Shown piece after piece: positions 1 to 64,000 of a DNA stretch of 64,000 nt; position 1 is the first letter of the stretch, and the number at the start of each line of letters is the position of its first letter. Origin of the DNA: Ornithinimicrobium cryptoxanthini (lineage in GTDB: Bacteria; Actinomycetota; Actinomycetes; Actinomycetales; Dermatophilaceae); NCBI RefSeq assembly GCF_023923205.1, contig NZ_CP099490.1, forward strand, positions 1,178,001 to 1,242,000, written 5' to 3'. The position numbers and the translations under genes are program-made. The notes under the pieces were generated by a model. The model was not told the origin of the DNA. It saw only the letters and a list, made by a program, of their open reading frames with translations, and searched no databases.

Positions 1-1139
1 GTCGAGACCATGATCTCCATCTCGATGTCGGCCGGGTCCACGCCGGCACCCTCCAACAGACTGGTCGCCTGGTCCGGGTCGTAGGAGTACGTGTCGTAGG
101 GGGTGTACCACGAGCTCGACTCCGGGATCGCCGTCTGGTTGACGGTGGCGTTGCCAAACATGGTGGCGTCGGTGATGCCCTCGCGGTCGATCGCGTAGGC
201 GATCGCCTGGCGCACCTCCACCTGGTCGAACGGCTCATGCTCCTGGTTCAGCGCGAGATACCAGTAGTCGTTGGAGCCGACCTGCCCGAGCTCCAGCCCG
301 TCCTCGCCGTCCAGGGAGGCGACCTGCTGGGGCGGGACGTTGTCGGTCCAGTCGACGTCACCGGACTGGAGCGAGGCCAGGGCGGTGGTCGGTTCGGAGA
401 TGAAGCGGAACTCCACCCCGCTGACCTCTGGTGCTCCGCCGTAGTAGTCCGGGTTGGCCTCCAGCGTGATCGACGAGCCCGGCGTGTAGTTGGTCAGGCT
501 GAACGGTCCGGTGCCGATGGGGGCGGTGGTCACGTCACCGGACTCGACGTTGTCCTGCTGCACGATCGCCACCCCCTTGTAGCCGCCGAGGTTGGCCAGG
601 AGGTTGGGTGAGGGTCCGCTGACGACGATCTCGACAGTCTGGTCGTCGACCGCGGTGACCGACTCGACACTGGAGAAGCGCCAGGACGGGGAGAGCTCCT
701 CGTCCATGATGCGGTTGTAGGAGTAGACGACGTCATCGGCCGTGAAGTCACTGCCGTCGTGCCAGGTCACGCCCTCGCGCAGGTGGAACGTCCAGGTCAG
801 CTGGTCCTCGGAGGTCTCCCAGGACTCGGCCAGCGCGGGCTGCATCTCCAGGTTGACGTCGGGCTCGATGAGCGTGTCGTAGACGTTCTCCAGCACCTGG
901 AAGGAGAAGTAGGCGGTGGTCACGTGCGGGTCCAGCTGGTCCGGCTCACCCGCGATGGCTGCGGCGAGGGTGCCACCGGAGGCTGCCTGCTCGCCGCCGT
1001 CGCCCGCGGCCTCGCTCGGGGCCTCGTTGTCGTTGCCGTCGCCGTTGACGTCGACGGCGTCCCCGCCACCCGAGCAGGCGGCGAGGGTGAGGGCGAGGGT
1101 GAGACCGGCAGCTAACCGGGTCGTCATGGAACGGGACAT
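1..1139 (-). CDS. ABC transporter substrate-binding lipoprotein, peptide/nickel (SBP_bac_5) type, C-terminus cut by window edge
   Basis: The first 379 codons are present and the frame runs off the window start. The N-terminus is a lipoprotein signal: MSRSMTTRLAAGLTLALTL then AAC as lipobox, then an acidic Gly/Asp/Asn linker. Near the window edge the sequence PYDTYSYDPDQATSLLEGAG matches the D-P-x-x-A-x-x-L-L-x-x-A-G signature of family 5 oligopeptide-binding proteins. It should sit on the outside of the membrane and capture peptides or similar solutes for an importer whose permeases would lie upstream of this window. The start at 1139 has AGGAG about 10 bases before it. It is divergent from the DUF1028/XRE-cupin pair, which may regulate it. 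Confidence 0.85.
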   Translation of the reverse strand, partial: MSRSMTTRLAAGLTLALTLAACSGGGDAVDVNGDGNDNEAPSEAAGDGGEQAASGGTLAAAIAGEPDQLDPHVTTAYFSFQVLENVYDTLIEPDVNLEMQPALAESWETSEDQLTWTFHLREGVTWHDGSDFTADDVVYSYNRIMDEELSPSWRFSSVESVTAVDDQTVEIVVSGPSPNLLANLGGYKGVAIVQQDNVESGDVTTAPIGTGPFSLTNYTPGSSITLEANPDYYGGAPEVSGVEFRFISEPTTALASLQSGDVDWTDNVPPQQVASLDGEDGLELGQVGSNDYWYLALNQEHEPFDQVEVRQAIAYAIDREGITDATMFGNATVNQTAIPESSSWYTPYDTYSYDPDQATSLLEGAGVDPADIEMEIMVS

Positions 1140-1172
1140 GGTGACTGCTCCTCTGATGGCGCGTGCCTGGGC

Positions 1173-1193
1173 ATTAGAGTGAAGATTTCTTCA
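1173..1193 (-). promoter_or_regulatory. Candidate promoter and palindromic operator of the binding-protein gene
   Basis: TGAAGATTTCTTCA at 1180-1193 has perfect 6-base arms (TGAAGA/TCTTCA) and is AT-rich in GC-rich surroundings. Read on the minus strand it lies just upstream of TCTAAT (1178-1173), a plausible -10 for the binding-protein gene. That position suits a repressor or activator site. The adjacent XRE-cupin regulator is the obvious candidate ligand, but this is inference. Confidence 0.4.
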
Positions 1194-1301
1194 TCATGCT
1201 GTAGATTTCACGGGCTGGCAACACCTGCCCGGACAGTGGTGGGCAAGCGTCACCAAAACGTGACCGGTCGCCGGGCCGGCTCCAGATGACGAGGAGACGT
1301 C

Positions 1302-1988
1302 GTGACCTATTCGGTGGTGGCCCTGTCGGGGGACGGCGCACGCCTGGGCGTGGCAACTGCCTCGAGGTCCCTGGCCGTCGGTGCGGCAGTGCCGGCGCTG
1401 GCCCCGCAGGTCGGTGCGCTGGTGACGCAGGCCTACACCAACCAGCGGTTCCGCTCCCTGGGGCTGCAGCTGCTGCGCGATGGGCTCGACCCGCAGCAGG
1501 TGATCAACCGACTGGCCCGGGAGGACGACGACTTCGACCGTCGCCAGGTCGGGATCGTCGACGCTGCCGGACACACGGCGGTCTGGACGGGGGCGGGCTG
1601 CACGCCCTGGGCCGGCGCCGTCCAGGGACCCGGTTTCGTGGTGCTGGGCAATCTCCTGGCCGGGCCCGCCGTGCTGGACGAGATGCACCGGGTGCTCACC
1701 GACACCTCTGAGGAGACGTTCAGTGCTCGGTTGCTCGTGGCGCTCGAGGCGGCCCAGGCGGCGGGGGGAGACGCGCGGGGGCAGCAGAGCGCGGCGCTGC
1801 GGGTGGTCAACAACGCCTTCGAGGACGTGTCTCCCTCCCTGACCGAGGTCGATCTGCGCGTCGACGATGACCAGCAGCCCCTTCGCCTGCTCCGCCGGAT
1901 GTTGGCGACGCTCCCCACGGCCGCCGACGACGCGAGCGCGGAGCTCACCGACCCGGCACGGTCCACGCCTACGATGGGCGGACCATGA
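1302..1988 (+). CDS. DUF1028 family protein (predicted Ntn-hydrolase fold)
   Basis: 228 residues beginning MTYSVVALSGDGARLGVATA, the conserved DUF1028 N-terminus in which Thr/Ser after the start region and G-x-A-T are typical; VTQAYTNQRFRSLGLQLL and the G-x-x-L-x-G segments follow the family. The biochemical role of DUF1028 is not established; it is predicted to be an Ntn-type amidohydrolase and is often found beside peptide transporters, peptidases and RidA proteins. That fits the divergent peptide-type binding protein here. The GTG start at 1302 has GAGGAGA 6 bases upstream. The gene ends in a 4-base ATGA overlap with the XRE-cupin regulator. Confidence 0.8.
   Translation: MTYSVVALSGDGARLGVATASRSLAVGAAVPALAPQVGALVTQAYTNQRFRSLGLQLLRDGLDPQQVINRLAREDDDFDRRQVGIVDAAGHTAVWTGAGCTPWAGAVQGPGFVVLGNLLAGPAVLDEMHRVLTDTSEETFSARLLVALEAAQAAGGDARGQQSAALRVVNNAFEDVSPSLTEVDLRVDDDQQPLRLLRRMLATLPTAADDASAELTDPARSTPTMGGP
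1970..1975 (+). promoter_or_regulatory. Possible internal -10 (TACGAT) for the XRE-cupin gene
   Basis: TACGAT lies inside the DUF1028 3' end, 9 bases before the ATG at 1985. The spacing is a little longer than the 6-7 bases seen at other putatively leaderless genes in this window, so this is a weak call. Confidence 0.3.
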
Positions 1989-2578
1989 CGCCACCTGCCC
2001 ACCCGACCACCGGACCGCCGCCCGATGCCGCGGCGGTGGGTGGTCGGGTGCGCCGGATCCGTCAGCGACTGGGCCTGACCGTGGAGGAGTTCGCCCGGGC
2101 GTCGCAGCTGAGCACCGGCATCGTCAGCCAGCTGGAGCGGGGCCAGGGCAACCCGTCCCTCACCACGTTGGGCCGGTTGGCTGACGGGCTAGGGGTCCAG
2201 GTCGCCGACCTGGTCAGGGAGGACAGCTCGGGTCGCTCGGCGCTGGTGCGGGCCGAGGGCCGCCTGCAGCTGCCGCTGGCCGAGGACCCCGAGGGGCTGG
2301 TGCGCGAGCTGCTCACGCCCACGCTGGAGGCGCCGATGCAGGTGATCCGCACGGTGATGCCGGCCCACACCTCACATGAGCAGCGTCCGTTCCGGCACCT
2401 GGGGACCGAGTCCGTGCACGTGCTCGCGGGGCGGCTCGTCGTGGTGATCGGTGATGAGCGGCACGAGCTGGAGGCGGGAGACACGATCACCTATGACTGC
2501 ACGCTCGGCCACTGGTGGGAGAACACCTCCGATGAGCCTGCCGAGCTGATCGGGATGACGGTGCCGCTGGCGCTCTGA
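1985..2578 (+). CDS. XRE-family regulator with C-terminal cupin
   Basis: 197 residues. Residues 21-77 form a Cro/CI-type helix-turn-helix (GGRVRRIRQRLGLTVEEFA, then SQLERGQGNPSLTTLGRLA). Residues about 115-195 form a small cupin with H-L-G-T-E-S-V-H-V-L-x-G and G-D-T-I-T-Y-D. This architecture (SutR/PuuR-like) usually senses a small metabolite through the cupin and represses amino-acid, polyamine or peptide utilisation genes. It overlaps the DUF1028 gene by ATGA, so the two are likely co-expressed, and is 55 bases before acetoacetyl-CoA synthetase. Likely targets are the divergent transporter, the unit itself or the downstream ligase; none is proven. Confidence 0.85.
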   Translation: MTPPAHPTTGPPPDAAAVGGRVRRIRQRLGLTVEEFARASQLSTGIVSQLERGQGNPSLTTLGRLADGLGVQVADLVREDSSGRSALVRAEGRLQLPLAEDPEGLVRELLTPTLEAPMQVIRTVMPAHTSHEQRPFRHLGTESVHVLAGRLVVVIGDERHELEAGDTITYDCTLGHWWENTSDEPAELIGMTVPLAL

Positions 2579-2633
2579 GCCGTGTCCTGCTGGGCCAACG
2601 ACTGAGGTGAGCCACGATGACTGAGGGAGCACC

Positions 2634-4628
2634 ATGAGTGAGACGGAGCAGTCGCCGGTCCCGTTGTGGGAGCCGTCAGCGCAGGTCGTCGCGTCGGCGC
2701 GGATCACCGACTTCACAGACCTGGCGCAGGTGCGTGCGGGACGCAACCTGTCGACATACGACGAGCTGTGGGACTGGTCCATCACGGACCTGGACGGGTT
2801 CTGGGGCGGGGTGTGGGACTTCTTCGGGGTTGGTGACCTGTTCGGTGCGCACGGGCCGGTGCTGGCGCAGGAGTCGATGCCGGGGTCGGTCTGGTTCCCC
2901 GAGGTCCAGCTCAACTATGCGGAGTATGTCGTGTCCCGCGGACGCGCTGACGACGTCGCCGTGGTGGGGGTGGGGGAGGACGGCTCCGCGACCGAGCTGA
3001 CCTGGGGTGACCTGCGCGCCCAGGTGGCAGCGGTGGCGCAGTGGCTGCGTCGCCGGGGTGTGGGGCGCGGTGACCGGGTGGTGGGCTATCTGCCGAACAT
3101 CCCGGAGGCGGTCATGGCGATGCTGGCCACCGCGGGGATCGGGGCGGTGTGGTCGAGCGTGGGTCAGGACTATGCGCCGTCGGCGGCGGGGGACCGGTTG
3201 GGTCCGCTTGAGGCCTCCGTGCTGGTCACGGCTGACGGCTATCGGTATGCCGGGCGTGCCCGTGATCAGCGCGCTGCGGTCCGTGAGGTGCTGGGTTCGC
3301 TGCCCACGGTCACCGACGTGCTGGTGGTGGAGCGGCTCGGTGTCGGAGCCCTGGACGCCCCGGGGGTGCCGGCGCACTCGTGGGCGGCTGCGTCGGCGCA
3401 GCGTGCCGAGCCCTCCTGGGAGCGGGTCGGCTTTGACGACCCGCTGTGGGTGCTCTTCTCGTCCGGCACGACGGGGCGTCCCAAGGGCATGGTGCAGTCC
3501 CACGGTGGGATCCTGCTGGAGGAGCTGAAACTCCTGGGGCTGCACCTCGACCTGGGCCCGACGGACCGGCTCTTCTGGTTCACCTCGCCGTCGTGGGTGA
3601 TGTGGAACATCCAGTCGTCGGCGCTGGCCACCGGCGCCTCGATCCTCTGTTATGACGGGGCGCCGGCCCATCCTGACGGCCGACGGTTGTGGCAGCTGGT
3701 GGCCGAGCACGGGGTGACTGCCTTCGGGTCGAGCCCGGGCTATCTCGAGGCGTCCCGCGAGACGGGCCTGCGCCCGGCGCGGGACCTGGACCTGTCCGCG
3801 TTGCGGATCCTGGCCAGCACCGGTTCACCGATCAGTCCGTCGACACACGAGTGGGCGGTCACCGCGACCGGCGGTATGCCGCTCTTCTCGATGAGCGGTG
3901 GCACCGACATCTGCAGCGGGTTCTGCGGCGGGGTGCCCACGGTCCCGGTCTGGCCCGGAGAGCTGTCCGTGCGCAACCTCGGCGTGGCGATGGATGCCTG
4001 GGACCCCGACGGCCGCTCTCTGCGCGGCGAGGTCGGCGAGCTCGTGATGACCCGACCGCTGCCCTCGATGCCGGTCTCCTTCTGGGACGACCCTGACGGC
4101 GCCCGCTTTCGGGAGTCCTACTTCAACGTCTATCCCGGCGTGTGGCGCCACGGAGACTGGATCACGATCACCCCACGTCAGAGCGTGGTGATCCACGGAC
4201 GCTCCGATGCCACGCTCAACCGGCACGGGGTCCGGATGGGCAGCGCCGACATCTACCACGCGGTCGAGAGTGTCGCGCAGGTCCGGGAGTCCCTGGTGCT
4301 GGGGGTCGAGGAGCGAGGCGGAGGCTACTGGATGCCGCTGTTCGTGGTCTTGACCGACCCGGAGGCCACCCTCGACGATGACCTGCGTGCCGTCATCCGG
4401 GCAGCCATCCGGGACAGGGCCTCACCCCGGCACGTCCCGGACGAGATCATCCAGCTCGCGGCCCTGCCGCACACCCGCACCGGCAAGCGGCTCGAGGTCC
4501 CGCTCAAGCGGGTGTTGCAGGGTGCTGACCCGGAGTCGGTCGTCCAGCGCGCCGCCCTCGACGACCCCGCACTGCTTGAGCCGTTCCTGGAGCTCGCCCG
4601 TCGCCGCCGCGCAGAGGGCGACGACTGA
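2634..4628 (+). CDS. Acetoacetate-CoA ligase (acetoacetyl-CoA synthetase)
   Basis: 664 residues, the usual length for this ANL-superfamily enzyme, which activates acetoacetate with ATP and CoA in the cytoplasm and feeds ketone bodies or leucine-derived acetoacetate into acetyl-CoA. The AMP-binding P-loop LFSSGTTGRPKGMVQSHGG starts near residue 274. GTDICSGFCGG and W-P-G-E-L lie in the acetoacetyl-CoA synthetase-specific middle, and the catalytic lysine is in TRTGKRLEVPLKR near residue 618. The N-terminal ACAS_N-like segment (YDELWDWSITDLDGFWGGVW) is present. SD GAGGGAG precedes the ATG. It follows the XRE-cupin regulator closely and could be under its control. Confidence 0.93.
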   Translation: MSETEQSPVPLWEPSAQVVASARITDFTDLAQVRAGRNLSTYDELWDWSITDLDGFWGGVWDFFGVGDLFGAHGPVLAQESMPGSVWFPEVQLNYAEYVVSRGRADDVAVVGVGEDGSATELTWGDLRAQVAAVAQWLRRRGVGRGDRVVGYLPNIPEAVMAMLATAGIGAVWSSVGQDYAPSAAGDRLGPLEASVLVTADGYRYAGRARDQRAAVREVLGSLPTVTDVLVVERLGVGALDAPGVPAHSWAAASAQRAEPSWERVGFDDPLWVLFSSGTTGRPKGMVQSHGGILLEELKLLGLHLDLGPTDRLFWFTSPSWVMWNIQSSALATGASILCYDGAPAHPDGRRLWQLVAEHGVTAFGSSPGYLEASRETGLRPARDLDLSALRILASTGSPISPSTHEWAVTATGGMPLFSMSGGTDICSGFCGGVPTVPVWPGELSVRNLGVAMDAWDPDGRSLRGEVGELVMTRPLPSMPVSFWDDPDGARFRESYFNVYPGVWRHGDWITITPRQSVVIHGRSDATLNRHGVRMGSADIYHAVESVAQVRESLVLGVEERGGGYWMPLFVVLTDPEATLDDDLRAVIRAAIRDRASPRHVPDEIIQLAALPHTRTGKRLEVPLKRVLQGADPESVVQRAALDDPALLEPFLELARRRRAEGDD

Positions 4629-4676
4629 CTGGACCCCGGCTGATCGGCGCGGGTGGCGGACGAGGTGACGTCGGCA

Positions 4677-4682
4677 CAGACT
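4677..4682 (+). promoter_or_regulatory. Putative leaderless -10 (CAGACT) of the MBL-fold gene
   Basis: CAGACT ends 7 bases before the ATG at 4690 and there is no purine-rich SD in the gap (GGCCCCC). The same hexamer occurs 6 bases before the glycosyltransferase start at 7153. Confidence 0.45.
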
Positions 4683-4689
4683 GGCCCCC

Positions 4690-5505
4690 ATGATCTGGAT
4701 CTGCGAGACGTGCGCGGTGGAGACCGCCGACCAGGAGAGGGCGCCGGACATCTGCGCGATCTGCGATGACGAGCGGCAGTGGGTGCCGGAGGGCGGGTCC
4801 CGGTGGACGACCGTCGAGCAGCAGCGGGCCGACGGCACCCGCATCGTCATCGACGAGGTCGAGCCCGAGCTCTGGGGTCTGCGTGCAGAGCCCGCGATCG
4901 GCATCGGGCAGCAGACGATGGTCGTGCGCACGCCGGACGGGACGCTGCTCTTCGACTGCATCGGCTATATCGATGACGAGACGGTCGATTTCGTCCGCGG
5001 CCTGGGACCGACCCTGGCCGTCGCCGCGAGCCACCCGCACATGTATGGCGTGCAGACCGATTGGGCAGCCGCGCTCGGGGTTCCGGTGCTGGTCGCCGAG
5101 CGCGACCGGGAGTGGGTGCGCCGTGATGAGCGCGTCGAGTTCTATGACGAGCGTCGTGCGGTCGCGCCCGGTCTGACGCTGCACCGGGTCGGTGGCCACT
5201 TCCGCGGCCAGGCCGTGCTCGAGTGGGTGAACGGAAACGACGGCAAGGGGGTCCTGCTGGCGGGCGATGCGATCTTCCCCAACCCCGACCGCAGGACGGT
5301 CAGCTTCATGCGCAGCTATCCCAACCGTCTGCCGTTGTCGGGCACCGTGGTCCAACGACTGGCTGCCCAGGTCGAGGAGTTGCACTTCGACCGGCTCTAC
5401 AACAACTTCGGCGCGGTCGTCCCGGCCGCTGCGAAGGAGACGATCCGCTACTCAGCCGATCGGCATACGGCCTGGGTGCGCGGCGACTTCGACCACCTGA
5501 CCTGA
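4690..5505 (+). CDS. MBL-fold hydrolase-like protein with N-terminal zinc ribbon and reduced metal motif
   Basis: 271 residues. An N-terminal rubredoxin-like knuckle pair (C5-x2-C8 and C22-x2-C25) precedes a metallo-beta-lactamase fold. The usual H-x-H-x-D-H metal motif is replaced by H115-P-H117-M-Y-G, so the Asp and third His are missing. G169-H170, the loop with D193 (LLAGDAIF) and the C-terminal HFDRLYNNFGAVVP remain. The protein may bind one metal or none, so ordinary hydrolase activity is uncertain; a redox or sensing role through the zinc knuckle is possible. It is a single gene between acetoacetyl-CoA synthetase and a convergent SRPBCC gene, with a leaderless-looking start. Confidence 0.75.
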   Translation: MIWICETCAVETADQERAPDICAICDDERQWVPEGGSRWTTVEQQRADGTRIVIDEVEPELWGLRAEPAIGIGQQTMVVRTPDGTLLFDCIGYIDDETVDFVRGLGPTLAVAASHPHMYGVQTDWAAALGVPVLVAERDREWVRRDERVEFYDERRAVAPGLTLHRVGGHFRGQAVLEWVNGNDGKGVLLAGDAIFPNPDRRTVSFMRSYPNRLPLSGTVVQRLAAQVEELHFDRLYNNFGAVVPAAAKETIRYSADRHTAWVRGDFDHLT

Positions 5506-5529
5506 GCTCTTATGCCTGCGAAATAGGGC

Positions 5530-5994
5530 TCAGCCGGCGACGGCTGACGCCAGGTGACCCAGGGAGTTCTCCAGCTCATCCTCGGTCACGAGCGGGAAGC
5601 TCACGGCCTTGAGCGTCTCCTCGTCGGTGACGCGGGACCAGTCATAGCTCAGCGCCACGGTGGTCGAGTCGTTGCCGTCGGGGGTGAGCTCCCACACCCA
5701 CTGCCAACCGGGCGGCTCCTGGCCGGCCGGAGCGGTCTCCCAGGCGAGCAGATGGTTCTCGTCATAGCCGATGACGTGGTTGTCGGTCTGGTATTCGCCA
5801 CCCATGTGGTCCCCCTCCATGTTCATGGTGAACACCTGGCCGGTGCCGGTGATCCGGTCGGTGCGGTCGTCGGAGCGCACGAAGCCGGAGCCGTCGAGCT
5901 CGCGGTGCCGCTCGGGGTTGGACAGGACGTGAAAGATGTCCTGGGCAGACGCGTTGATGACTCGGCTGACGGTGATCTTCTTGACGTCGGTCAT
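5530..5994 (-). CDS. SRPBCC (START/Bet v1-like) family protein
   Basis: 154 residues beginning MTDVKKITVSRVINASAQDIFHVLSNPERHRELDGSG, the classic SRPBCC opening strand and P-x-x-x-F-x-x-L-x-x-P-x-R-H motif, followed by F-x-M-N-M-E-G-D and W-V-W-E-L-T-P lining a hydrophobic cavity. Such proteins bind or modify lipids, aromatics or polyketides; no specific ligand can be read here. SD AGGAAGGA precedes the ATG. It is convergent with the MBL-fold gene and divergent from the phosphotransferase. Confidence 0.8.
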   Translation of the reverse strand: MTDVKKITVSRVINASAQDIFHVLSNPERHRELDGSGFVRSDDRTDRITGTGQVFTMNMEGDHMGGEYQTDNHVIGYDENHLLAWETAPAGQEPPGWQWVWELTPDGNDSTTVALSYDWSRVTDEETLKAVSFPLVTEDELENSLGHLASAVAG

Positions 5995-6087
5995 GTCGGG
6001 TCCTTCCTATCGGTGGCCCGGCGACCGGGCTGTCCCTCTCGACGCTATGGGCTGTGCGGTGGGCGCGCACGTGGGGGAGGTGCCCCC

Positions 6088-6093
6088 TACGAT
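6088..6093 (+). promoter_or_regulatory. Putative leaderless -10 (TACGAT) of the APH-family gene
   Basis: TACGAT ends 6 bases before the ATG at 6100. The only purine tract (GGGGAGG near 6074) is too far away for an SD. Confidence 0.5.
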
Positions 6094-6099
6094 GCCGGG

Positions 6100-7032
6100 A
6101 TGGAGCCGGAGGCGAGCGCGACCGCGGTGCGCACCGCCCGGCGTGGCACCGCGGCGCTCACCACGTTGTGGCAGCGGCTCGGGTTGGACGTCGACGAGCC
6201 GCAGGTCCTGTCCAACCGCGGGTCGCTGATGGTGCGTATGCCGAGGGCCGGGTTGGTCGCTCGCGTCTCCACCCACACCGGTGCCCAGCGACGTGACCCG
6301 GGCTGGTGGTTGGCCACCGAGGTCGCCGTCGGGCGGATCGCCCACGCGGCCGGCGCGGCGGTGGTCCCTCCCGCGCAGGTCGTGGATGCGGGGCCGCACG
6401 AGGTCGACGGCCTGTGGGTCTCGCTCTGGACCGACGTCGGCAGTGACGACACGAGGGCGATCCCTGCGGAGTCGGCTGCGGCACTTGCTGACTGGCATCG
6501 CAAACTCGTTGACGCCGGCCGGGACCTGCCGGTGCTGACGGTGGCCCACCAGGTGATCACCGAACCGCTGTCGTATGCCGCCCGGCACGGGTTCCTGGAC
6601 GCGGCCGAGCTCGCGGCGCTCACAAGGGAGCACGAGGAGGCGCTCGCCGGCATCGAGGGTCTCGGCACGCAGGAGGTGTTGCTGCACGGCGACGCGCACC
6701 GCGGCAACCTGCTGCGCGACGGCGCCGGTCTGTGGCGGTGGAGCGACCTGGAGGAGTCCTGTCGCGGCCCCATCGAGTGGGACCTCGCCGTGCTGGGCAG
6801 CACCCCGACGGTCGAGGCAGGAAGGGCCGGCCTCACGGCATACGCCATCCTGACGGGACGTCCGGTGCCGAGCCAGGAGGAGCTGGCCCCGTGGCTGCGG
6901 CTGCGGGCGCTGGAGGGCAACGCGTGGGCGATTGGCTGCGCGGTGACCTTCCCCGAGCGCTATGCCGGACCGGCTCGACGCTACGTCGACGAAGTGGTCG
7001 AACGGACACTCAACCCGAGAAGGCGTCCTTAG
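6100..7032 (+). CDS. Aminoglycoside phosphotransferase (APH) family kinase-like protein
   Basis: 310 residues. The catalytic loop VLLHGDAHRGNLLRD lies near residues 192-206 with Asp and Asn in the correct places, and WSDLEESCRGPIEWDLAVLG near 213 supplies the metal-binding Asp. The N-lobe is short. The family phosphorylates small molecules (aminoglycosides, choline, homoserine, fructosamine and others), and the substrate here is unknown, so it should not be read as resistance. The ATG at 6100 is preferred because the reading frame upstream is low-complexity and a -10 hexamer lies 6 bases before it. Confidence 0.8.
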   Translation: MEPEASATAVRTARRGTAALTTLWQRLGLDVDEPQVLSNRGSLMVRMPRAGLVARVSTHTGAQRRDPGWWLATEVAVGRIAHAAGAAVVPPAQVVDAGPHEVDGLWVSLWTDVGSDDTRAIPAESAAALADWHRKLVDAGRDLPVLTVAHQVITEPLSYAARHGFLDAAELAALTREHEEALAGIEGLGTQEVLLHGDAHRGNLLRDGAGLWRWSDLEESCRGPIEWDLAVLGSTPTVEAGRAGLTAYAILTGRPVPSQEELAPWLRLRALEGNAWAIGCAVTFPERYAGPARRYVDEVVERTLNPRRRP

Positions 7033-7140
7033 GCCCGAGGTCATTCGTCGGGTGAGGGGGTGTCTTCTCGGGTCAAGCCCGGGACAGGCACCGATGACTT
7101 GTAGTCGAGGCCAGGGGCCCGAACCGACCGGGGCGTGCAG

Positions 7141-7146
7141 CAGACT
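7141..7146 (+). promoter_or_regulatory. Putative leaderless -10 (CAGACT) of the glycosyltransferase gene
   Basis: CAGACT then GGAGGC then ATG at 7153. The GGAGG is only one base from the start, too close for an SD, so leaderless initiation is more likely. Confidence 0.45.
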
Positions 7147-7152
7147 GGAGGC

Positions 7153-8367
7153 ATGCGCATCGCTCTCCTTGCTGCTGGCAGCCGCGGTGACTACGAGCCG
7201 GTGCTGGCCGTCGCCCGTGGCCTGCAGACGCGCGGGCACGAGGTCGGCATGACTGCCACCAGCGACTTCGTGGACGTGGTGCGCGACGCCGGCGTCCCCG
7301 TCGAGGAGGTGGCGCTGGATGCCATGGCCTACTACCGCAGCGACGCGCTGCGTCAGGGGATGCCGACCGGCTTGACCCAGCAGATGGAGCTGCTCGGTGA
7401 CGTTGCGCGGGTCATGGCACCGGCGGTCCGCGCCACGATGACGGACCTGCTGCCGCGTTACGACGCGCTGGTCACGACCGCCATGAGCTCGGCGTGGCCC
7501 GGGATGGTCGGCGGACCCCGCAAGCCTCAGGTGCTGATGATGTTCGTCCCCGCGCTGCCCTCGGTGTGGGGTGACTCGAGCCTGTTTTCGGTGCGTGCGG
7601 GCCGGTCGGTGCTCAACCTCGCGGCAGGCCTGCAGGCCATGGTGCCCTCGCTGCGGCTCGCCACTGCCGACCCGGCCACGTCACGCCGGGCGCGTCTGCG
7701 GGGGCTGGCGCAGCTGGCGACCGCCCCGGCGTTCGTCGCCAACAGTGCGCAGCTGGTGACGCCGCGCCGCGTGGGCGGACGGATGGTGCGGGCCACCGGC
7801 TACCCGTTCCTCGACCTCCCGGCAGCACTCCCCGCAACGGTGGGGCGGTTCCTGGACGCGGGTGGTCCGCCGGTCTATGTCGGGCTGGGGTCGCACACCG
7901 TCCCCGCCGTCCGGGATGCGTTGGCGCACACCGTCTCTGCGGTGCTGGAGCTGGGGCACCGGGCCGTCGTCATGCGGGGCTCCGGGCTCGAGGACGGGAC
8001 GCCGGGCGACGATCGCGTCCTGTTTGTCGACGACGTCCCGCACGAGCTCCTGTTCCCGCGGACGGTGGCGGTGGTGCACCACGGCGGCGCCGGGACCACG
8101 GCTCAGGCGTTGCGGGCGGGGCGGCCCCAGGTGGTGCTGCCGTTCACGATGGACCAGCCGTTCTTCGCGCGGCGGGTGCACGAGATCGGGGTCGGCGCGG
8201 CGCCGGTGCCCGTGCCGCAGGCGAGCGAACCCCGGTTGCGCTCGGCGCTGTCCGTCGCTTTGGAGAAGAGCGTCGTGGGGCGTGCCACGCACATCGGTGA
8301 GCTGGTGCGGAGCGAGGACGGCGTGGCTGGCGCCGTCGCCGTCATTGAGCGAGAACTCCTGCGCTGA
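7153..8367 (+). CDS. UGT-type (GT1, GT-B fold) glycosyltransferase
   Basis: 404 residues. The N-terminus RIALLAAGSRGDYEPVLAVARGL is the acceptor-side G-S-R-G-D-x-x-P motif of sterol/macrolide/flavonoid-type UDP-sugar transferases. The C-terminal donor motif HHGGAGTTAQALRAGRPQVVLPFTMDQPFFA (from about residue 309) has the conserved H-x-G-G-A-G-T-x and the D-Q pair that contacts nucleotide sugar. It is cytoplasmic and could glycosylate a lipid or small hydrophobic molecule. There is no partner biosynthetic gene nearby. It is convergent with the regulator gene that ends at 8415. Confidence 0.85.
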   Translation: MRIALLAAGSRGDYEPVLAVARGLQTRGHEVGMTATSDFVDVVRDAGVPVEEVALDAMAYYRSDALRQGMPTGLTQQMELLGDVARVMAPAVRATMTDLLPRYDALVTTAMSSAWPGMVGGPRKPQVLMMFVPALPSVWGDSSLFSVRAGRSVLNLAAGLQAMVPSLRLATADPATSRRARLRGLAQLATAPAFVANSAQLVTPRRVGGRMVRATGYPFLDLPAALPATVGRFLDAGGPPVYVGLGSHTVPAVRDALAHTVSAVLELGHRAVVMRGSGLEDGTPGDDRVLFVDDVPHELLFPRTVAVVHHGGAGTTAQALRAGRPQVVLPFTMDQPFFARRVHEIGVGAAPVPVPQASEPRLRSALSVALEKSVVGRATHIGELVRSEDGVAGAVAVIERELLR

Positions 8368-8414
8368 CCCTTCGGCGACCGCCTAGGTGAAGTCGGCGCG
8401 TGCCGGGTCAGTTG

Positions 8415-8702
8415 TCACTCGACGGCGTCGATCAGGGCTCGCAGGACCCGGACGTGGTCGCGCAGGGCGGCGTGGCCGTGCTTGGTCAGCCCGACCCAGG
8501 TCGTCCGTCGCCCGGCCTGCACGCCCTTGCGGCTGTGCACATATCCGGCCTCGACCAGTGCGGAGATGTGCTTTGACAGCACGGAGTCGCTGACCTCGAG
8601 GAGTGAGCGTAGCGTCACGAACTCCGCCTCGGACACCGCGGAGAGCGAGGTGAGCAGCTGCAGCCGCACGGGGGCGTGGATCAACGGGTTCAGGATGGCC
8701 AT
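8415..8702 (-). CDS. Winged-helix (MarR/ArsR-like) regulator, second gene of a membrane-protein operon
   Basis: 95 residues forming a minimal winged helix: NPLIHAPVRLQLLTSLS, then FVTLRSLLEVSDSVLSKHISALVEAGYVHSRKGVQAGRRTTWVGLTKHG, matching the DNA-binding-domain regulators (PF13601 type) usually paired with a membrane protein gene. It overlaps the upstream membrane gene by ATGA, so it is translated with it. The two near-identical 19-base palindromes over the operon promoter (9257-9303) are its likely binding sites, giving autorepression. The inducing signal is unknown. Confidence 0.8.
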   Translation of the reverse strand: MAILNPLIHAPVRLQLLTSLSAVSEAEFVTLRSLLEVSDSVLSKHISALVEAGYVHSRKGVQAGRRTTWVGLTKHGHAALRDHVRVLRALIDAVE

Positions 8703-9265
8703 CAGCCGACGAGGAGCAGGGTGAGGAGTCCAACGCACGCCACGGCACCCAGTCCCGCCAGCACCCGTGGGGAAGCCCCGCGCGTCCGGGCCACGGGGTC
8801 GTGCCGATACGACTTCCACCACTCGCGCACGCCGACGGCGTAGCTGGCCCCCCCGACCACGGCGGAGACCGTCACGAGCCACCACGCCGACTCGAAGGCG
8901 GCCCAGATCGCGGCGCCGAGCGAGCCGAGATAGAGCAGGGAGATCAGCGTCCCGCTCCCCAGGAGCACCTGACTGCTGAGGCCATCCACCCTGGCCCCGT
9001 TGACCCGTCGGAACCGGTGCAGGATGAATGCAGCGACCAGGCCGAACACCGCCATCCCGGTCAGAACGACCGCTAGCCCGCCCGCCGTCTGCTGCGATAT
9101 CCCATAGGCAGCCGTGCCGACCTGCACGGCCACCCCGAGGGCCAGGGCGACGTGCAGCTCGCCGGGGAGTCGGAGGGAGTCGATCAGCTGGCTGCGTGAC
9201 TGGTCGGCCGCTGCCAGCATGGAGCGGGCGTGCTCGGGTTCGGGGCCGGTTGCTGCAGTTTCCAT
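8702..9265 (-). CDS. Four-TM membrane protein co-transcribed with a winged-helix regulator
   Basis: 187 residues. A soluble amphipathic N-terminus (about 1-45) is followed by hydrophobic segments around LHVALALGVAVQVGTAAYGI, GLAVVLTGMAVFGLVAAFIL, LISLLYLGSLGAAIWAAF / WWLVTVSAVVGGASYAVGV and VLAGLGAVACVGLLTLLLVG. No catalytic motif was recognised. Partner regulator and operator arrangement suggest a regulated membrane protein, perhaps an efflux or stress protein, but there is no direct evidence. The ATG at 9265 sits inside one operator and 7 bases after a -10 hexamer CATACT, pointing to a leaderless message. Confidence 0.7.
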   Translation of the reverse strand: METAATGPEPEHARSMLAAADQSRSQLIDSLRLPGELHVALALGVAVQVGTAAYGISQQTAGGLAVVLTGMAVFGLVAAFILHRFRRVNGARVDGLSSQVLLGSGTLISLLYLGSLGAAIWAAFESAWWLVTVSAVVGGASYAVGVREWWKSYRHDPVARTRGASPRVLAGLGAVACVGLLTLLLVG

Positions 9266-9303
9266 GTTGGCAAGTATGCCGCGAACTTTCCAGGTTGGCA
9301 AGT
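9257..9303 (-). promoter_or_regulatory. Double palindromic operator over a leaderless promoter
   Basis: Two 19-base copies are present on the plus strand: ACTTTCCAGGTTGGCAAGT (9285-9303) and AGTTTCCATGTTGGCAAGT (9257-9275), centres 28 bases apart. Each is an imperfect palindrome of arms ACTTTCCA/TGGCAAGT. On the minus strand the -10 CATACT (9278-9273) lies at the edge of the inner copy, and the start codon of the membrane gene (9265-9263) lies inside it. Binding would block both polymerase and the start site. Confidence 0.75.
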
Positions 9304-9329
9304 GCATGAAGCCGACGCCCTGCGGACGC

Positions 9330-9707
9330 TTATCCTCCAGCGGGTGCCGACTCCAGTTCTGTTGACGACGCGACGCCGGAGGACGGAGTGCATCGAACGG
9401 TGTAGGTCTGGGCGGTAGTTTCCAGCTGTCCCCGGCCGACGTCTTCTGAGGAGACTGACAGCACCACCTGGCCGGAGGCGTCGAGTATCTCGACGACTCC
9501 GGCCCCCACCACCGACACGTCATGCGTGCCCGCGGCCACGTCTGAACGATTCAGCTCGCACCCCTCAATGACGACCTCCAAAGGCGCGCTTGAGGGAGGT
9601 GGTGGTGGATCGCCGAGACAGCCTGCGACCAGCAGGGCAGGAGCCACCATCAGGAGCCCGCGGAGTCCGCCAGTGCCCGCGTGAGGACGGTTCGGACCGG
9701 TGCGCAT
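9330..9707 (-). CDS. Small hypothetical lipoprotein
   Basis: 125 residues. The signal GLLMVAPALLVAGC ends in a lipobox (VAGC), followed by a proline-rich linker (PPPPPSS) and a beta-rich domain of about 85 residues with one internal cysteine pair (EGC and VRC). The domain is not recognised. It should be anchored on the outer face of the membrane. SD AAGGAG lies 7 bases before the ATG at 9707. It is divergent from the NERD-helicase gene and upstream of the operator-controlled membrane gene. Confidence 0.7.
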   Translation of the reverse strand: MRTGPNRPHAGTGGLRGLLMVAPALLVAGCLGDPPPPPSSAPLEVVIEGCELNRSDVAAGTHDVSVVGAGVVEILDASGQVVLSVSSEDVGRGQLETTAQTYTVRCTPSSGVASSTELESAPAGG

Positions 9708-9856
9708 GTGCCTGCTCCTTCGCCGAGGATCGTTCCTCCAAGATAGGCGATGCGCGGTCCTGCGTGCCCTGGTCGACGGCGGTGGCCACCCGGGTGTCGC
9801 CGGCGGCCTGTCCGTGAGCTCTGATAGGTATGGGGCGCCCAATGGAGGGAGTGCCC

Positions 9857-11518
9857 GTGGCCGCGCGGTGCTTTCCGGAGTCGCCGACGTTTGAGACCGC
9901 CTCCGAGCACGACGTCTGGGAGCAGCTGCGTCGAGAGCTGGACGACGACGCGGTGCTGCTGGCCAACGCCCGGCTCACCAACGAGAAGGGTGACCACGAG
10001 CTCGACCTGGTGGTGCTACTGCCCGACGCCGGGGTCGTCTGCGTGGAGATCAAGGGCGGCACCGTCTCGGTCGACCAGGAAGGGCGCTGGTCGGTGGCGT
10101 CCGCCAAGGGAACCTACCACGGCGACCCCGTGGCTCAGGCCAGGCGCGGCAAATACGAGCTGCGGCGCTACATCGAGGACAACCCGGCCTGGAGCAGGGG
10201 TGCGGTGCGGTGGGCGCACACGGTCGTGACGCCATACACCGAGCTCGGCCCGGACTTCCAGACCCCCGACCTGCCCCGCTGGGCCATCCACGGCAAGGAG
10301 GACATGCCGCAGCTGGTGGCGCGGTTGCGCGACCTGGCCAACCGGCAGGAGAACAACCGCCGGCCGCCGAGTGCCGACGACATCAACGCGGCCCTGCAGA
10401 TCTGGACGAGCCGCAGCACCATCGTCCCGAGCGTGGTGAGCGAGGCCGACGAGCGGGAAGCCGTGGCCGACCGGCTCACCCAGGAGCAGTCCATGCTGCT
10501 CAAGGTCACCAGGCTGCTGCGGCGCGTGGAGGTGCGTGGCGGGGCCGGCAGCGGCAAGACGGTCCTGGCACTGACCCAGGCCAAGGACCTCACCAGGGGG
10601 AGCGCGGGCGAGGGGCGGGCGAGTCAGCGGGTGGCGCTGATCTGCTACTCGATCGGGCTGGCGACCTATCTCAAGCGCGCGGTGGCCGCGGCGCCCCGCA
10701 AGCACCGTCCGGCGTTCGTCGGGACCTTCCACGAGCTCGGGATGCAGTGGGGTGCCCCCGAGGGAGACCGCACCGACAGCGCCTTCTGGGAGGAGGAGCT
10801 GCCCGCGCTGATGGCCGAGCTGGCGCTGCAGCTCCCGGACGGTCAGAAGTTTGACGCCATCGTCGTGGACGAGGCTCAGGACTTCGCGGAGTCCTGGTGG
10901 CGGCCGCTGCTCTCGGCACTGCGCGACCCGGAGGTGGACGGGCTCTATGTCTATTCCGACGAGAACCAGCGCCTCTTCCCCCGGTTCGGGCGCCCGCCGA
11001 TCCAGCTGGTGCCGCTCGTGCTGGACCACAATCTGCGCAACACCAGGGAGATCGCGGAGGCGTTCCTGCCGCTGGCCCCGATGCGGATGAAGCTGCTGGG
11101 GGGCAGCGGCCCGGAGGTCACCTTCGTGCCGGCTGCGGGGGAGGGCATGCTGGACGTCGCCGACGACCAGGTCGAGCTGCTGCTCGACGAGGGGTGGGAG
11201 CCGGAGCACGTGGCGCTGCTCACCACCGGCCCCCGACATCCGCAGCAGCGTGAGCTGCAGGAGTCGCGTGGCCAGGAGGGCTACTGGCAGAGCTTCTGGG
11301 ACGCCGACGACGTCTTCTATGGCACGGTGCTCGGCTGCAAGGGACTCGAGCGTCGAGCGGTCGTGCTCTGCGTCAACTCGCTGGCTGAGCGGGACCGGGC
11401 CCGGGAGCGGTTGTATGTCGGGATGTCCAGGGCGACCGACCGGCTCGTGGTCGTCGGCGACCCGGAGGTGATCCGCCAGATGGGTGGGCCCGAGGTCGCC
11501 CACAAGCTTGGCCTGTGA
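9857..11518 (+). CDS. NERD-domain nuclease fused to SF1/UvrD-type helicase
   Basis: 553 residues from the GTG at 9857, chosen because GGAGGGA lies 6 bases upstream; in-frame ATGs at 9830 and 9842 are alternatives. The N-terminal NERD (PD-(D/E)xK) domain shows HELDLVVLL with D50 and VEIKGG with E64 and K66. The helicase follows: Walker A GGAGSGKT near 228-235, Walker B DEAQDF, motif III-like SDENQRLF, motif IV LDHNLRNTREIAEAF, motif V/VI GTVLGCKGLERRAVVLC and ERLYVGMSRATDRLVVVGD. Such fusions are predicted to process DNA in repair or in defence. It stands alone between a lipoprotein and CapA. Confidence 0.88.
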   Translation: MAARCFPESPTFETASEHDVWEQLRRELDDDAVLLANARLTNEKGDHELDLVVLLPDAGVVCVEIKGGTVSVDQEGRWSVASAKGTYHGDPVAQARRGKYELRRYIEDNPAWSRGAVRWAHTVVTPYTELGPDFQTPDLPRWAIHGKEDMPQLVARLRDLANRQENNRRPPSADDINAALQIWTSRSTIVPSVVSEADEREAVADRLTQEQSMLLKVTRLLRRVEVRGGAGSGKTVLALTQAKDLTRGSAGEGRASQRVALICYSIGLATYLKRAVAAAPRKHRPAFVGTFHELGMQWGAPEGDRTDSAFWEEELPALMAELALQLPDGQKFDAIVVDEAQDFAESWWRPLLSALRDPEVDGLYVYSDENQRLFPRFGRPPIQLVPLVLDHNLRNTREIAEAFLPLAPMRMKLLGGSGPEVTFVPAAGEGMLDVADDQVELLLDEGWEPEHVALLTTGPRHPQQRELQESRGQEGYWQSFWDADDVFYGTVLGCKGLERRAVVLCVNSLAERDRARERLYVGMSRATDRLVVVGDPEVIRQMGGPEVAHKLGL

Positions 11519-11542
11519 TCGGAGAGCTCGGCGACGGCCGCG

Positions 11543-12796
11543 TCAGCGCAGCGACTGCGCATACTCCTGGCTCATCCGGTCCAGCTCGCTGAGGATGCGT
11601 GCCCCGGCCGCCTGGCTGGGGGGAACCGCGACGGGGAAGCCGTCCTGGATCAGGACCGGGCTCCACGACGTCTCGCGCACACCATCGGGGCCGAGGGTCA
11701 GGTGCAGCACCGCGGTGTCGGACTCGGTCGCGCCGGTCGGATAGTCGAAGACGAAGTTGCCCAGGCTCCAGGCGATGAAGCTGCCGTCACTGCGCTCCTG
11801 GGCTGCCTGCAGCTGGTGGGGGTGGGAGCCGAGGACGGCGGTCGCGCCGGCCTCGAGGGCCGCGTTGCCCGCGGCCTGCTGCTCGGGGCTGAGGTGCTCG
11901 GTCGACTCGAACCCGCTGTGCAGCAGCACGATCACGTGGTCGGCCTCGGTCTGAGCGGCGGTGACGTCCTCCCTGATGGCCTCCGGGTCCGCCCAGGCCA
12001 GGCCGGGCGAGGTCGATGTCGCGGTCCAGGACTGCGCGTCGAAACCGCCCTGCTCGACCGGCATCTGCAGATAGCTCAAGAAGGAGATCCGCATCCCGTG
12101 GCGCTCCAGGACGACGGGCTCACGGGCCTCGTCGATGGTCGCCCCGACGCCGCCGTGGGCGATGCCCGCCTCCTGCAGCAGTCGGGTGGTGGAGTCCATG
12201 CACTCCTCGCCGAAGTCCAGGATGTGGTTGTTGGCCAGGCTGACCAGGTCGAAGGACCCATCCGTCAGCACGTCCACGCTGGAGGGCGCGGCCTGGAAGG
12301 GGTAGCCCTTCGGAGCCGGCGTCCCCCCGGAGCACAGCGGGCTCTCCAGATTGCCGATGGTGAGGTCTGCGTCGTGCAGCTCCTCGCGCACGCCAGCCAG
12401 GACCGCGCCGGTGCCCTCGCTCTGGATGCGGTCACCGACGTTGCGGGCGAACATGATGTCGCCGACCACCGCGAGGCGCACCTCGGTCCCCGGGTCGAGC
12501 GTGGGCTCGGCGTCCTCACGTGTCTCGGCGTCCTCCGGTATCTCTGCGTCCTCCGCCGGTGCGGACTCCTGCTCAGGCGGTGCGGACTCCTGCTCAGGGG
12601 GTGCGGGCTCAGCGGGTGCGGGGTCCTGCTCCGGCTCGGCCGTGGCCGCCACCTGGGGCGGCGTGTGGAAGGTGTCGTGGTTGCCCCCGCCCAGCAGGGC
12701 CAGGGCCACGGACAGCGCCAGCACCGCGGCGCCGATGACCACCACCGGACGGGCGGCGGCCGGGCGTGGCGGAGCACTGTGGCGCGGTCCTGACAC
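11543..12796 (-). CDS. CapA/PgsA-type metallophosphatase-like protein, membrane-anchored
   Basis: 417 residues from GTG 12796, which has GGGGGA 5 bases upstream; an in-frame ATG at 12883 gives a longer form. A single N-terminal TM (VVVIGAAVLALSVALALLGGG) is followed by a long Glu/Pro/Ala linker with three repeats of P-P-E-Q-E-S-A, then the CapA domain: VVGDIMFARN, IGNLESPLC, SLANNHILDFGEECM, VIVLLHSGFE, LGSHPHQLQ and GNFVFD. These metal ligands match the calcineurin-like CapA fold used in poly-gamma-glutamate or capsule synthesis. No capB/capC is nearby, so the substrate is unclear. It is convergent with the NERD-helicase. Confidence 0.87.
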   Translation of the reverse strand: MSGPRHSAPPRPAAARPVVVIGAAVLALSVALALLGGGNHDTFHTPPQVAATAEPEQDPAPAEPAPPEQESAPPEQESAPAEDAEIPEDAETREDAEPTLDPGTEVRLAVVGDIMFARNVGDRIQSEGTGAVLAGVREELHDADLTIGNLESPLCSGGTPAPKGYPFQAAPSSVDVLTDGSFDLVSLANNHILDFGEECMDSTTRLLQEAGIAHGGVGATIDEAREPVVLERHGMRISFLSYLQMPVEQGGFDAQSWTATSTSPGLAWADPEAIREDVTAAQTEADHVIVLLHSGFESTEHLSPEQQAAGNAALEAGATAVLGSHPHQLQAAQERSDGSFIAWSLGNFVFDYPTGATESDTAVLHLTLGPDGVRETSWSPVLIQDGFPVAVPPSQAAGARILSELDRMSQEYAQSLR

Positions 12797-12904
12797 AAGT
12801 CCCCCAAACAACTGATTGAATCGGTCGAGGCTAACGCAGTCTGCGGACCGTTCCAAAGTGCGCCGCAGGGCGACCCAGGTCAACAGGGCGGGGCGGGCGT
12901 CGGC

Positions 12905-13906
12905 TCAGTCCTGACTGAACGCCGAGTCGAACGACGCCGTCGCGGGGGAGTAGTCGAACCTCTTCAAGAAGGCCAGCGCCTCGGGTGCGCCCTCGAGGCG
13001 GTCCATGCCGGCGTCCTCCCACTCGACCGAGATCGGCCCGGCATAGCCGGCGGAGGCCAGCGCGCGGAAGCAGGCCTCCCACGGCACGTCACCCCGCCCG
13101 GTGGAGACGAAGTCCCAGCCGCGACGCGGGTCGCCCCACGGCAGGTGGGAGCCCATCCGCCCGTTGCGGCCGTTGCCGATCCGCATCCGGGTGTCCTTGC
13201 AGTCCACGTGATAGATCCGGTCAGCGAAGTCGGTGATGAAGCCGACCACGTCGATGTCCTGCCACAGCATGTGGCTCGGATCCCAGTTGAGACCGAACGC
13301 CTCGCGGTGGCCGATCGCCTCCAGGGTCTTCACCGTCGACCAGTAGTCATAGGCGATCTCGCTCGGGTGCACCTCGTGGGCGAACCGCACGCCGCACTCG
13401 TCGAAGACGTCCAGGATCGGGTTCCACCGGTCGGCGAAGTCCTGGTAGCCCGCCTCGATCCGCTCGGCCGGCACGGGCGGGAACATCGCGACGTACTGCC
13501 AGATTGAGGAGCCGGTGAAGCCGACGACCGTGTCGACCCCCATCTTCTGCGCGAGCCTGGCCGTCAGCTTCAGCTCCTCGGCCGCCCGCTGTCGCACACC
13601 CTCCGGGTCGCCGTCGCCCCAGACCCGCGACCCGACGATCGACTGGTGCCGCTCGTCGATCGGGTCGTCACAGACGGCCTGCCCCTTGAGGTGGTTGGAG
13701 ATTGCCCAACACCCCAGGCCGTGGCGCCGCAGGATCTCCAGCCGACCCTCGACATACTCCTCGTCGTCCCAGCGCCACGCGTCCAGGTGCTCGCCGGAGA
13801 CCGCGATCTCCAGCCCGTCATAACCCCACCCGGCGGCCAGCTCGGCCACCTCCTCGAGGGTCAGGTCGGCCCACTGTCCGGTGAAGAGGGTGAATCGGCG
13901 TGCCAT
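12905..13906 (-). CDS. Sugar phosphate isomerase/epimerase family protein (xylose isomerase-like TIM barrel)
   Basis: 333 residues beginning MARRFTLFTGQWADLTLEEVAELAAGWGYDGLEIAVSGEHLD. Metal and substrate residues of AP endonuclease 2-type barrels are visible: FAHEVHPSEIAYD, LNWDPSHMLWQ, IYHVDCKDTR and ISVEWEDAGMDR. It is the last gene of the sugar-transport operon, 50 bases after the dehydrogenase, and probably isomerises or epimerises an intermediate of the imported sugar or polyol. The precise substrate cannot be read. SD AAGGAGA precedes the start at 13906. Confidence 0.85.
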   Translation of the reverse strand: MARRFTLFTGQWADLTLEEVAELAAGWGYDGLEIAVSGEHLDAWRWDDEEYVEGRLEILRRHGLGCWAISNHLKGQAVCDDPIDERHQSIVGSRVWGDGDPEGVRQRAAEELKLTARLAQKMGVDTVVGFTGSSIWQYVAMFPPVPAERIEAGYQDFADRWNPILDVFDECGVRFAHEVHPSEIAYDYWSTVKTLEAIGHREAFGLNWDPSHMLWQDIDVVGFITDFADRIYHVDCKDTRMRIGNGRNGRMGSHLPWGDPRRGWDFVSTGRGDVPWEACFRALASAGYAGPISVEWEDAGMDRLEGAPEALAFLKRFDYSPATASFDSAFSQD

Positions 13907-13957
13907 CGTCAGGTCTCCTTCGTGGTGCGGGGTGCGGGGGTATGCCGTCAGTCTGGC

Positions 13958-15088
13958 TCAGTTGCCCGTCTCGGTCAGCAGGCCGCCGGCGGCGTGGCTG
14001 GTCTCGATCGCTTCGAGCACCCGCTGCGCGGCGAGGCCGTCCTCAAACGTGGCGTGCACCGGCTCGTCGGCCGCGATGGCGCGCAGGAAGTCGGCGGCCT
14101 GCGAGGTGAAGGTGTGGTCCCACCCGAGCACGTGACCCGCGGGCCACCACGCCTTCAGATAGGGGTGCTCGGGCTCGGTGACCATGATCGTCGTGGGACC
14201 GGAGGTGCGGGCGTCGCCGGCCTGCGTCAGGACCAGCTCGTTGAGCCTCTCGAGGTCGAAGCGCAGCGAGCCGGACGTGCCGAAGAGCTCGACGGTCAGT
14301 GCGTTCTTGCGTCCGGTGGCCACGCGGCTCACCTCGAGGCTGGCGACCACCCCGGAGTCCGTATGCAGAGTGGCCCAGGCCGCGTCATCGACAGTGACCG
14401 TCTCGGTCCCGTGGGGGCCGGGCCGCTCCGGGACGAAGGTGCGCAGGGTGCCGCTGGCGTGGGTGACGTGCTCACCGAGGAGATAGTGCAGCTGGTCCAC
14501 GGCGTGCGAGCCGAGGTCTCCGAGCACCCCGGAGCCGGCGGACTCCCTGCGCAGCCGCCAGGTCATCGGGGCCTGCGGGTCGCTGAGCCAGTCCTGCAGA
14601 TAGCTCAACCGGGCCTGCTGCACCGTGCCGATGCGTCCCTCGCCCACGAGCTCGCGGGCCAGGGCCAGTGCCGGCACGCGCCGGTAGTTGAAGCCGAGCA
14701 GTGCGCGTCCCCGGGCAGCAGCTGCGGCCGCGACGAGCGCCTCGCACTCGGCGACGCTGTTGGCCAACGGCTTCTCGACGAGGACGTGCTTGCCCGCCGC
14801 GAGCGCGGCGAGCGCCACTTCGGCGTGCAGGTGGCCGGGGGTGCACACGTCGACGATGTCGATGTCGTCGCGCTCGATCACCTCACGCCAGTCCGTGGCG
14901 ACCCCGGCCCACCCGAGATCGGCGGCGGCCTGCTCCACGCGAGTCCCGTCGCGGCCGACCAGGGTCTGCATCCGCACCGGCGCCACGTCGGGATAGAACG
15001 CGGCGACGTTGCGCCACGCGTTGGAGTGGGCACGGCCCATGAAGGAGTAGCCGATGACGGCCACGCCCATCGTGGTCGGGTCAGGCAC
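13958..15088 (-). CDS. Gfo/Idh/MocA family NAD(P)-dependent oxidoreductase
   Basis: 376 residues from GTG 15088, or MGVAVIG at 15070. The Rossmann motif is VAVIGYSFMGRAHSNAW; DIVDVCTPGHLHAEVALAALAAGKHVLVEKPLANS contains the E-K-P motif with catalytic Lys, and GSGVLGDLGSHAVDQLHYLLGE holds the D-x-G-x-H active-site motif. It probably oxidises or reduces a carbon of the imported sugar or inositol-like substrate. The GTG start overlaps the stop of the upstream epimerase by 8 bases with GGGGGA before it, giving translational coupling. Confidence 0.9.
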   Translation of the reverse strand: MPDPTTMGVAVIGYSFMGRAHSNAWRNVAAFYPDVAPVRMQTLVGRDGTRVEQAAADLGWAGVATDWREVIERDDIDIVDVCTPGHLHAEVALAALAAGKHVLVEKPLANSVAECEALVAAAAAARGRALLGFNYRRVPALALARELVGEGRIGTVQQARLSYLQDWLSDPQAPMTWRLRRESAGSGVLGDLGSHAVDQLHYLLGEHVTHASGTLRTFVPERPGPHGTETVTVDDAAWATLHTDSGVVASLEVSRVATGRKNALTVELFGTSGSLRFDLERLNELVLTQAGDARTSGPTTIMVTEPEHPYLKAWWPAGHVLGWDHTFTSQAADFLRAIAADEPVHATFEDGLAAQRVLEAIETSHAAGGLLTETGN

Positions 15089-15989
15089 GGGGTTCCCCCT
15101 CGGTCGTCGTGGTCTGTCGTGACGTCGTGGTCTGTCGTGAGGTGGCCAGCGACCGGAGAAAGGCGAGCCCGGTGGTCGCCAGGTCGTCCTGGGTCGGCGC
15201 CAGGGGGCGCCAGATGGAGGCGGCGGTCGCGATCGAGGCGTTGTCGGCGGTGAAGCTCTCGATGTTGAGCGGCCCGGCGTAGCCGACCTCGTCCAGCGCG
15301 GCCAGCAGCCCCGGCCAGTCGGTCTGGTCGCCGCCGGGGGCACCGCGGTCGCTGCCGCAGACCTGCACGTGCACCAGGTGCTCGGCGGCCAGGCGGACTG
15401 CGTCCGCGGAGGAGCGTTCCTCGATGTTGAGGTGATAGGTGTCCAGCGCCAGGCCGACGCCCTGTCCGAGCAGGTCGCCCAGACCGGTCAAGGCCTGGTC
15501 GACGGTGTTGATCAGCGAGGTCTCATAGCGGTTCAGCGGTTCGATGCCGATGCGGACGCCAGCGCCCCTGGCGTGCTCGGCCACGGGTGCGAGGTTCTCC
15601 TGCCACTGGGCATAGGTGGCGCTGCGCTGCTCGGGTGAGAGGCGCCATACCCGCCCTGTTGCGGCATAGAACGGCCCGCACGCGGACGTGGCCCCTGTGC
15701 CCGCCGCCAGGTCGATGCACTCCCGGAGGTAGTCCTGGGTGGCGCGGACCTGGGCCGCGTCGGTCTCGACCAGGTCACGCCCGGGAGCCATCGCGCCGAC
15801 GATAAAGGGGGTCAGACCTGTCTGGGCCAGCGCGGCGGAGACGGCCGACGCCGTGAGGTCGCCGGGGTTCTCGAGCGGGAGCTCGACCGCGTCGAAACCG
15901 AGCTCGGCGATGTGCCCGAGCAGGGCGGGCAGCTCGCGGTCGGTCAGCGGTGAGGTCCAGACCCAGGTGTTGACGCCGATGGCACGCAA
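15081..15989 (-). CDS. Sugar phosphate isomerase/epimerase (ketose 3-epimerase-like)
   Basis: 302 residues from a TTG start at 15989 with AGGAG 6 bases upstream. The start LRAIGVNTWVWTSPLTDRE and the metal-site segments GIEPLNRYETSLINTVDQAL (Glu), LALDTYHLNIEE (Asp/His), VHVQVCGSDRGAPG and LNIESFT (Glu) match D-psicose/D-tagatose 3-epimerase-like barrels. It lies behind the binding-protein gene after a strong intercistronic hairpin and overlaps the dehydrogenase. The tail carries two copies of the motif T-S-R-Q-T-T, a small local duplication. Confidence 0.87.
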   Translation of the reverse strand: MRAIGVNTWVWTSPLTDRELPALLGHIAELGFDAVELPLENPGDLTASAVSAALAQTGLTPFIVGAMAPGRDLVETDAAQVRATQDYLRECIDLAAGTGATSACGPFYAATGRVWRLSPEQRSATYAQWQENLAPVAEHARGAGVRIGIEPLNRYETSLINTVDQALTGLGDLLGQGVGLALDTYHLNIEERSSADAVRLAAEHLVHVQVCGSDRGAPGGDQTDWPGLLAALDEVGYAGPLNIESFTADNASIATAASIWRPLAPTQDDLATTGLAFLRSLATSRQTTTSRQTTTTEGEPRA

Positions 15990-16076
15990 CGGTGACTCCT
16001 GTCGCAAGGAGGGGTGGTCCCGCGGGCCGACGACGGCAGCGGGCGGGAGCGGGGGGTGGTTCTGGGGTGCTGTCCC

Positions 16077-16124
16077 GGGGGACGTGACACTGGTGTGCTC
16101 TGGCGCACCAGTGTCACGTCCCCC
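16077..16124 (-). terminator. Strong intercistronic hairpin between binding-protein and epimerase genes
   Basis: Left arm GGGGGACGTGACACTGGTG (16077-16095), loop of 10, right arm CACCAGTGTCACGTCCCCC (16106-16124): 19 perfect pairs. There is no T-tract on either side, so it may act as a partial terminator or as a 3' stabiliser of the binding-protein message, the usual way that importer operons make more binding protein than downstream enzyme. Confidence 0.8.
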
Positions 16125-16146
16125 AAGGACCTCGGTGAGTTGCCGG

Positions 16147-17415
16147 TCAGGGGATGATGCGCTCCTGCCAGACCTGCGGGTAGCCGGGCAGGTCCTCGCC
16201 ACCGAACTTGGCGTAGTGACCGTCGGGCATCCCCTCATTCGCGGCCAGGTAGTCGGCGCGCTCGGCCTCGGTGATCGGAGTCTGCGGGAGCACCCACTCG
16301 GCCGGGATCTCCTCACCAGCGAAGATCTTCTCCAGCGCCAGCAGCGGGGTGCGCCACTGGAAGTTGGAGTAGACCGGGGCCAGACCGGTCAGACCGGTCT
16401 CCTCCCACTTGCGCAGGAAACTCATCTCGTCCTCACCGGTCATGACCGGGTAGTCCACGCCAGCGTCCTCGAACGCCTCGATGGCGGCGACGGCGCCGTC
16501 GCCGGCGTCCATCCAGACACCCTGCACGTCGCCCGTGGCCAGCTCGTCGCTGATGATCTTCTTGATCTCGGTCGGGTCGGCGCCGGTGAAGTAGTCGGTC
16601 GCCTCGATGCCGTTCTCACCGAAGATCTTCTCTGCCGCCGCCCAGCGGTGCTCCAGCACGTCGACGCCGGGCAGGATGCGCAGCGCGACGACCTTGTCGC
16701 CCTCCTGGAGGTTGTCCACCAGGAACTCGGCGGTGTCGATGCCCCACGCGTAGCCACCGATCGGGTGGATGAACGTCGTGGCGCAGTCGGTCTCGACACC
16801 GCGGTCGAAGACCACGACCGGCTTGCCGGTGTCACAGGCCCGCTCCACGGCCGGGGTCATCGCCGCGGTCGAGTTGGGTGAGATGACGAAGGCGTCGCAC
16901 TGACCCTCGGCGATGAAGTAGTCGATGTCAGCGATCTGGGTGTTGTCGTCGTCCTGCGCGTCACGGGTCTCCATCTCGGAGATGACGCCGGAGTCCTGCA
17001 GCACCTTGAGCTGCTCGTTCATCGTGATCCAGCCGGTCTGCCGCCACGGGTTGCCGATGGAGGCGTTAGAGAAGCAGACCTTGTGGGGGCCCTCGGCGGC
17101 AAACTCCGAGGTGTCGGTCATCGGACCGTCGATGTATTGCAGGTAGGGCTGGTTGGCGTCGCCCTCGAAGGTGGCCGAACGCTGCTCGTACTGCGTGTCG
17201 TAGACGGCCTGGTCGAACCACTCGTCCGAGGACGCTTCCTCATCAGTCGGTTCGTCCTCGGTGGACTCACCGTCGTCGGGGGCGTCGTCTGCTGGCGCGT
17301 CGTCTGCGGACTCGGCGACCGAGGGGTCGTCGAGCGAGTCATCGGTGGAGCACGCCGCCAGCATGGCCAGCGCCGCCACGGCCGCCACGGGGGCGGTCAA
17401 CATCTTTCTGCGCAT
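16147..17415 (-). CDS. Sugar ABC transporter substrate-binding lipoprotein (periplasmic-binding type 1)
   Basis: 422 residues. The signal MRRKMLTAPVAAVAALAMLAAC ends at a lipobox (LAAC), followed by an Asp/Glu-rich linker of about 60 residues. The binding fold shows KVCFSNASIGNPWRQTG, DAFVISPNS, GKPVVVFDRGVET and GVWMDAGDGAVAAIEAF, typical of ribose/inositol/rhizopine-binding proteins. It captures a sugar or polyol outside the cell for the two permeases and ATPase encoded upstream. ATGA overlap with the permease stop; SD AGGAGAG. It is last of the four transport genes, an unusual order. The ligand is unknown. Confidence 0.9.
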   Translation of the reverse strand: MRRKMLTAPVAAVAALAMLAACSTDDSLDDPSVAESADDAPADDAPDDGESTEDEPTDEEASSDEWFDQAVYDTQYEQRSATFEGDANQPYLQYIDGPMTDTSEFAAEGPHKVCFSNASIGNPWRQTGWITMNEQLKVLQDSGVISEMETRDAQDDDNTQIADIDYFIAEGQCDAFVISPNSTAAMTPAVERACDTGKPVVVFDRGVETDCATTFIHPIGGYAWGIDTAEFLVDNLQEGDKVVALRILPGVDVLEHRWAAAEKIFGENGIEATDYFTGADPTEIKKIISDELATGDVQGVWMDAGDGAVAAIEAFEDAGVDYPVMTGEDEMSFLRKWEETGLTGLAPVYSNFQWRTPLLALEKIFAGEEIPAEWVLPQTPITEAERADYLAANEGMPDGHYAKFGGEDLPGYPQVWQERIIP

Positions 17416-18551
17416 CAGTTCTCTCCTGTGGTGGTGCCCGTCTCGGGCTGGGTGGGACCGGTGGAGTCCCCGGCGGGAGTGCCGGGAGTGTGGGGGGTGG
17501 ATGGGTCACGGCGGCGGGGGCGCAGCCCGGCGCGCCAGGCCTTCCCGGCCGCAGCGACCGCGAGGATGATGATGACGCCCTGCACGGTGTCCCGCCAGGT
17601 CGAGGCGATGCCGGCGAAGTTGAGCAGGGTGAAGAGCAGCTCCAGCGCGAAGGCGCCCGCCGCGGCCGACAGGACCCAGCCGCGACCGCCGCCGAGGACG
17701 ACGCCACCGAGGACGACCGCGGTGATCGCGGTGAACTCGTAGCCGCGCCCGACCGAGGGGTGCACTCCGGCATAGCCCACCAGGATGATGCCGGCGACGG
17801 TGGCGGCCAGCGAGGAGAGGATGAACGCGCGTGTCTTGACCCACCACACGGGGGCGCCGGCCAGGTGGGTGGCGTCCGGGTTGTCACCAGCGGCGACCAG
17901 GGTGCGCCCCCAGGGCCGGCGCATCAGCAGGGTCGCGGCGACCGCGAGGACGACGAAGATGATCGCGGGATAGGGGATGATCTCCAGGACCGGCACGTCG
18001 CGGATGCCGCCGCGCCCGATCTGGCGGAAGCTGTCGACCGGGTTGCCGGTGGCGGCGCCGCCGGTCCAGTACATGACCAGCCCGTAGATCGCGAGCATGG
18101 TGCCGAGGGTGACGATGAAGCTCGGGACCCGCAGCAGCGTGGTGACCAGGCCGTTGACCAGGCCGACCAGGGCGCCGAGGGCAAACATCAGGAGCACGAC
18201 CGGCAGGATTCTGGACTCGTCCTGACCGATCAGGTTGCCCGAGACGATCACCTGCAGGGTCACGACCGAGCCCATGGACAGGTCGAACTCGCCGGAGACG
18301 ATCACGAAGTACTGCCCCATGGCCGCGATCGCGATCGGTGCGGTGCGGCCGACGAAGCGGATGAGCGAGCCGGGCTCGCCGAAGTTGGGGTTCTGGATCA
18401 CGATGGCGATCAGCAGCAGGCCGACCAGGATGAAGACGGCACCACCGGGGGTGCCGAGCGTGCGGGCGAGGCGCTGGAGCCAGCTGCCCTGCCGCTCTGC
18501 GAGCAGGACAGGCGCTTCGCCGGTCGGGGTGCCCAGGGTGCTGGTGCTCAT
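17415..18551 (-). CDS. Sugar ABC transporter permease (RbsC/BPD_transp_2 type)
   Basis: 378 residues. A cytoplasmic N-terminal stretch of about 35 residues is followed by 8-10 hydrophobic spans. VVTLQVIVSGNLIG, GALVGLVNGLVTTLLRVPSFIVTLGTMLAIYGLV and NPDATHLAGAPVWWVKTRAFILSSLAATVAGII are the conserved permease EAA-like regions of ribose-type importers, and the C-terminal part has GYEFTAITAVVLGGVVLGGGRG. It pairs with the homologous permease that overlaps it (ATGA at 18548-18551) to form a heterodimeric channel. Confidence 0.92.
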   Translation of the reverse strand: MSTSTLGTPTGEAPVLLAERQGSWLQRLARTLGTPGGAVFILVGLLLIAIVIQNPNFGEPGSLIRFVGRTAPIAIAAMGQYFVIVSGEFDLSMGSVVTLQVIVSGNLIGQDESRILPVVLLMFALGALVGLVNGLVTTLLRVPSFIVTLGTMLAIYGLVMYWTGGAATGNPVDSFRQIGRGGIRDVPVLEIIPYPAIIFVVLAVAATLLMRRPWGRTLVAAGDNPDATHLAGAPVWWVKTRAFILSSLAATVAGIILVGYAGVHPSVGRGYEFTAITAVVLGGVVLGGGRGWVLSAAAGAFALELLFTLLNFAGIASTWRDTVQGVIIILAVAAAGKAWRAGLRPRRRDPSTPHTPGTPAGDSTGPTQPETGTTTGEN

Positions 18552-19572
18552 CGTGCCTCCTGGAGGGCGGTGTCGGTCAGGGACTGCTTGCCGAACCGGG
18601 CGGGGCGCTGACCGGCGGTGCGGCGGGCATAGACGGCGACGGCGGCCACGATGACGATCCCGCGCACGACGTCCTTGAGGAACGGGTTGACCTCCATGAC
18701 GCCCATCACGTTGTCCATGACCGCAAAGATGGCCACGCCGCCGAGCGTGCCCAGGATGTTGCCCTTGCCGCCGGCGAGGACCGTGCCGCCCAGGACGACG
18801 GCCGCGATCGACATCAGGTCGTAGCCGCCCTGGGAGCCGATCGTCGGGCTGCCGACGCTGAGCCGGGCGAGCAGCAGCAGCCCGGCCATGCCCGCCAGGA
18901 CGGAGCACAGCACGTGGGCCATCACCACCGGACTGGCGGTGCGGATGCCGGACATCCGGGCCACCTCCCGGTTGCCGCCCACCGCATAGAGGTGGTGGCC
19001 GGCGCGGGTGCGGCGCAGCAGCAGGATGACCAGGGCCGCGCAGCCGAGCATGATCAGCGTCGAGACCGGCACCGGCCCGATGTTGGTGGCACCGATGAGC
19101 CGGAAGTCACGTGGGGCGGACCCGGCCGATCCCTTGTAGTTGGTGCCCAGGTAGCCCGCCAGGATCAGCCCCATGCCCAGGGTGGCGATGAATCCGTGCA
19201 CGTCCAGCAGCGCCACGATCAGCCCGTTGGCCAGCCCGATCAGGGCCGATACTCCCAGGGCGACGGCGACGCCGAGGACGATGTTGCTGGTCTGCCCGGC
19301 CATCGTCGTGCCCGCGACCAGGCTGGTCAGGCTGGTGACATAGGGGACCGACAGGTCCAGGCTGCCGGCGAGGATCACCAACGTCTGGCCGATGGCGATA
19401 AAGCCCAGGATGGAGGTGCCGGTCAGGATCGCGGAGATGTTCCCGGGGCTGAAGAAGTTCCGTCCGGCCATCGCGGTGAGGATCGTGCCGGCGACCAGGG
19501 TCAGGGCCAGCACGATGAAGACGATGCCGGTCGAGGTGAGCGGCACGCTGCGACGACGGGTGGCGGGCGTGC

Positions 19573-19576
<4 letters not shown>
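18548..19576 (-). CDS. Sugar ABC transporter permease (RbsC/BPD_transp_2 type)
   Basis: 342 residues, homologous to the downstream permease but shorter at the N-terminus. Diagnostic stretches are GNISAILTGTSILGFIAIGQTLVILAGSLDLS, ANGLIVALLDVHGFIATLGMGLILAGY, GGNREVARMSGIRTASPVVMAHVLCSVLAGMAGLLLLARL and GGYDLMSIAAVVLGGTVLAGGKGN. It is an integral membrane subunit. It overlaps the ATPase stop and the next permease start by 4 bases each, so all four transport genes are translationally coupled. Confidence 0.92.
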
Positions 19577-21162
<1,586 letters not shown>

Positions 21163-21168
21163 GCCTGG

Positions 21169-21198
21169 ACTATGTCACGGATCACACACTTCTGTCGA
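21169..21198 (-). promoter_or_regulatory. Promoter of the sugar importer operon (leaderless)
   Basis: Minus strand: -35 TCGACA (21198-21193), spacer 18, -10 CATAGT (21174-21169), then 6 bases to the GTG at 21162. It lies in the 50-base space between the operon and the divergent ROK gene, where the ROK protein would be expected to bind. Confidence 0.6.
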
Positions 21199-21212
21199 GT
21201 GCTAGTCAAAAG

Positions 21213-22412
21213 TTGCCAGTTGAGGGTTCTGAAGTGCCGTGGTTCACTTCGGTGGTGCGCACGAGCGATGTGTTCGACCTGCTCCGGGACGGCCGGCCGC
21301 GAACGCGTGCCCAGCTCGCGGAGTCGAGCGGTCTGGCCAGGTCCACGATCGCGGCCCGGGTCGACGTGCTGATGAAGCTCGGTCTGGTGGCGCCCTACGG
21401 CGATGGCCGCTCCACCGGGGGTCGGCCCCCCTCACTGTTTGCGTTGAACCCTGCCGCCCGGGTCGTGGTGGGCGTCGACGTCGGCGCCACGCACGCGGTG
21501 GCAGCGATGTGCGACCTCTCGGGGGCCGTGCTGAGCGAGCACCGCTCCGATCTTGATGTGGCCAGTGGGCCCGAGGAGGTGCTCGGGTGGGTCAGCGCAA
21601 CGGTCGGGCAGCTGCTGGCTGAGACGGGTCGACCGGCGGCGGATCTGGCCGCGATCGGCATCGGGCTGCCCGGTCCTGTGGAGCACTCCACCGGCCGGCC
21701 CATGAACCCGCCGATCATGCCCGGCTGGGACCGGTTCGACGTGCCCGGGCGGGTCCAGCGGGACTATCCGGTGCCGGTCCTGATCGACAACGACGTCAAC
21801 ATCATGGCGCTGGGTGAGCAGCAGACCCACTTCACCGATGTCGACGACCTGGTCCTGATCAAGGTCGCAACCGGGATCGGAGCCGGCATCATCAGCGGGG
21901 GCTCGCTGCAGCGCGGGGCGCAGGGCACCGCGGGTGACCTCGGCCATGTGCGGGTGCTGCGTGGCGCGGGCGTGCTCTGCCGGTGCGGCAACGAGGGCTG
22001 TCTCGAGGCGGTGGCGGCCGGTCCGGCACTGGCCGCGAGACTGCGTGAGCAGGGCCGGGACGTGCAGACCACGCAGGACGTGGTTGACCTGGTGCGGGCG
22101 GGAGACCTGGCTGCGCTCCACGAGATCCGGCAGGCGGGGCGGGACATCGGTGAGGTGCTGGCCACGATGGTCAACCTGATCAACCCCTCCGTCGTAGTGA
22201 TCGGTGGGCGGCTGGCAAACTCCGGCGAGCACCTGCTGGCGGGAATCCGTGAGGTCGTCTACCTGCGGTCCCTGCCGCTGGCCACGCAGTCGCTGCGGGT
22301 GGTCTCGTCCCGGGCCGGTGCAGAGGCCGGTGTGCTCGGCGCTGCCTCGATGGCGATCACCCACGTGCTGTCACCGGAGTCGATCGAGGCTGCCAGCGCT
22401 GCCGTCGGTTGA
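21213..22412 (+). CDS. ROK-family transcriptional regulator
   Basis: 399 residues. An N-terminal winged helix (SDVFDLLRDGRPRTRAQLAESSGLARSTIAARVDVL) is followed by an actin-fold ROK domain: VVGVDVGATHAVAAMCD (phosphate-1), IGIGLPGPVEHSTG, PVLIDNDVNIMALGE, KVATGIGAGIISGG and the zinc motif CRCGNEGCLEAVAAG. It is divergent from the importer operon and most likely represses it until the sugar or its phosphate binds. The start is uncertain: TTG 21213 or GTG 21234; neither has a clear SD. Confidence 0.9.
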   Translation: MPVEGSEVPWFTSVVRTSDVFDLLRDGRPRTRAQLAESSGLARSTIAARVDVLMKLGLVAPYGDGRSTGGRPPSLFALNPAARVVVGVDVGATHAVAAMCDLSGAVLSEHRSDLDVASGPEEVLGWVSATVGQLLAETGRPAADLAAIGIGLPGPVEHSTGRPMNPPIMPGWDRFDVPGRVQRDYPVPVLIDNDVNIMALGEQQTHFTDVDDLVLIKVATGIGAGIISGGSLQRGAQGTAGDLGHVRVLRGAGVLCRCGNEGCLEAVAAGPALAARLREQGRDVQTTQDVVDLVRAGDLAALHEIRQAGRDIGEVLATMVNLINPSVVVIGGRLANSGEHLLAGIREVVYLRSLPLATQSLRVVSSRAGAEAGVLGAASMAITHVLSPESIEAASAAVG

Positions 22413-22513
22413 GCCGGGCGAGGGTTGGCCGGATCCTGGCGGGTTGGTCGGAACATGGGGTTGGTCGGATCTCGTCTGCGGTGCCTGTCGGCGTTTGTCC
22501 GGACCGGCCGCCG

Positions 22514-22780
22514 TCAGCCGGGCTCGCCGCGCGCCTTGCGCCGGGCGACGACCACCAGGTTGATGACGGCGACCACGGCCAGCACGGCGAGCGCCACCGT
22601 GATCCAGGTGTCGCCGTCGTTGACCAGCGACCACACCACCCCCACGACGCACACGAGCAGTCCGAACGTTGCCAGGACCAGGCGCAGCGTCAGGGCGCTG
22701 TGGGCTGGTGACGCCCCACCGATCCCAGCGGTCGGGTCGTGATAGTCCGGCCTGCCGCGGCCGCGTCGGTGCTCAGCCAT
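22514..22780 (-). CDS. Small two-TM membrane protein, DUF6343-like
   Basis: 88 residues. A basic N-terminus (MAEHRRGRGRPDYHD) and S-A-L-T-L-R-L-V-L-A lead into two hydrophobic spans (VLATFGLLVCVVGVVWSLV and WITVALAVLAVVAVINLVVVA), then a basic tail. The S-x-L-x-L-R-L-x-L motif before the first TM resembles DUF6343, an actinobacterial family of unknown function. It is convergent with the ROK gene. Confidence 0.6.
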   Translation of the reverse strand: MAEHRRGRGRPDYHDPTAGIGGASPAHSALTLRLVLATFGLLVCVVGVVWSLVNDGDTWITVALAVLAVVAVINLVVVARRKARGEPG

Positions 22781-22829
22781 GCCTCAGCGTCGCCCAGAAG
22801 GTGCCGCCCGGCAACCTCGGACGGCTGGG

Positions 22830-22960
22830 GAGTGCAGGTGCACGCTGGGGCCGGTGACACGCCGGGCGTGACCGGCTGGCGAGTGCAGGTGCACGCTGTG
22901 GCCGGTGACACGCCCGCCCCGACCCGCTGGAGAGTGCACGTGCACGCTGGGGCCGGCGCG
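22830..22960. repeat. 51-bp tandem repeat, three copies
   Basis: Copies begin at 22830, 22881 and 22932, each opening with GAGTGCAGGTGCACGCTG (third copy GAGTGCACGTGCACGCTG) and followed by a GGGGCCGG segment. The period is exactly 51. Each copy contains GTGCANGTGCAC, a palindromic core. The array ends at the stop of the subtilase gene and has no unique spacers, so it is not a CRISPR. Confidence 0.85.
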
Positions 22961-25300
22961 TTAGGGCCGCAGCAGACGGAGCTCGTCCTGGACCGCGGTG
23001 GAGACCGCGCTGGTGCCACCCAGGATGACGACCGTCGCCGGGTCGAGGCGGTCTAGCTCGGTCCAGGTGACACCGGGGACCGAGCCCTGCTGCGTCAGCA
23101 GGACCGGGTTCTGCTCGTGGCCCGCCATGGCCGCCCCGGCCAGGGCATCGGGCCAGTCCAGACCGGTGGCCAGGAAGACATTGGTCGGCGGTGCGTAGTC
23201 GTGGCTGAGCTCGACGGCCGTCGCATAGCGGTCGGCGCCGGAGATGCGGGTCGTCGGGCCATAGGTGGCGAGCTCGTCCAGCACGGTCTGGGAGATGGTC
23301 GCGGCACCCCCGAGCGCATAGATGTGCTCGGGCGCCAGCCGGGCGAGCTGGCTGCGGGTCTCCGCGGGCAGCGACCCTGGCCGGGTGAGCAGCACCGGCC
23401 CGTCCAGCGCACCGGCCCGAGCGGCGCCTGCGAGGGCGTCGGGGAAGTTCTCTCCGGTAGCGACATAGACGACCGAGGCGCTCAAGAACTCTTCGGCGAT
23501 CATGGCGGCAGTCGCATAGCGGTTCGACCCCGACAGCCTGGTGACCGTGGCGCCGGTCAGCGCCCCCACCTCGTCCAGCACCGCCTGCGAGATCGCCGCG
23601 GTGCCGCCGAACAGGAACACCTGGTCGGGGGCGAGTCGGGACAGCTCTGACTGGGTGGTGACGGGCAGGGAACCGAGCCGGGTGAGCAGCACGGGTGCTC
23701 CCTCGCTGCCCGCCAGCGCCGCACCGACCAGGGCGTCGGGATAGTCCTGCCCGGTGGCGAGGAAGACCGTGCCGGCCCCGGCCGGGTGTGCCGCCTGCGA
23801 GATGGCCGCTGCCGTGGCATACCTGTCGGCTCCCGCGAGGCGTATGACGTCGGGCCCGGAGCCGATCAGAGCCAGGGCATCGAGTCGCCCCTCGCCGAAG
23901 GCATTGTTGTTGCCGCTGGTGCCACCGCACTGGCTGTTGGCCGTGTCGACCGCCGTCCCGTCGAGGAGCGCTCGGGTGCCGGTCACGTCCCCGACCATGG
24001 CGGGGTCGGCCGACCAGAGCAGCGCGACTGCCCCCGCCACGTGCGGGGAGGCCATGGACGTGCCGCTGCCGGACACGTAGAGGTCGCCGGGGTAGGCCGA
24101 GCGCACCGAAGTGCCCGGCGCCGAGATGTCGGGCTTGATCGCCCCGTCCTGGCCGACGCCACGGCTCGAGGTGGTCGCGATGGTGTGGGACTGGGTGTAG
24201 TTGCCGACCGAGTAGTTGATGGTGCGGCTGCCGGGCGATGAGGAGGTGTTGCAGGAGGGACCGCTGTTGCCGTTGGCGAAGACGGCGAACTGGCCCGACG
24301 CCGCCCACGCGAGGGAGATGTCCTCCATAAACGGTGAGTTCGAGGGGTTGGTCGAGCCCCAGGAGTTGTTGATGATGTGGGGGCGCAGGTCGGGACGCGC
24401 GGCGGTGCCAGCCAGGTTGGTGGGCGCCAGGGTCCACTCGCCGGAGGCGATCAGCGCAGCATCGTTGGGGCAACAGCCGTTGGCGGCGACCCAGCGTGCG
24501 CCCGGTGCGACACCGATCTGGTTGCCCCCGCCGTCGTCGCCGACCATCGTGCCGGTGACGTGGGTGCCGTGACCGTCCGGGTCGTGGGGTGCGCTCGGGT
24601 CGCCGTGCCCCGCGTTGAACCAGTTGTAGTTGTGGTCCACCGAGGCACCCGTGCTGCCGCGATACTGGTTGACCAGAGCCGGGTGGTCCCACTGCACCCC
24701 GCTGTCGATGCTCGCGACCACGATGCCCTCGCCGGTGGTGCCGCTGGCCCACACGTCGTCGGCGTTGATGTCGGCGATGCCCCACTCGATGGCCTGCGGG
24801 GCCGGTGTCCCGACCGCGTCGAGACCGGCCTCGGGAGGAGCGACCGCGAAGGTGGGATAGAGCCGCTGGACGTCGGTGTCGGCAGCCAGGCTGGCCACGA
24901 GCTCGGCGTCACCGTCCGTGACACGGATCGCGTTGGTGACGTGGAAGGACTGATAGTCCGCGCCGCTGGCGTCCAGCTCAGCACGCACCTCGGCCTGACT
25001 GGACGCTGCCGTCGAGGTCAGCCGGTCATAGACCCACTGTCCGCGCGCCTCCCAGTCCTCGATCGCGGCGGCAGGGGAGAGGTCCGGGCGCTCGGGGAAG
25101 TAGACCCAGAAGTCGGCCGTGCCGTCCCGTTCGAGCTCGGCGGTGACTGCGGCGTCCACGCGCTCATCCGGCGCGAGACCGGCGGCGGTAGGTGGTGGGC
25201 CTGCTGCGCCGCCCTGGGCGGAGAGTGCGCCACCGAGGACGAGCGAGGCGCCGGCCAGTCCGGCGAGCAGGCGGCGGACAGATCCGGATCGATGGGACAT
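22961..25300 (-). CDS. Secreted S8 subtilase with three C-terminal CWB2 cell-wall-binding repeats
   Basis: 779 residues. A Sec signal peptide (RRLLAGLAGASLVLGGALSAQG) is followed by an inhibitor-like propeptide (about 45-165). The S8 domain has D199 (ASIDSG), H244 (DGHGTHVTG), oxyanion Asn in NNSWGS and S415 (GTSMASPHVAG). Residues about 485-779 hold three CWB2 repeats, each with R-L/I-x-G-x-x-R-Y-A-T-A, D-x-P-D-A-L and P-V-L-L-T. It should be exported and bind cell-wall polymer while degrading protein. SD GGAGGT is well placed before ATG 25300. It is a single gene flanked by the 51-bp array. Confidence 0.92.
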   Translation of the reverse strand: MSHRSGSVRRLLAGLAGASLVLGGALSAQGGAAGPPPTAAGLAPDERVDAAVTAELERDGTADFWVYFPERPDLSPAAAIEDWEARGQWVYDRLTSTAASSQAEVRAELDASGADYQSFHVTNAIRVTDGDAELVASLAADTDVQRLYPTFAVAPPEAGLDAVGTPAPQAIEWGIADINADDVWASGTTGEGIVVASIDSGVQWDHPALVNQYRGSTGASVDHNYNWFNAGHGDPSAPHDPDGHGTHVTGTMVGDDGGGNQIGVAPGARWVAANGCCPNDAALIASGEWTLAPTNLAGTAARPDLRPHIINNSWGSTNPSNSPFMEDISLAWAASGQFAVFANGNSGPSCNTSSSPGSRTINYSVGNYTQSHTIATTSSRGVGQDGAIKPDISAPGTSVRSAYPGDLYVSGSGTSMASPHVAGAVALLWSADPAMVGDVTGTRALLDGTAVDTANSQCGGTSGNNNAFGEGRLDALALIGSGPDVIRLAGADRYATAAAISQAAHPAGAGTVFLATGQDYPDALVGAALAGSEGAPVLLTRLGSLPVTTQSELSRLAPDQVFLFGGTAAISQAVLDEVGALTGATVTRLSGSNRYATAAMIAEEFLSASVVYVATGENFPDALAGAARAGALDGPVLLTRPGSLPAETRSQLARLAPEHIYALGGAATISQTVLDELATYGPTTRISGADRYATAVELSHDYAPPTNVFLATGLDWPDALAGAAMAGHEQNPVLLTQQGSVPGVTWTELDRLDPATVVILGGTSAVSTAVQDELRLLRP

Positions 25301-25464
25301 GGTGACCTCCGCGGCCGAGAGCCTGCGCAGCCCTGGTCGGGTCGCTGACCCCAGGCTAGGCCTGTGGAATCCTGTGGGATAGGGCCTGCAGAGGTATTTT
25401 TTCGCGGTGCCCCGTCGCGGCGGTCCGGCGCGGTGCTCCGGGCTGTGGGCATGTCGTGGGTGCG

Positions 25465-26753
<1,289 letters not shown>

Positions 26754-26757
<4 letters not shown>

Positions 26758-28172
26758 CGTGCTCGGACCGCCTTGTCATAGAGGGTGGGGAACCGGCCGT
26801 CGGGGTCATAACGCGCCTTGACCTGCGCATAGTGCTCGCCGTCATAGAGCGCGGCGAAGGTGGCCTCGTCATAGAAGGCCTCGGAGTAGAGCCCCTTGTG
26901 ACCGCCGAGCTCGGTGACCTTGGCCTCGATGGCCCGGTTGACGTCACCGTGCTCGGCGCCGTCCTGGATCGGCACGGCCGACCAGAAGCCGACATTGACG
27001 TATGCCGTGCCTGGTCTCATCGGGTAGAGCGGCCACGGCGTGGGCTGGGTGGGCGCCGACGGCCGCAGCTGCACGGGGCACAGCCAGAGCGGCTCGATCG
27101 GGACGTGCGTCAGGAACCAGTCGAGGAACGGGGCGGTGTGCTCGAGCGGGATCTCGACGTCCTGGACCACGCGCTCCTGAGCGGGGCGGCCGCGCCTGCG
27201 GTCAACGGCAGCGACGACGCCGCGCCGGGCCTCGAAGTCCTGGAGCTTCCAATAGAAGTCGCTGCGCAACAGGCGTCGTGGCCAGAGCCGGCGGATGGCC
27301 GGCACCTGCGCCCCGAAGGCACGTGAGCACCAGAACCAGTCGGTGTCCCAGCGCCACAGATAGTCAGAGGTCGTCAGCACGTCGCGGCGCCGGTGCTGGA
27401 TCGAGCGGTAGTAGATCTGCTGCCCGGTGTAGTCACTGGGCCGCGGCTGCCCTTCGACCGTGTCGGCCCAGCGTCCGAGCGTGAGGTAGGCCTCGGTCCG
27501 GCTGAACACCACGCCGTCGAGGAAGTCGACCTCCTCGCCGTCCCAGTCACGGGTGGCCATGATGTGGGCGATCGCCTCGGCCGTGCGGGACAGCCGGGAG
27601 AAACGGAGGTGCCGCAGCGCGACATACGGCCTGGTGCGCTCGGTCTCGATGGTCAGCGTCAGCGCATAGCCCAGCGACCCATAGCTGTTGGGGAAGGCGT
27701 GGAAGAGGTCGGCCTGCTCGTTGTCCCGGGTCGCGGTGACCACCTCGCCTGTGCCAGTGAGGATCTGCATCGCGGTGACCGACTCGTGCGGCAGCCCGTT
27801 GCGGAAGCTGGTCGACTCGATCCCCAGTCCGGTGACAGCCCCGCCCAGGGTGATCGTCTTGAGCTGGGGGACCACGAGCGGCATCTGTCCGAGGGGGAGG
27901 AGCTCGTCGACCAGTTGTTCGTATGTCGTGAGCCCACCGACCGTGGCCGTGGCGGGTCGGTCGTCGGTCGCCGCAGTGGTCTCCTGGACGCCGGCGAAGG
28001 CGGACAGGTCCAGGCCCGGCTGGTCGTGGCGCTCCCGCGGGCGGAACAGGTTGGAGGTCTTCTTGGCCAGCCGCACCCGGTCCATCGAGCGCACCTGTGC
28101 TGCCGCAGCCGCGCTCGCTCGGGCCAGGTCGGGCGAGGTCATGACCGCCATCTTGGCAGCATCATCTGACAC
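26754..28172 (-). CDS. FAD-binding oxidoreductase, TmsA/BfaA-like (10-methylene fatty acyl reductase)
   Basis: 472 residues from GTG 28172; ATG 28142 (462 residues) is also plausible because CAAGAT lies 7 bases before it. The conserved family start VRLAKKTSNLF is present. An FAD-binding type 4 (PCMH) domain follows: TVGGLTTYEQLVDELLPLGQMPLVVPQLKTITLGGAVTGLGIESTSFRNG. The rest resembles the delta-24 sterol reductase/DWF1 group (HLRFSRLSRTAEAI, RTEAYLTLGRWAD, and a C-terminal EAFYDEATFAALYDGEHYAQVKARYDPDGRFPTLYDK). With its methyltransferase partner it would reduce the 10-methylene group to 10-methyl in membrane lipids. Confidence 0.85.
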
Positions 28173-28198
28173 GTGCCCGGAGTGTCTGGCAGCCCGGC

Positions 28199-29038
28199 TC
28201 AGCCGAGCTCGAACGTGGTGACGCCATAGATCCGGTGGACCGGCTCGGACGGGGCGCTCCCGGCATACATCCGGGCGGTCTCGAAGACCGGCGTCAGCCC
28301 GTGCCGCTCGGCCAGCCGGGTGGCGGCCGCGTTGGGCTCAGGCACGTCCAGGAAGATCGGCTGGTTGCCTGCCCACGACGACAGCCCTCTGAAGATGGCC
28401 TCCGCCGTGGTCTCGTCGTCGGCGAACAACGGGCCGACCTTCACCCCGCTCAGACAGGGCCGGGCCACGCCGTACCCGCTGAGCTCGCCATCAGCGACAG
28501 CGGCCACACCGTACGCGCCCGGCATCGTGAGCCAGGCGCGGAGGAACCGCTGCCTGCGGACCGGGAACACCCCCGCGTCGAAGTCGACCACCTGGCTGCG
28601 GTTGACGGCGCCCAGCGGCAGCAACCCGTCCGGGGCGTCCGCGCCCCCGACGCCGCCGAACCTGACGTTGCGTCGCGCCAGGACGAAGCCCGAGCGCCGG
28701 TAGTCCGCCTGGTGCTCGACGACGCCGTCCAGGCCGATGGTGCGGGTCCCGGCGCGCTCGACGGCCGCCTGCCACACAGCGAGCCCGTGGCCCCTCCCAC
28801 GCCATTCCGGTCGGACCAGGTAGAGACCGAGGAAGGCGAAGCGGGGACCGTACTGGACCAATGACACCGCCGAGACCGGCTCCTCCCCCACGGAACCGAT
28901 GAGGAACCCGCCCGGGTCTGCGGCGTGGAAGACCGCCGCGTCCGACAGCCCGGGGTTCCACCCCTCCGCGGCTGCCCATTCCACGATCGTTCCGACCTGC
29001 TCCACCTCGGCCGTCGTGATCGTCAGCGATCTGTCCAC
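28199..29038 (-). CDS. GNAT-family N-acetyltransferase, two-domain
   Basis: 279 residues from GTG 29038, chosen because TACGCT lies 6 bases before it; GTG 29044 would add two residues. The N-terminal GNAT domain has the acetyl-CoA loop LYLVRPEWRGRGHGLAVWQAAVE and the G-x-x-x-x-x-x-x-Y-x-x-x-G-F end motif (QADYRRSGFVLARR). The C-terminal half (about 140-279) has GAVNRSQVVDFDAGVFPVRRQRFLRAWL and resembles the YitH/HolE-type second GNAT fold (DUF1248-like). Substrate unknown. It is divergent from the catechol operon but shows no link to it. Confidence 0.85.
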   Translation of the reverse strand: MDRSLTITTAEVEQVGTIVEWAAAEGWNPGLSDAAVFHAADPGGFLIGSVGEEPVSAVSLVQYGPRFAFLGLYLVRPEWRGRGHGLAVWQAAVERAGTRTIGLDGVVEHQADYRRSGFVLARRNVRFGGVGGADAPDGLLPLGAVNRSQVVDFDAGVFPVRRQRFLRAWLTMPGAYGVAAVADGELSGYGVARPCLSGVKVGPLFADDETTAEAIFRGLSSWAGNQPIFLDVPEPNAAATRLAERHGLTPVFETARMYAGSAPSEPVHRIYGVTTFELG

Positions 29039-29044
29039 GGACAC

Positions 29045-29050
29045 AGCGTA
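29045..29050 (-). promoter_or_regulatory. Putative leaderless -10 (TACGCT) of the GNAT gene
   Basis: On the minus strand TACGCT (29050-29045), then GTGTCC, then the GTG at 29038: the same 6-base spacing seen at other leaderless candidates here. Confidence 0.45.
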
Positions 29051-29214
29051 GAGGGCACGAGGGCCTGGAGTCCGGCCATGAGCACGACGGAGACCACCGC
29101 AACGCCCACGAAAGACAGCAACCGATGCTCGTCCCCGTCAAAGATTGTGACCGCGCGGGCGCGAACCTGACGGGATACGGTGGCCGCATTGCCGAGCGGC
29201 ACCCGGAGGTGGGC

Positions 29215-30324
29215 GTGAAAATCACCAGGATCGAGGCGATCCCGTTCGCGATCCCCTACGCCAAGACGCTGAAGTTTGCCAGTGGTGAGGTGCACACCGC
29301 CGACCACGTCCTGATCCGGGTGCACACCGAGGACGGGCTGGTCGGCACCGCCGAGGCGCCGCCGCGGCCCTACACCTATGGCGAGACGCAGCAGTCCATC
29401 GTCACCGTGATCGACACCGTCTTTGCGCCCCAGGTCATCGGCCACACGGTGCTGGAGCGGGAGCAGATCCAGGCGATCCTGCGCCGCACGATCGGCAACC
29501 CCACCGCCAAGGCGGCCCTGGACATGGCAATCTGGGACGTCATCGGCCAGGCGCTCGACGTCTCGGTCAGCCAGCTGCTCGGCGGCTGGACCGACCGGAT
29601 GCGGGTCAGCCACATGCTCGGGTTCGACACCCCGGCGCAGATGGTGACCGAGGCCCAGGCCATCCACGAGCGTTATGGCATCGCCACCTTCAAGGTCAAG
29701 GTCGGGCGTCGCCCCGTGACCCTCGACGTCGATGTCGTCGCGGCCCTGCGCGAGCACTTCGGCGAGACCGTCGAGCTCTACATCGACGGCAACCGCGGCT
29801 GGACCCCCTCGGAGTCCGCCGACGCCCTGCGTCGCATGGCCGACCTCGGACTGACTCTCGCCGAGGAGCTCTGCCCGGCTGACGACATACTCGGTCGTCG
29901 GTGGTTGGTCCGTCAGTGTCCGGTGCCGTTCGTCGCGGACGAGAGCGCCACCAACCCCGGTGAGGTGACCCGGGAGCTGCTGGATGGCAACGCCAACGCT
30001 CTCAGCATCAAGACCGCACGCACGGGTTTCACTGTCTCCCAGCGGATCCTGGGTCAGGCAGAGGGTCTTGGGGTCGAGGTCGTGATGGGCAACCAGATCG
30101 ACGGCCAGGTCGGCACGCTCTGCTCGGTCGCCTTCGGTGCGGCACACCAGAGCACGTCTCGGCGCGCGGGGGAGCTGTCCAACTTCCTGGACATGACGGA
30201 CGACCTGCTGGCCGAACCACTGCAGATCACTGACGGCACCCTGAGCGTGCGGCCCGGCCCCGGCCTGGGCCTGGGGCTGCAGATCGACGAGGACAAACTC
30301 ACCCACTATCGCCAGGACACCTGA
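29215..30324 (+). CDS. catB: Muconate cycloisomerase (enolase superfamily)
   Basis: 369 residues from GTG 29215 with GGAGGT 5 bases upstream. The cytoplasmic enzyme converts cis,cis-muconate to muconolactone. Enolase-superfamily catalytic groups are visible: K160-V-K162 (TFKVKVG), D191 (YIDGNRGW), the metal Glu at 217/218 (LAEELCP), D242 (VADES) and K266 (LSIKTART). The N-terminal capping domain (VKITRIEAIPFAIPYAKTLKFASGEV) is typical. First gene of the catechol operon. The motif L-A-E-E-L-C-P differs slightly from the usual I-E-Q-P, so the assignment rests partly on context. Confidence 0.9.
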   Translation: MKITRIEAIPFAIPYAKTLKFASGEVHTADHVLIRVHTEDGLVGTAEAPPRPYTYGETQQSIVTVIDTVFAPQVIGHTVLEREQIQAILRRTIGNPTAKAALDMAIWDVIGQALDVSVSQLLGGWTDRMRVSHMLGFDTPAQMVTEAQAIHERYGIATFKVKVGRRPVTLDVDVVAALREHFGETVELYIDGNRGWTPSESADALRRMADLGLTLAEELCPADDILGRRWLVRQCPVPFVADESATNPGEVTRELLDGNANALSIKTARTGFTVSQRILGQAEGLGVEVVMGNQIDGQVGTLCSVAFGAAHQSTSRRAGELSNFLDMTDDLLAEPLQITDGTLSVRPGPGLGLGLQIDEDKLTHYRQDT

Positions 30325-30370
30325 GCACCCCAGCACGTCATCCAGCCGTCAACGAGACAAAGGAGTCACC

Positions 30371-31240
30371 ATGACCGACCAGAACACCACGGACGAGAGC
30401 CAGGCCCGCGCCGCCGACTCAGGCGCGGGTGCCACTGCTGCCTTCCAGAGCAAGACGGGCCAGGGCGCGGGGTTGGAGGACGTCACACCGGAGCGGGTCA
30501 GCACCCTGGCGACCGAGGTGCTGGCCGCGGTCCACGACACGATCCGCAGGCACAAGGTGACCTATGCGGAGTATGACGCGCTCAAGGCGTGGCTGATCTC
30601 CGTCGGGGAGGACGGCGAGTGGCCGCTCTTCCTCGACGTCTGGGTTGAGCACGTCGTCGAGGAGGTCGCCAACGAGGGCCGCGAGTGCACCAAGGGCAGC
30701 ATCGAGGGTCCCTACTACGTGCCGGACGCACCGGCTCTGCCCGCCGACGCGAAGCTGCCGATGCGCGAGGACGAGTCCGGCACCCCGCTGCTCTTCCAGG
30801 GTCAGGTGACTCGTGTCGGTGGCGATGTGGTCGCCGGCGCGAAGGTCGAGATCTGGCAGGCCGACGCCCTGGGCTTCTACTCCCAGTACGCCCCCGGCAT
30901 CCCCGAGTGGAACCTGCGTGGCACGGTCATCGCCGACGACGAGGGTCGCTACCGGATCCACACCCTGCAGCCAGCGCCCTACCAGATCCCCACCGACGGC
31001 TCCTGCGGCAAGCTGATCGCCGCGGCCGGGTGGCACGCGTGGCGCCCGGCCCACCTGCACCTAAAGGTGTCCGCACCGGACCACCGGCTGATCACCACCC
31101 AGCTCTACTTCCCCGGCGACCCGCACAACGAGGACGACATCGCCTCGGCCGTCAAGCCCGAGCTGATGCTCGACATCGAGCCCGCGGAGTCCGGCGAGGG
31201 CGAGCAGACCACCTACAACTTCGTGCTCGACCCGGCCTGA
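30371..31240 (+). CDS. catA: Catechol 1,2-dioxygenase (intradiol, Fe(III))
   Basis: 289 residues. It cleaves catechol between the hydroxyls to cis,cis-muconate. The N-terminal dimerisation helix region (STLATEVLAAVHDTIRRHKVTYAEYDALKAWL) is followed by the intradiol beta-barrel. Likely iron ligands are Y170 (GFYSQY), Y204 (PAPYQIP), H228 and H230 (RPAHLHLKV). GPYYVPDAP and EIWQADALGFY are conserved landmarks. The first 30 residues are a disordered Ala/Ser/Gly tail. SD AAAGGAG before the ATG. 46 bases after catB. Confidence 0.95.
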   Translation: MTDQNTTDESQARAADSGAGATAAFQSKTGQGAGLEDVTPERVSTLATEVLAAVHDTIRRHKVTYAEYDALKAWLISVGEDGEWPLFLDVWVEHVVEEVANEGRECTKGSIEGPYYVPDAPALPADAKLPMREDESGTPLLFQGQVTRVGGDVVAGAKVEIWQADALGFYSQYAPGIPEWNLRGTVIADDEGRYRIHTLQPAPYQIPTDGSCGKLIAAAGWHAWRPAHLHLKVSAPDHRLITTQLYFPGDPHNEDDIASAVKPELMLDIEPAESGEGEQTTYNFVLDPA

Positions 31241-31279
31241 CCGGGCCGAATCCGGATCGACTGAACAGGAGGCGGCCAG

Positions 31280-31567
31280 GTGCTCTACGCCGTGAAGATG
31301 GACGTTGCAATCCCGCGCGACCTGGACCCCGAGGTGCGTGCCGACACCGTGGCGCGGGAGAAGGCCTACAGCCACGAGCTCCAGCGCGGCGGTGAGTGGG
31401 CGCACATCTGGCGGATCGCCGGGCAGTACTCCAACATCAGCATCTTCGACGTCACCGACAACGAGCGGCTCCACGAGATCCTGTGGAACCTGCCGCTCTT
31501 TCCGTTCATGACGATGGAGATCACCCCGCTGGCCCAGCACCCGTCCGACATCGCGGTGCAGACATGA
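31280..31567 (+). CDS. catC: Muconolactone delta-isomerase
   Basis: 95 residues, the family length. It isomerises muconolactone to 3-oxoadipate enol-lactone and assembles as a decamer of ferredoxin-like subunits. MLYAVKMDVAIPRDLDP, REKAYSHELQRGGEWAHIWRIAGQYSNISIFDV and ELHEILWNLPLFPFM-like residues (RLHEILWNLPLFPFMTMEITPLAQHPSD) are diagnostic, including the catalytic Glu and Lys region. GTG start with GGAGG upstream. It overlaps pcaF by ATGA. Confidence 0.95.
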   Translation: MLYAVKMDVAIPRDLDPEVRADTVAREKAYSHELQRGGEWAHIWRIAGQYSNISIFDVTDNERLHEILWNLPLFPFMTMEITPLAQHPSDIAVQT

Positions 31568-32793
31568 GCGCGGACACGGGCCAGGCCGCCGGGACCGACG
31601 TCGTCATCTGCTCACCGCTGCGCACCCCGGTTGGTGGTTTCCTCGGCGTGCTGTCGTCGCTGACGGCCGACCAGCTGGGCACCCAGCTCCTCTCGACCCT
31701 CGTGGAGCGCACGGGCCTGGGGGAGGGCGACGTCGACGACGTGATCATCGGCAACGCCAACCCCAACGGAGAGTTCCCGGCGCTCGGGCGGGTGATGGCC
31801 CTCGACGCTGGTCTCGGCACCGGTGTGCCGGGTCTGCAGGTCGACCGGCGGTGCGGGTCGGGTCTGCAGGCGGTGCTGTATGCCGCCATGCAGGTCAGCA
31901 GTGGGGGCTCGGCTCTGGTGGTGGCTGGCGGGGTCGAGTCGATGAGTCAGGTGGAGCACTACGGGTTGTTGCGCCTGGGCGTGCGCGGCGATGTCGAGCT
32001 GCAGGACCGGCTGGCTCGGGCGCGGGTGACCGCCGGTGGTCGCTCGCACCCGGTCCCGGGCGGGATGATCGAGACGGCGGAGAACCTGCGCCGGGAGTTC
32101 TCGATCAGTCGGGAGGACCAGGACGCCCTGGCGCTGCGCTCCCAGCAGGCGTATGCCGCGGGACTGGCTGCCGGGAACTTCGCCGACGAACTGGTCCCGG
32201 TTGAGGTGACGTCGCGCAAGGGCACGGTCGTCGTGGACGCCGATGAGCACCCGCGCCCGGACACGACGATGGAGGTGCTGGCCGGGCTGCGTCCGATCAT
32301 GGGGCGCAGTGACCCGGACGCGACGGTCACTGCAGGCAATGCCTCCGGACAGAACGATGCTGCGGCGCTGTGCGTGGTGACGACCCGTGCCGAGGCGGAG
32401 CGGCGCGGGCTCGAGCCGCTGCTAGCACTGCGTTCGTGGGCGGTGGCGGGGTGTGGCCCGGAGGTGATGGGCATCGGTCCGGTGCCGGCGAGCGCGGAGG
32501 CGTTGTCGCGGGCGGGGTTGTCAATGGCGCAGATGGACCTGATCGAGCTCAACGAGGCGTTCGCCGCGCAGGCGCTGGCGGTGACCCGGCAGTGGCAGCT
32601 GTCCGAGGCTGACTGGGAGCGGGTCAACGTCAACGGCTCGGGCATCTCGATGGGCCACCCCGTGGGGGCCACCGGCGCCCGGATCCTGGCGACGATGGCC
32701 TATGAGATGCGCCGGCGCAGCTCCCGCTTTGGGCTCGAGACGATGTGCATTGGCGGCGGTCAGGGCCTGGCCGCGGTCTTCGAGGCAGCGTGA
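31564..32793 (+). CDS. pcaF: 3-oxoadipyl-CoA thiolase (acetyl-CoA acyltransferase family)
   Basis: 409 residues. Thiolase that splits 3-oxoadipyl-CoA into succinyl-CoA and acetyl-CoA, the last step of the pathway. The nucleophilic Cys is in VDRRCGSGLQAV, the catalytic His in NGSGISMGHPVGATGARI, and the second Cys in MCIGGGQGLAAV. The N-terminal SPLRTPVGGFLG is typical. Acetyl-CoA acetyltransferase is the nearest alternative, but position inside the cat operon supports PcaF. Overlaps at both ends (ATGA with catC, GTGA with pcaD). Confidence 0.9.
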   Translation: MSADTGQAAGTDVVICSPLRTPVGGFLGVLSSLTADQLGTQLLSTLVERTGLGEGDVDDVIIGNANPNGEFPALGRVMALDAGLGTGVPGLQVDRRCGSGLQAVLYAAMQVSSGGSALVVAGGVESMSQVEHYGLLRLGVRGDVELQDRLARARVTAGGRSHPVPGGMIETAENLRREFSISREDQDALALRSQQAYAAGLAAGNFADELVPVEVTSRKGTVVVDADEHPRPDTTMEVLAGLRPIMGRSDPDATVTAGNASGQNDAAALCVVTTRAEAERRGLEPLLALRSWAVAGCGPEVMGIGPVPASAEALSRAGLSMAQMDLIELNEAFAAQALAVTRQWQLSEADWERVNVNGSGISMGHPVGATGARILATMAYEMRRRSSRFGLETMCIGGGQGLAAVFEAA

Positions 32794-33611
32794 GCGTGGC
32801 AGCCGGTGGTCCCGGGTCGGCTCCGTCGGGCCGGGTGGTCGAGGTGCACCACGAGGAGATGCGCCGTCCCTCTGTCGGGGACGACGCCCCGGTCGTGGTG
32901 CTGTCCAACTCGCTCGGCTCCAACCTGTCGATGTGGGACCAGCAGGTGGCCGCGCTGGCCGAGCACTTCCGTGTGGTGCGTTATGACACCCGGGGGCACG
33001 GGCGCTCACCGGTGCCGGACGGCCCCTACTCGATCGACGACCTGGTCGACGACGTCGTCGCGCTGTTGGACCGGCTCGGCGTGCAGCGGGCCCACTTCGT
33101 CGGGCTGTCGCTCGGAGGGATGACCGGCACGCGGCTGGCCGCCCGCGAGCCGGACCGGGTCGACCGGTTGGCGCTGCTGTGCACGGGCGCTGCCATGCCA
33201 CCGGCCGCCAACTGGACCACGCGCGCCGCCACGGTGCGGGCGCAGGGCACCGGGGCGGTGGCTGAGGCGGTCGTCGCCCGGTGGTTCACCGACGCCTTCC
33301 GCGACGCCCAGCCCGAGCAGATCGCTCACTTCGAGCAGATGGTCGCCGCCACCCCGGCCGAGGGGTATGCCGGGTGCTGCGAGGTCATCGCCGAGATGGA
33401 TCTGAGCGCCGACCTCGCCTCCGTGCGGGCGGCCACGCTCGTGCTGTGCGGCCAGGACGACCCGGCCGCCCCGCCGGCGATGATGCAGCTGATCGCGGAC
33501 GCCATCGACGGGTCGCAGTTCCTCGTGGTCCCACAGTCCGCGCACCTGGCCAACGTCGAGCAGCCGCAGGCCGTGACGGCTGCGCTGCTCAGCCACCTCT
33601 CCGGTGCTTGA
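32790..33611 (+). CDS. pcaD: 3-oxoadipate enol-lactonase (alpha/beta hydrolase)
   Basis: 273 residues from GTG 32790, overlapping the pcaF stop as GTGA. It hydrolyses 3-oxoadipate enol-lactone to 3-oxoadipate. LSNSLGSNLSMWDQQVAALAEHFRVVRYDTRGHGRS is the oxyanion region typical of PcaD; the nucleophile Ser is in FVGLSLGGMTG, the acid Asp in LCGQDDPAAPP and the His in PQSAHLANVEQP. No C-terminal PcaC decarboxylase domain, in keeping with a pure catechol-branch operon. Confidence 0.92.
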   Translation: MSVAAGGPGSAPSGRVVEVHHEEMRRPSVGDDAPVVVLSNSLGSNLSMWDQQVAALAEHFRVVRYDTRGHGRSPVPDGPYSIDDLVDDVVALLDRLGVQRAHFVGLSLGGMTGTRLAAREPDRVDRLALLCTGAAMPPAANWTTRAATVRAQGTGAVAEAVVARWFTDAFRDAQPEQIAHFEQMVAATPAEGYAGCCEVIAEMDLSADLASVRAATLVLCGQDDPAAPPAMMQLIADAIDGSQFLVVPQSAHLANVEQPQAVTAALLSHLSGA

Positions 33612-33669
33612 CCGGCATACTCACTCCCACACCCACCCACGACACTCACCCACGACGAGAGGCAGCACG

Positions 33670-34452
33670 GTGGACAAGGTCTATCCCTCCGTTTCTGAAG
33701 CGGTCGCCGACATCCAGGACGGATCGAGCATCGCCGTCGGAGGATTCGGTCTGGCCGGCATTCCCTGGATCCTGATCGATGCGCTGCTGGAGCAGGGCGC
33801 GAGCCGGCTGACGGTCGTCTCCAACAACTGCGGCGTCGACGGAGCCGGTCTGGGGCTGCTCCTCGAGGCGCGCCGGATCGAGCGGGTCATCGCCTCGTAT
33901 GTCGGGGAGAACAAGGAGTTCGCGCGGCAGTATCTCGCGGGCGAGCTGCACGTCGAGCTCACGCCGCAGGGCACGCTCGCCGAGCGGCTGCGGGCGGGGG
34001 GAGCGGGCATCGGCGCGTTCTACACCCCTACCGGTGTCGGGACGCAGGTGGCCGAGGGCGGTCTGCCGACCAGGTATCACACCGACGGGTCCATCGCGAG
34101 GGCCTCCGAGCCCAAGGAGGTGCGCGACTTCCAGGGCCGCCCGATGGTGCTGGAGGAGTCGATCGTCACTGATGTCGCGCTGGTCCGTGCGGCGGTCGCC
34201 GACCGGCACGGCAACGTGGTCTTCCACGCCTCCGCCCGCAACTTCAACCCTGCCGCGGCGATGGCCGGGCGGCTGACGATCGTCGAGGCGGAGGAGGTCG
34301 TCGAGGCGGGGGAGATCCCCCCGGACGCGGTGCACCTCCCCGGAGTCTTCGTGCAGCGGATCGTCCAGCTGACCCCTGAGGAGGCGGCGCGCAAACGCAT
34401 CGAGAAGCGGACCACACGGGTGACTTCCGACGACGAGACGAAGGAGGCCTGA
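33670..34452 (+). CDS. pcaI: 3-oxoadipate CoA-transferase subunit A
   Basis: 260 residues from GTG 33670 (GAGAGG upstream). Alpha subunit of the succinyl-CoA:3-oxoadipate transferase that activates 3-oxoadipate. [17 protein letters not shown] is the family oxyanion-loop region, and [37 protein letters not shown] and [10 protein letters not shown] are conserved. The last 20 residues are charged. It could also act on acetoacetate (ScoA), but linkage to catABC and pcaFD favours PcaI. Confidence 0.9.
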
Positions 34453-34453
34453 G

Positions 34454-35083
34454 ATGGCTCTGACCCATCAGGAGATGGCCGCGCGTGCGGCGCTGGAGCT
34501 CGAGGCCGGTCAGTATGTCAACCTGGGCATCGGCCTGCCCACGCTGATCCCGAACTACCTGCCCGAGGGCGTGGAGATCGTGATGCAGTCCGAGAACGGC
34601 ATCCTCGGTGTCGGGCCGTATCCCCTTGACGAGGACGTGGACCCCGATCTGATCAACGCCGGCAAGGAGACCGTGACGGTCAATGCCGGCGCCTCGTTCT
34701 TCGACAGCCCGACCAGCTTCGCGATGATCCGTGGCGGGCACATCGACGTGGCGGTGCTCGGTGGCATGCAGGTCTCCACTGCAGGCGACCTGGCCAACTG
34801 GATGATTCCCGGCAAGATGGTCAAGGGCATGGGCGGGGCGATGGACCTGGTCCACGGCGCGAAGAAGGTCATCGTGCTGATGGACCACACGGTCAAGGAC
34901 GGCTCCGCGAAGCTACTTGCCGAGTGCTCCCTGCCGCTGACCGGCAAGCGGGTGGTGCAGCGCATCATCACCGACCTCGCTGTGCTGGACGTCGCTGGCG
35001 ACCACTTCGTGCTGGTCGAGTGCGCTCCCGGCGTGAGCGTGGAGGAGGTCAAGGCGGCGACCGACGCCCCGGTCCGGAGCTGA
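34454..35083 (+). CDS. pcaJ: 3-oxoadipate CoA-transferase subunit B
   Basis: 209 residues. Beta subunit carrying the catalytic glutamate, here E47 in [44 protein letters not shown] and [21 protein letters not shown] are typical. It starts one base after the pcaI stop with GAAGGAGG upstream and ends the catechol operon; a perfect hairpin follows at 35140. Confidence 0.92.
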
Positions 35084-35139
35084 TGGCGAGCCGCGACACA
35101 CGCCGTCCAACCCGTCCCTGCAGCACCTGAGCGACACAG

Positions 35140-35171
35140 CAGCGCCCGTCGGTTCGAGCCGACGGGCGCTG
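35140..35171. terminator. Bidirectional terminator hairpin
   Basis: CAGCGCCCGTCGG (35140-35152), loop TTCGAG, CCGACGGGCGCTG (35159-35171): 13 perfect GC-rich pairs between the convergent pcaJ and DUF3618 genes. No clear T-tract, as is usual in such GC-rich genomes. Confidence 0.8.
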
Positions 35172-35194
35172 TGGCGTTCGGTGCACCAGCAGGA

Positions 35195-35833
35195 TCAGTG
35201 GTTGTTGGACTCCCGCTGCATGGTGTCCTTGGCCTGCTGACCTGAGGACTGGACGTCGTCCTTCGCCTGGGCTGCTGACTCCTTGACGTCCTCAGTGGCC
35301 GTCTGGCCCTCGGACTTGACGTGCTCGACGCCTTCCTGAGCCGTGTCCTTGACCTCCTCAGCCGCCTGCTGGGCGGGCTCCTTGAGGTGCTCGCCCATCT
35401 CCTGACCGACAGACTTGAGCTCCTCGCGACCCTGATCCATGAGGGGCTGCGCCTTGTCCTGGATCATCTCGGCGGCCTCACGCTCCTTCTCGGAGGCCGG
35501 CAGGAGCGAGCCGACCAGCCAGCCCGCGGCCAGCGCGATCCCTCCGACCGCGAGCGGGTTGCCCCGGGTCTTGCGCCGCGTCGCCTGCTGCACACCGTGC
35601 ATGGACGAACCCACGTCGTCAGCGCTGGAGCTGACCGACTCCTTCGCGTCGTCGGCGGCGCCCATGACCTGGTCCTTCCAGTCGGAGGCCTTGCTGCGCA
35701 TCTTTGCCTTCTGCCGCTCCGCCACGTTGCTCGGCGAGACGGTCTCGCCCAGCTCGTTGACGTTGTGCGACAGCTCGTGCCGCGTGGACTCGATCTCGCG
35801 GCGGATCTGCTCTGGGTCCTGGTGGGTGGTCAT
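35195..35833 (-). CDS. DUF3618 domain protein with LEA-like tail
   Basis: 212 residues. The N-terminus DPEQIRREIESTRHELSHNVNELGETVSP is the DUF3618 signature (Q-I-x-x-x-I-E-x-T-R-x-x-L). One TM segment (NPLAVGGIALAAGWLVGSLLP) lies near residues 90-112. The last 100 residues are charged, alternating Ala/Glu/Lys/Gln helices (EEVKDTAQEGVEHVKSEG and similar), like LEA or apolipoprotein-type amphipathic repeats. Probably a membrane-surface stress protein. Third gene of a coupled three-gene unit. Confidence 0.85.
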   Translation of the reverse strand: MTTHQDPEQIRREIESTRHELSHNVNELGETVSPSNVAERQKAKMRSKASDWKDQVMGAADDAKESVSSSADDVGSSMHGVQQATRRKTRGNPLAVGGIALAAGWLVGSLLPASEKEREAAEMIQDKAQPLMDQGREELKSVGQEMGEHLKEPAQQAAEEVKDTAQEGVEHVKSEGQTATEDVKESAAQAKDDVQSSGQQAKDTMQRESNNH

Positions 35834-36309
35834 CGGGTCTCCTCGTGTCCTTTAAGCGCGTCAGGGATCTTCTTGGCGGTGCTGGTGGTCTTGGGCATGC
35901 CCTTGACCTCCTTGAGCTTGCTGCGGCCGACGGCAGCCAGTGCTGCGGCGATCACGGCCCAGATTGCGGCGACGATCAGCGCCGACCAGCTGTGGCCGAT
36001 GGCTCCTCCGATCGCCCACCACAGGGCGATGGACAGGAACAGCAGGACGAAGTGTCCTGCGACACCGGCGCCGCCCAGCAGCCCGGCTCCCTTGCCGGCC
36101 CGCGTCGCCGAGTCACGCAGCTCGGCCTTGGCCAGCTCCGTCTCCTGCCGCACGAGCGTGGAGAGGTTCTGGCTGATGTCGGAAATGATGTCGCCCACGG
36201 ACGACAGGGGCTGGCCCAGATCGGGGTCCGGGCCGCTGTCGGTGCCGAAGCCGGGCGCGGCGTGCGCGCCGGAGGGGCGGCCTCCCGGGTCAGGATGGAC
36301 CTGCGTCAT
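35830..36309 (-). CDS. Phage-holin-superfamily (DUF1469-type) membrane protein
   Basis: 159 residues. A disordered N-terminus (about 1-35) leads into SSVGDIISDISQNLSTLVRQETELAKAELRDSATRAGKGAGLLGGAGVAGHFVLLFLSIALWWAIGG, the conserved helix and TM of this family, with a second TM (ALIVAAIWAVIAAALAAVG) and a basic tail. In actinobacteria these genes accompany DUF3618 genes in the chromosome and are not phage lysis genes. It overlaps both neighbours by ATGA. Confidence 0.87.
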   Translation of the reverse strand: MTQVHPDPGGRPSGAHAAPGFGTDSGPDPDLGQPLSSVGDIISDISQNLSTLVRQETELAKAELRDSATRAGKGAGLLGGAGVAGHFVLLFLSIALWWAIGGAIGHSWSALIVAAIWAVIAAALAAVGRSKLKEVKGMPKTTSTAKKIPDALKGHEETR

Positions 36310-37244
36310 CGCGGGTCCTCACCGTGCACGTCGTCGGCTCCGAGGGCTGACGTGCCCGTCCCTGGGCGGGCGGCAGTGGCGGACCCTGGGCGGGCTGCAG
36401 TGCCGGGCCCTGGGCCAGCCGCCGTGCCAGGCCCGGAGGCCGGGAACGAAGCGGCGGTTCCGGCACCGATGCCGGACATGGGACCTGGGTCGACCGGTCC
36501 CGCGCCGACGGGCTGGGCCACGGTGGGTGACCCGCTGCCTGGCAAGCCACTCGTGCTCGCGGCTGAGGCGGCGTACGGCCCGGTCGTCGGCTGCGCGCTC
36601 GGCGCACGTGTCCCGACCGCCTGGCCCGTGCCCGCAGACTGGTCCTGGTCGCCGTCGTCGGCGGTCAGTCCCCGGGTCAGCCGACCCGCGAGCAGGCCGA
36701 TGCCAGCCGCGACGGCGATGAAGGTGCCTGGCTTGCGCCGCGCGAACCCCTTGACCTCCTGGAGCACGTCTCCGGGCTCATGCTGCTCGAGCCAGTCCGC
36801 CAGGCCCTCGGTGCGCTGCGAGGCTTCGCGCACCAGACCGGTGGCCTGACCGGAGGACTCGTCGCTGCCCTCGGCCATCGAGCCGAACTCCTGGGACAGC
36901 GAACGCAGCCCCTCGGCGAGACGCTGCTGCTGGGAGCCCGCCTGACTGCCGAGCTCGGAACTGGTCTCGTGGAACAGGCTGCGCGCCTGCTCGCTCACCG
37001 TGGAGGCGACATTGCGCACCTCCTCCTGGGCGGTCTGAGCGACCTGCTGACCGGACTCTTTGGCGTCCTGGGCCACGTGCTTGCCGGACTCCTTGGCGTC
37101 CTGGGCCACGTGCTTTCCCGACTCTTTGGCGTCCTGGGCCATGTGCTTGCCGGCCGATGTGGCGTCCTTGCCGGACTCGCTCGTGCCCTCCGGGACCGGC
37201 TGGGTGCCATAGTGGCTCGGTCGTGGGTTCTCGCTGATGGTCAT
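36306..37244 (-). CDS. LEA-like repeat protein with one TM segment, first gene of a stress/envelope unit
   Basis: 312 residues. Residues 27-70 are four consecutive 11-residue repeats, consensus DAKESGKHVAQ, the period typical of LEA group 3 proteins. A long amphipathic helical region follows (about 71-165), then a basic-flanked TM (PGTFIAVAAGIGLLAGRLTRG, about 180-200) and a Pro/Gly/Ala/Thr-rich low-complexity tail. Not assigned to a named family. It may coat or tether the membrane under stress. ATG 37244 has GGAG upstream. It overlaps the holin-family gene. Confidence 0.7.
   Translation of the reverse strand: MTISENPRPSHYGTQPVPEGTSESGKDATSAGKHMAQDAKESGKHVAQDAKESGKHVAQDAKESGQQVAQTAQEEVRNVASTVSEQARSLFHETSSELGSQAGSQQQRLAEGLRSLSQEFGSMAEGSDESSGQATGLVREASQRTEGLADWLEQHEPGDVLQEVKGFARRKPGTFIAVAAGIGLLAGRLTRGLTADDGDQDQSAGTGQAVGTRAPSAQPTTGPYAASAASTSGLPGSGSPTVAQPVGAGPVDPGPMSGIGAGTAASFPASGPGTAAGPGPGTAARPGSATAARPGTGTSALGADDVHGEDPR
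37035..37166 (-). repeat. 33-bp in-frame tandem repeat encoding 11-residue LEA-like units
   Basis: Four consecutive 33-base units encode DATSAGKHMAQ, DAKESGKHVAQ twice, and DAKESGQQVAQ. The middle copies are nearly identical at DNA level, suggesting recent slippage or duplication. Confidence 0.85.
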
Positions 37245-37522
37245 GGGTGCTCCTTGCATGGTCCACGACCGGGCGCTGTCTGGGGAGCAACCCAACGGCT
37301 GTTGCCGCTGGAGTCCCCCGCGTCGCGGTCGGTGGCCGAACACCGCCCCCGCACAACAACGTCAGGGCGGACACGGTGTTCGACACATGTCTTGCCCACT
37401 GGCTCGAGGCGTTCTCCACAATGCCAGCCAGAGGAAGCCCTGTCGCCCCGAACGTGAGGGTCCTGGTGACGCGTGCCACGGCATACCTGAGCCGAGGATG
37501 TCGTCGTGCAGGACGGGCGGGC

Positions 37523-38425
37523 TCAGTCAGCGGTGACCCGGGCCGTCGGCGTCAGCACCCGCCAGCGCTGCGTCTCTTCGTCCAGCCCGGCCAGACCCAG
37601 GGCGGCGAACCGCTCCAGCCACCCCTCCATCGGGAACCACCCCCAGCGGTCGTGGAAGCAGTTGGCGTTGCGGACGATCGACTCCAGGTGGTGCAGCGGC
37701 GGGTCAGGGGAGGGATGGTGCTGGTGGTATGCCGTGGCGCCCCCGACCCACAGCAGCTCACCACCGGCGGCGCCGATCCGTTGGCCGAAGTCGGTGTCCT
37801 CTCCGCCGTAGCCGACATACTCCTCACCGAAGCCCCCGAGCAGCCTCCAGTCGGTGTGGTCCAGCGCGAACGACAGGGACCAGAAGAGCCGGAGATCCTG
37901 CGCCACCCGCACCTCGTCCGGGTCCAGGACCGGGCGGGCGGGGTGCGGACGGGCCAGCGACGCGAGGTCGGGTCCGCGATATCGCCGGGGGTGGTCGACC
38001 GGTGGCAGGTAGCCGACCTCGCCGGCTGCCACCACCGGGCTCCGAGTCTGGCTACGGGTCTCCTGCCGGCTGGCACCGCCGGGGCGCAGCACCCCGGCGT
38101 AGCGTTCGAGCAGCGTCGGCGAGGGGATGCAGTCGACGTCGAGGAAGACCAGGACCTCTGCCCCCGCCTCGAGGGCAGTGCGCGCCCCGGCGTTGCGCGC
38201 CGCGGCCAGCGGCAGACCGCCGGTGGAGGACGGCACGGAGGTCACCCTGGTGTCCCAGCCGGCGTCCGCGTGCTCGCGCACGACATCACCGACCTGCGGG
38301 TCGTCCATCGCGACGGCGACGAAGACGGCCGGCGGGTGCTGCTGACGGCGCAGTCCCCACAGCTGCCCGGCGAGGTGTTCGTGGCGTTCGTGGACCACGG
38401 TGATGACGGCCGTGCGCGCGGTCAC
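37523..38425 (-). CDS. Glycosyltransferase family 2 protein
   Basis: 300 residues from GTG 38425, overlapping the upstream gene as GTGA. GT-A fold: AVITVVHERHEHLAGQLWGLRRQ at the N-terminus, LPLAAARNAGARTALEAGAEVLVFLDVDCIPSP (D-x-D metal motif), and the acceptor-side GGFGEEYVGYGGEDTDFGQRI (E-D-x-D) of the galactosyltransferase-like C-terminal domain. Last gene of a four-gene glycosyltransferase cluster. Donor and acceptor unknown. Confidence 0.9.
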   Translation of the reverse strand: MTARTAVITVVHERHEHLAGQLWGLRRQQHPPAVFVAVAMDDPQVGDVVREHADAGWDTRVTSVPSSTGGLPLAAARNAGARTALEAGAEVLVFLDVDCIPSPTLLERYAGVLRPGGASRQETRSQTRSPVVAAGEVGYLPPVDHPRRYRGPDLASLARPHPARPVLDPDEVRVAQDLRLFWSLSFALDHTDWRLLGGFGEEYVGYGGEDTDFGQRIGAAGGELLWVGGATAYHQHHPSPDPPLHHLESIVRNANCFHDRWGWFPMEGWLERFAALGLAGLDEETQRWRVLTPTARVTAD

Positions 38426-39438
38426 GCCACGACCTCGGAGGGCTCCGTCCCGGCCAGCGCCTCGAGGTGTCGGGCGGCCCGTCGGGCTCCGTCGCCAGTG
38501 GACCAGCGATCCCAGCGCGCCCCGCCGAGGGAGACGGCTCGCTCCAGCAGGGCCGGCCACCTCGATGCCTCGGGCCAGCCGGACAGCCCGACCGCGAGGC
38601 CCATCCGCTCCACCGCGGCTGCGGTCGCCGCCTGCTCCCCGAACGGGCGGGGCTGGGCGACGACGACGGCCGGACGCCGGGCCGCGGCCACCTCTGCAAC
38701 GCTGTTCTGCCCAGCATGCGTGACGACGACGTCCGATTCGGTCAGGTCAGCCCACAGGTCCGCGGACGGCGCGGTGTGCGGGTCCCGCTCGGTCCACGTC
38801 CATCCCGGTGTGGCCGCCCGCGCCGCCGCCACCATGGAGGGCGCGACCGCGCGTCCTCCGCTGCCCCACAGCACCAGCACGCGACGCTGTCCGGACGCGG
38901 CTGGTGGCCGGGCCGGCACCGTCTGGCCGTCGAACCTCGAGATGCCTCCCACGCACCAGACCTTGTCCCGCCAGGCCTGCGGCCAGTCCGCGGTGTGCGC
39001 GTCGTCCGGCCACGGCGCTAGCAGTGCCGCGGCAGAGTCATAGGCCAGCCGGTGCGGTCCGTCCAGCCGGGTCCCCGGCAGGGCCACGACCACGGTCGGC
39101 ACGCCGCAGAGCCGGGCCAGCAGCGCCACCTCGACCGACACGTCGACCACCAGCAGGGAGGGACGGTGCTCGGCGATCCACGAGCTGACGTGTGCCATCC
39201 GCTCGGCGAGACCCTGGTGGTGCGTGGGCGCCCAGTGCAGCATCCCGCCCGCGGTCACATCGTCCTCGTCGGAGGGCCTTGGGGTGTCGTCCCGGGCGAG
39301 CTCGGTCCAGGGGTGGGACCACCCCACGGGTGCCGGTCGTGAGCTGAGCCCCCACACGGGCTCACGCAGGCAGGCCGCGATCGACCGGGCGCGCGTCAGG
39401 TGACCAGCGCCCTGGTGGTGGGCGTAGTAGCCGATCAT
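38422..39438 (-). CDS. MurG-like GT-B glycosyltransferase
   Basis: 338 residues. The N-terminus MIGYYAHHQGAGHLTRARSIAACL has the G-A-G-H motif of GT28/MurG-type enzymes; the C-terminal THAGQNSVAEVAAARRPAVVVAQPRPFGEQAATA has the G-x-N-S-x-x-E nucleotide-sugar motif and P-F-x-E-Q. VLVLWGSGGRAVAPSMVAAA begins the second Rossmann lobe. Overlaps both neighbours by 4 bases. A sugar transferase acting on an unknown acceptor, likely lipid-linked or small-molecule. Confidence 0.85.
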   Translation of the reverse strand: MIGYYAHHQGAGHLTRARSIAACLREPVWGLSSRPAPVGWSHPWTELARDDTPRPSDEDDVTAGGMLHWAPTHHQGLAERMAHVSSWIAEHRPSLLVVDVSVEVALLARLCGVPTVVVALPGTRLDGPHRLAYDSAAALLAPWPDDAHTADWPQAWRDKVWCVGGISRFDGQTVPARPPAASGQRRVLVLWGSGGRAVAPSMVAAARAATPGWTWTERDPHTAPSADLWADLTESDVVVTHAGQNSVAEVAAARRPAVVVAQPRPFGEQAATAAAVERMGLAVGLSGWPEASRWPALLERAVSLGGARWDRWSTGDGARRAARHLEALAGTEPSEVVA

Positions 39439-40502
39439 GCCGCGCGTTCCGGGATGGTGATCCCGGCGGCATAGGCGTCCAGGTAGGCATCGATCATCCG
39501 CTCGGCCGAACAGTGGCTCACGGCGTGCTCCCGGCAGGTGGCCCGGTCCAGGCTGGTCGCCTGCTCGACCTGCTGCGCCGCGGCCAGGACGTCGCCGCCC
39601 TCGACGAGCACACCGGACCCCGGGGTCACGAACTCCGGCAGTCCGCCCCGCCGATAGGCCAGGACCGGTGTGCCACAGGCGAGCGACTCCGCCGCGACCA
39701 GACCATAGGGTTCGTCCCAGGCCGGCGTGACCAGCGTCGCGGCGCTGCTCCCGACGAGCCGGACGAGGTCGGCCACACCCAGGTGGCCGGCATACTCCGC
39801 TCCCGGGCCGAGGAGCGGCCGCACGGCGCCCTCGAAGTAGGAGCGGTCCGGGGCCGGTCCGGCCAGCACGATCCGCCGACCACTGGCCGCAGCGATCTGC
39901 ATCGCCTCGTGCGGTGCCTTCTCCGGCACGACACGGCCGAACCACACCAGGTCCTCCCCGCCGGGACCGGGCACCCACCGCTGCACGTCTACGCCGTTGA
40001 GGATCACGTCAGCCTCCGCCACGTGCCGCCACTGCGCGGCAGTGTGCTGGCTGACCGCGACGAACCTGGCCCTGCTCTGGTCCATCAGCCTGATGGCCGG
40101 CTCGAGCCACGGCGTGGGCGGCGTGTGCAACGTGGTGAGCATCGGCGCGGAGGCGGTGGCACCCAGCGCGATCGGCAGGTAGTGCAGGCTGTTGTTGTGG
40201 ATGACGTCCACGTCGTCGCGGTGCTGCAGCTCGAGCATCACCTGCAGATAGGCGTGGTGCTCGGCCAGCCAACGCTCCGGGGGCATGTTGACATCCGCGC
40301 GCGCCGTGTCGGACAGCTCGAGCGGAGTGATCCGCAGCTCCCGGGCCTCCAGCATCGGGTCGCTGTCCGGGCCGGCAAACAGGGTCACCTCCACCCCGCG
40401 CTGACTCAGGCCGCGGGCGAGCTGCCAGGTGAGCGACTCCAGGCCGCCGGCGAACGGCTCGCGCAGCGGGTGGTTGGCGGAGGCGATGATGACTACGTGC
40501 AC
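39435..40502 (-). CDS. Glycosyltransferase family 4 protein
   Basis: 355 residues, GTG start. VVIIASANHPLREPFAGGLESLTWQLARGLSQRGVEVTLFAG is the GT4 N-terminal glycine loop; HNNSLHYLPIAL and TLHTPPTPWLEPAI follow; LNGVDVQRWVPG then LVWFGRVVPEKAPHEAMQIAAA begin the donor lobe; EPYGLVAAESLACGTPVLAYRRGGLPE is the E-x-x-G-x-x-x-x-E catalytic motif. It overlaps the upstream gene by 10 bases. Confidence 0.92.
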   Translation of the reverse strand: MHVVIIASANHPLREPFAGGLESLTWQLARGLSQRGVEVTLFAGPDSDPMLEARELRITPLELSDTARADVNMPPERWLAEHHAYLQVMLELQHRDDVDVIHNNSLHYLPIALGATASAPMLTTLHTPPTPWLEPAIRLMDQSRARFVAVSQHTAAQWRHVAEADVILNGVDVQRWVPGPGGEDLVWFGRVVPEKAPHEAMQIAAASGRRIVLAGPAPDRSYFEGAVRPLLGPGAEYAGHLGVADLVRLVGSSAATLVTPAWDEPYGLVAAESLACGTPVLAYRRGGLPEFVTPGSGVLVEGGDVLAAAQQVEQATSLDRATCREHAVSHCSAERMIDAYLDAYAAGITIPERAA

Positions 40503-41563
40503 GCCCGGCTCCTGCTGAGGACCTGCTCATAGATCTCCTCGTGCGCACGGGCGAGGTCCTCCCGCTCGGCACGCCGCTGCGAGGGGTCGGCGCGCCAGCG
40601 CGGACGGTCGCGGTAGGCCGTCAGCACCGCCTCCTGCAGGGAGGCACGACGTGCTGCCGACGGGGCAGCGGCAAAGCTGAGGCAGGGCCGCTGCTCGGCA
40701 TAGAAGCCGCAGTCCGGTGCGGCGACGGTGGTGCCGAGGTCGTAGCAGGCCTCCAGCCAGCCGGAGTGGGTGCCAAACACATAGGGCAGCACCGACAGGT
40801 CCAGGCTCTGCAGGTAGTCCCACAGCTCGTCGTCGGTGAAGTAGTCGTGCACGCTCAGCTCGACCCGTCCCTGGGACTCCAGCTCACGCAGGGGAGCGGC
40901 CAGCGAGGGGGTGTAGCGGTCATAGCTCGGGGTCATGATGTCGGTGTGGGCATCGACCCGCAGCCGTGCCCCTGGCATGCGGTCCAGCACCTCGACCACC
41001 GCCTCGATGTCGGCCAGAGGGTCCATGCTGGCGCGCAGGCTCTTGGCATGGATGCCGATGACGAAGTCGTCGTGCTCCGGACGCGGCCGGGACAGCGTCG
41101 GCTCCTCCACGACGTGCGGGTGCGGCAGGACCTGAGCCGTGCGGCCCCACTGGTGCTCGACCTGCGCAGCGGCTCCGGGGGTCAGCGTGATCAGGGCGTC
41201 GGCCGCCTCCACGAGCACGCCCTGCTGGGCCGCGTGCAGGTCAGCTTCGGCGTGGTGCGGGTTGCGCAGGTCGTGCACGGTCAGCACGAGGGGCTTGCCC
41301 TCGGCACGCAGCGCCGAGACGAGGTCAGCCAGGATCTCGGGGGAGGCGGCATCGAAACCGAAGTGGACGTGCATGAGGTCGAACTCCGCTGCGTGCTCGC
41401 GCACCCAGCCACTGTCGAGCATGCGCGGGGGCCACCACTGGGCAGCGGGCACATCAGCACCCGGACGCGGGTCCGGCAGTCGCTCGACAGCGTCACCAGC
41501 CTGGCTCGACAGGTGGTTGACGTAGACGTGTCCGGACGGCACGGAGGCAACGCGGATGGCCAA
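40493..41563 (-). CDS. Glycosyltransferase (GT-B, GT4-like), first gene of the cluster
   Basis: 356 residues from a TTG start at 41563 with GAGAGGA upstream. FDLMHVHFGFDAASPEILADLVSALRAEGKPLVLTVHDLRNPHH is a GT4-type N-lobe, and the C-lobe has VIGIHAKSLRASMDPLADIEAVVEVL and LSVLPYVFGTHSGWLEACYDLGTTVAAPDCGFYAEQ, where the usual E-x-x-G-x-x-x-x-E is altered to H-S-G-W-L-E. The change suggests a divergent donor site. Tightly coupled to three further glycosyltransferases, with no flippase or polymerase gene beside them. Confidence 0.8.
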   Translation of the reverse strand: MAIRVASVPSGHVYVNHLSSQAGDAVERLPDPRPGADVPAAQWWPPRMLDSGWVREHAAEFDLMHVHFGFDAASPEILADLVSALRAEGKPLVLTVHDLRNPHHAEADLHAAQQGVLVEAADALITLTPGAAAQVEHQWGRTAQVLPHPHVVEEPTLSRPRPEHDDFVIGIHAKSLRASMDPLADIEAVVEVLDRMPGARLRVDAHTDIMTPSYDRYTPSLAAPLRELESQGRVELSVHDYFTDDELWDYLQSLDLSVLPYVFGTHSGWLEACYDLGTTVAAPDCGFYAEQRPCLSFAAAPSAARRASLQEAVLTAYRDRPRWRADPSQRRAEREDLARAHEEIYEQVLSRSRACT

Positions 41564-41702
41564 CTCGAATCCTCTCGGTCAGGGCACGCTCCCCGTGTGG
41601 CGCGCCTTCTTCGGACGCTACGTCGGGTTGTCGAGACGCGCGAGCGGCAGCCACACCCCCTCGGTGCGGCGCCTGACCCAGAGGCGGGATCGCCCCTGTC
41701 AC

Positions 41703-42803
41703 TCAGCTCATGACGACGATCGAGCGCCCCTGGATCTGGCCGGCGTCCAGCAGGTCATAGGCCTGCGGTGCCTCCTCGAGGGTGAACCGGCGGGTGACCG
41801 CGCGGCGCACGTCGAAGGCGCCCTCGTCGGCCAGACGGACCACCTCGGGCAGGTCGCGGCGGGTGCGCGCGCCGTAGGAGCCGGTGATGGTCAGCCCACG
41901 CCGGACCAGGCCGGTGATCGGGATGGCTGCCGTCGCGGCCCCCGCTGCGATGCCGACGACCACGAGCTGTCCGCCCTCGCGCAGCAGTGAGACGCCGAGT
42001 TCGACCGTCTCAGGCCGACCGATCACCTCCAGGACCAACTCGGCACCGGCACCGCCGGTCGCCTCGAGCACCGCCTCGCGGGCATCGACGGTCCGTGAGT
42101 TGACCGTGACCGTCGCGCCGAGGTCACGTGCCACCGCGAGCTTGGTGTCGTCGACGTCCACGGCGATGAGCGGCTCCGCACCGAGGTGCCGGGCGAACTG
42201 GATGATGCTGGAGCCGACGCCGCCGACCGCCACGACCGCGACCGACCGACCGGTCAGGTCACCGTCGGCGCGGGCGAGCGCGCCATAGGCGGTGAAAGCG
42301 GCGCAGCCGAGCACCGCGGACTCCTCCAGGGGCAACCCCTCGGGCAGGTGAGTCAGCCCGGTCACCGGCACCACGGCATACTCCGCCAGTCCGGCCATCG
42401 AATACATCGACAACCGTGACCCGTCCGCCCGGGTGAGCCGCGAGGTGCCGTCAAAGAGGTTGCCGCGCAACCGGTTCTGCTCGAAGAACGGCTCGCACAT
42501 GTCGTCGCGACCGACCTCGCACTGCCGGCAGGCGCCGCACGGCATGATGAACGCGCCCACGACCCGGTCGCCCACCGCCAGGTCCTCGACGCCCTCGCCG
42601 AGCGCCTCGATGTGACCGGAGATCTCGTGCCCCAGCACCCCCGGCGCGGGAAAGGCGACCTCGCCCTTGATCACGTGCAGGTCGGTGTGGCAGACGCCCG
42701 TCGCCGCCACGCGCACGAGCGCCTCCCCGGCCTGCGGCGAGGGCACCGGCACCTCCTCGACCGTCATCGGAGTGCCTGGCCCGTCCCACACGACTGCTCT
42801 CAT
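41703..42803 (-). CDS. Zinc-dependent alcohol dehydrogenase (MDR superfamily)
   Basis: 366 residues. Catalytic zinc ligands lie in ATGVCHTDLH and GHEISG; structural zinc has the four cysteines of CGACRQCEVGRDDMC; the Rossmann motif is VAVVAVGGVGSSIIQFA and IAVDVDDTKL binds NAD. It oxidises an alcohol or reduces an aldehyde; the substrate is unknown. ATG 42803 follows CACGAT by 6 bases with no SD, suggesting leaderless expression. It is divergent from the nuclease-helicase gene. Confidence 0.9.
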   Translation of the reverse strand: MRAVVWDGPGTPMTVEEVPVPSPQAGEALVRVAATGVCHTDLHVIKGEVAFPAPGVLGHEISGHIEALGEGVEDLAVGDRVVGAFIMPCGACRQCEVGRDDMCEPFFEQNRLRGNLFDGTSRLTRADGSRLSMYSMAGLAEYAVVPVTGLTHLPEGLPLEESAVLGCAAFTAYGALARADGDLTGRSVAVVAVGGVGSSIIQFARHLGAEPLIAVDVDDTKLAVARDLGATVTVNSRTVDAREAVLEATGGAGAELVLEVIGRPETVELGVSLLREGGQLVVVGIAAGAATAAIPITGLVRRGLTITGSYGARTRRDLPEVVRLADEGAFDVRRAVTRRFTLEEAPQAYDLLDAGQIQGRSIVVMS

Positions 42804-42809
42804 GGCCAC

Positions 42810-42848
42810 ATCGTGGCACGCAGGTGTGTCAGAGGTCCGTGTCATGGT
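42810..42848. promoter_or_regulatory. Divergent leaderless promoters
   Basis: Minus strand: CACGAT (42815-42810) ends 6 bases before the dehydrogenase ATG. Plus strand: CATGGT (42843-42848) ends 6 bases before the ATG at 42855. The two starts are only 51 bases apart, so the promoters overlap. Confidence 0.45.
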
Positions 42849-42854
42849 GAGGCC

Positions 42855-45800
42855 ATGCACCTGATGGACGGCCTCCCGCAGCTCAGCGCCACTGACCTGA
42901 CCACGCACCTGGGGTGCGCTCATGCCACGACGCTGGACCTGCAGCTGGCGCGTGGGGAGCGCGAGCGGCCTGAGGATGGTGTTGATGAGCAGCTGCAGCT
43001 GATCTTCACCAAGGGCCTGCAGCACGAGCAGGGCTACCTCGCTGCCCTGCGTGATCGTGGGCTCGAGGTGGTCGAGATCGCCGGGCGCGGGTCGCACGCC
43101 GAGCGCGAGGTGGCCACCGTCGAGGCGATGTATGCCGGCGCGCAGGTGATCTACCAGGCCGCCTTCGCGGCGGGCTCGTGGGTCGGTGTGGCGGACTTCC
43201 TGCTGCGCGTGGACCGACCGAGCCAGCTGGGGGACTGGTCCTACGACATCGCCGACACCAAGCTGGCCCGGCACCTGCGCACGGCCGCGCTGCTGCAGAT
43301 GGCCTCCTATGCCCGGCACGTCGAGCGGATCCAGGGGGTGGCTCCCGAGCAGCTGGTCGTGGTCACCGGGGACAGCAAGGAGCACCCGTGGCGGCTGATC
43401 GATGTCGAGTCCTATGCGCGACGCGCGCGTGAGCGCTTGGAGGTGGCCGTCGCGGAGGCCGCGCCGACCCAGTCGGTCAAGGTGGCGCACTGTGCCCGGT
43501 GCCGGTGGTTGCCCGTCTGCGAGGCCGAGTGGGAGGAGCGCGACGACCTGGTGCTGGTGGCCGGGCTGCGCGCGGACCAGCGCGAGCGACTCGCAGAGGT
43601 CGGGGTGACGACGATGAGCCAGCTCGCGGTGGCGACCGACGAGCAGCTGGCCGGGGCGCTCAACCGCACCGTCCGCGAGCGACTGCGCGGCCAGGCCGCG
43701 CTCCAGGTGCGGGAGCGGGAGACCGGCGAGCCGGCATACGAGCTCCTGCCGCTGCGCGAGGACGAGGGCCTGGAGCTGCTGCCCGAGCCGGACCCGGGCG
43801 ATGTCTACCTCGACTTCGAGGGAGACCCGTTCGCCGACGACGGGGCGGGGCGCGAATACCTCGCCGGCATCTGGACCCGCGACGGGCAGTTCCTGGCCTG
43901 GTGGGCGCACGACCGCGACGAGGAGCGGGTGCTGACTGCTGGCCTGCTGACCTGGCTCGACGCCCGCTGGCAGCAGTTCCCCGGCATGCACATCTATCAC
44001 TACGCGGCCTATGAGCAGACGGCGCTGAAGCGGATGGCCCAGCAGCACGCCACCGCAGAGACCGAGCTCGACATGCTGCTGCGCGGCGGCCGGTTCATCG
44101 ACCTGTTTGCCGTGGTGAAGCAGTCCCTGCAGATCAGCAAGGCCAGTTATTCGATCAAGAAGCTCGAGGCGTTCTATTGGGAGCACACGCGCTCCGGCGA
44201 GGGCGATGAGGTCACCGACGCGCTGTCCTCGGTGATCGAGTACGAGCGGTGGCTCGCCGAGGGGCGTCAGGACCAGTCGATCCTGGACCGGTTGCGCGAC
44301 TACAACCGTGAGGACGTGCGGTCCACGCACGCGCTGCACGAGTGGCTGGAGGAGCGTCGCCGTGAGGCGGAGGCCCAGAGCGGTCGACCGCTCGGACGGC
44401 TTGGCCACCAAGAGCGCGAGGCGAGCAATGACAGCGAGGCCATGGTCGTCGAGAACGAGGTCGTCGAGCGGCTGCTGGAGGCGGGGCACGAGCTGCTGGC
44501 CGGCTGCGTCGGGTTCCACCGGCGCGAGGCCAAGCAGAGCCACTGGGACTTCTTCCGGACCGAGGAGATGAGCGACGAGGATCTGATCGAGGACCGCGCC
44601 GCCACCCTGGGCGGCCTCGGGACCCCGCGGTGTGTGGGGGAGATCGCGAAGTCCTGGCTGTGGCGCTACGACTTCCCGCCGCAGGAGACCACGATTGAGG
44701 TGGGCGACAAGACGTGTGACGCGCGCACCCACACCCCCGTGGCGGGCGTCGTCGAGATCGATCCCGAGGCGGGGTTTGTCGTGGTGAAGCTGGGCAAGGC
44801 CAAGGAGCCTGCGACTCCGGCCGGGCTGGTGGTCAGCTCACATGTGCCCAGTGAGGCGCAACAGGCATCGCTGCTGCGCCTGGCCGAGACGACGCTGGCT
44901 GGCCGCGACACGATGGGCCTGGCGCTGCTGGAGGGCCGGGTGCCTGACGGCATGGAGCCGGTCGGCAGCGAGTCTGCCGGTGACGTCGTGCGCCGGGTCG
45001 GGGCGGCGCTGGACCGTCAGGTGCTGCCGGTGCAGGGACCTCCCGGCTCAGGCAAGAGCCACTCGGGCAAGCAATTGATCCGTGACCTGCTGGACGCGGG
45101 GCTGCGGGTGGGGGTCACCGCCAACTCGCACGCGGTCATCAAGCACCTGATGGGCGGCGTGGGTCGCCCGGGCATCCGCAAGGGCACACACAAGTCTGAC
45201 TCGACGGAGCTGGTGCAGGTTGTAACCGACAACAAGGTGGTGGACAGGGCCATCGCAGACGGTGCGACGCTGATCGGTGGCACGGCGTGGCTGTGGGCAC
45301 GCGAGGAGCTGGCCGACTCGGTCGACGTCCTGGTCGTCGACGAGGCCGGACAGTTTGCGCTCGCCAACGCTCTGGCGGTGGCTCAGGCCGCAATGCGGGG
45401 CATCGTGCTGCTCGGCGACCCGCAGCAGCTGCCGCAGGTTGTGCAGGGCACCCATCCATACGACGCCGGGAGGTCCACCCTGGAGCACCTGATCGGAGAC
45501 CAGGACACGATCACGGCCGACCGCGGCATCTTCTTGGACCGCACCTACCGCATGCATCCAGAGATCACCCGATTCGTCTCGGACCTGTCCTATGCCTCCC
45601 GCCTGGAGTCAGTGGACGGCCTCGAGCGGCAACAGATCGATGCGCCAGGTGAGCTGACCGGCTCCGGGCTCCGGTGGGTCCCCGTGGAGCACGCCGGAAG
45701 CTCGTCAGAGTCCCCGGAAGAGGCCGAGGCCGTGGCCGGGCTCATCCAGGACCTGCTGGCCGGCACCTGGACCGACCGTGAGGGGCGGGTCGAGCCGATT

Positions 45801-46166
45801 GGTCTGGACGACGTCCTGGTGGTGACGCCCTACAACGCGCAGGTCAAGCTGCTGCGAGAGCGCCTGCCCGCGGGCGCGCGCGTGGGCACGGTGGACAAGT
45901 TCCAGGGGCAGCAGGCGCCGGTTGTGATCTTCTCGATGGCCAGCTCCAGCGCCCAGGACGCCCCACGCGGCGTCGGCTTCCTGCTGGACAGCCACCGGTT
46001 CAACGTGGCCGTCTCGCGCGCCAGGGCGCTCGCGGTCGTCGTGGGCAGTCCCACTCTGCTCAGCGCCCCGGTCAGCACACCCGAGCAGCTGCGGCTGGTC
46101 AACTCCTTGTGCCGGTTCGTCGACCTGGCGGATCTGGCGGCGAAGGAGTCCCGGGAGGCGGCGTGA
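42855..46166 (+). CDS. TM0106-family RecB-like nuclease fused to SF1 (UPF1-like) helicase, with Cas4-type Cys cluster
   Basis: 1103 residues. The N-terminal PD-(D/E)xK nuclease shows D114 (GVADFLLRV), D134-T-K136 (YDIADTKLA) and Cys C21, C213, C216, C222 in the C-x-n-C-x2-C-x5-C order that holds a 4Fe-4S cluster in Cas4 and AddB. A RNase H-like segment starts near 316 (YLDFEGDPFADD). The helicase has Walker A GPPGSGKS near 728-735, DEAGQFALANAL, GDPQQLPQV, RTYRMHPEI, VVTPYNAQVKLL and VDKFQGQQAPVVIFSM. Probably DNA or RNA-DNA processing and repair; substrate unknown. ATG 42864 is an alternative start. Confidence 0.9.
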   Translation: MHLMDGLPQLSATDLTTHLGCAHATTLDLQLARGERERPEDGVDEQLQLIFTKGLQHEQGYLAALRDRGLEVVEIAGRGSHAEREVATVEAMYAGAQVIYQAAFAAGSWVGVADFLLRVDRPSQLGDWSYDIADTKLARHLRTAALLQMASYARHVERIQGVAPEQLVVVTGDSKEHPWRLIDVESYARRARERLEVAVAEAAPTQSVKVAHCARCRWLPVCEAEWEERDDLVLVAGLRADQRERLAEVGVTTMSQLAVATDEQLAGALNRTVRERLRGQAALQVRERETGEPAYELLPLREDEGLELLPEPDPGDVYLDFEGDPFADDGAGREYLAGIWTRDGQFLAWWAHDRDEERVLTAGLLTWLDARWQQFPGMHIYHYAAYEQTALKRMAQQHATAETELDMLLRGGRFIDLFAVVKQSLQISKASYSIKKLEAFYWEHTRSGEGDEVTDALSSVIEYERWLAEGRQDQSILDRLRDYNREDVRSTHALHEWLEERRREAEAQSGRPLGRLGHQEREASNDSEAMVVENEVVERLLEAGHELLAGCVGFHRREAKQSHWDFFRTEEMSDEDLIEDRAATLGGLGTPRCVGEIAKSWLWRYDFPPQETTIEVGDKTCDARTHTPVAGVVEIDPEAGFVVVKLGKAKEPATPAGLVVSSHVPSEAQQASLLRLAETTLAGRDTMGLALLEGRVPDGMEPVGSESAGDVVRRVGAALDRQVLPVQGPPGSGKSHSGKQLIRDLLDAGLRVGVTANSHAVIKHLMGGVGRPGIRKGTHKSDSTELVQVVTDNKVVDRAIADGATLIGGTAWLWAREELADSVDVLVVDEAGQFALANALAVAQAAMRGIVLLGDPQQLPQVVQGTHPYDAGRSTLEHLIGDQDTITADRGIFLDRTYRMHPEITRFVSDLSYASRLESVDGLERQQIDAPGELTGSGLRWVPVEHAGSSSESPEEAEAVAGLIQDLLAGTWTDREGRVEPIGLDDVLVVTPYNAQVKLLRERLPAGARVGTVDKFQGQQAPVVIFSMASSSAQDAPRGVGFLLDSHRFNVAVSRARALAVVVGSPTLLSAPVSTPEQLRLVNSLCRFVDLADLAAKESREAA

Positions 46167-46232
46167 GGTGCCCTGCCTGATCGCGGCGTGAGGTGCCCTG
46201 CCTGATCGCGGCGTGAGGTGCCCTGCCTGATC
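46158..46232. repeat. 25-bp perfect tandem repeat, three copies
   Basis: The unit GCGGCGTGAGGTGCCCTGCC plus TGATC occurs at 46158-46182, 46183-46207 and 46208-46232 without mismatch. The first copy contains the last codons and TGA stop of the nuclease-helicase gene; the array fills the whole space to the convergent oxidoreductase stop. Confidence 0.9.
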
Positions 46233-46233
46233 G

Positions 46234-47673
46234 TCAGAGCGAATCGGCCAGCGGGATGCCGTGCCGGAAGACGTTGGTCGGGTCGTAGTGCCGCTTCGCG
46301 GCGGCCAGCCGTGACCAGATGTCCGGAGTGAACGCCTGCGGCGCCGTCTGCACCCGCTCGTGGCCCTCGACAAAGTTCAGATAGCTGCTCAGCCCGGCCA
46401 GGTTCGGGGCAACCTGCTCCCAGGTCGCGCCGATGCGGCGCTCCACCTCCTCGCTCGCGCCGGGACCGGCGACGATCCCGACGAGCTCGAGGAGCCACGC
46501 GCCGTCCCTGGCCGCGAAACTGACCGACGGGTTGTCGCGGCTGATCGCGCCACCGGCCTGCCGGGCCTCGGCCAGGAGCATCGGAGACGGACCGTCACCA
46601 CCGAGCACCGCCGCGATCATGGCCTCCAGCACCGTGCTGTCCAGCCGCGCCAACCAGCGACCGCTGGCGGCCGCAGGGATCGGATCGACCGGATCCATCG
46701 AGATCTCTCCGGCCCGGGCGAACGGCATCGTCGCCCAGGTGTCCATGAGCGGTTGACGCCACTGCCGCCACTCGTCGACGAGGCTGACCCCGGCCTCCTG
46801 ACCCGCACCAGACAACCCGACACCAGACAACCCGGCACCAGGCAACCCGGCATAGCACCCGCGCACGATGGCAAACGTCTTGCCCCGCAACGGCTCTGGA
46901 ACCATGTCAAACGGTGGGAAGGCCATCAGGGTGAAGGCGCTCGTGAGCTCTGTGGGCGCCCCGCTCGACCACTCGAGATAGCGCTCGAACACCTCCCGGG
47001 CCGCCTCCACCGGATAGAAGAGATTGCCGGCATAGACCTCCGAGACCGGCGCGAGGGCGACGGTCATCTCCGTCACGACACCGAGTGTTCCGCCGGCGCT
47101 CCCGCAGAGGGCCCAGAACAACTCAGGCTCCGCCGAGGGTGAGGTGGTGATGACCTGACCGTCCGCCAGGACCACCCGCAGCGACTGGACGGCGTCGACG
47201 CAGAGGCCGTGCTGGCGCGCGAGCCAGCCGAACCCGCCGCCGAGGCTGTAGCCGACCGCGCCGACGTGGGGTGCCGACCCGAGCAGGGGCGCCAGCCCGT
47301 GCTCCTGCGCTTGGGCGAGCACCGGCTGCCAGATGGCCCCGCCGCCGAGCGTGGCCGTGCGCGCCTGGGCGTCGATGTGCACCTGGTCGAGGTCGGTGGT
47401 GCTGATCAGCACGCTCTGCCTGTCGGCCGGGATGGTGACGCCGTGGCCGGTGCTCTGCACGGCCACCGCCAGGTCGTGGGCAGCTGCGTAGCGCACGGTC
47501 TGCACGACGTCGGACTCCGAGGCGACGCGGACGACGACAGCCGGCTGGTGGGTCCAGGCGAGGTTCCAGCCCTGGCACGTCTCGGCATACAACTCGTCGC
47601 CGGGCACGAGCACGGCGCCCTGGCAGGTCGCGGCGAGCTCACGCACTCCGCCAATGGTCTCTTCGATCGTCAC
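46234..47673 (-). CDS. FAD-linked oxidoreductase, berberine bridge enzyme-like
   Basis: 479 residues, GTG start with AGGAGAT 6 bases upstream. FAD-binding type 4 domain: PAVVVRVASESDVVQTVRYAA, VQSTGHGVTIPADRQSVLISTTDLDQVHID (His that can be linked to FAD), LGSAPHVGAVGYSLGGGFGWLARQHGLCVDAVQSL. The C-terminal BBE motif is SSYLNFVEGHE plus RHYDPTNVFRHGIPL. The usual second FAD-linking Cys region reads GGGFGWLARQHGL without Cys at the motif, so probably a single covalent link. Residues about 275-292 are a short GLSGAG-type repeat. Substrate unknown. Confidence 0.9.
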   Translation of the reverse strand: MTIEETIGGVRELAATCQGAVLVPGDELYAETCQGWNLAWTHQPAVVVRVASESDVVQTVRYAAAHDLAVAVQSTGHGVTIPADRQSVLISTTDLDQVHIDAQARTATLGGGAIWQPVLAQAQEHGLAPLLGSAPHVGAVGYSLGGGFGWLARQHGLCVDAVQSLRVVLADGQVITTSPSAEPELFWALCGSAGGTLGVVTEMTVALAPVSEVYAGNLFYPVEAAREVFERYLEWSSGAPTELTSAFTLMAFPPFDMVPEPLRGKTFAIVRGCYAGLPGAGLSGVGLSGAGQEAGVSLVDEWRQWRQPLMDTWATMPFARAGEISMDPVDPIPAAASGRWLARLDSTVLEAMIAAVLGGDGPSPMLLAEARQAGGAISRDNPSVSFAARDGAWLLELVGIVAGPGASEEVERRIGATWEQVAPNLAGLSSYLNFVEGHERVQTAPQAFTPDIWSRLAAAKRHYDPTNVFRHGIPLADSL

Positions 47674-47813
47674 GGTGATCTCCTCTGGTTGGTCTGCTCA
47701 GGACGCATCCGCGAGAGGGCCTTGCTGGTGCATCTAGGGGTGGTGTCATCTTCCTCCTCCGTGGCCCGCAGGACCACCCCCTATTTGGCGGAAAGGACTG
47801 TCGGGAGGCTGGG

Positions 47814-48329
47814 TCAGCCGAAGGCGATGCGCTGGTCGCCGAGCTGACCGGAGGCCTTGAGCCGGGTGGTGTCGGCCCGGGCCATGTTGGCGCCCTCGAC
47901 GGGCGCGCTGACCGACAGGACATACCACTGCGTGCCGAAGTGCAGCGTGGCGCCGTCAGCCCCGAACGACATGCGCTCGAGCAGACCCGGCCCCGCGCCG
48001 GCAGAGAGCGGGACCCCCACCTCCATCGTGTGCGTCTCACCCGGGCCCAGCTCGAGTGCCACCAGGTGCTCATAGGAGCTGGAGAAGCGACGTCCGTCGG
48101 GTCGGCTGGGGCGGTCCTTGTCCCGCATGCCAGGTGCCATCTTGTTGTCGCCCTCGTCCTTGAGGGTGAAGCTCAGCGACCGGATGCTGCGTGGCTCGGA
48201 CTCGTGGCCGACGATGGTGACGCGGGTCGGGATGGTCTGGTCGCCCCAGTCGAACGACTTCGGTGCCTCCAGCTCGACCTTGATCCCACCCGTGTCGAAT
48301 GCCTTCTTGATCTTGTCGAAGAACCCCAT
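47814..48329 (-). CDS. Spo0M/arrestin-like protein, putative
   Basis: 171 residues. MGFFDKIKKAFDTGGIKVELEAPKSFDWGDQTIPTRVTIVGHESEPRSIRSLSFTLKDE resembles the N-terminal beta-sandwich of the sporulation-control protein Spo0M (SpoOM) family, which has an arrestin-like fold. The protein is about two-thirds of Bacillus Spo0M length and lacks the second domain. Soluble; role in non-sporulating actinobacteria is unknown. It stands alone between the oxidoreductase and the divergent DUF445 gene. Confidence 0.55.
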   Translation of the reverse strand: MGFFDKIKKAFDTGGIKVELEAPKSFDWGDQTIPTRVTIVGHESEPRSIRSLSFTLKDEGDNKMAPGMRDKDRPSRPDGRRFSSSYEHLVALELGPGETHTMEVGVPLSAGAGPGLLERMSFGADGATLHFGTQWYVLSVSAPVEGANMARADTTRLKASGQLGDQRIAFG

Positions 48330-48560
48330 TGACCTTGACTCTCTCTCGGTGACCGAGGGTGGCAGGCACCGCCGTCGGTGCGTGCTGGAGCCCTCGTGAG
48401 CCAGGAGCCTAGGGGCGGTGAGGACGGGCGGGAATCGGTCTGCGGGATGACTTCGGGCCGCCGCAGGTCGGTGCTGGACTGTCCCGAAGTCGGGTCTCAC
48501 CGGAGGTGACCGGGACGCCAGGTGGTGGCGCGCGGCTCGGCCCTAGCGGGATGGATAGCA

Positions 48561-48566
48561 CAAGAT
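48561..48566 (+). promoter_or_regulatory. Putative leaderless -10 (CAAGAT) of the DUF445 gene
   Basis: CAAGAT, then GTGCCT, then ATG at 48573; no SD in between. Confidence 0.4.
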
Positions 48567-48572
48567 GTGCCT

Positions 48573-49859
48573 ATGACTGCTGCCACACGCACGACTGAGC
48601 AGACACGGCATACGCCCGTGCCGTCCCTGGGCCCCGACGACGCCGCCCGCAGGGCAAACCTGCGCCGGATGCGGCTGATGGCGAGTGGCCTGCTGGTGCT
48701 GGCGGCCATCGTCTTCGTGCTGACCCATGGGCGCGACGGCGCCTGGGGCTATGTCAATGCCGCGTCGGAGGCGGCGATGGTCGGCGCGGTGGCCGACTGG
48801 TTCGCGGTGACCGCCCTCTTCCGGCACCCTCTGGGGATCCCCGTGCCGCACACCGCGATCATCCCTCGACGCAAGGAGATGCTCGCGCGCAGCCTGGAGC
48901 ACTTCGTGGCCGAGAACTTCCTGACCGAGCCGACCATCCGCGAGAAGGTGCTCGACGCCGAGGTCACCGCCCGGCTGGGGGAGTGGCTCAGCGATCCCGT
49001 CAACGCCGAACGAGTCATCCAGGAGGCCTCGCCGCTGGCCGCTCGCGCGCTGGAGCGGGTCGGTGGCGCGGACCTGCAGGCGTTCGTCGAGCAGACCCTG
49101 TTGCCGCGGGTGCGCCGTGAGCCGCTGAGCCCGCTCGCTGGGCACCTGCTCGAGGCGGTCGTGGAGGACCGGGCGCACCAGGGGCTGATGGACATCGGCT
49201 TCCGCGAGCTGCACTCGTGGCTCGTGGCCCACCCGTCGGAGGTCAACCGCATCATCGGGGCGCGGGCGCCGTGGTGGTCCCCGACCTGGGTGGACGACAT
49301 GGTCGTCGGGAGGATCTATCAGGAGCTCGTGGCGTGGGCCAAGGAGGTCGACGACAACAAGGGGCACCGGGTCCGGCAGGCGCTCGACTCCTATCTGGCC
49401 GACCTGGCCCAGGACATGCAGCACGACCCGGACACGATGGCCAACGCCGAGCGGCTCAAGGAGCGCATCCTCGAGCACCCGCAGGTCGGCCCGAGCGTCG
49501 TCGCCGTCTGGGACGCGGTCAAGATCGTGCTCCTCGAGCAGCTGGGCGACCCCCACGGGCAGCTGCGCACCCGACTTGCCGAGGAGCTGGGCGACCTGGC
49601 TGGGCGGATGATCCACGACGACACGATGCGGGCCCGCCTGGATGCCTGGGGCGCCGACGCTGCGGCACTGCTCATCTCTCGGTATGGCGCCGAGCTCACC
49701 TCGGTCATCTCCCACACCATCGACCGTTGGGACGGGCGCGACGCCGCCGACCGGATCGAGCTGCACGTGGGCCGGGACCTGCAGTTCATCCGGATCAACG
49801 GCACCGTGGTCGGGGGCCTGGTGGGACTGTTGATCCACACGGTGTCGCAACTGCTCTGA
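48573..49859 (+). CDS. DUF445 family membrane-associated protein
   Basis: 428 residues from ATG 48573, chosen for the -10 hexamer 6 bases upstream. A TM segment (LMASGLLVLAAIVFVLTHG, about 36-54) is followed by WGYVNAASEAAMVGAVADWFAVTALFRHPLGIPVPHTAIIPRRKEMLARSLEHFVAENFL, the DUF445 signature, and a helical region, with a second TM at the C-terminal end (FIRINGTVVGGLVGLLIHTVSQLL). Members are typically inner-membrane proteins of unknown function with two terminal TMs. Confidence 0.9.
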   Translation: MTAATRTTEQTRHTPVPSLGPDDAARRANLRRMRLMASGLLVLAAIVFVLTHGRDGAWGYVNAASEAAMVGAVADWFAVTALFRHPLGIPVPHTAIIPRRKEMLARSLEHFVAENFLTEPTIREKVLDAEVTARLGEWLSDPVNAERVIQEASPLAARALERVGGADLQAFVEQTLLPRVRREPLSPLAGHLLEAVVEDRAHQGLMDIGFRELHSWLVAHPSEVNRIIGARAPWWSPTWVDDMVVGRIYQELVAWAKEVDDNKGHRVRQALDSYLADLAQDMQHDPDTMANAERLKERILEHPQVGPSVVAVWDAVKIVLLEQLGDPHGQLRTRLAEELGDLAGRMIHDDTMRARLDAWGADAAALLISRYGAELTSVISHTIDRWDGRDAADRIELHVGRDLQFIRINGTVVGGLVGLLIHTVSQLL

Positions 49860-49971
49860 GGGGCCGGGGTCGGGGCTCGCTCCCACCTGAACGAGGTCCA
49901 GGGTCGTCGCCGAGCATCTGGGTTGTGGACAACTTCTGCGCGCAAGTGACCGCAGTTGCCACCATTTGTCC

Positions 49972-50463
49972 ATGAGTGACAACAAGAGATTCGATCTGAC
50001 AGCGCGGGCGCAGATGCGTCCGCTGCACGACCCCGAGGTGGCCAACGCCGCCCTCGAGGCCTTCCTGGACGAGGAGGACCTGGTCAACGGCGGCCTGGCC
50101 TTCCTCTTCTGTGACCGGGAGGGCCACCTGATGCAGCCGATCCTGGTCTCGGACGTCCCGGACCCGGCCGGCCCTGAGGAACGCTGGGCCGCCATGCGCT
50201 GGGCGATCGCCCTGTGCGAGATGGTCGGCGACGAGCATGCGGGGCCACTCGCGCTGGTGCTGGCCATCGTGCGCGAGGCAGGGCCGGTCTGTGACGCCGA
50301 CCGGGAGTGGCACCAGGTCGCGATCGACGCGTGTGCCGAGGCTGAGGTGCCGCTGATCGGGGTCCACGTGGCGACTCTCGCGGAAGCCGTCGCCCTGCCG
50401 ACGGCCGCACCCCGGCCGGCTGGAGACTTCGCACCACCGGGGTCGGCGGAGTCTGCCGCGTGA
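49972..50463 (+). CDS. Hypothetical soluble protein
   Basis: 163 residues: MSDNKRFDLTARAQMRPLHDPEVANAALEAFLDEEDLVNGGLAFLFCDREGHLMQPILVSDVP and later REAGPVCDADREWHQVAIDACAEAEVPLIGVHVATLAEAVALPT. The fold looks like an alpha/beta domain with a histidine and two cysteines (C in FLFCDREG and VCDAD). Not recognised as a named family; similar short proteins in actinobacteria are annotated as hypothetical. No SD is evident; an in-frame TTG lies at 49966. Confidence 0.65.
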   Translation: MSDNKRFDLTARAQMRPLHDPEVANAALEAFLDEEDLVNGGLAFLFCDREGHLMQPILVSDVPDPAGPEERWAAMRWAIALCEMVGDEHAGPLALVLAIVREAGPVCDADREWHQVAIDACAEAEVPLIGVHVATLAEAVALPTAAPRPAGDFAPPGSAESAA

Positions 50464-50487
50464 CCCACCGGCCGCCGGGTGCGGGCG

Positions 50488-50493
50488 TATCAT
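50488..50493 (+). promoter_or_regulatory. Putative leaderless -10 (TATCAT) of the AMIN-like lipoprotein gene
   Basis: TATCAT ends 6 bases before the ATG at 50500, one of the best -10 matches in the window; no SD lies in the gap. Confidence 0.55.
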
Positions 50494-50499
50494 CACCCC

Positions 50500-51333
50500 A
50501 TGAGCACCCGGCACAGCGGTGTGCAGGCGGTGGCGGTCCTCGCCACCGTCCTGGCTCTCGCGGCGTGCGGCTCTGCGGTGGACGAGGAGCCGTCGGTCAG
50601 TGTTGGGCCGACGGCGCCGACCGAGAGTGACGACGATCCCACCGGGTCTGCTGAGCCCGCCGAGACCGGCGCCGAGACAACCGGTCCCGCGGCCACCGGC
50701 GCGGACCCCACCACCACGGGCGCGGACCCCACCACCACCTCAGGCGAGGGAGCGACGACTGGGGGCGTGACGACTGGGGATGTGACGACTGGGGGCGCGA
50801 CGACTGGGGGCGCGACGACCGAGGACGTGACGACGCAGGACGGGCCGGCGGGGGAGGCAGGTGCCACCGATGAGCCGTCCGGGCTGCCGGAGTTCGAGGC
50901 GGCAGACGCCGTCGTGCGGCAGGACCCCGGAGGTGAGGCTGCCCAGCTCGTCATCGACGAGGTGCGACTCGGGCTGCAGGACGACTTTGACCGCGTGGTG
51001 CTCGACCTCTCCGGCACGGGAGAGGCCGGGTGGCTCGTGCAGTATGCCGAGGCACCGGCCATGGACGGCAGCGGCTTCCCGGTGGACCTGGCGGGGGACC
51101 ATGTCCTGCAGGTCGTCGCGCAGGGGATGGCCTATCCGGAGCCGGGCGACACGGCATACGACCCGGGGTTGTTGCTGGTCGACGGCGGCGATCTCCTCCA
51201 GGTGACCGAGGTCCTGCGGGGAGCGCCTTTCGAGGGTCAGGTCCAGGTCCTCATCGGCACCCAGGAGCAGGCGCCGTTCCGGGTCTTCCGGCTGGCCGGT
51301 CCCGAGCGTCTGGTCATCGACCTCCAGCACTGA
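50500..51333 (+). CDS. Lipoprotein with Thr/Gly repeat linker and AMIN-like domain
   Basis: 277 residues. Signal: SGVQAVAVLATVLALAAC (lipobox LAAC). Then an unstructured linker of about 110 residues rich in Thr, Gly, Asp and Glu with six tandem (A/V)TTG(G/D) units. The C-terminal half (about 145-277) is an AMIN-like beta domain: VIDEVRLGLQDDFDRVVLDLSGTGEAGWLVQY and VQVLIGTQEQAPFRVFRLAGPERLVIDLQH. AMIN-type domains bind peptidoglycan or envelope components. It is tethered to the outer membrane-facing surface. A 16-bp array lies directly after its stop. Confidence 0.85.
   Translation: MSTRHSGVQAVAVLATVLALAACGSAVDEEPSVSVGPTAPTESDDDPTGSAEPAETGAETTGPAATGADPTTTGADPTTTSGEGATTGGVTTGDVTTGGATTGGATTEDVTTQDGPAGEAGATDEPSGLPEFEAADAVVRQDPGGEAAQLVIDEVRLGLQDDFDRVVLDLSGTGEAGWLVQYAEAPAMDGSGFPVDLAGDHVLQVVAQGMAYPEPGDTAYDPGLLLVDGGDLLQVTEVLRGAPFEGQVQVLIGTQEQAPFRVFRLAGPERLVIDLQH
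50752..50841 (+). repeat. 15-bp in-frame tandem repeat encoding (A/V)TTG(G/D)
   Basis: Six 15-base units (GCGACGACTGGGGGC, GTGACGACTGGGGAT and variants) encode ATTGG, VTTGD, VTTGG, ATTGG, ATTED and VTTQD within the lipoprotein linker, aligned to the reading frame. Confidence 0.85.
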
Positions 51334-51392
51334 CGTCATCTGGCACTGACGTCAAATGAAACTGACGTTATCCGGCACTGACTTCATCCTTT
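51329..51392. repeat. 16-bp direct repeat array with TGACGTCA palindromes
   Basis: Four head-to-tail units with exact 16-base period: 51329 ACTGACGTCATCTGGC, 51345 ACTGACGTCAAATGAA, 51361 ACTGACGTTATCCGGC, 51377 ACTGACTTCATCCTTT. The first two contain the perfect octamer TGACGTCA. The array covers the stop of the lipoprotein gene and lies 110 bases before the large subtilase start. Confidence 0.85.
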
Positions 51393-51501
51393 GGGCCGAC
51401 GACAGCGCGGCCCGGTGCGTCCTAGCGTCGTGGGCAGGTGAGGCAGCAGGGGACTCGCCACCACTCAGGACCCGATCCCTGCCACGTGCAGAGGAGACAC
51501 C

Positions 51502-54500
51502 ATGTCCGAGCGCTACGTCATCACAGCCCGTGACCCGGGAGCCACAGCCGAAGCCGATCTGCCCGACGACGTGCGCGTCGTGGCCGCCCTGGACCGGGGG
51601 CAGCTGGTCGACGCCGAGCCGCAGAGCGTCCAGGAGCTGGAGGCGCGCGGCTTCCGGGTCAAGCACCTCCGCGACCCGCACCTGATCCGGTTCTTCTCCT
51701 ACGAGATCGATGCGGAGCGTGGCACCACTCCCCAGACGCCCCCCGAGTTCCAAGACCAGACCGAGTCGGAGGGGGTGAACCACCTGGTCCTGCTGGCTGG
51801 ACCGGTCCAGGAGTCCTGGCTCGCGACCCTGGCCGAGCGTGGAGTTCGACTCGTGGAGCCCGTCTCGCCGTTCGCCTACTTCGTGCGGGCGGAGGCGGGA
51901 ACGGTCGCGGGTCTGTCGGCGCTGCCTTTCGTCGAGTGGACGGGTCCGCTCGAGCCGGCCTACAAGGTCAATCCGGTCCTGCTCGGTCTCGAGGACGAGG
52001 CCCCGGGGGTGGGCCCCATCGAGGCCCTGGACGTCGGGGTCCTGGCCGACGGCGACATCGCCGCCGTGACCGCCTTGATCGAGACGGCGGGCGGCACCGT
52101 CGAGCAGGTGGGACCGGAGACCTCGGACGCCTATGTCAGCATCCGCGCACAGCTGCCCCGTGAGGCGCTGGCGGCGGTGGCCGCACACCCGGACGTGCGC
52201 TGGGTCGACGCCATCCACACGCCGCAGCTCGAGGACGAGCGCGGCGCCCAGATCGTGTTCGAGGACCTCGACGGCGCCGCCGCCCCCAACACCGCGCCCA
52301 ACGTGGGCTATGCGGCAAACCTGACGGCGCTCGGCGCGGACGGCGCAGGGGTCACCATCGCCATCTGCGACACCGGGGTCAGCACCAACGACCCGGCCAC
52401 GGTGCACGATGACCTGGCCGGCCGGCTGGCCTTTGCCGTCACCGGCAACGGCGGGACGCCCTCAGGCGGCGACACCAACGGTCACGGCACCCACGTCGCC
52501 GGCATCGCCGCCGGCGACGGCGGCTCTGGCGACACCGACCCGCAGGGTTTCCTCCTCGGCATGGGCGTGGCCACCGGAGCCATGGTGGGCAGCGTCGTCG
52601 CCAACTCCGGGTGGCAACAGCTGGTGGCCACCTCGGCCCAACAGGGCGCGCAGGTCATGAACAACTCGCTGTCCATGAACGGGCCCACCTACACCGCCGA
52701 CGACCGCAGAATCGACCTCGGCGTGCGGGACGCCGACCCGGCCGCTGCGGGCATCACTCCGCTGGTCATCGTCTTCTCCGCCGGCAACAGCGGACCAGGC
52801 GCGACGACCGTGACGAAGTCGACCAAGAACGCCATGCTGGTGGGCAACGCGCTGAACGCCCGACCCGGTGAGGGCGATCCTGCAGACGACATCCGCGGCC
52901 TGCGCACCTCGTCGTCACGTGGAGCTGCGGCCGACGGCCGCACGCTGCCACACGTGACCGCTCCCGGGACCGACATCATCTCGGCCCGCAGCGCCGCGAG
53001 CGCACGGGTGGCCTACGAGGACACCGCGGGCACCACGCACGCCGACCACACCAGCATGACCGGCACCTCGATGGCCGCCCCGCACGTCGCGGGCGCATCG
53101 GCAGTGCTGATCGACTGGTGGCGCCAGAGCCGTGGGGGAGCGACCCCCAGCCCGGCGCTGCTCAAGGCACTGCTCGTGGCGAGCACCGAGCCTGTGGCCG
53201 GCGGCACGGACGGCAATGGTGGCACGATCGCCGCAGGGCCGACCAACGATGCGGGCTGGGGGCGCATCTCCCTGGAGAACGCCCTGCTGCAGGCACCGGC
53301 CAGCGACCGCGGCCCCAAGATCTTCGTCGACCAGCGCCAGGCGTTCACCGCGACGGGTCAGGAATACCGCATCCGGGTCGCCGCCGCCGACCCGGCACGT
53401 CCGCTGCGCGTGACTCTCACCTGGACCGATGCAGCCGGAGCCGTCGGCGCGAGCCCCGCACTGGTCAACGACCTTGACCTGGAGGTGCAGCAGGTCGGGG
53501 GCAGCCTCTTCCGGGGCAACGTCTTCACGGGTGCCTGGTCGAACACCGGCGGGACGGCCGACTCGCTCAACAACACCGAGGGCGTCGCCATCCAGAACCC
53601 CGCCGGGGTCTATGAGATCTCCGTCGTGGCAGCCAACGTCAGCGCCTCCGCCCGCACCGACATCGCCACCCCGTGGCAGGACTTCGCGCTGGTCATCGAC
53701 AACGCCGAGGTGCCCGCCGCCGATCCGGTCAGCGTGGTGACCGTCCTCGACCGGTCAGGGTCGATGCAGACCCTCGGCTATGTCGATGTCACGCGCCAGA
53801 CCTCCCGCCAGTTCATCGACCTCCTCTCGGTCGACGACTCGGTGGGCGTGGTCAGCTTCGGGGACACGGGCCGCGAGGAGTTCCCCGGGACAGGCACTCC
53901 ACAGGCGATCACGGGACAGCCGACGCGCGATGACGCGATCGCCTCCGTGGACGCGATCGGCTTTGGCGGCTGCACCTTTATGGGCGCCGGCATCGAGCGG
54001 GGAGGCGCGATGCTCGGTGCGGCGGGCAGCCGTCGCGCCCTCGTGCTGCTCTCCGATGGATATGACAACAAGGGCTGCGACCCCGGCAACGCGGCCAAGC
54101 CGAGCGCGCTCGACGCGGCAGCGGCCCTCCCCGCGAGCCTGCCGATCTATTCGTGCGCGATGGGGCCGGCCTCGGACCAGGTCCTGCTCGCCCAGCTCGC
54201 CGAGAACACGGACGGGCGCTACTACTTCATGCCCACCATCGACGACCTCTTCGAGATCTACAACTACATCCGCGGGCAGGTGACCGGTGACGGGATCATC
54301 GTCAACGAGTCGTCGGTCGCCTCGCGCTCCGAGGTGTCCGGCTGGGTCGACGGCTGCGCGGCATCGGTGCTCTTCACGGTCGCGTGGCACGACCAGGGGT
54401 TGCACTACGTGTCGCGTGAGGCCAGGAAGAACCACGAGATCTCGGTGCGTCTGCGCACGCCGGGCGGGCGCTGGCTGTCGTTCTCCTCAGCGGAGTTCGC

Positions 54501-55317
54501 CCGCACCGTCGGTGCCGGCTATGTCAGCTTCGCGCTGCAGGAGCCCGAGGCCGGCCAGTGGACCGTGGAGGTCTCGACCCGCCGACGCCAGCACACGGCA
54601 TACACCGTCGGTGGGTTTGTCCGCAGCCCGCTGCGCCTCGAGGTGGACGCACCGCACTTCGTCGGTGTCGGCCAGCCGATCGGTGTGCGGGCGGTCGTGC
54701 GGGACGGCAAGGAGCCACTGTCGGGCGTCAAGGTGCGCACCACGGTGACCCCGCCGCCGCCCTACAAGGTCCTGCTCGACAAGTTCGCCAGGCAGCTGCG
54801 CGCGGTGCGCCTGCCTGACGTCGTCGACGGCAGACCCCACCGGCTGCGTGACGACCTGACGCGGCTCTCACTGCTGCGCGACGAGCTCCTGGCCAAGAAG
54901 GGCGAGGACATCCTTGCCTCGTCCCAGGTGTCTGTGCCGATGGACGCATCGGGTCGACTCGGGGCGCGCGAACTGGTGGGTCCGCTCGACCCGCGGGCTC
55001 GGATCACGTTCCCGGGTGACGACCTGAGGGCGTTCAACCGAAACGTGCACCACGTGGTGGCGGCACCGGGGCTCTCGACCGGCCCGCTGGTCGTCACGCC
55101 GGCGGTCGGCCCGCGGCTGCGCGATCTCGGGTGGCTGCTGGACCCCCGGGTGGTGGCCCGCCCGCGCCTCGACGGTGGCTCGACCGGGCGCTTCGGGGAC
55201 ACGAAGCAGTCCGGCAGCTACACGGTGCAGGTCACCGCGGCCGGCTTCAGCCCGGCGTGCGGCACCCGCTTTGTCCGCAAGGACCTGGTGAGCGTGGTCG
55301 TCGGCAAGCGCGGCTGA
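51502..55317 (+). CDS. Large S8 subtilase fused to a von Willebrand A domain, no signal peptide
   Basis: 1271 residues; SD GAGGAGA 5 bases before the ATG. N-terminal region (1-240) is two inhibitor-like ferredoxin folds without a signal sequence. S8 domain: D290 (AICDTGVS), H328 (NGHGTHVAG), N387-N388 and S523 (GTSMAAPHVAG). Residues 604-740 form a jelly-roll with LRVTLTWTDAAG and LVNDLDLEV as in KP-43-type subtilases. VWA domain 743-925 has a complete MIDAS: D750-x-S752-x-S754, T825, D852. A beta-rich C-terminus (about 926-1271) is not recognised. No TM segment. Either cytoplasmic or exported by an unknown route. Its partner is not obvious. Confidence 0.88.
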   Translation: MSERYVITARDPGATAEADLPDDVRVVAALDRGQLVDAEPQSVQELEARGFRVKHLRDPHLIRFFSYEIDAERGTTPQTPPEFQDQTESEGVNHLVLLAGPVQESWLATLAERGVRLVEPVSPFAYFVRAEAGTVAGLSALPFVEWTGPLEPAYKVNPVLLGLEDEAPGVGPIEALDVGVLADGDIAAVTALIETAGGTVEQVGPETSDAYVSIRAQLPREALAAVAAHPDVRWVDAIHTPQLEDERGAQIVFEDLDGAAAPNTAPNVGYAANLTALGADGAGVTIAICDTGVSTNDPATVHDDLAGRLAFAVTGNGGTPSGGDTNGHGTHVAGIAAGDGGSGDTDPQGFLLGMGVATGAMVGSVVANSGWQQLVATSAQQGAQVMNNSLSMNGPTYTADDRRIDLGVRDADPAAAGITPLVIVFSAGNSGPGATTVTKSTKNAMLVGNALNARPGEGDPADDIRGLRTSSSRGAAADGRTLPHVTAPGTDIISARSAASARVAYEDTAGTTHADHTSMTGTSMAAPHVAGASAVLIDWWRQSRGGATPSPALLKALLVASTEPVAGGTDGNGGTIAAGPTNDAGWGRISLENALLQAPASDRGPKIFVDQRQAFTATGQEYRIRVAAADPARPLRVTLTWTDAAGAVGASPALVNDLDLEVQQVGGSLFRGNVFTGAWSNTGGTADSLNNTEGVAIQNPAGVYEISVVAANVSASARTDIATPWQDFALVIDNAEVPAADPVSVVTVLDRSGSMQTLGYVDVTRQTSRQFIDLLSVDDSVGVVSFGDTGREEFPGTGTPQAITGQPTRDDAIASVDAIGFGGCTFMGAGIERGGAMLGAAGSRRALVLLSDGYDNKGCDPGNAAKPSALDAAAALPASLPIYSCAMGPASDQVLLAQLAENTDGRYYFMPTIDDLFEIYNYIRGQVTGDGIIVNESSVASRSEVSGWVDGCAASVLFTVAWHDQGLHYVSREARKNHEISVRLRTPGGRWLSFSSAEFARTVGAGYVSFALQEPEAGQWTVEVSTRRRQHTAYTVGGFVRSPLRLEVDAPHFVGVGQPIGVRAVVRDGKEPLSGVKVRTTVTPPPPYKVLLDKFARQLRAVRLPDVVDGRPHRLRDDLTRLSLLRDELLAKKGEDILASSQVSVPMDASGRLGARELVGPLDPRARITFPGDDLRAFNRNVHHVVAAPGLSTGPLVVTPAVGPRLRDLGWLLDPRVVARPRLDGGSTGRFGDTKQSGSYTVQVTAAGFSPACGTRFVRKDLVSVVVGKRG

Positions 55318-55370
55318 CCGCTGGCGCGCATCGGCAGGGTGAAGGAAATTCGCTGACGAGGCGTGGCGTC

Positions 55371-55376
55371 TTGACA
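55371..55376 (+). promoter_or_regulatory. Candidate -35 (TTGACA) upstream of the SAM riboswitch
   Basis: TTGACA is a perfect -35 box and the only one in this stretch. The matching -10 is not clear: TGTGATT near 55389 is too close (12 bases) and the sequence at 17-18 bases (ATTGGG/TTGGGT) is a poor match, so the promoter is uncertain. Confidence 0.35.
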
Positions 55377-55404
55377 GGGCCGAAGATCCTGTGATTGGGT
55401 GTGG

Positions 55405-55495
55405 CCACCCATCCAGAGCGGCCGAGAGATCTGGCTCGTTGACGCCGCAGCAACCATCCTTGTGAGAGGACAGGTGCTCACGCCAGGATCGATGG
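55405..55495 (+). promoter_or_regulatory. SAM riboswitch (S-box, SAM-I type)
   Basis: The S-box core is recognisable: AGAGCGGCCGAGAGATCTGG from 55415, then TTGACGCCGCAGCAACC to 55455. P1 is ATCC (55411-55414) with GGAT (55486-55489); P2 GCGGC (55418-55422) with GCCGC (55444-55448); P3 CCT/AGG around 55458-55469; P4 GGTG/CGCC (55473-55484). The riboswitch is followed directly by the SD (GGAGG, 55494-55498) of a small cysteine-ending leader. GATCCTG at 55385-55391 is complementary to CAGGATC at 55484-55490 and could compete with P1. Confidence 0.82.
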
Positions 55496-55502
55496 AGGAA
55501 CC

Positions 55503-55583
55503 GTGCACCAGCACACGACCGAGCACCACCCGCACCTGCGCCGGGCAGTCGACCTGATGCGCCGGGCGGTCAGCGCCTGTTGA
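55503..55583 (+). CDS. Cysteine-ending leader peptide, 26 residues
   Basis: GTG start with GGAGG 4 bases upstream, TGA stop. The peptide is VHQHTTEHHPHLRRAVDLMR then RAVSAC. The H/R-R-x-V-D-L-x-R-R-x-x-S-A-x-C end matches the actinobacterial putative leader peptides found before sulfur-assimilation genes, in which a terminal Cys codon senses Cys-tRNA. The last codons, including TGT at 55578-55580 and the TGA, lie inside the hairpin 55565-55600. This suggests translation-coupled attenuation: fast translation with ample cysteine versus stalling without. Confidence 0.72.
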   Translation: MHQHTTEHHPHLRRAVDLMRRAVSAC

Positions 55584-55600
55584 TCCCAGCGCTGTCCGCC
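55565..55600 (+). terminator. Attenuator-like hairpin overlapping the leader peptide end
   Basis: GGCGGTCAGCGC (55565-55576), loop of 12 containing the Cys codon and stop, GCGCTGTCCGCC (55589-55600). Eleven pairs with a single T-T mismatch. A ribosome stalled at the Cys codon would cover the left arm and prevent this stem; no alternative antiterminator was identified. Confidence 0.6.
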
Positions 55601-55666
55601 GCCCTGCTTCACCACGCCGTCTCCCGCTGAGCCGCGCCGACCGCCGGCCCGGCTGACCGCGCCAGG

Positions 55667-55708
55667 GCACCACGCCGTCGGCACCACGCCGTCGGCACCA
55701 CGCCGTCC
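55667..55708. repeat. 14-bp tandem repeat, three copies
   Basis: GCACCACGCCGTCG at 55667, 55681 and 55695 (last base differs in the third). A related CACCACGCCGT occurs at 55610. It lies in the untranslated leader between the small peptide and the flavin reductase. No coding potential was found in 55584-55831. Confidence 0.85.
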
Positions 55709-55831
55709 GGCCGAACTGCCTGCGCCGTGGGGCCGAACTGCCCCGCGCCACCCCCCGCATTCTCGCGGCGCGCCCCATGGGCCGTGCCTGCTTAGCCTGC
55801 CGACGACCGCCGTCGGTGACAGGAGAACCTG

Positions 55832-56368
55832 ATGTCCGCCATACCTCTCACCCGGGTCCGTCCGGACCCGACCACGACCGATCTGCGAGCCGCCTTCGGG
55901 CGGGCCGCCTCCAGCGCCTGGGTGATCACCGGCTCCGGTGAGCGAGGGCCGGTCGGCTTCACCGCGATCTCGATCGTCTCGGTGTCCCTCGCCCCGCCGC
56001 TGGTGTCCTTCAACATCTCCAAGAGCTCTTCCTCGCTCGTCACGATTGCGCACACCGGTCGTGCGGCGCTGCACCTGCTCGGGGAGGACCAGCTGCCGCT
56101 GGCCGAGCGCTTCGCCCACGACCGGGCCAAGCGCTTCGTCGACGACGACGTCTGGCACTTCGACGACCACGGGCTGCCCGCGATCCGGGGCGTCGCCAGC
56201 CGGCTGGTCACCCGCATCCACGACCTCGTCGACGCCGGTGACAGCTTCGTCGCGATCGCCCGCGTCGAGCACGCCACGACCTCCACCCGGCGGCCCCTGG
56301 TGCACCACGCCGGGAGCTATGCCGCGCTCAGCCCGCAGACCCCACTGACTGCCCCGAACGGAGCCTGA
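55832..56368 (+). CDS. Flavin reductase family protein (partner of the sulfone monooxygenase)
   Basis: 178 residues. DLRAAFGRAASSAWVITGSGERGPVGFTAISIVSVSLAPPLVSFNISKSSSSLVTI is the flavin-reductase-like split-barrel signature, with FAHDRAKRFVDDDVWHFDDHGLP and DLVDAGDSFVAIARVEHA later. It would supply FMNH2 to the monooxygenase encoded three bases downstream. SD AGGAGA before ATG 55832. First structural gene behind the riboswitch and leader peptide. Confidence 0.88.
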   Translation: MSAIPLTRVRPDPTTTDLRAAFGRAASSAWVITGSGERGPVGFTAISIVSVSLAPPLVSFNISKSSSSLVTIAHTGRAALHLLGEDQLPLAERFAHDRAKRFVDDDVWHFDDHGLPAIRGVASRLVTRIHDLVDAGDSFVAIARVEHATTSTRRPLVHHAGSYAALSPQTPLTAPNGA

Positions 56369-56371
56369 CCC

Positions 56372-57562
56372 ATGACCGACACCCCCAACACCACTGCCAC
56401 AAACGCCCCGACCACCTCGGCGAGCGCGACCCCGCTGGGAGCCCCCGGCAGCGACCCGCTGTCCTTCGCCTACTGGGTGCCCAACGTCAGCGGCGGCCTG
56501 GTCGTCTCCAACATCGACCAGCGCACCGACCACACGCCGGACTACAACCGCGAGGTCGCGCGCACCGCCGAGCGGGTGGGGTTCGACTATGCGTTGACGC
56601 AGGTGCGCTACCTGGCGTCCTACGGTGCGGACGCCCAGCACGAGTCGGTCTCCTTCTCGCTCGGGCTGCTCGCCGCCACCGAGCGGCTCAAGGTCATCGC
56701 GGCGGTCCACCCAGGCCAGTGGCCGCCGACCGTGCTGGCCAAGCTCGCGGCGACGGCGCAGGAGCTGCACGACAACCGGTTCTGCCTCAACGTCGTCTCC
56801 GGCTGGTTCAAGCGGGAGTACACCGACCTCGGCCTGCCGTGGCTGGACCACGAGGAGCGCTATCGTCGCGCTGAGGAGTTCATCGAGGTGCTGCGCGGCC
56901 TGTGGACGCAGGACGGGTTCACCTTCCGCGGCGACTTCTATCGCACCCGTGACGTCACCTTCCGGCCGACTCCGCGCCAGCAGCCGGAGGTCTTCCAGGG
57001 CGGCAACTCGACGTCGGCCCGCGCGATGGCCGGGCGGTTGTCAGACTGGTATTTCATGAACGGCAACACCGTCGACGGCGTGGCCGAGCAGGTCCGCGAT
57101 GTGGGTGCCCAGGCGGCTGCCAATGGACGCCGGGTCCGCTTCGGGCTCAACGGTTTTGCGGTCGTGCGTGACACGGAGGCTGAGGCCCGCGACGTCGTCG
57201 AGGAGATCATCGCCAAGGCCGACGCGGACAAGGTCAACGACTTCGGCAACGCCGTCAAGCAGGCCGGTGCCGCCACCTCCGACAAGAAGGGGATGTGGGC
57301 CGACAGCCAGTTCCGGGACCTCGTGCAATACAACGACGGCTTCCGCACCGGGCTGATCGGCACGCCGGACCAGGTGGCGCAGCGGATCGTGGACTACAAG
57401 CTGGTCGGCGTCGACCTGCTCCTGCTCGGCTTCCTGCACGTCCAGGAGGATGTCGAGCGGTTCGGCACCGAGGTGATCCCGCGGGTGCGCCGCCTCGAGG
57501 CCGAGCTTGGCCTGCGGCCGAGGGAGTATGCCGAGCCGCACCTGCTCGAGCCGGTGGGCTGA
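56372..57562 (+). CDS. sfnG: FMNH2-dependent dimethyl sulfone monooxygenase (SfnG-like, LLM family)
   Basis: 396 residues. After a Thr/Ser/Ala-rich start, FAYWVPNVSGGLVVSNIDQRTDHTPDYNREVARTAERVGFDYALTQVRY is characteristic of SfnG, which oxidises dimethyl sulfone to methanesulfinate so that sulfur can be assimilated. NVVSGWFKREYTDLGLPWLDHEERYRRAEEFIEVLRGLW and GTPDQVAQRIVDYK are luciferase-family landmarks. Alkanesulfonate monooxygenase (SsuD) is the main alternative; the N-terminus fits SfnG better. Placed behind SAM and cysteine controls, in keeping with sulfur limitation. Confidence 0.88.
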   Translation: MTDTPNTTATNAPTTSASATPLGAPGSDPLSFAYWVPNVSGGLVVSNIDQRTDHTPDYNREVARTAERVGFDYALTQVRYLASYGADAQHESVSFSLGLLAATERLKVIAAVHPGQWPPTVLAKLAATAQELHDNRFCLNVVSGWFKREYTDLGLPWLDHEERYRRAEEFIEVLRGLWTQDGFTFRGDFYRTRDVTFRPTPRQQPEVFQGGNSTSARAMAGRLSDWYFMNGNTVDGVAEQVRDVGAQAAANGRRVRFGLNGFAVVRDTEAEARDVVEEIIAKADADKVNDFGNAVKQAGAATSDKKGMWADSQFRDLVQYNDGFRTGLIGTPDQVAQRIVDYKLVGVDLLLLGFLHVQEDVERFGTEVIPRVRRLEAELGLRPREYAEPHLLEPVG

Positions 57563-57565
57563 CTG

Positions 57566-58126
57566 GTGGCGACGGTGGGTGTGGCTGGAGTGGGTGTGGC
57601 TGGAGCGGGTGCCGCCGGAGCGGGTGCTGCCGCGGCCCTGCGCGAGCGGCAGCGGCCCCTCAAGAAGGGCTATCAGGACGAGCCCGCGTCGGCACTGGTG
57701 CCCAGCACCGCGACGGCGACGGTCGACCAGGCGGGGCTCACCGCCACCGTCTCGACCTGGGCCGGTGACGTCGTGGCGGGACTGCACCCTGCGGCCGGTG
57801 GCGATGGGACGCAGGCCTGTTCTGGCGACATACTCCTGCAGTCGCTCGTCGCCTGCGCGGGGGTGACGCTCTCGTCGGTCGCGACCGCGCTGGGTGTCGA
57901 GCTGCGCTCGGCCTCGGTCACCGCCAACGGCACGTGGGACGCCCGTGGCACGCTCGGCGTCGACCGGGAGGCTCCCGTCGGCCTGACCGCGATCGAGCTG
58001 GTGTTTGACCTGGACACGGACGCCGAGGAGTCGAAGGTGGCACGCCTGCTGGAGCTGACCGAGCGCTACTGCGTCGTGGCGCAGACGCTTGCCGACCCGC
58101 CCGAGGTGACCTTCCGGCATACCTGA
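57566..58126 (+). CDS. OsmC-family protein
   Basis: 186 residues from GTG 57566, three bases after the sfnG stop. The N-terminus is a G-V-A-G-A-G repeat (about 4-24). The OsmC fold follows with the two reactive cysteines in TQACSGDILLQSLVACAGV and C-terminal LLELTERYCVVAQTL. OsmC proteins reduce organic hydroperoxides or other thiol-reactive compounds. Here it may protect against or process sulfinate/sulfur intermediates. Last gene of the sulfur operon; a long hairpin follows. Confidence 0.85.
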   Translation: MATVGVAGVGVAGAGAAGAGAAAALRERQRPLKKGYQDEPASALVPSTATATVDQAGLTATVSTWAGDVVAGLHPAAGGDGTQACSGDILLQSLVACAGVTLSSVATALGVELRSASVTANGTWDARGTLGVDREAPVGLTAIELVFDLDTDAEESKVARLLELTERYCVVAQTLADPPEVTFRHT

Positions 58127-58160
58127 TCGGCGCGCGCCGACCCGAGTCCGGTCTCCTCAT

Positions 58161-58234
58161 CAACCTGGGCACCGTTGCGGCACCTGTGCGATAGCTATAT
58201 CTGTCGCACAGGCGCCGTAGGCGTGCCCAGGTTG
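58161..58234. terminator. Long 31-bp-arm inverted repeat between convergent genes
   Basis: Left arm 58161-58191 starts CAACCTGGGCAC and ends CCTGTGCGA; right arm 58204-58234 starts TCGCACAGG and ends GTGCCCAGGTTG; loop TAGCTATATCTG. The outer 12 and inner 9 pairs are perfect; the middle 10 include two G-U pairs and three mismatches. It should terminate both the sulfur operon and the methyltransferase gene. Its length and AT-rich loop are unusual. Confidence 0.85.
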
Positions 58235-58243
58235 GGGGAGTGA

Positions 58244-59317
58244 TCAGGGGCGAGCCTCGATGACCATGTTGAAGTCGTTCTCGGCGGCCCGGCGGATGCT
58301 GCGATAGCCCGCCTCGGTCAGCACCTCGCGCAACCTGGCCTCCCCTGCCTGCGCCCCGAGCGCCAGCCCCACCGGCTGCGACAGTGAGTTGGGTGTGCAC
58401 ATGAAGGTCGAGGCCGCGAAACCCAGCGCAGCCATCGGGATCGTGACCAGGGTCGTGGCCAGGTCGTCGGCGGCCAGGGGCTCCACCAGCACCAGGGTGC
58501 CGTCGTCGGCGAGGGAGCGTCGTGCGTGTGAGGCCGCGCCGACGGGGTCGCCGAGGTCGTGGAAGGCGTCGAAGAAGGTGATGACGTCGACGTCGCGGTC
58601 CTGATAGCCCTGGCAGAAGTCGACCGCGAACCGCACCCGGTCCGAGACCCCGGCCTCCGCAGCCCGCTCGGTCGCTGTCTCGATCGACTCGGGGTGCACG
58701 TCGTAGCCGACGAACTGCGAGGCGGGATAGGCCTGCGCCAGCAGGAGCAGCGGTGCCCCGCGGCCGCACCCGATGTCGAGGACCTTGGCCCCGGAGCGCA
58801 GCTTCTCGTCAACCCCGTCGAGAGCCGGAACCCACTCGGCGAGCAGGGAGTTGCGATAGCCGACCCGGAAGAACCGCTCCGTCGACTCGAAGGTGGCTGG
58901 ATCCTGCTCCGCCCAGGGGATGCCGGCTCCGGTGCGGAACGCCTCGACCAGCTGATCGGTGCGGCGGTGCATCCCGCTGATCAGCGGGGCGGCCCCGATC
59001 ATGGCGGCGGGCGAGTCGTCTGAGGCGAGCACGGCGGCGTGCTCCGGCGGCAGGGTGAAGGTCCCGGCCTCCGGGTCATAGGTGACGATGCCTACGGCCG
59101 CCTGTTGCGAGAGCCACTCGCGCACATAGCGTTCGGCGGTGCCGGTCTCTGCGGCGAGCTGCGCCGGGGTGAGTGGTCCGCCAACTGCCATGGCGGCATA
59201 CAGGCCGGTGCGGTCGCCGACCACCATCATCGCGGTGGTGGCGCCGCCGGCGAGCATGCCGCCGATCTGCTGGGCAAAGGCTCCGACCTTGTCCATGTTG
59301 AGCGTTGGTGCAGTCAT
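58244..59317 (-). CDS. Class I SAM-dependent methyltransferase with Rv2258c-like winged helix
   Basis: 357 residues. The N-terminal dimerisation winged helix (TTAMMVVGDRTGLYAAMAVGGPLTPAQLAAETGTAERYVREWLSQQAAVGIV) resembles Rv2258c. The SAM fold has VLDIGCGRGAPLLLLAQAYP, FVGYDVHPESIETA, VITFFDAFHDLGDP and VLVEPLAADDL. The target may be a small molecule. SD AGGAGGA 5 bases before the ATG. It is divergent from the SARP regulator, 110 bases apart, and is its likeliest direct target. Confidence 0.88.
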   Translation of the reverse strand: MTAPTLNMDKVGAFAQQIGGMLAGGATTAMMVVGDRTGLYAAMAVGGPLTPAQLAAETGTAERYVREWLSQQAAVGIVTYDPEAGTFTLPPEHAAVLASDDSPAAMIGAAPLISGMHRRTDQLVEAFRTGAGIPWAEQDPATFESTERFFRVGYRNSLLAEWVPALDGVDEKLRSGAKVLDIGCGRGAPLLLLAQAYPASQFVGYDVHPESIETATERAAEAGVSDRVRFAVDFCQGYQDRDVDVITFFDAFHDLGDPVGAASHARRSLADDGTLVLVEPLAADDLATTLVTIPMAALGFAASTFMCTPNSLSQPVGLALGAQAGEARLREVLTEAGYRSIRRAAENDFNMVIEARP

Positions 59318-59414
59318 GATTCCTCCTGGTTGACCGTGGAGTGCCAGCGTGCGCGCCGAGGGATTCACCAGGGATTCACGGGGGAGCTCACGGGCGCGGC
59401 ACGCCGCACTCAGG

Positions 59415-59420
59415 CATAGT
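59415..59420 (+). promoter_or_regulatory. Putative leaderless -10 (CATAGT) of the SARP regulator gene
   Basis: CATAGT ends 7 bases before the ATG at 59428; TGAGG is within the gap but too close for an SD. The same hexamer precedes the sugar importer operon. Confidence 0.5.
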
Positions 59421-59427
59421 TGAGGCA

Positions 59428-62325
59428 ATGCCTGACCTGAGACTCGGCGTGCTCGGAGCGCTGGAGGTCCACGTCGACGGTCAGCTGCGGGAGATCCCCG
59501 CGGGCCGTCAACGGGCGGTGCTGTCCTGCCTGCTCGCCCACGACGGCCACCCGGTGTCGGCGGACGCATTGATCGAGGCGGCGTGGGGTGCTGAGCTGCC
59601 GGACAACCCGCCCAAGGCGCTGCGCACCGTGCTCTCGCGGCTTCGCTCCCACCTGGGGCGCGACGCGATCGAGCTGGGTCCGGCGGGCTACCGGCTGACG
59701 GTCGACGCCGTCGATGCCGACGAGTTCGTGGAGCTGCTCGAGCGGGCCGGGTCGCTGGATGCGGCCCAGGCGGGTGGCCTGCTCGGGCGGGCGCTGGCAC
59801 TGTGGCGCGGGCCGGCGTTCGGGGAGTATGCCGAGGCGCCCTGTGCCAGGCCGCTCGCCCAGCACCTGGAGCAGCTGCGGATGGACGCGATTGAGGCCCA
59901 CGCGTCAGCGCAGCTCCAGACCGGTGAGCCGGGCGCGGCCGTGGCGGGTCTGGAGCTGCTGCTGGCCGACCAGCCGTTCCGCGAGCACGCGGTGGAGCTG
60001 CTGGCGACGGCGCTCTATCACGCGGGCCGGCAGACCGAGGCGCTGCAACGGCTGCGGGACTATCGAGCGGTGCTCGCGGCAGAGCTGGGCCTTGATCCGG
60101 CGCCGGACCTGGCCGCGCTGGAGGGACGCATCCTCGGCCACACGCTGCCACCCGCGGGCGCCATGGGCTCGGGGGAGTCGCCGGGGTCAGGCGGGTTGGG
60201 ACTGCCGCACTGGTTGGACACCTCGACGGCGTTCATCGGACGCGAGGACGAGCTGGCCGACCTGGTCGCTGCGGTCGCGCGGAATCAGGTGACCGTGGTG
60301 ACGGGCCCCGGCGGTGTCGGCAAGTCCCGCCTCGTGGCCGAGGCGCTCAGCGCATTGCAGGCCGAGGTCGGTGGGCCGATCTCGGTGACCGAGCTGGCAA
60401 CGGTCAGATCCGGTGGTGCCGCCGCAGCGGTGGCCGACACGCTCGGACTGCGGCCCGACGCGGCCTCGGTGACGGACGACCTGGTCGAGTTCCTCACCGC
60501 CGTGCCCCACCTGCTGGTCCTCGACAACTGCGAGCACCTGCTCGACGAGGTCGGGCCCATCGTCACGACGGTCACCCGGCGGTGCCGGGACGTGCGTGTG
60601 CTGGCCACGAGCCGACGACGACTCGGCGTGGGCGCGGAGCTGCAGGTCCCGCTCGGGCCGCTGCGGCTGCCCGAGCAGGGAGCCACCACCGGGGTGCAGG
60701 GATCGGCCGCGTCAGTGCGTCTGTTTGGTGACCGCGTCCGGCGGCTGCGCCCGTCGTTTGCGCTGACTGCTGACAACACTGCAGAGGTCGTGGAGCTCTG
60801 TCGGCGTTGTGACGGACTCCCGCTGGCACTGGAGCTTGCGGCCTCCCGCACCGCGACGTCCGGCACCGCCGAGGTCCTGGACCGGCTCGGGGCCGACCTC
60901 GCCCAGGATGAGCCGGGCGGCCTTGGTGCCGTGGTCGCCTGGTCCGCCCGGCTCCTCGAGCCTGAGCAGCGCGAACTCCTCGACTGTCTCTCGGTCTTTG
61001 CCGCCGACTTCTCGGGGGAGTCGGTCCGGGGGGTGGTGGTGCACCTGGACTCGTGGAGCGGTGACGCGACCTCAGCGCTGGCTGAGCTGGTCGAGTCGTC
61101 CCTGGTCGCACACCACCTGTCGGGCAGCGGTTCTCGTCATCGGCTGCTGGAGATGGTGCGGGTCTTCGCAGCGCGCAGCCTGGCCGAGTCGGGCCGGGAG
61201 CAGGAGGTCCGCGCCGCGCACGCCGCGTGGGTGCGCGACGTCGTCACGGGGATCCGCGCCGACTGGTCCCGAGTCGATGGTGCCGAGGTCAGCGAGCGGT
61301 TGGGCAGGTGCAGCGCGGAGGTCGTCGGCGCGCTGCGCTGGGCACTCGACGCCGATGCGCTGGCCCTGGCCAGCGACATCACCCAGGCGGTCGGGCGCTG
61401 CTGGCACTGGACCCCTGGGCTGGCGCTGCGCGACCTCATGATCGAGGTGGGGGAGCGCGGCCTGCTCACAGCTGGTCCCGACGTCGCGGCCGGCGTCGCG
61501 ACGGGCGCGTTCTGCACCGGCGAGCGCGGCGACCTGGTCCGTGCCCACAGTCTCGGCAAAGCAGCGCTAGAGATGTCCCGCGACCCGGACTCGACCGCGA
61601 TAGCGCAGGTGGCGCTCGCCGTGGCTGCCATGTATTCCGGCGACCTCGACACCTCGGCCCACTGGTTCCGGGCGGTGAGCACGCGGCCCGAGCTGATCGG
61701 TGAGGGCAACACCTCGTTGGCGCTGCTGGCGTGCTATCGCGACGACCTGGCCTCGGCGCGCGACCATGCCGCGGTGGCGCTGGCGGCAGGGCCGTCTTCG
61801 GGCGACCACTCCCATGCGTTTGCCCGGTATGCCGCTGGCGAGGTCGAGGCCCGCACCGACGTCGCACGGGGCGCAGAGCTGTTGGCGGAGGCGGCGGCCG
61901 AGGCTGACCGTGTGGACGCGGAGCAGGTCAGTCGCGTCTCGCGGATCGCGCTGTTCGCGCTGCTGGTGCGCGACCGTCGGCCTGCCGATGCGATGCCGCT
62001 GGGGCTGCGGCTCTGCGCGGACCTGCGCCGGGTGGGTGCGTGGACTCAGGTCTGGACCCTGCTGCGGATGCTCGCGGAGCTGTTGACCGATCACGGGCGG
62101 TGGTCCGACGCGGCCTTCTTCCTGGGGGCAGCGCAGGCAGCGGCGTCGGCACCGCCGCCCGTCGGCGCCGACATCGAGCGGTATGCCGTGCTGCGGGCTC
62201 GCCTGTCCGACCACCTGGGCGCTGGAGTGCTGGGACAGATCGAGGCCCTGGCCGCGGGGACTGCGCGGGCGCAGGTCCTCAGCCGGGCCGAGCGGGTGCT
62301 GGCCGACCTCGCCAGTCAAGCCTGA
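59428..62325 (+). CDS. SARP/AfsR-like regulator: OmpR-type DNA-binding, BTAD, NTPase and TPR-like C-terminus
   Basis: 965 residues. A winged OmpR/PhoB-type domain (about 1-95: MPDLRLGVLGALEVHVDG, VLSCLLAHDGHPVSADALIEAAWG, LRTVLSRLRSHLG), the bacterial activation domain (about 98-240), then an NB-ARC/STAND-like NTPase: P-loop GPGGVGKS 293-300, LLVLDNCEHLLDE from 362, and LDRLGADLAQDE. The C-terminal 400 residues are helical TPR-like. ATP-driven oligomerisation with ligand sensing by the TPRs is typical of AfsR-type activators. It probably drives the divergent methyltransferase and possibly others outside the window. Confidence 0.92.
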   Translation: MPDLRLGVLGALEVHVDGQLREIPAGRQRAVLSCLLAHDGHPVSADALIEAAWGAELPDNPPKALRTVLSRLRSHLGRDAIELGPAGYRLTVDAVDADEFVELLERAGSLDAAQAGGLLGRALALWRGPAFGEYAEAPCARPLAQHLEQLRMDAIEAHASAQLQTGEPGAAVAGLELLLADQPFREHAVELLATALYHAGRQTEALQRLRDYRAVLAAELGLDPAPDLAALEGRILGHTLPPAGAMGSGESPGSGGLGLPHWLDTSTAFIGREDELADLVAAVARNQVTVVTGPGGVGKSRLVAEALSALQAEVGGPISVTELATVRSGGAAAAVADTLGLRPDAASVTDDLVEFLTAVPHLLVLDNCEHLLDEVGPIVTTVTRRCRDVRVLATSRRRLGVGAELQVPLGPLRLPEQGATTGVQGSAASVRLFGDRVRRLRPSFALTADNTAEVVELCRRCDGLPLALELAASRTATSGTAEVLDRLGADLAQDEPGGLGAVVAWSARLLEPEQRELLDCLSVFAADFSGESVRGVVVHLDSWSGDATSALAELVESSLVAHHLSGSGSRHRLLEMVRVFAARSLAESGREQEVRAAHAAWVRDVVTGIRADWSRVDGAEVSERLGRCSAEVVGALRWALDADALALASDITQAVGRCWHWTPGLALRDLMIEVGERGLLTAGPDVAAGVATGAFCTGERGDLVRAHSLGKAALEMSRDPDSTAIAQVALAVAAMYSGDLDTSAHWFRAVSTRPELIGEGNTSLALLACYRDDLASARDHAAVALAAGPSSGDHSHAFARYAAGEVEARTDVARGAELLAEAAAEADRVDAEQVSRVSRIALFALLVRDRRPADAMPLGLRLCADLRRVGAWTQVWTLLRMLAELLTDHGRWSDAAFFLGAAQAAASAPPPVGADIERYAVLRARLSDHLGAGVLGQIEALAAGTARAQVLSRAERVLADLASQA

Positions 62326-62420
62326 CTCGGACCCCCGCCCGTCCTCGTCCGTCCCGAGTGCCTTCCGGATGGTGGGTTGGCTGCGTTTGTGCTGGTCAGC
62401 CCTCTGTCGGTGATGGCATG

Positions 62421-62426
62421 TATGTT
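62421..62426 (+). promoter_or_regulatory. Putative leaderless -10 (TATGTT) of the HNH gene
   Basis: TATGTT, then CTAATT, then ATG 62433. The stretch 62415-62435 is strikingly AT-rich for this DNA. An in-frame ATG at 62418 also exists but overlaps the hexamer. Confidence 0.5.
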
Positions 62427-62432
62427 CTAATT

Positions 62433-63983
62433 ATGGATCAGGGGTCGGGGTCGGACAGTCACGGTGGGGCCACCGTCGCAGACTCCGACGTGCCCACCCA
62501 GGACAACACCGCCCAAGACTGCCCGGCCCAGGACGGCGGGGCCCGGGACGGCGGGGATGCTGGTGGGCGTGGGCCGATGAAGTATCGCCCGGTGATCGGT
62601 TCTGGTCCGTTGCGGGAAGCCTCTTCCTGCAGTGGACCGTTGGTCCCGCCCGACGATGCCGACGCGCAGGCTGCGGGCGACCTGGACGGCTCCGGGCGTG
62701 CTGATGGTGGTCCGGTGTTGACGGCCAGCGGTCATGAGGTTCCCGAGTTCGCTGCCGGGACGGCGCACATGACCCAGATGCTGGCTGGCGACTTCCCGCT
62801 GGCCACGTTGCCCGAGCAGGCACTGGGAGAGACGATCGGCGCCGCGCAGGCTCTGGTGCAGGCCGCGCAGTCGTTGTTGACCGCGGCCACCCATGAGGCG
62901 ATCTCCCGCGGGCTGCCGGGGGAGTCAGGGCATTCTGTCCCGGACTGGATCACTACCTGGGCTCCGATGATCGACCGCCCCGAAGCGTTGGCTACCGCCC
63001 GCGTGGCTGCCGCGATCGATGATGACCGGTTCGAGGCCCTGTCGGCGAAGGTGGCCGATGGCAGTGCCCGCGTCTCGCGGGCCAACATCATCACCCGCCT
63101 GACCCAGGAGCTGACCCCGGTCGCGACGAAGGAGTCGTTGCAGGCCCTGACCGATGTGATGACCGACATCGTGGAGACCACCGGGCTGCGTGCCCTGGCC
63201 CAGATCGGGACCGAGGCCAAGAAGCTTCTCATCGAGCCTGATGACGATGACGAGCTCGACGACAAGCAAGGCGCCCGGCGCCTGCTACGCCGCACCGGGA
63301 CCGTGGCCGGCCTGGCCGAGTGGCAGCTCCTGCTCGACGACGAAGCCGAAGCAATCCTGCTCGCGGCCCTGGACCCGTTGTCCACACCGCGCCCCGGCGC
63401 TGATGAGCACGGCGCCCACCAACTGGACCCGCGCACCGCCTCCACCCGACGCGCTGACGCCCTGCTCGAGATCATCGGCCGCGGCGTCGCCGCCCCCGAA
63501 GGCACCGTCGTCACCGACAAGGCCAAGATCCAGGTCACCATCGGCCACGAGGCCCTGGCCGGCAAGGTCAGTGGCGGGGGGACGACGGCCACCGGTCAAC
63601 CCCTCTCCGCCGGGACGATCCGGCGCCTGGCCTGCGACGCTCAGATCATCCCCATCGTCCTAGGCGGCCCCTCTGAACCCTTGGATGTGGGGGTGACCAA
63701 GCGGTTGTTCACCCCCGCACAACGCAAGGCAGTCCACCTGCGGGACAAAGGCTGCTCCTTCCCGGGCTGCACGATGCCCGCGTCCTGGACCGACCTCCAC
63801 CACGTCATCCACTGGATCTTCGGCGGCGCCACAGACCTGTCCAACGCCGCCGCCCTGTGCCGGCGCCACCACGTCACCGTCCACCGCTACGGCTACACCG
63901 CCACCATCACCGCCACCGAAGTCATCTGGCACCTCCCAGGAACCAGCACCGGGACCCACGCCGCACCCCTGGTCGACACCTAG
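62433..63983 (+). CDS. DUF222/13E12-type HNH endonuclease-like protein
   Basis: 516 residues. The N-terminal 85 residues are a low-complexity Asp/Gly/Ala segment. The DUF222 (13E12 repeat) domain includes LGETIGAAQALVQAAQSLLTAATHEA, GESGHSVPDWITTW and TARVAAAIDDDRFEALSAKVADG. The C-terminal HNH nuclease (about residue 440-490) has CSFPGCTMPASWTDLHHVIHW, G-G-A-T-D-L-S-N and LCRRHHVTVH. The family is multi-copy in many actinobacteria; activity is rarely shown. It ends 17 bases before the window edge, where nothing further is visible. Confidence 0.92.
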   Translation: MDQGSGSDSHGGATVADSDVPTQDNTAQDCPAQDGGARDGGDAGGRGPMKYRPVIGSGPLREASSCSGPLVPPDDADAQAAGDLDGSGRADGGPVLTASGHEVPEFAAGTAHMTQMLAGDFPLATLPEQALGETIGAAQALVQAAQSLLTAATHEAISRGLPGESGHSVPDWITTWAPMIDRPEALATARVAAAIDDDRFEALSAKVADGSARVSRANIITRLTQELTPVATKESLQALTDVMTDIVETTGLRALAQIGTEAKKLLIEPDDDDELDDKQGARRLLRRTGTVAGLAEWQLLLDDEAEAILLAALDPLSTPRPGADEHGAHQLDPRTASTRRADALLEIIGRGVAAPEGTVVTDKAKIQVTIGHEALAGKVSGGGTTATGQPLSAGTIRRLACDAQIIPIVLGGPSEPLDVGVTKRLFTPAQRKAVHLRDKGCSFPGCTMPASWTDLHHVIHWIFGGATDLSNAAALCRRHHVTVHRYGYTATITATEVIWHLPGTSTGTHAAPLVDT

Positions 63984-64000
63984 CGGCCACGCCCCCGACC

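Follow-up and report, generated by a model that had tools for sequence, protein, structure and literature searches.

In the window, that is, the whole 64,000-nt stretch of DNA analyzed here, a SAM-I (S-box) riboswitch aptamer is followed directly by a short leader peptide frame ending in cysteine and then by an operon encoding a flavin reductase, the dimethylsulfone monooxygenase SfnG, and an OsmC-like protein (Table 1). This arrangement probably represents a serial two-signal leader in which the SAM-I element gates a cysteine-sensing leader peptide, such that full expression of the operon would require low levels of SAM as well as of cysteine.

Table 1 Features of the leader region and the downstream operon, with positions in the window
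Feature	Position	Strand	Evidence
Candidate promoter (TTGACA 55371-55376, 16 nt, GATTGG 55393-55398)	55371..55398	+	By eye; weak assignment
SAM-I (S-box) aptamer, compact form	55406..55498	+	RF00162, 61.0 bits, cut-off 44.4
Shine-Dalgarno sequence GGAGG of the leader	55494..55498	+	Sequence and pairing in the covariance alignment
Leader peptide frame, MHQHTTEHHPHLRRAVDLMRRAVSAC	55503..55583	+	GTG start; open reading frame list; R..VDL-type motif
Hairpin of 11 pairs with the Cys codon and stop in its loop, without U-tract	55565..55600	+	z -3.47
Putative regulatory Cys codon UGU (TGT)	55578..55580	+	Nine residues past the conserved Asp
C-rich, G-poor spacer, possible Rho loading region	55584..55831	+	116 C, 75 G of 248
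Flavin reductase	55832..56368	+	PF01613, 93.2 bits, cut-off 27
Dimethylsulfone monooxygenase SfnG	56372..57562	+	TIGR04021 (equivalog), 590.9 bits, above the cut-off of 382.95
OsmC-like protein	57566..58126	+	PF02566, 62.4 bits, cut-off 27.5

Aptamer, leader frame, and operon

The initial annotation, made from the letters alone, had described an S-box core with P1-P4 ahead of a flavin reductase, an SfnG-like monooxygenase, and OsmC, and had called for a covariance search of the former. The search placed the element well above the gathering threshold of RF00162 (E = 1.1e-11, model positions 1-108 of 108), and the three genes were likewise recognized by their family models. The aptamer was the sole Rfam match at the gathering threshold in the window, and no further RF00162 match was found elsewhere in the genome. 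It is predicted from this match to bind SAM.

In the covariance alignment, the 3' strand of P1 (GAUGG, 55491-55495) pairs with CCAUC (55409-55413), and the first two G of the GGAGG sequence also form part of that strand. Thus, the Shine-Dalgarno sequence annotated earlier is present, 4 nt ahead of the GTG start, but not as a free sequence five bases past the aptamer, since it shares two G with the P1 helix. Such an overlap between the ligand-stabilised P1 and the Shine-Dalgarno sequence of an upstream open reading frame (uORF) is what characterizes a riboswitch-controlled uORF. Similar Shine-Dalgarno-like letters at the aptamer end were observed at 37 of the 39 leader-bearing SAM-I sites described below.

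The leader frame comprises 26 codons and ends in Cys-UGA (stop TGA, 55581-55583), in line with the earlier description, and related genomes maintain it with conservation at the peptide level, as the initial reading presupposed. The window peptide carries the core motif, i.e., Arg at -4, Asp at 0, Arg at +3, and Cys at +9. It contains one Cys codon, with no run of such codons. The NCBIfam leader models NF042933, NF042934, and NF042936 all remained under their curated cut-offs for this peptide: NF042933 gave 10 bits against a cut-off of 45 (E = 0.55), and the other two gave no match (for NF042934, none at E values up to 10). Filing the peptide under NF042934 and its sister models was rejected on these grounds. 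A profile of 37 SAM-I-free leaders scored it modestly, at 6.4 bits, a value reached by 14 of 7800 shuffled peptides.

Recurrence of the pairing and the fixed UGU codon

A small frame with the R..VDL motif was detected directly behind the aptamer at 39 of 182 SAM-I sites (0.60 expected from shuffles), with a Cys in 37 of these frames (0.33 expected); the two without Cys are L072 and L073. These leaders span 13 genera in five families, and the majority of the sites (143 of 182) have no such leader. The sites comprised 67 at the family level (the complete list, with L025 under the family cut-off), 85 at the order level (25 loci and 60 of the further matches listed, drawn from the highest ranks with gaps), and 30 at the class level (the best-scoring ones, all long aptamers).

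High-GC DNA is rich in open frames, and 87 frames of at least 20 aa overlap positions 53000-60500, which would favor the small frame being a chance one that follows a SAM-I riboswitch of the usual kind, acting on translation or transcription. This explanation is contradicted by the excess of such frames over the shuffled expectation, with or without the requirement for Cys, by the retention of the peptide in relatives, and by the occurrence of the same type of leader before SfnG where SAM-I is lacking, and is therefore considered extremely improbable.

The leaders conserve residues with constant spacing, namely Arg at -4, Asp at 0, Arg at +3, and Cys at +9, although the Arg codons vary freely; the motif also served to find the sites, so part of this conservation reflects how they were selected. 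The Cys lies exactly nine residues past the Asp in 37 of the 39 SAM-I-linked leaders, and its codon is UGU in 36 of the 37. Elsewhere UGC prevails, with UGC:UGU ratios of 116:24 in the window genes, 112:17 in flanking genes, and 18:3 among the remaining Cys codons inside the leaders (Fisher test, P = 2e-20, 3e-22, and 5e-11, respectively, all of which overstate the excess of UGU since related sites are non-independent).

The conserved residues beyond the Cys codon, together with a single Cys codon being little for a plain attenuator driven by tRNA supply, would also suit a nascent-chain sensor, in which RRxVDLxR in the exit tunnel would respond to cysteine or a related metabolite by halting the ribosome on the Cys codon, instead of a plain lack of Cys-tRNA causing the stall. 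TnaC is the comparison for metabolite-responsive nascent-chain arrest of this kind. Considering that the conservation partly stems from the site search itself, such a sensor appears quite unlikely; it is compatible with the serial two-signal leader, of which it alters only the origin of the stall.

Modules standing alone before sfnG

Each of the two modules was also found without the other. Among the SfnG loci analyzed (the best 80 of 587, with Rfam run on 60 of these, including all 37 with a leader), 37 carried a SAM-I-free leader; two of these leaders (L131 and L141) lie behind SfnG, leaving 35 named loci with the leader just before it and UGU in 34 of the 35. The titles of 29 of the 37 loci name Streptomyces, and hence these loci are non-independent. 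Moreover, SAM-I without a leader lies directly on the SfnG start at four named loci, and the compact aptamer lies directly on the flavin reductase start at 5 of 25 sites; all of these are most simply read as cases of translational control. The flavin reductase and SfnG calls in these counts were made with our own short sequence patterns.

The SAM-I-free leaders also bear on whether cysteine is sensed at all. In a single-input relay, only SAM would be sensed, the translation of the leader itself would keep Rho off the spacer, and the Cys codon would be incidental. The uORFs of the M. tuberculosis (Mtb) Mbox and B12 leaders have, as far as they are described, a role other than amino-acid sensing (PMC12810186, PMC11260477), and the C-rich spacers as well as the Cys-free leaders L072 and L073 would suit such a relay. 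However, it leaves unexplained the near-constant +9 Cys and its UGU codon against the prevailing codon usage, and the same UGU leader, standing before SfnG at 35 loci without SAM-I, needs a signal of its own there. A relay of SAM alone is regarded as unlikely.

Hairpin, spacer, and candidate promoter

The arms of the hairpin, GGCGG-U-CAGCGC (55565-55576) and GCGCUG-U-CCGCC (55589-55600), contain one U.U mismatch and enclose a loop at 55577-55588. The z value in Table 1 refers to the fold of 55560-55606, for which 1 of 200 shuffles was as good; the fold of the whole leader was not unusual (z -1.03). The pairs were retained across nine sites of the genus, with two two-sided changes, a result that 7 of 500 shuffles matched; this count covers the nine leader sites that precede the flavin reductase operon and excludes a tenth leader, L016, which lies before an OsmC gene, as another type. 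As for occurrence outside the genus, the duplex test gave a mean z of -0.18 over 39 leader sites, and values matched by no more than 10 of 200 shuffles were obtained at 7 of the 39, six belonging to this genus and the seventh, L029, lying outside it. Therefore, the 11-pair hairpin looping out the Cys codon and stop stands as initially annotated, but as a feature of this genus and not one of the arrangement generally, and it was accordingly rejected as the output device for the arrangement as a whole. In terms of a classical attenuator with an intrinsic terminator, the hairpin is present, the U-tract is absent from its 3' side, and the terminator scan returned no terminator.

Downstream of the leader, C exceeds G at 33 of 33 loci; in the sequence ahead of the promoter, which served as the comparison, it does so at 14 of 33. 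Judging from this composition, Rho loading on the spacer is possible.

For the candidate promoter, TTGAC and the spacing recur among relatives in the genus, and the sigma-70 promoter scan returned nothing at its threshold. This tentative promoter might put the transcription start near the first base of P1. An anti-P1 hairpin upstream of the aptamer (UGGGUG/CACCCA, 55396-55411) was rejected as an expression platform because it overlaps the candidate -10 element and most of the relatives compared do not retain it.

Proposed mechanism

In the serial two-signal leader, the transcript would start at or near the SAM-I aptamer. Binding of SAM would stabilise P1 and cover part of the leader Shine-Dalgarno sequence, leaving the leader untranslated, and low SAM would let P1 open and a ribosome translate the leader. 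With plentiful Cys-tRNA, the ribosome would reach the stop and depart, upon which the hairpin would form and/or Rho would load on the C-rich spacer, so that transcription would halt ahead of the operon. With scarce Cys-tRNA, the ribosome would wait at UGU, where it would cover the 5' hairpin arm together with the spacer edge, and transcription would proceed into the flavin reductase, sfnG, and osmC genes. Either signal being high would shut the operon, and both being low would mark the moment for scavenging dimethyl sulfone. Ribosome stalling, termination, and the way in which the operon responds to either signal are predictions from sequence; a need for both low SAM and low cysteine fits the anatomy, namely P1 over the leader Shine-Dalgarno sequence and the near-invariant UGU.

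On a wider scale, and with about even confidence, the pairing may be a recurrent RNA device of the Actinomycetales, in which SAM-I decides whether a one-Cys leader with an invariant UGU is used, perhaps aided by the nascent RRxVDLxR, making a series AND circuit from two modules, either of which also occurs by itself before the same sulfone-scavenging enzyme. If so, it would provide a compact natural case in which a single RNA reads two sulfur signals in succession, and dimethyl sulfone would be treated by these bacteria as a last-resort sulfur source. The natural riboswitch-only, leader-only, and combined variants before the same enzyme would make the share of each layer directly testable, and the fixed UGU in UGC-preferring organisms offers an easily tested clue to the action of actinobacterial cysteine leaders.

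Relation to known systems

Riboswitch-controlled uORFs and cysteine leaders are already known separately. In the Mtb Mbox-rv1805A (pe20) leader (PMC12810186) and the B12 riboswitch-uPPE2 leader (PMC11260477), a riboswitch controls translation initiation of the uORF, and Rho-dependent termination was shown or considered likely. Like the window, these leaders place a riboswitch over a small upstream frame in an actinobacterial host, whereas they differ in their ligands, in frames not described as amino-acid sensors, and in the non-sulfur genes downstream. Cysteine leaders have been reported as attenuators in M. smegmatis, cysteine-responsive attenuation being a feature of the mycobacterial polycysteine sORF type (Canestrari 2020), and the mode of action of actinobacterial cysteine leaders was left open at their first description (PMC1262725). 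The polycysteine sORFs (Ms5788A and Ms4527A types; Canestrari 2020) and the actinobacterial cys leaders (PMC1262725) likewise carry Cys near the stop before sulfur genes; they are, as described, leaderless and contain runs of Cys codons, in contrast to the Shine-Dalgarno sequence within SAM-I P1 and the single UGU of the window.

Two signals on one leader mRNA, one of them read via amino-acid codons, also occur in the tandem attenuators of Salmonella mgtCBR (ATP and proline leader frames; PMC3641672), where, as outlined in that source, each sensor is a short frame and the two work independently with additive effects, whereas in the window the aptamer would gate the second sensor. Similarly, the tandem SAM and B12 riboswitches of Bacillus clausii metE include a sensor for SAM, but are described there as two independent aptamers without a leader peptide (PMC3641672). 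A search of the open-licence literature found no report that places a SAM-I riboswitch and a cysteine leader in series, which agrees with the initial remark that no case combining the two before sfnG had been described. The NCBIfam family NF042934 (cis_reg_atten, 'putative leader peptide') has the core motif in common with the SAM-I-linked leaders, and its description contains nothing on a riboswitch. Several SAM-I-linked leaders match NCBIfam leader models, and two of them, L030 (38.8 bits) and L057 (27.2 bits), reach the NF042934 cut-off of 27.

Organization of the leader region

A cmscan of the whole window revealed the SAM-I aptamer RF00162 (cut-off 44.4 bits) as the sole Rfam family at gathering threshold, and this was also the single RF00162 match found genome-wide. 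The 3' strand of its closing helix P1 (GAUGG, 55491-55495) overlaps into the Shine-Dalgarno sequence, 4 nt past which starts a small frame whose only Cys codon is UGU. This frame is followed by a 248-nt spacer (116 C vs 75 G) and by the flavin reductase, SfnG (dimethylsulfone monooxygenase), and OsmC genes, in this order and with gaps of 3 nt; SfnG scored 590.9 vs an equivalog cut-off of 382.95. The promoter scan of this leader returned no promoter, and the assigned promoter is a candidate read from the letters by eye. The peptide fell below the cut-offs of the NCBIfam leader models and thus is not filed as a member, although the motif is common to both and the peptide would act like those leaders if the reading of a two-signal leader in series is right.

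Features of the leader region (window positions)
Feature	Position	Strand	Basis
SAM-I aptamer	55406-55498	+	RF00162, 61.0 bits
Shine-Dalgarno GGAGG	55494-55498	+	sequence; overlaps P1 3' strand
Leader frame MHQHTTEHHPHLRRAVDLMRRAVSAC	55503-55583	+	GTG start, UGA stop
Cys codon UGU	55578-55580	+	sequence
11-pair hairpin	55565-55600	+	fold z -3.47 (55560-55606)

Recurrence and conservation of the leader

In total, 182 SAM-I sites (L-numbers, which also denote SfnG loci) were gathered from the family Dermatophilaceae (67), the order Actinomycetales (85), and the class Actinomycetes (30). Leaders were defined as frames of 12-60 codons that contain R-x(1,3)-[VIL]-D-[LFH] (VDL type) and whose start lies between -8 and +20 nt of the aptamer end, with dinucleotide shuffles of the DNA downstream of the SAM-I sites providing the chance expectation. 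Such frames occurred at 39 of the 182 sites vs 0.60 in shuffles, and frames with a Cys behind the motif at 37 vs 0.33. The 39 sites spread over 13 genera and five families (family set 27/67, order 12/85, class 0/30). Since all 30 class-set sites had long aptamers with a long frame within 25 nt, the pairing of SAM-I and leader is, as far as sampled, confined to Actinomycetales and a trait of this order. In the order search, single genomes (G231, G259, G337, and G350) held as many as nine SAM-I matches, where most aptamer ends abut the start of a long frame, including rhodanese-like, MetF-like, and ABC-transporter frames as judged by eye.

When the leaders were aligned on the Asp of the motif, Arg -4 and Asp 0 were present in 39/39, partly as imposed by the search pattern, and Arg +3 and Cys +9, both free in that pattern, were each present in 37. 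All four CGN codons were used for Arg -4 (14, 6, 13, and 6), indicating that synonymous sites are well mixed among the leaders. Cys +9 was encoded by UGU in 36 of the 37 SAM-I-linked leaders, compared with 24 UGU to 116 UGC in long frames of the window (Fisher, p 2e-20), 17 to 112 in frames flanking the leaders (p 3e-22), and 3 to 18 at other Cys codons within leaders (p 5e-11), p-values that are too strong because related sites are not independent. The excess opposes host codon usage in direction and was complete in 12 of the 13 genera, the thirteenth having UGU four times and UGC once, with Cys missing from two further leaders. Our reading is that selection acts on how this one codon is decoded. 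Two SAM-I-linked leaders, L072 and L073, carry CCA and TCA in place of the Cys codon, and a family 5 solute-binding protein lies downstream of L072. In addition, GTC accounts for 25 of the 28 codons for the Val preceding the Asp (55548-55553 in the window, and the corresponding position in relatives), vs 782 GTC to 676 GTG among the window's frames (Fisher, 1.5e-4); this GTC forms a palindromic GUCGAC with the Asp codon.

Separate and combined modules

Among the best 80 of 587 named SfnG loci, 37 carried a leader of this type without SAM-I (UGU in 36), and an Rfam scan of all 37 gave no SAM-family match. In 35 of these the leader ends 109-339 nt 5' of the SfnG signature (UGU in 34), and in L131 and L141 it lies downstream of SfnG. 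A 38th match, L123, has SAM-I and a peptide identical to that of L017. Moreover, SAM-I lies right at the SfnG start in L125 (Quadrisphaera), L127 and L130 (Kineococcus), and L126 (an Actinomycetales MAG), and no VDL leader was found in these four loci; L128 and L129, from the same genera, had no RF00162 match. For the 25 SAM-I sites before a flavin reductase, a VDL leader was found in 17, the riboswitch sits at the reductase start in five (L013, L021, L047, L048, and L054), and another short Cys-containing frame is present in three (MSCCFQEM... in L010, MFCRNRLM... in L012, and MFQCFTEM... in L015). The occurrence of the modules both singly and jointly suggests that the pieces were combined ahead of one enzyme system, and the placement of SAM-I directly on SfnG and flavin reductase starts argues that the compact aptamer works on translation initiation.

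Elsewhere behind SAM-I, Cys frames resembling MSACMPQR, MSSCMPLR, and MSSCMTPR were seen (L220, L232, and L233), and such non-VDL frames are possibly independent cysteine leaders. Furthermore, SAM-I and leader precede an OsmC-like gene in L016, L030, L043, L058, and L063 (PF02566 in 5/5 scanned), a hint that these OsmC proteins serve in sulfur metabolism.

Proposed termination and regulatory logic

The 5' arm of the hairpin is formed by the last codons of the leader, and its loop contains the Cys codon and the stop. Only 1 of 200 shuffles of 55560-55606 was equally stable; a U-tract 3' of the hairpin was absent and the terminator scan found none. In nine genus sites the hairpin was kept with 97.9% of cells paired and two pairs changed on both sides; 7/500 shuffles were equally good and slid versions much poorer. 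Across all 39 leader sites, the arm-to-arm test gave a mean z of -0.18. C exceeded G in the 100 nt past the leader in 33/33 loci vs 14/33 upstream of the promoter, the only comparison region (six of the 39 loci had too little sequence). This C excess would fit Rho, whose action has been suggested at cys leaders (PMC1262725) and demonstrated or judged likely at Mtb riboswitches (PMC12810186, PMC11260477). The mode of transcription ending is the weak part of the reading.

At the sequence level, a conserved composite leader is strongly supported, and its mechanism is unproven. Beyond the anatomy, we infer that SAM-I gates translation of the leader, which would sense Cys-tRNA at UGU. Termination of an untranslated leader is predicted by both the hairpin and the Rho model, and with translation but no stall the ribosome would leave at the stop and termination would follow. 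Because only a ribosome held at UGU would protect the transcript, the operon would be on when both SAM and Cys-tRNA are low. Riboswitch-controlled uORFs, cysteine leaders, and two-sensor leaders have each been described, and the proposed arrangement is adjacent to these known kinds; searches of the open-licence literature found no described riboswitch gating an amino-acid leader peptide in series and no riboswitch reported with sfnG.

Conserved element upstream of the aptamer

A CCGAAGATCC-like element lies at 55380-55389, between the candidate -35 and -10, and is conserved 25-26 nt 5' of the aptamer in 12 genus sites (the window, L010-L012, L014, L015, L017-L020, L022, and L024). An inverted, GATCCTTCGG-like copy is present at -62 in six of the 12 (L011, L017-L020, and L024); none was detected in the window itself. 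Given these paired copies, a DNA-binding regulator may supply a third layer of control.
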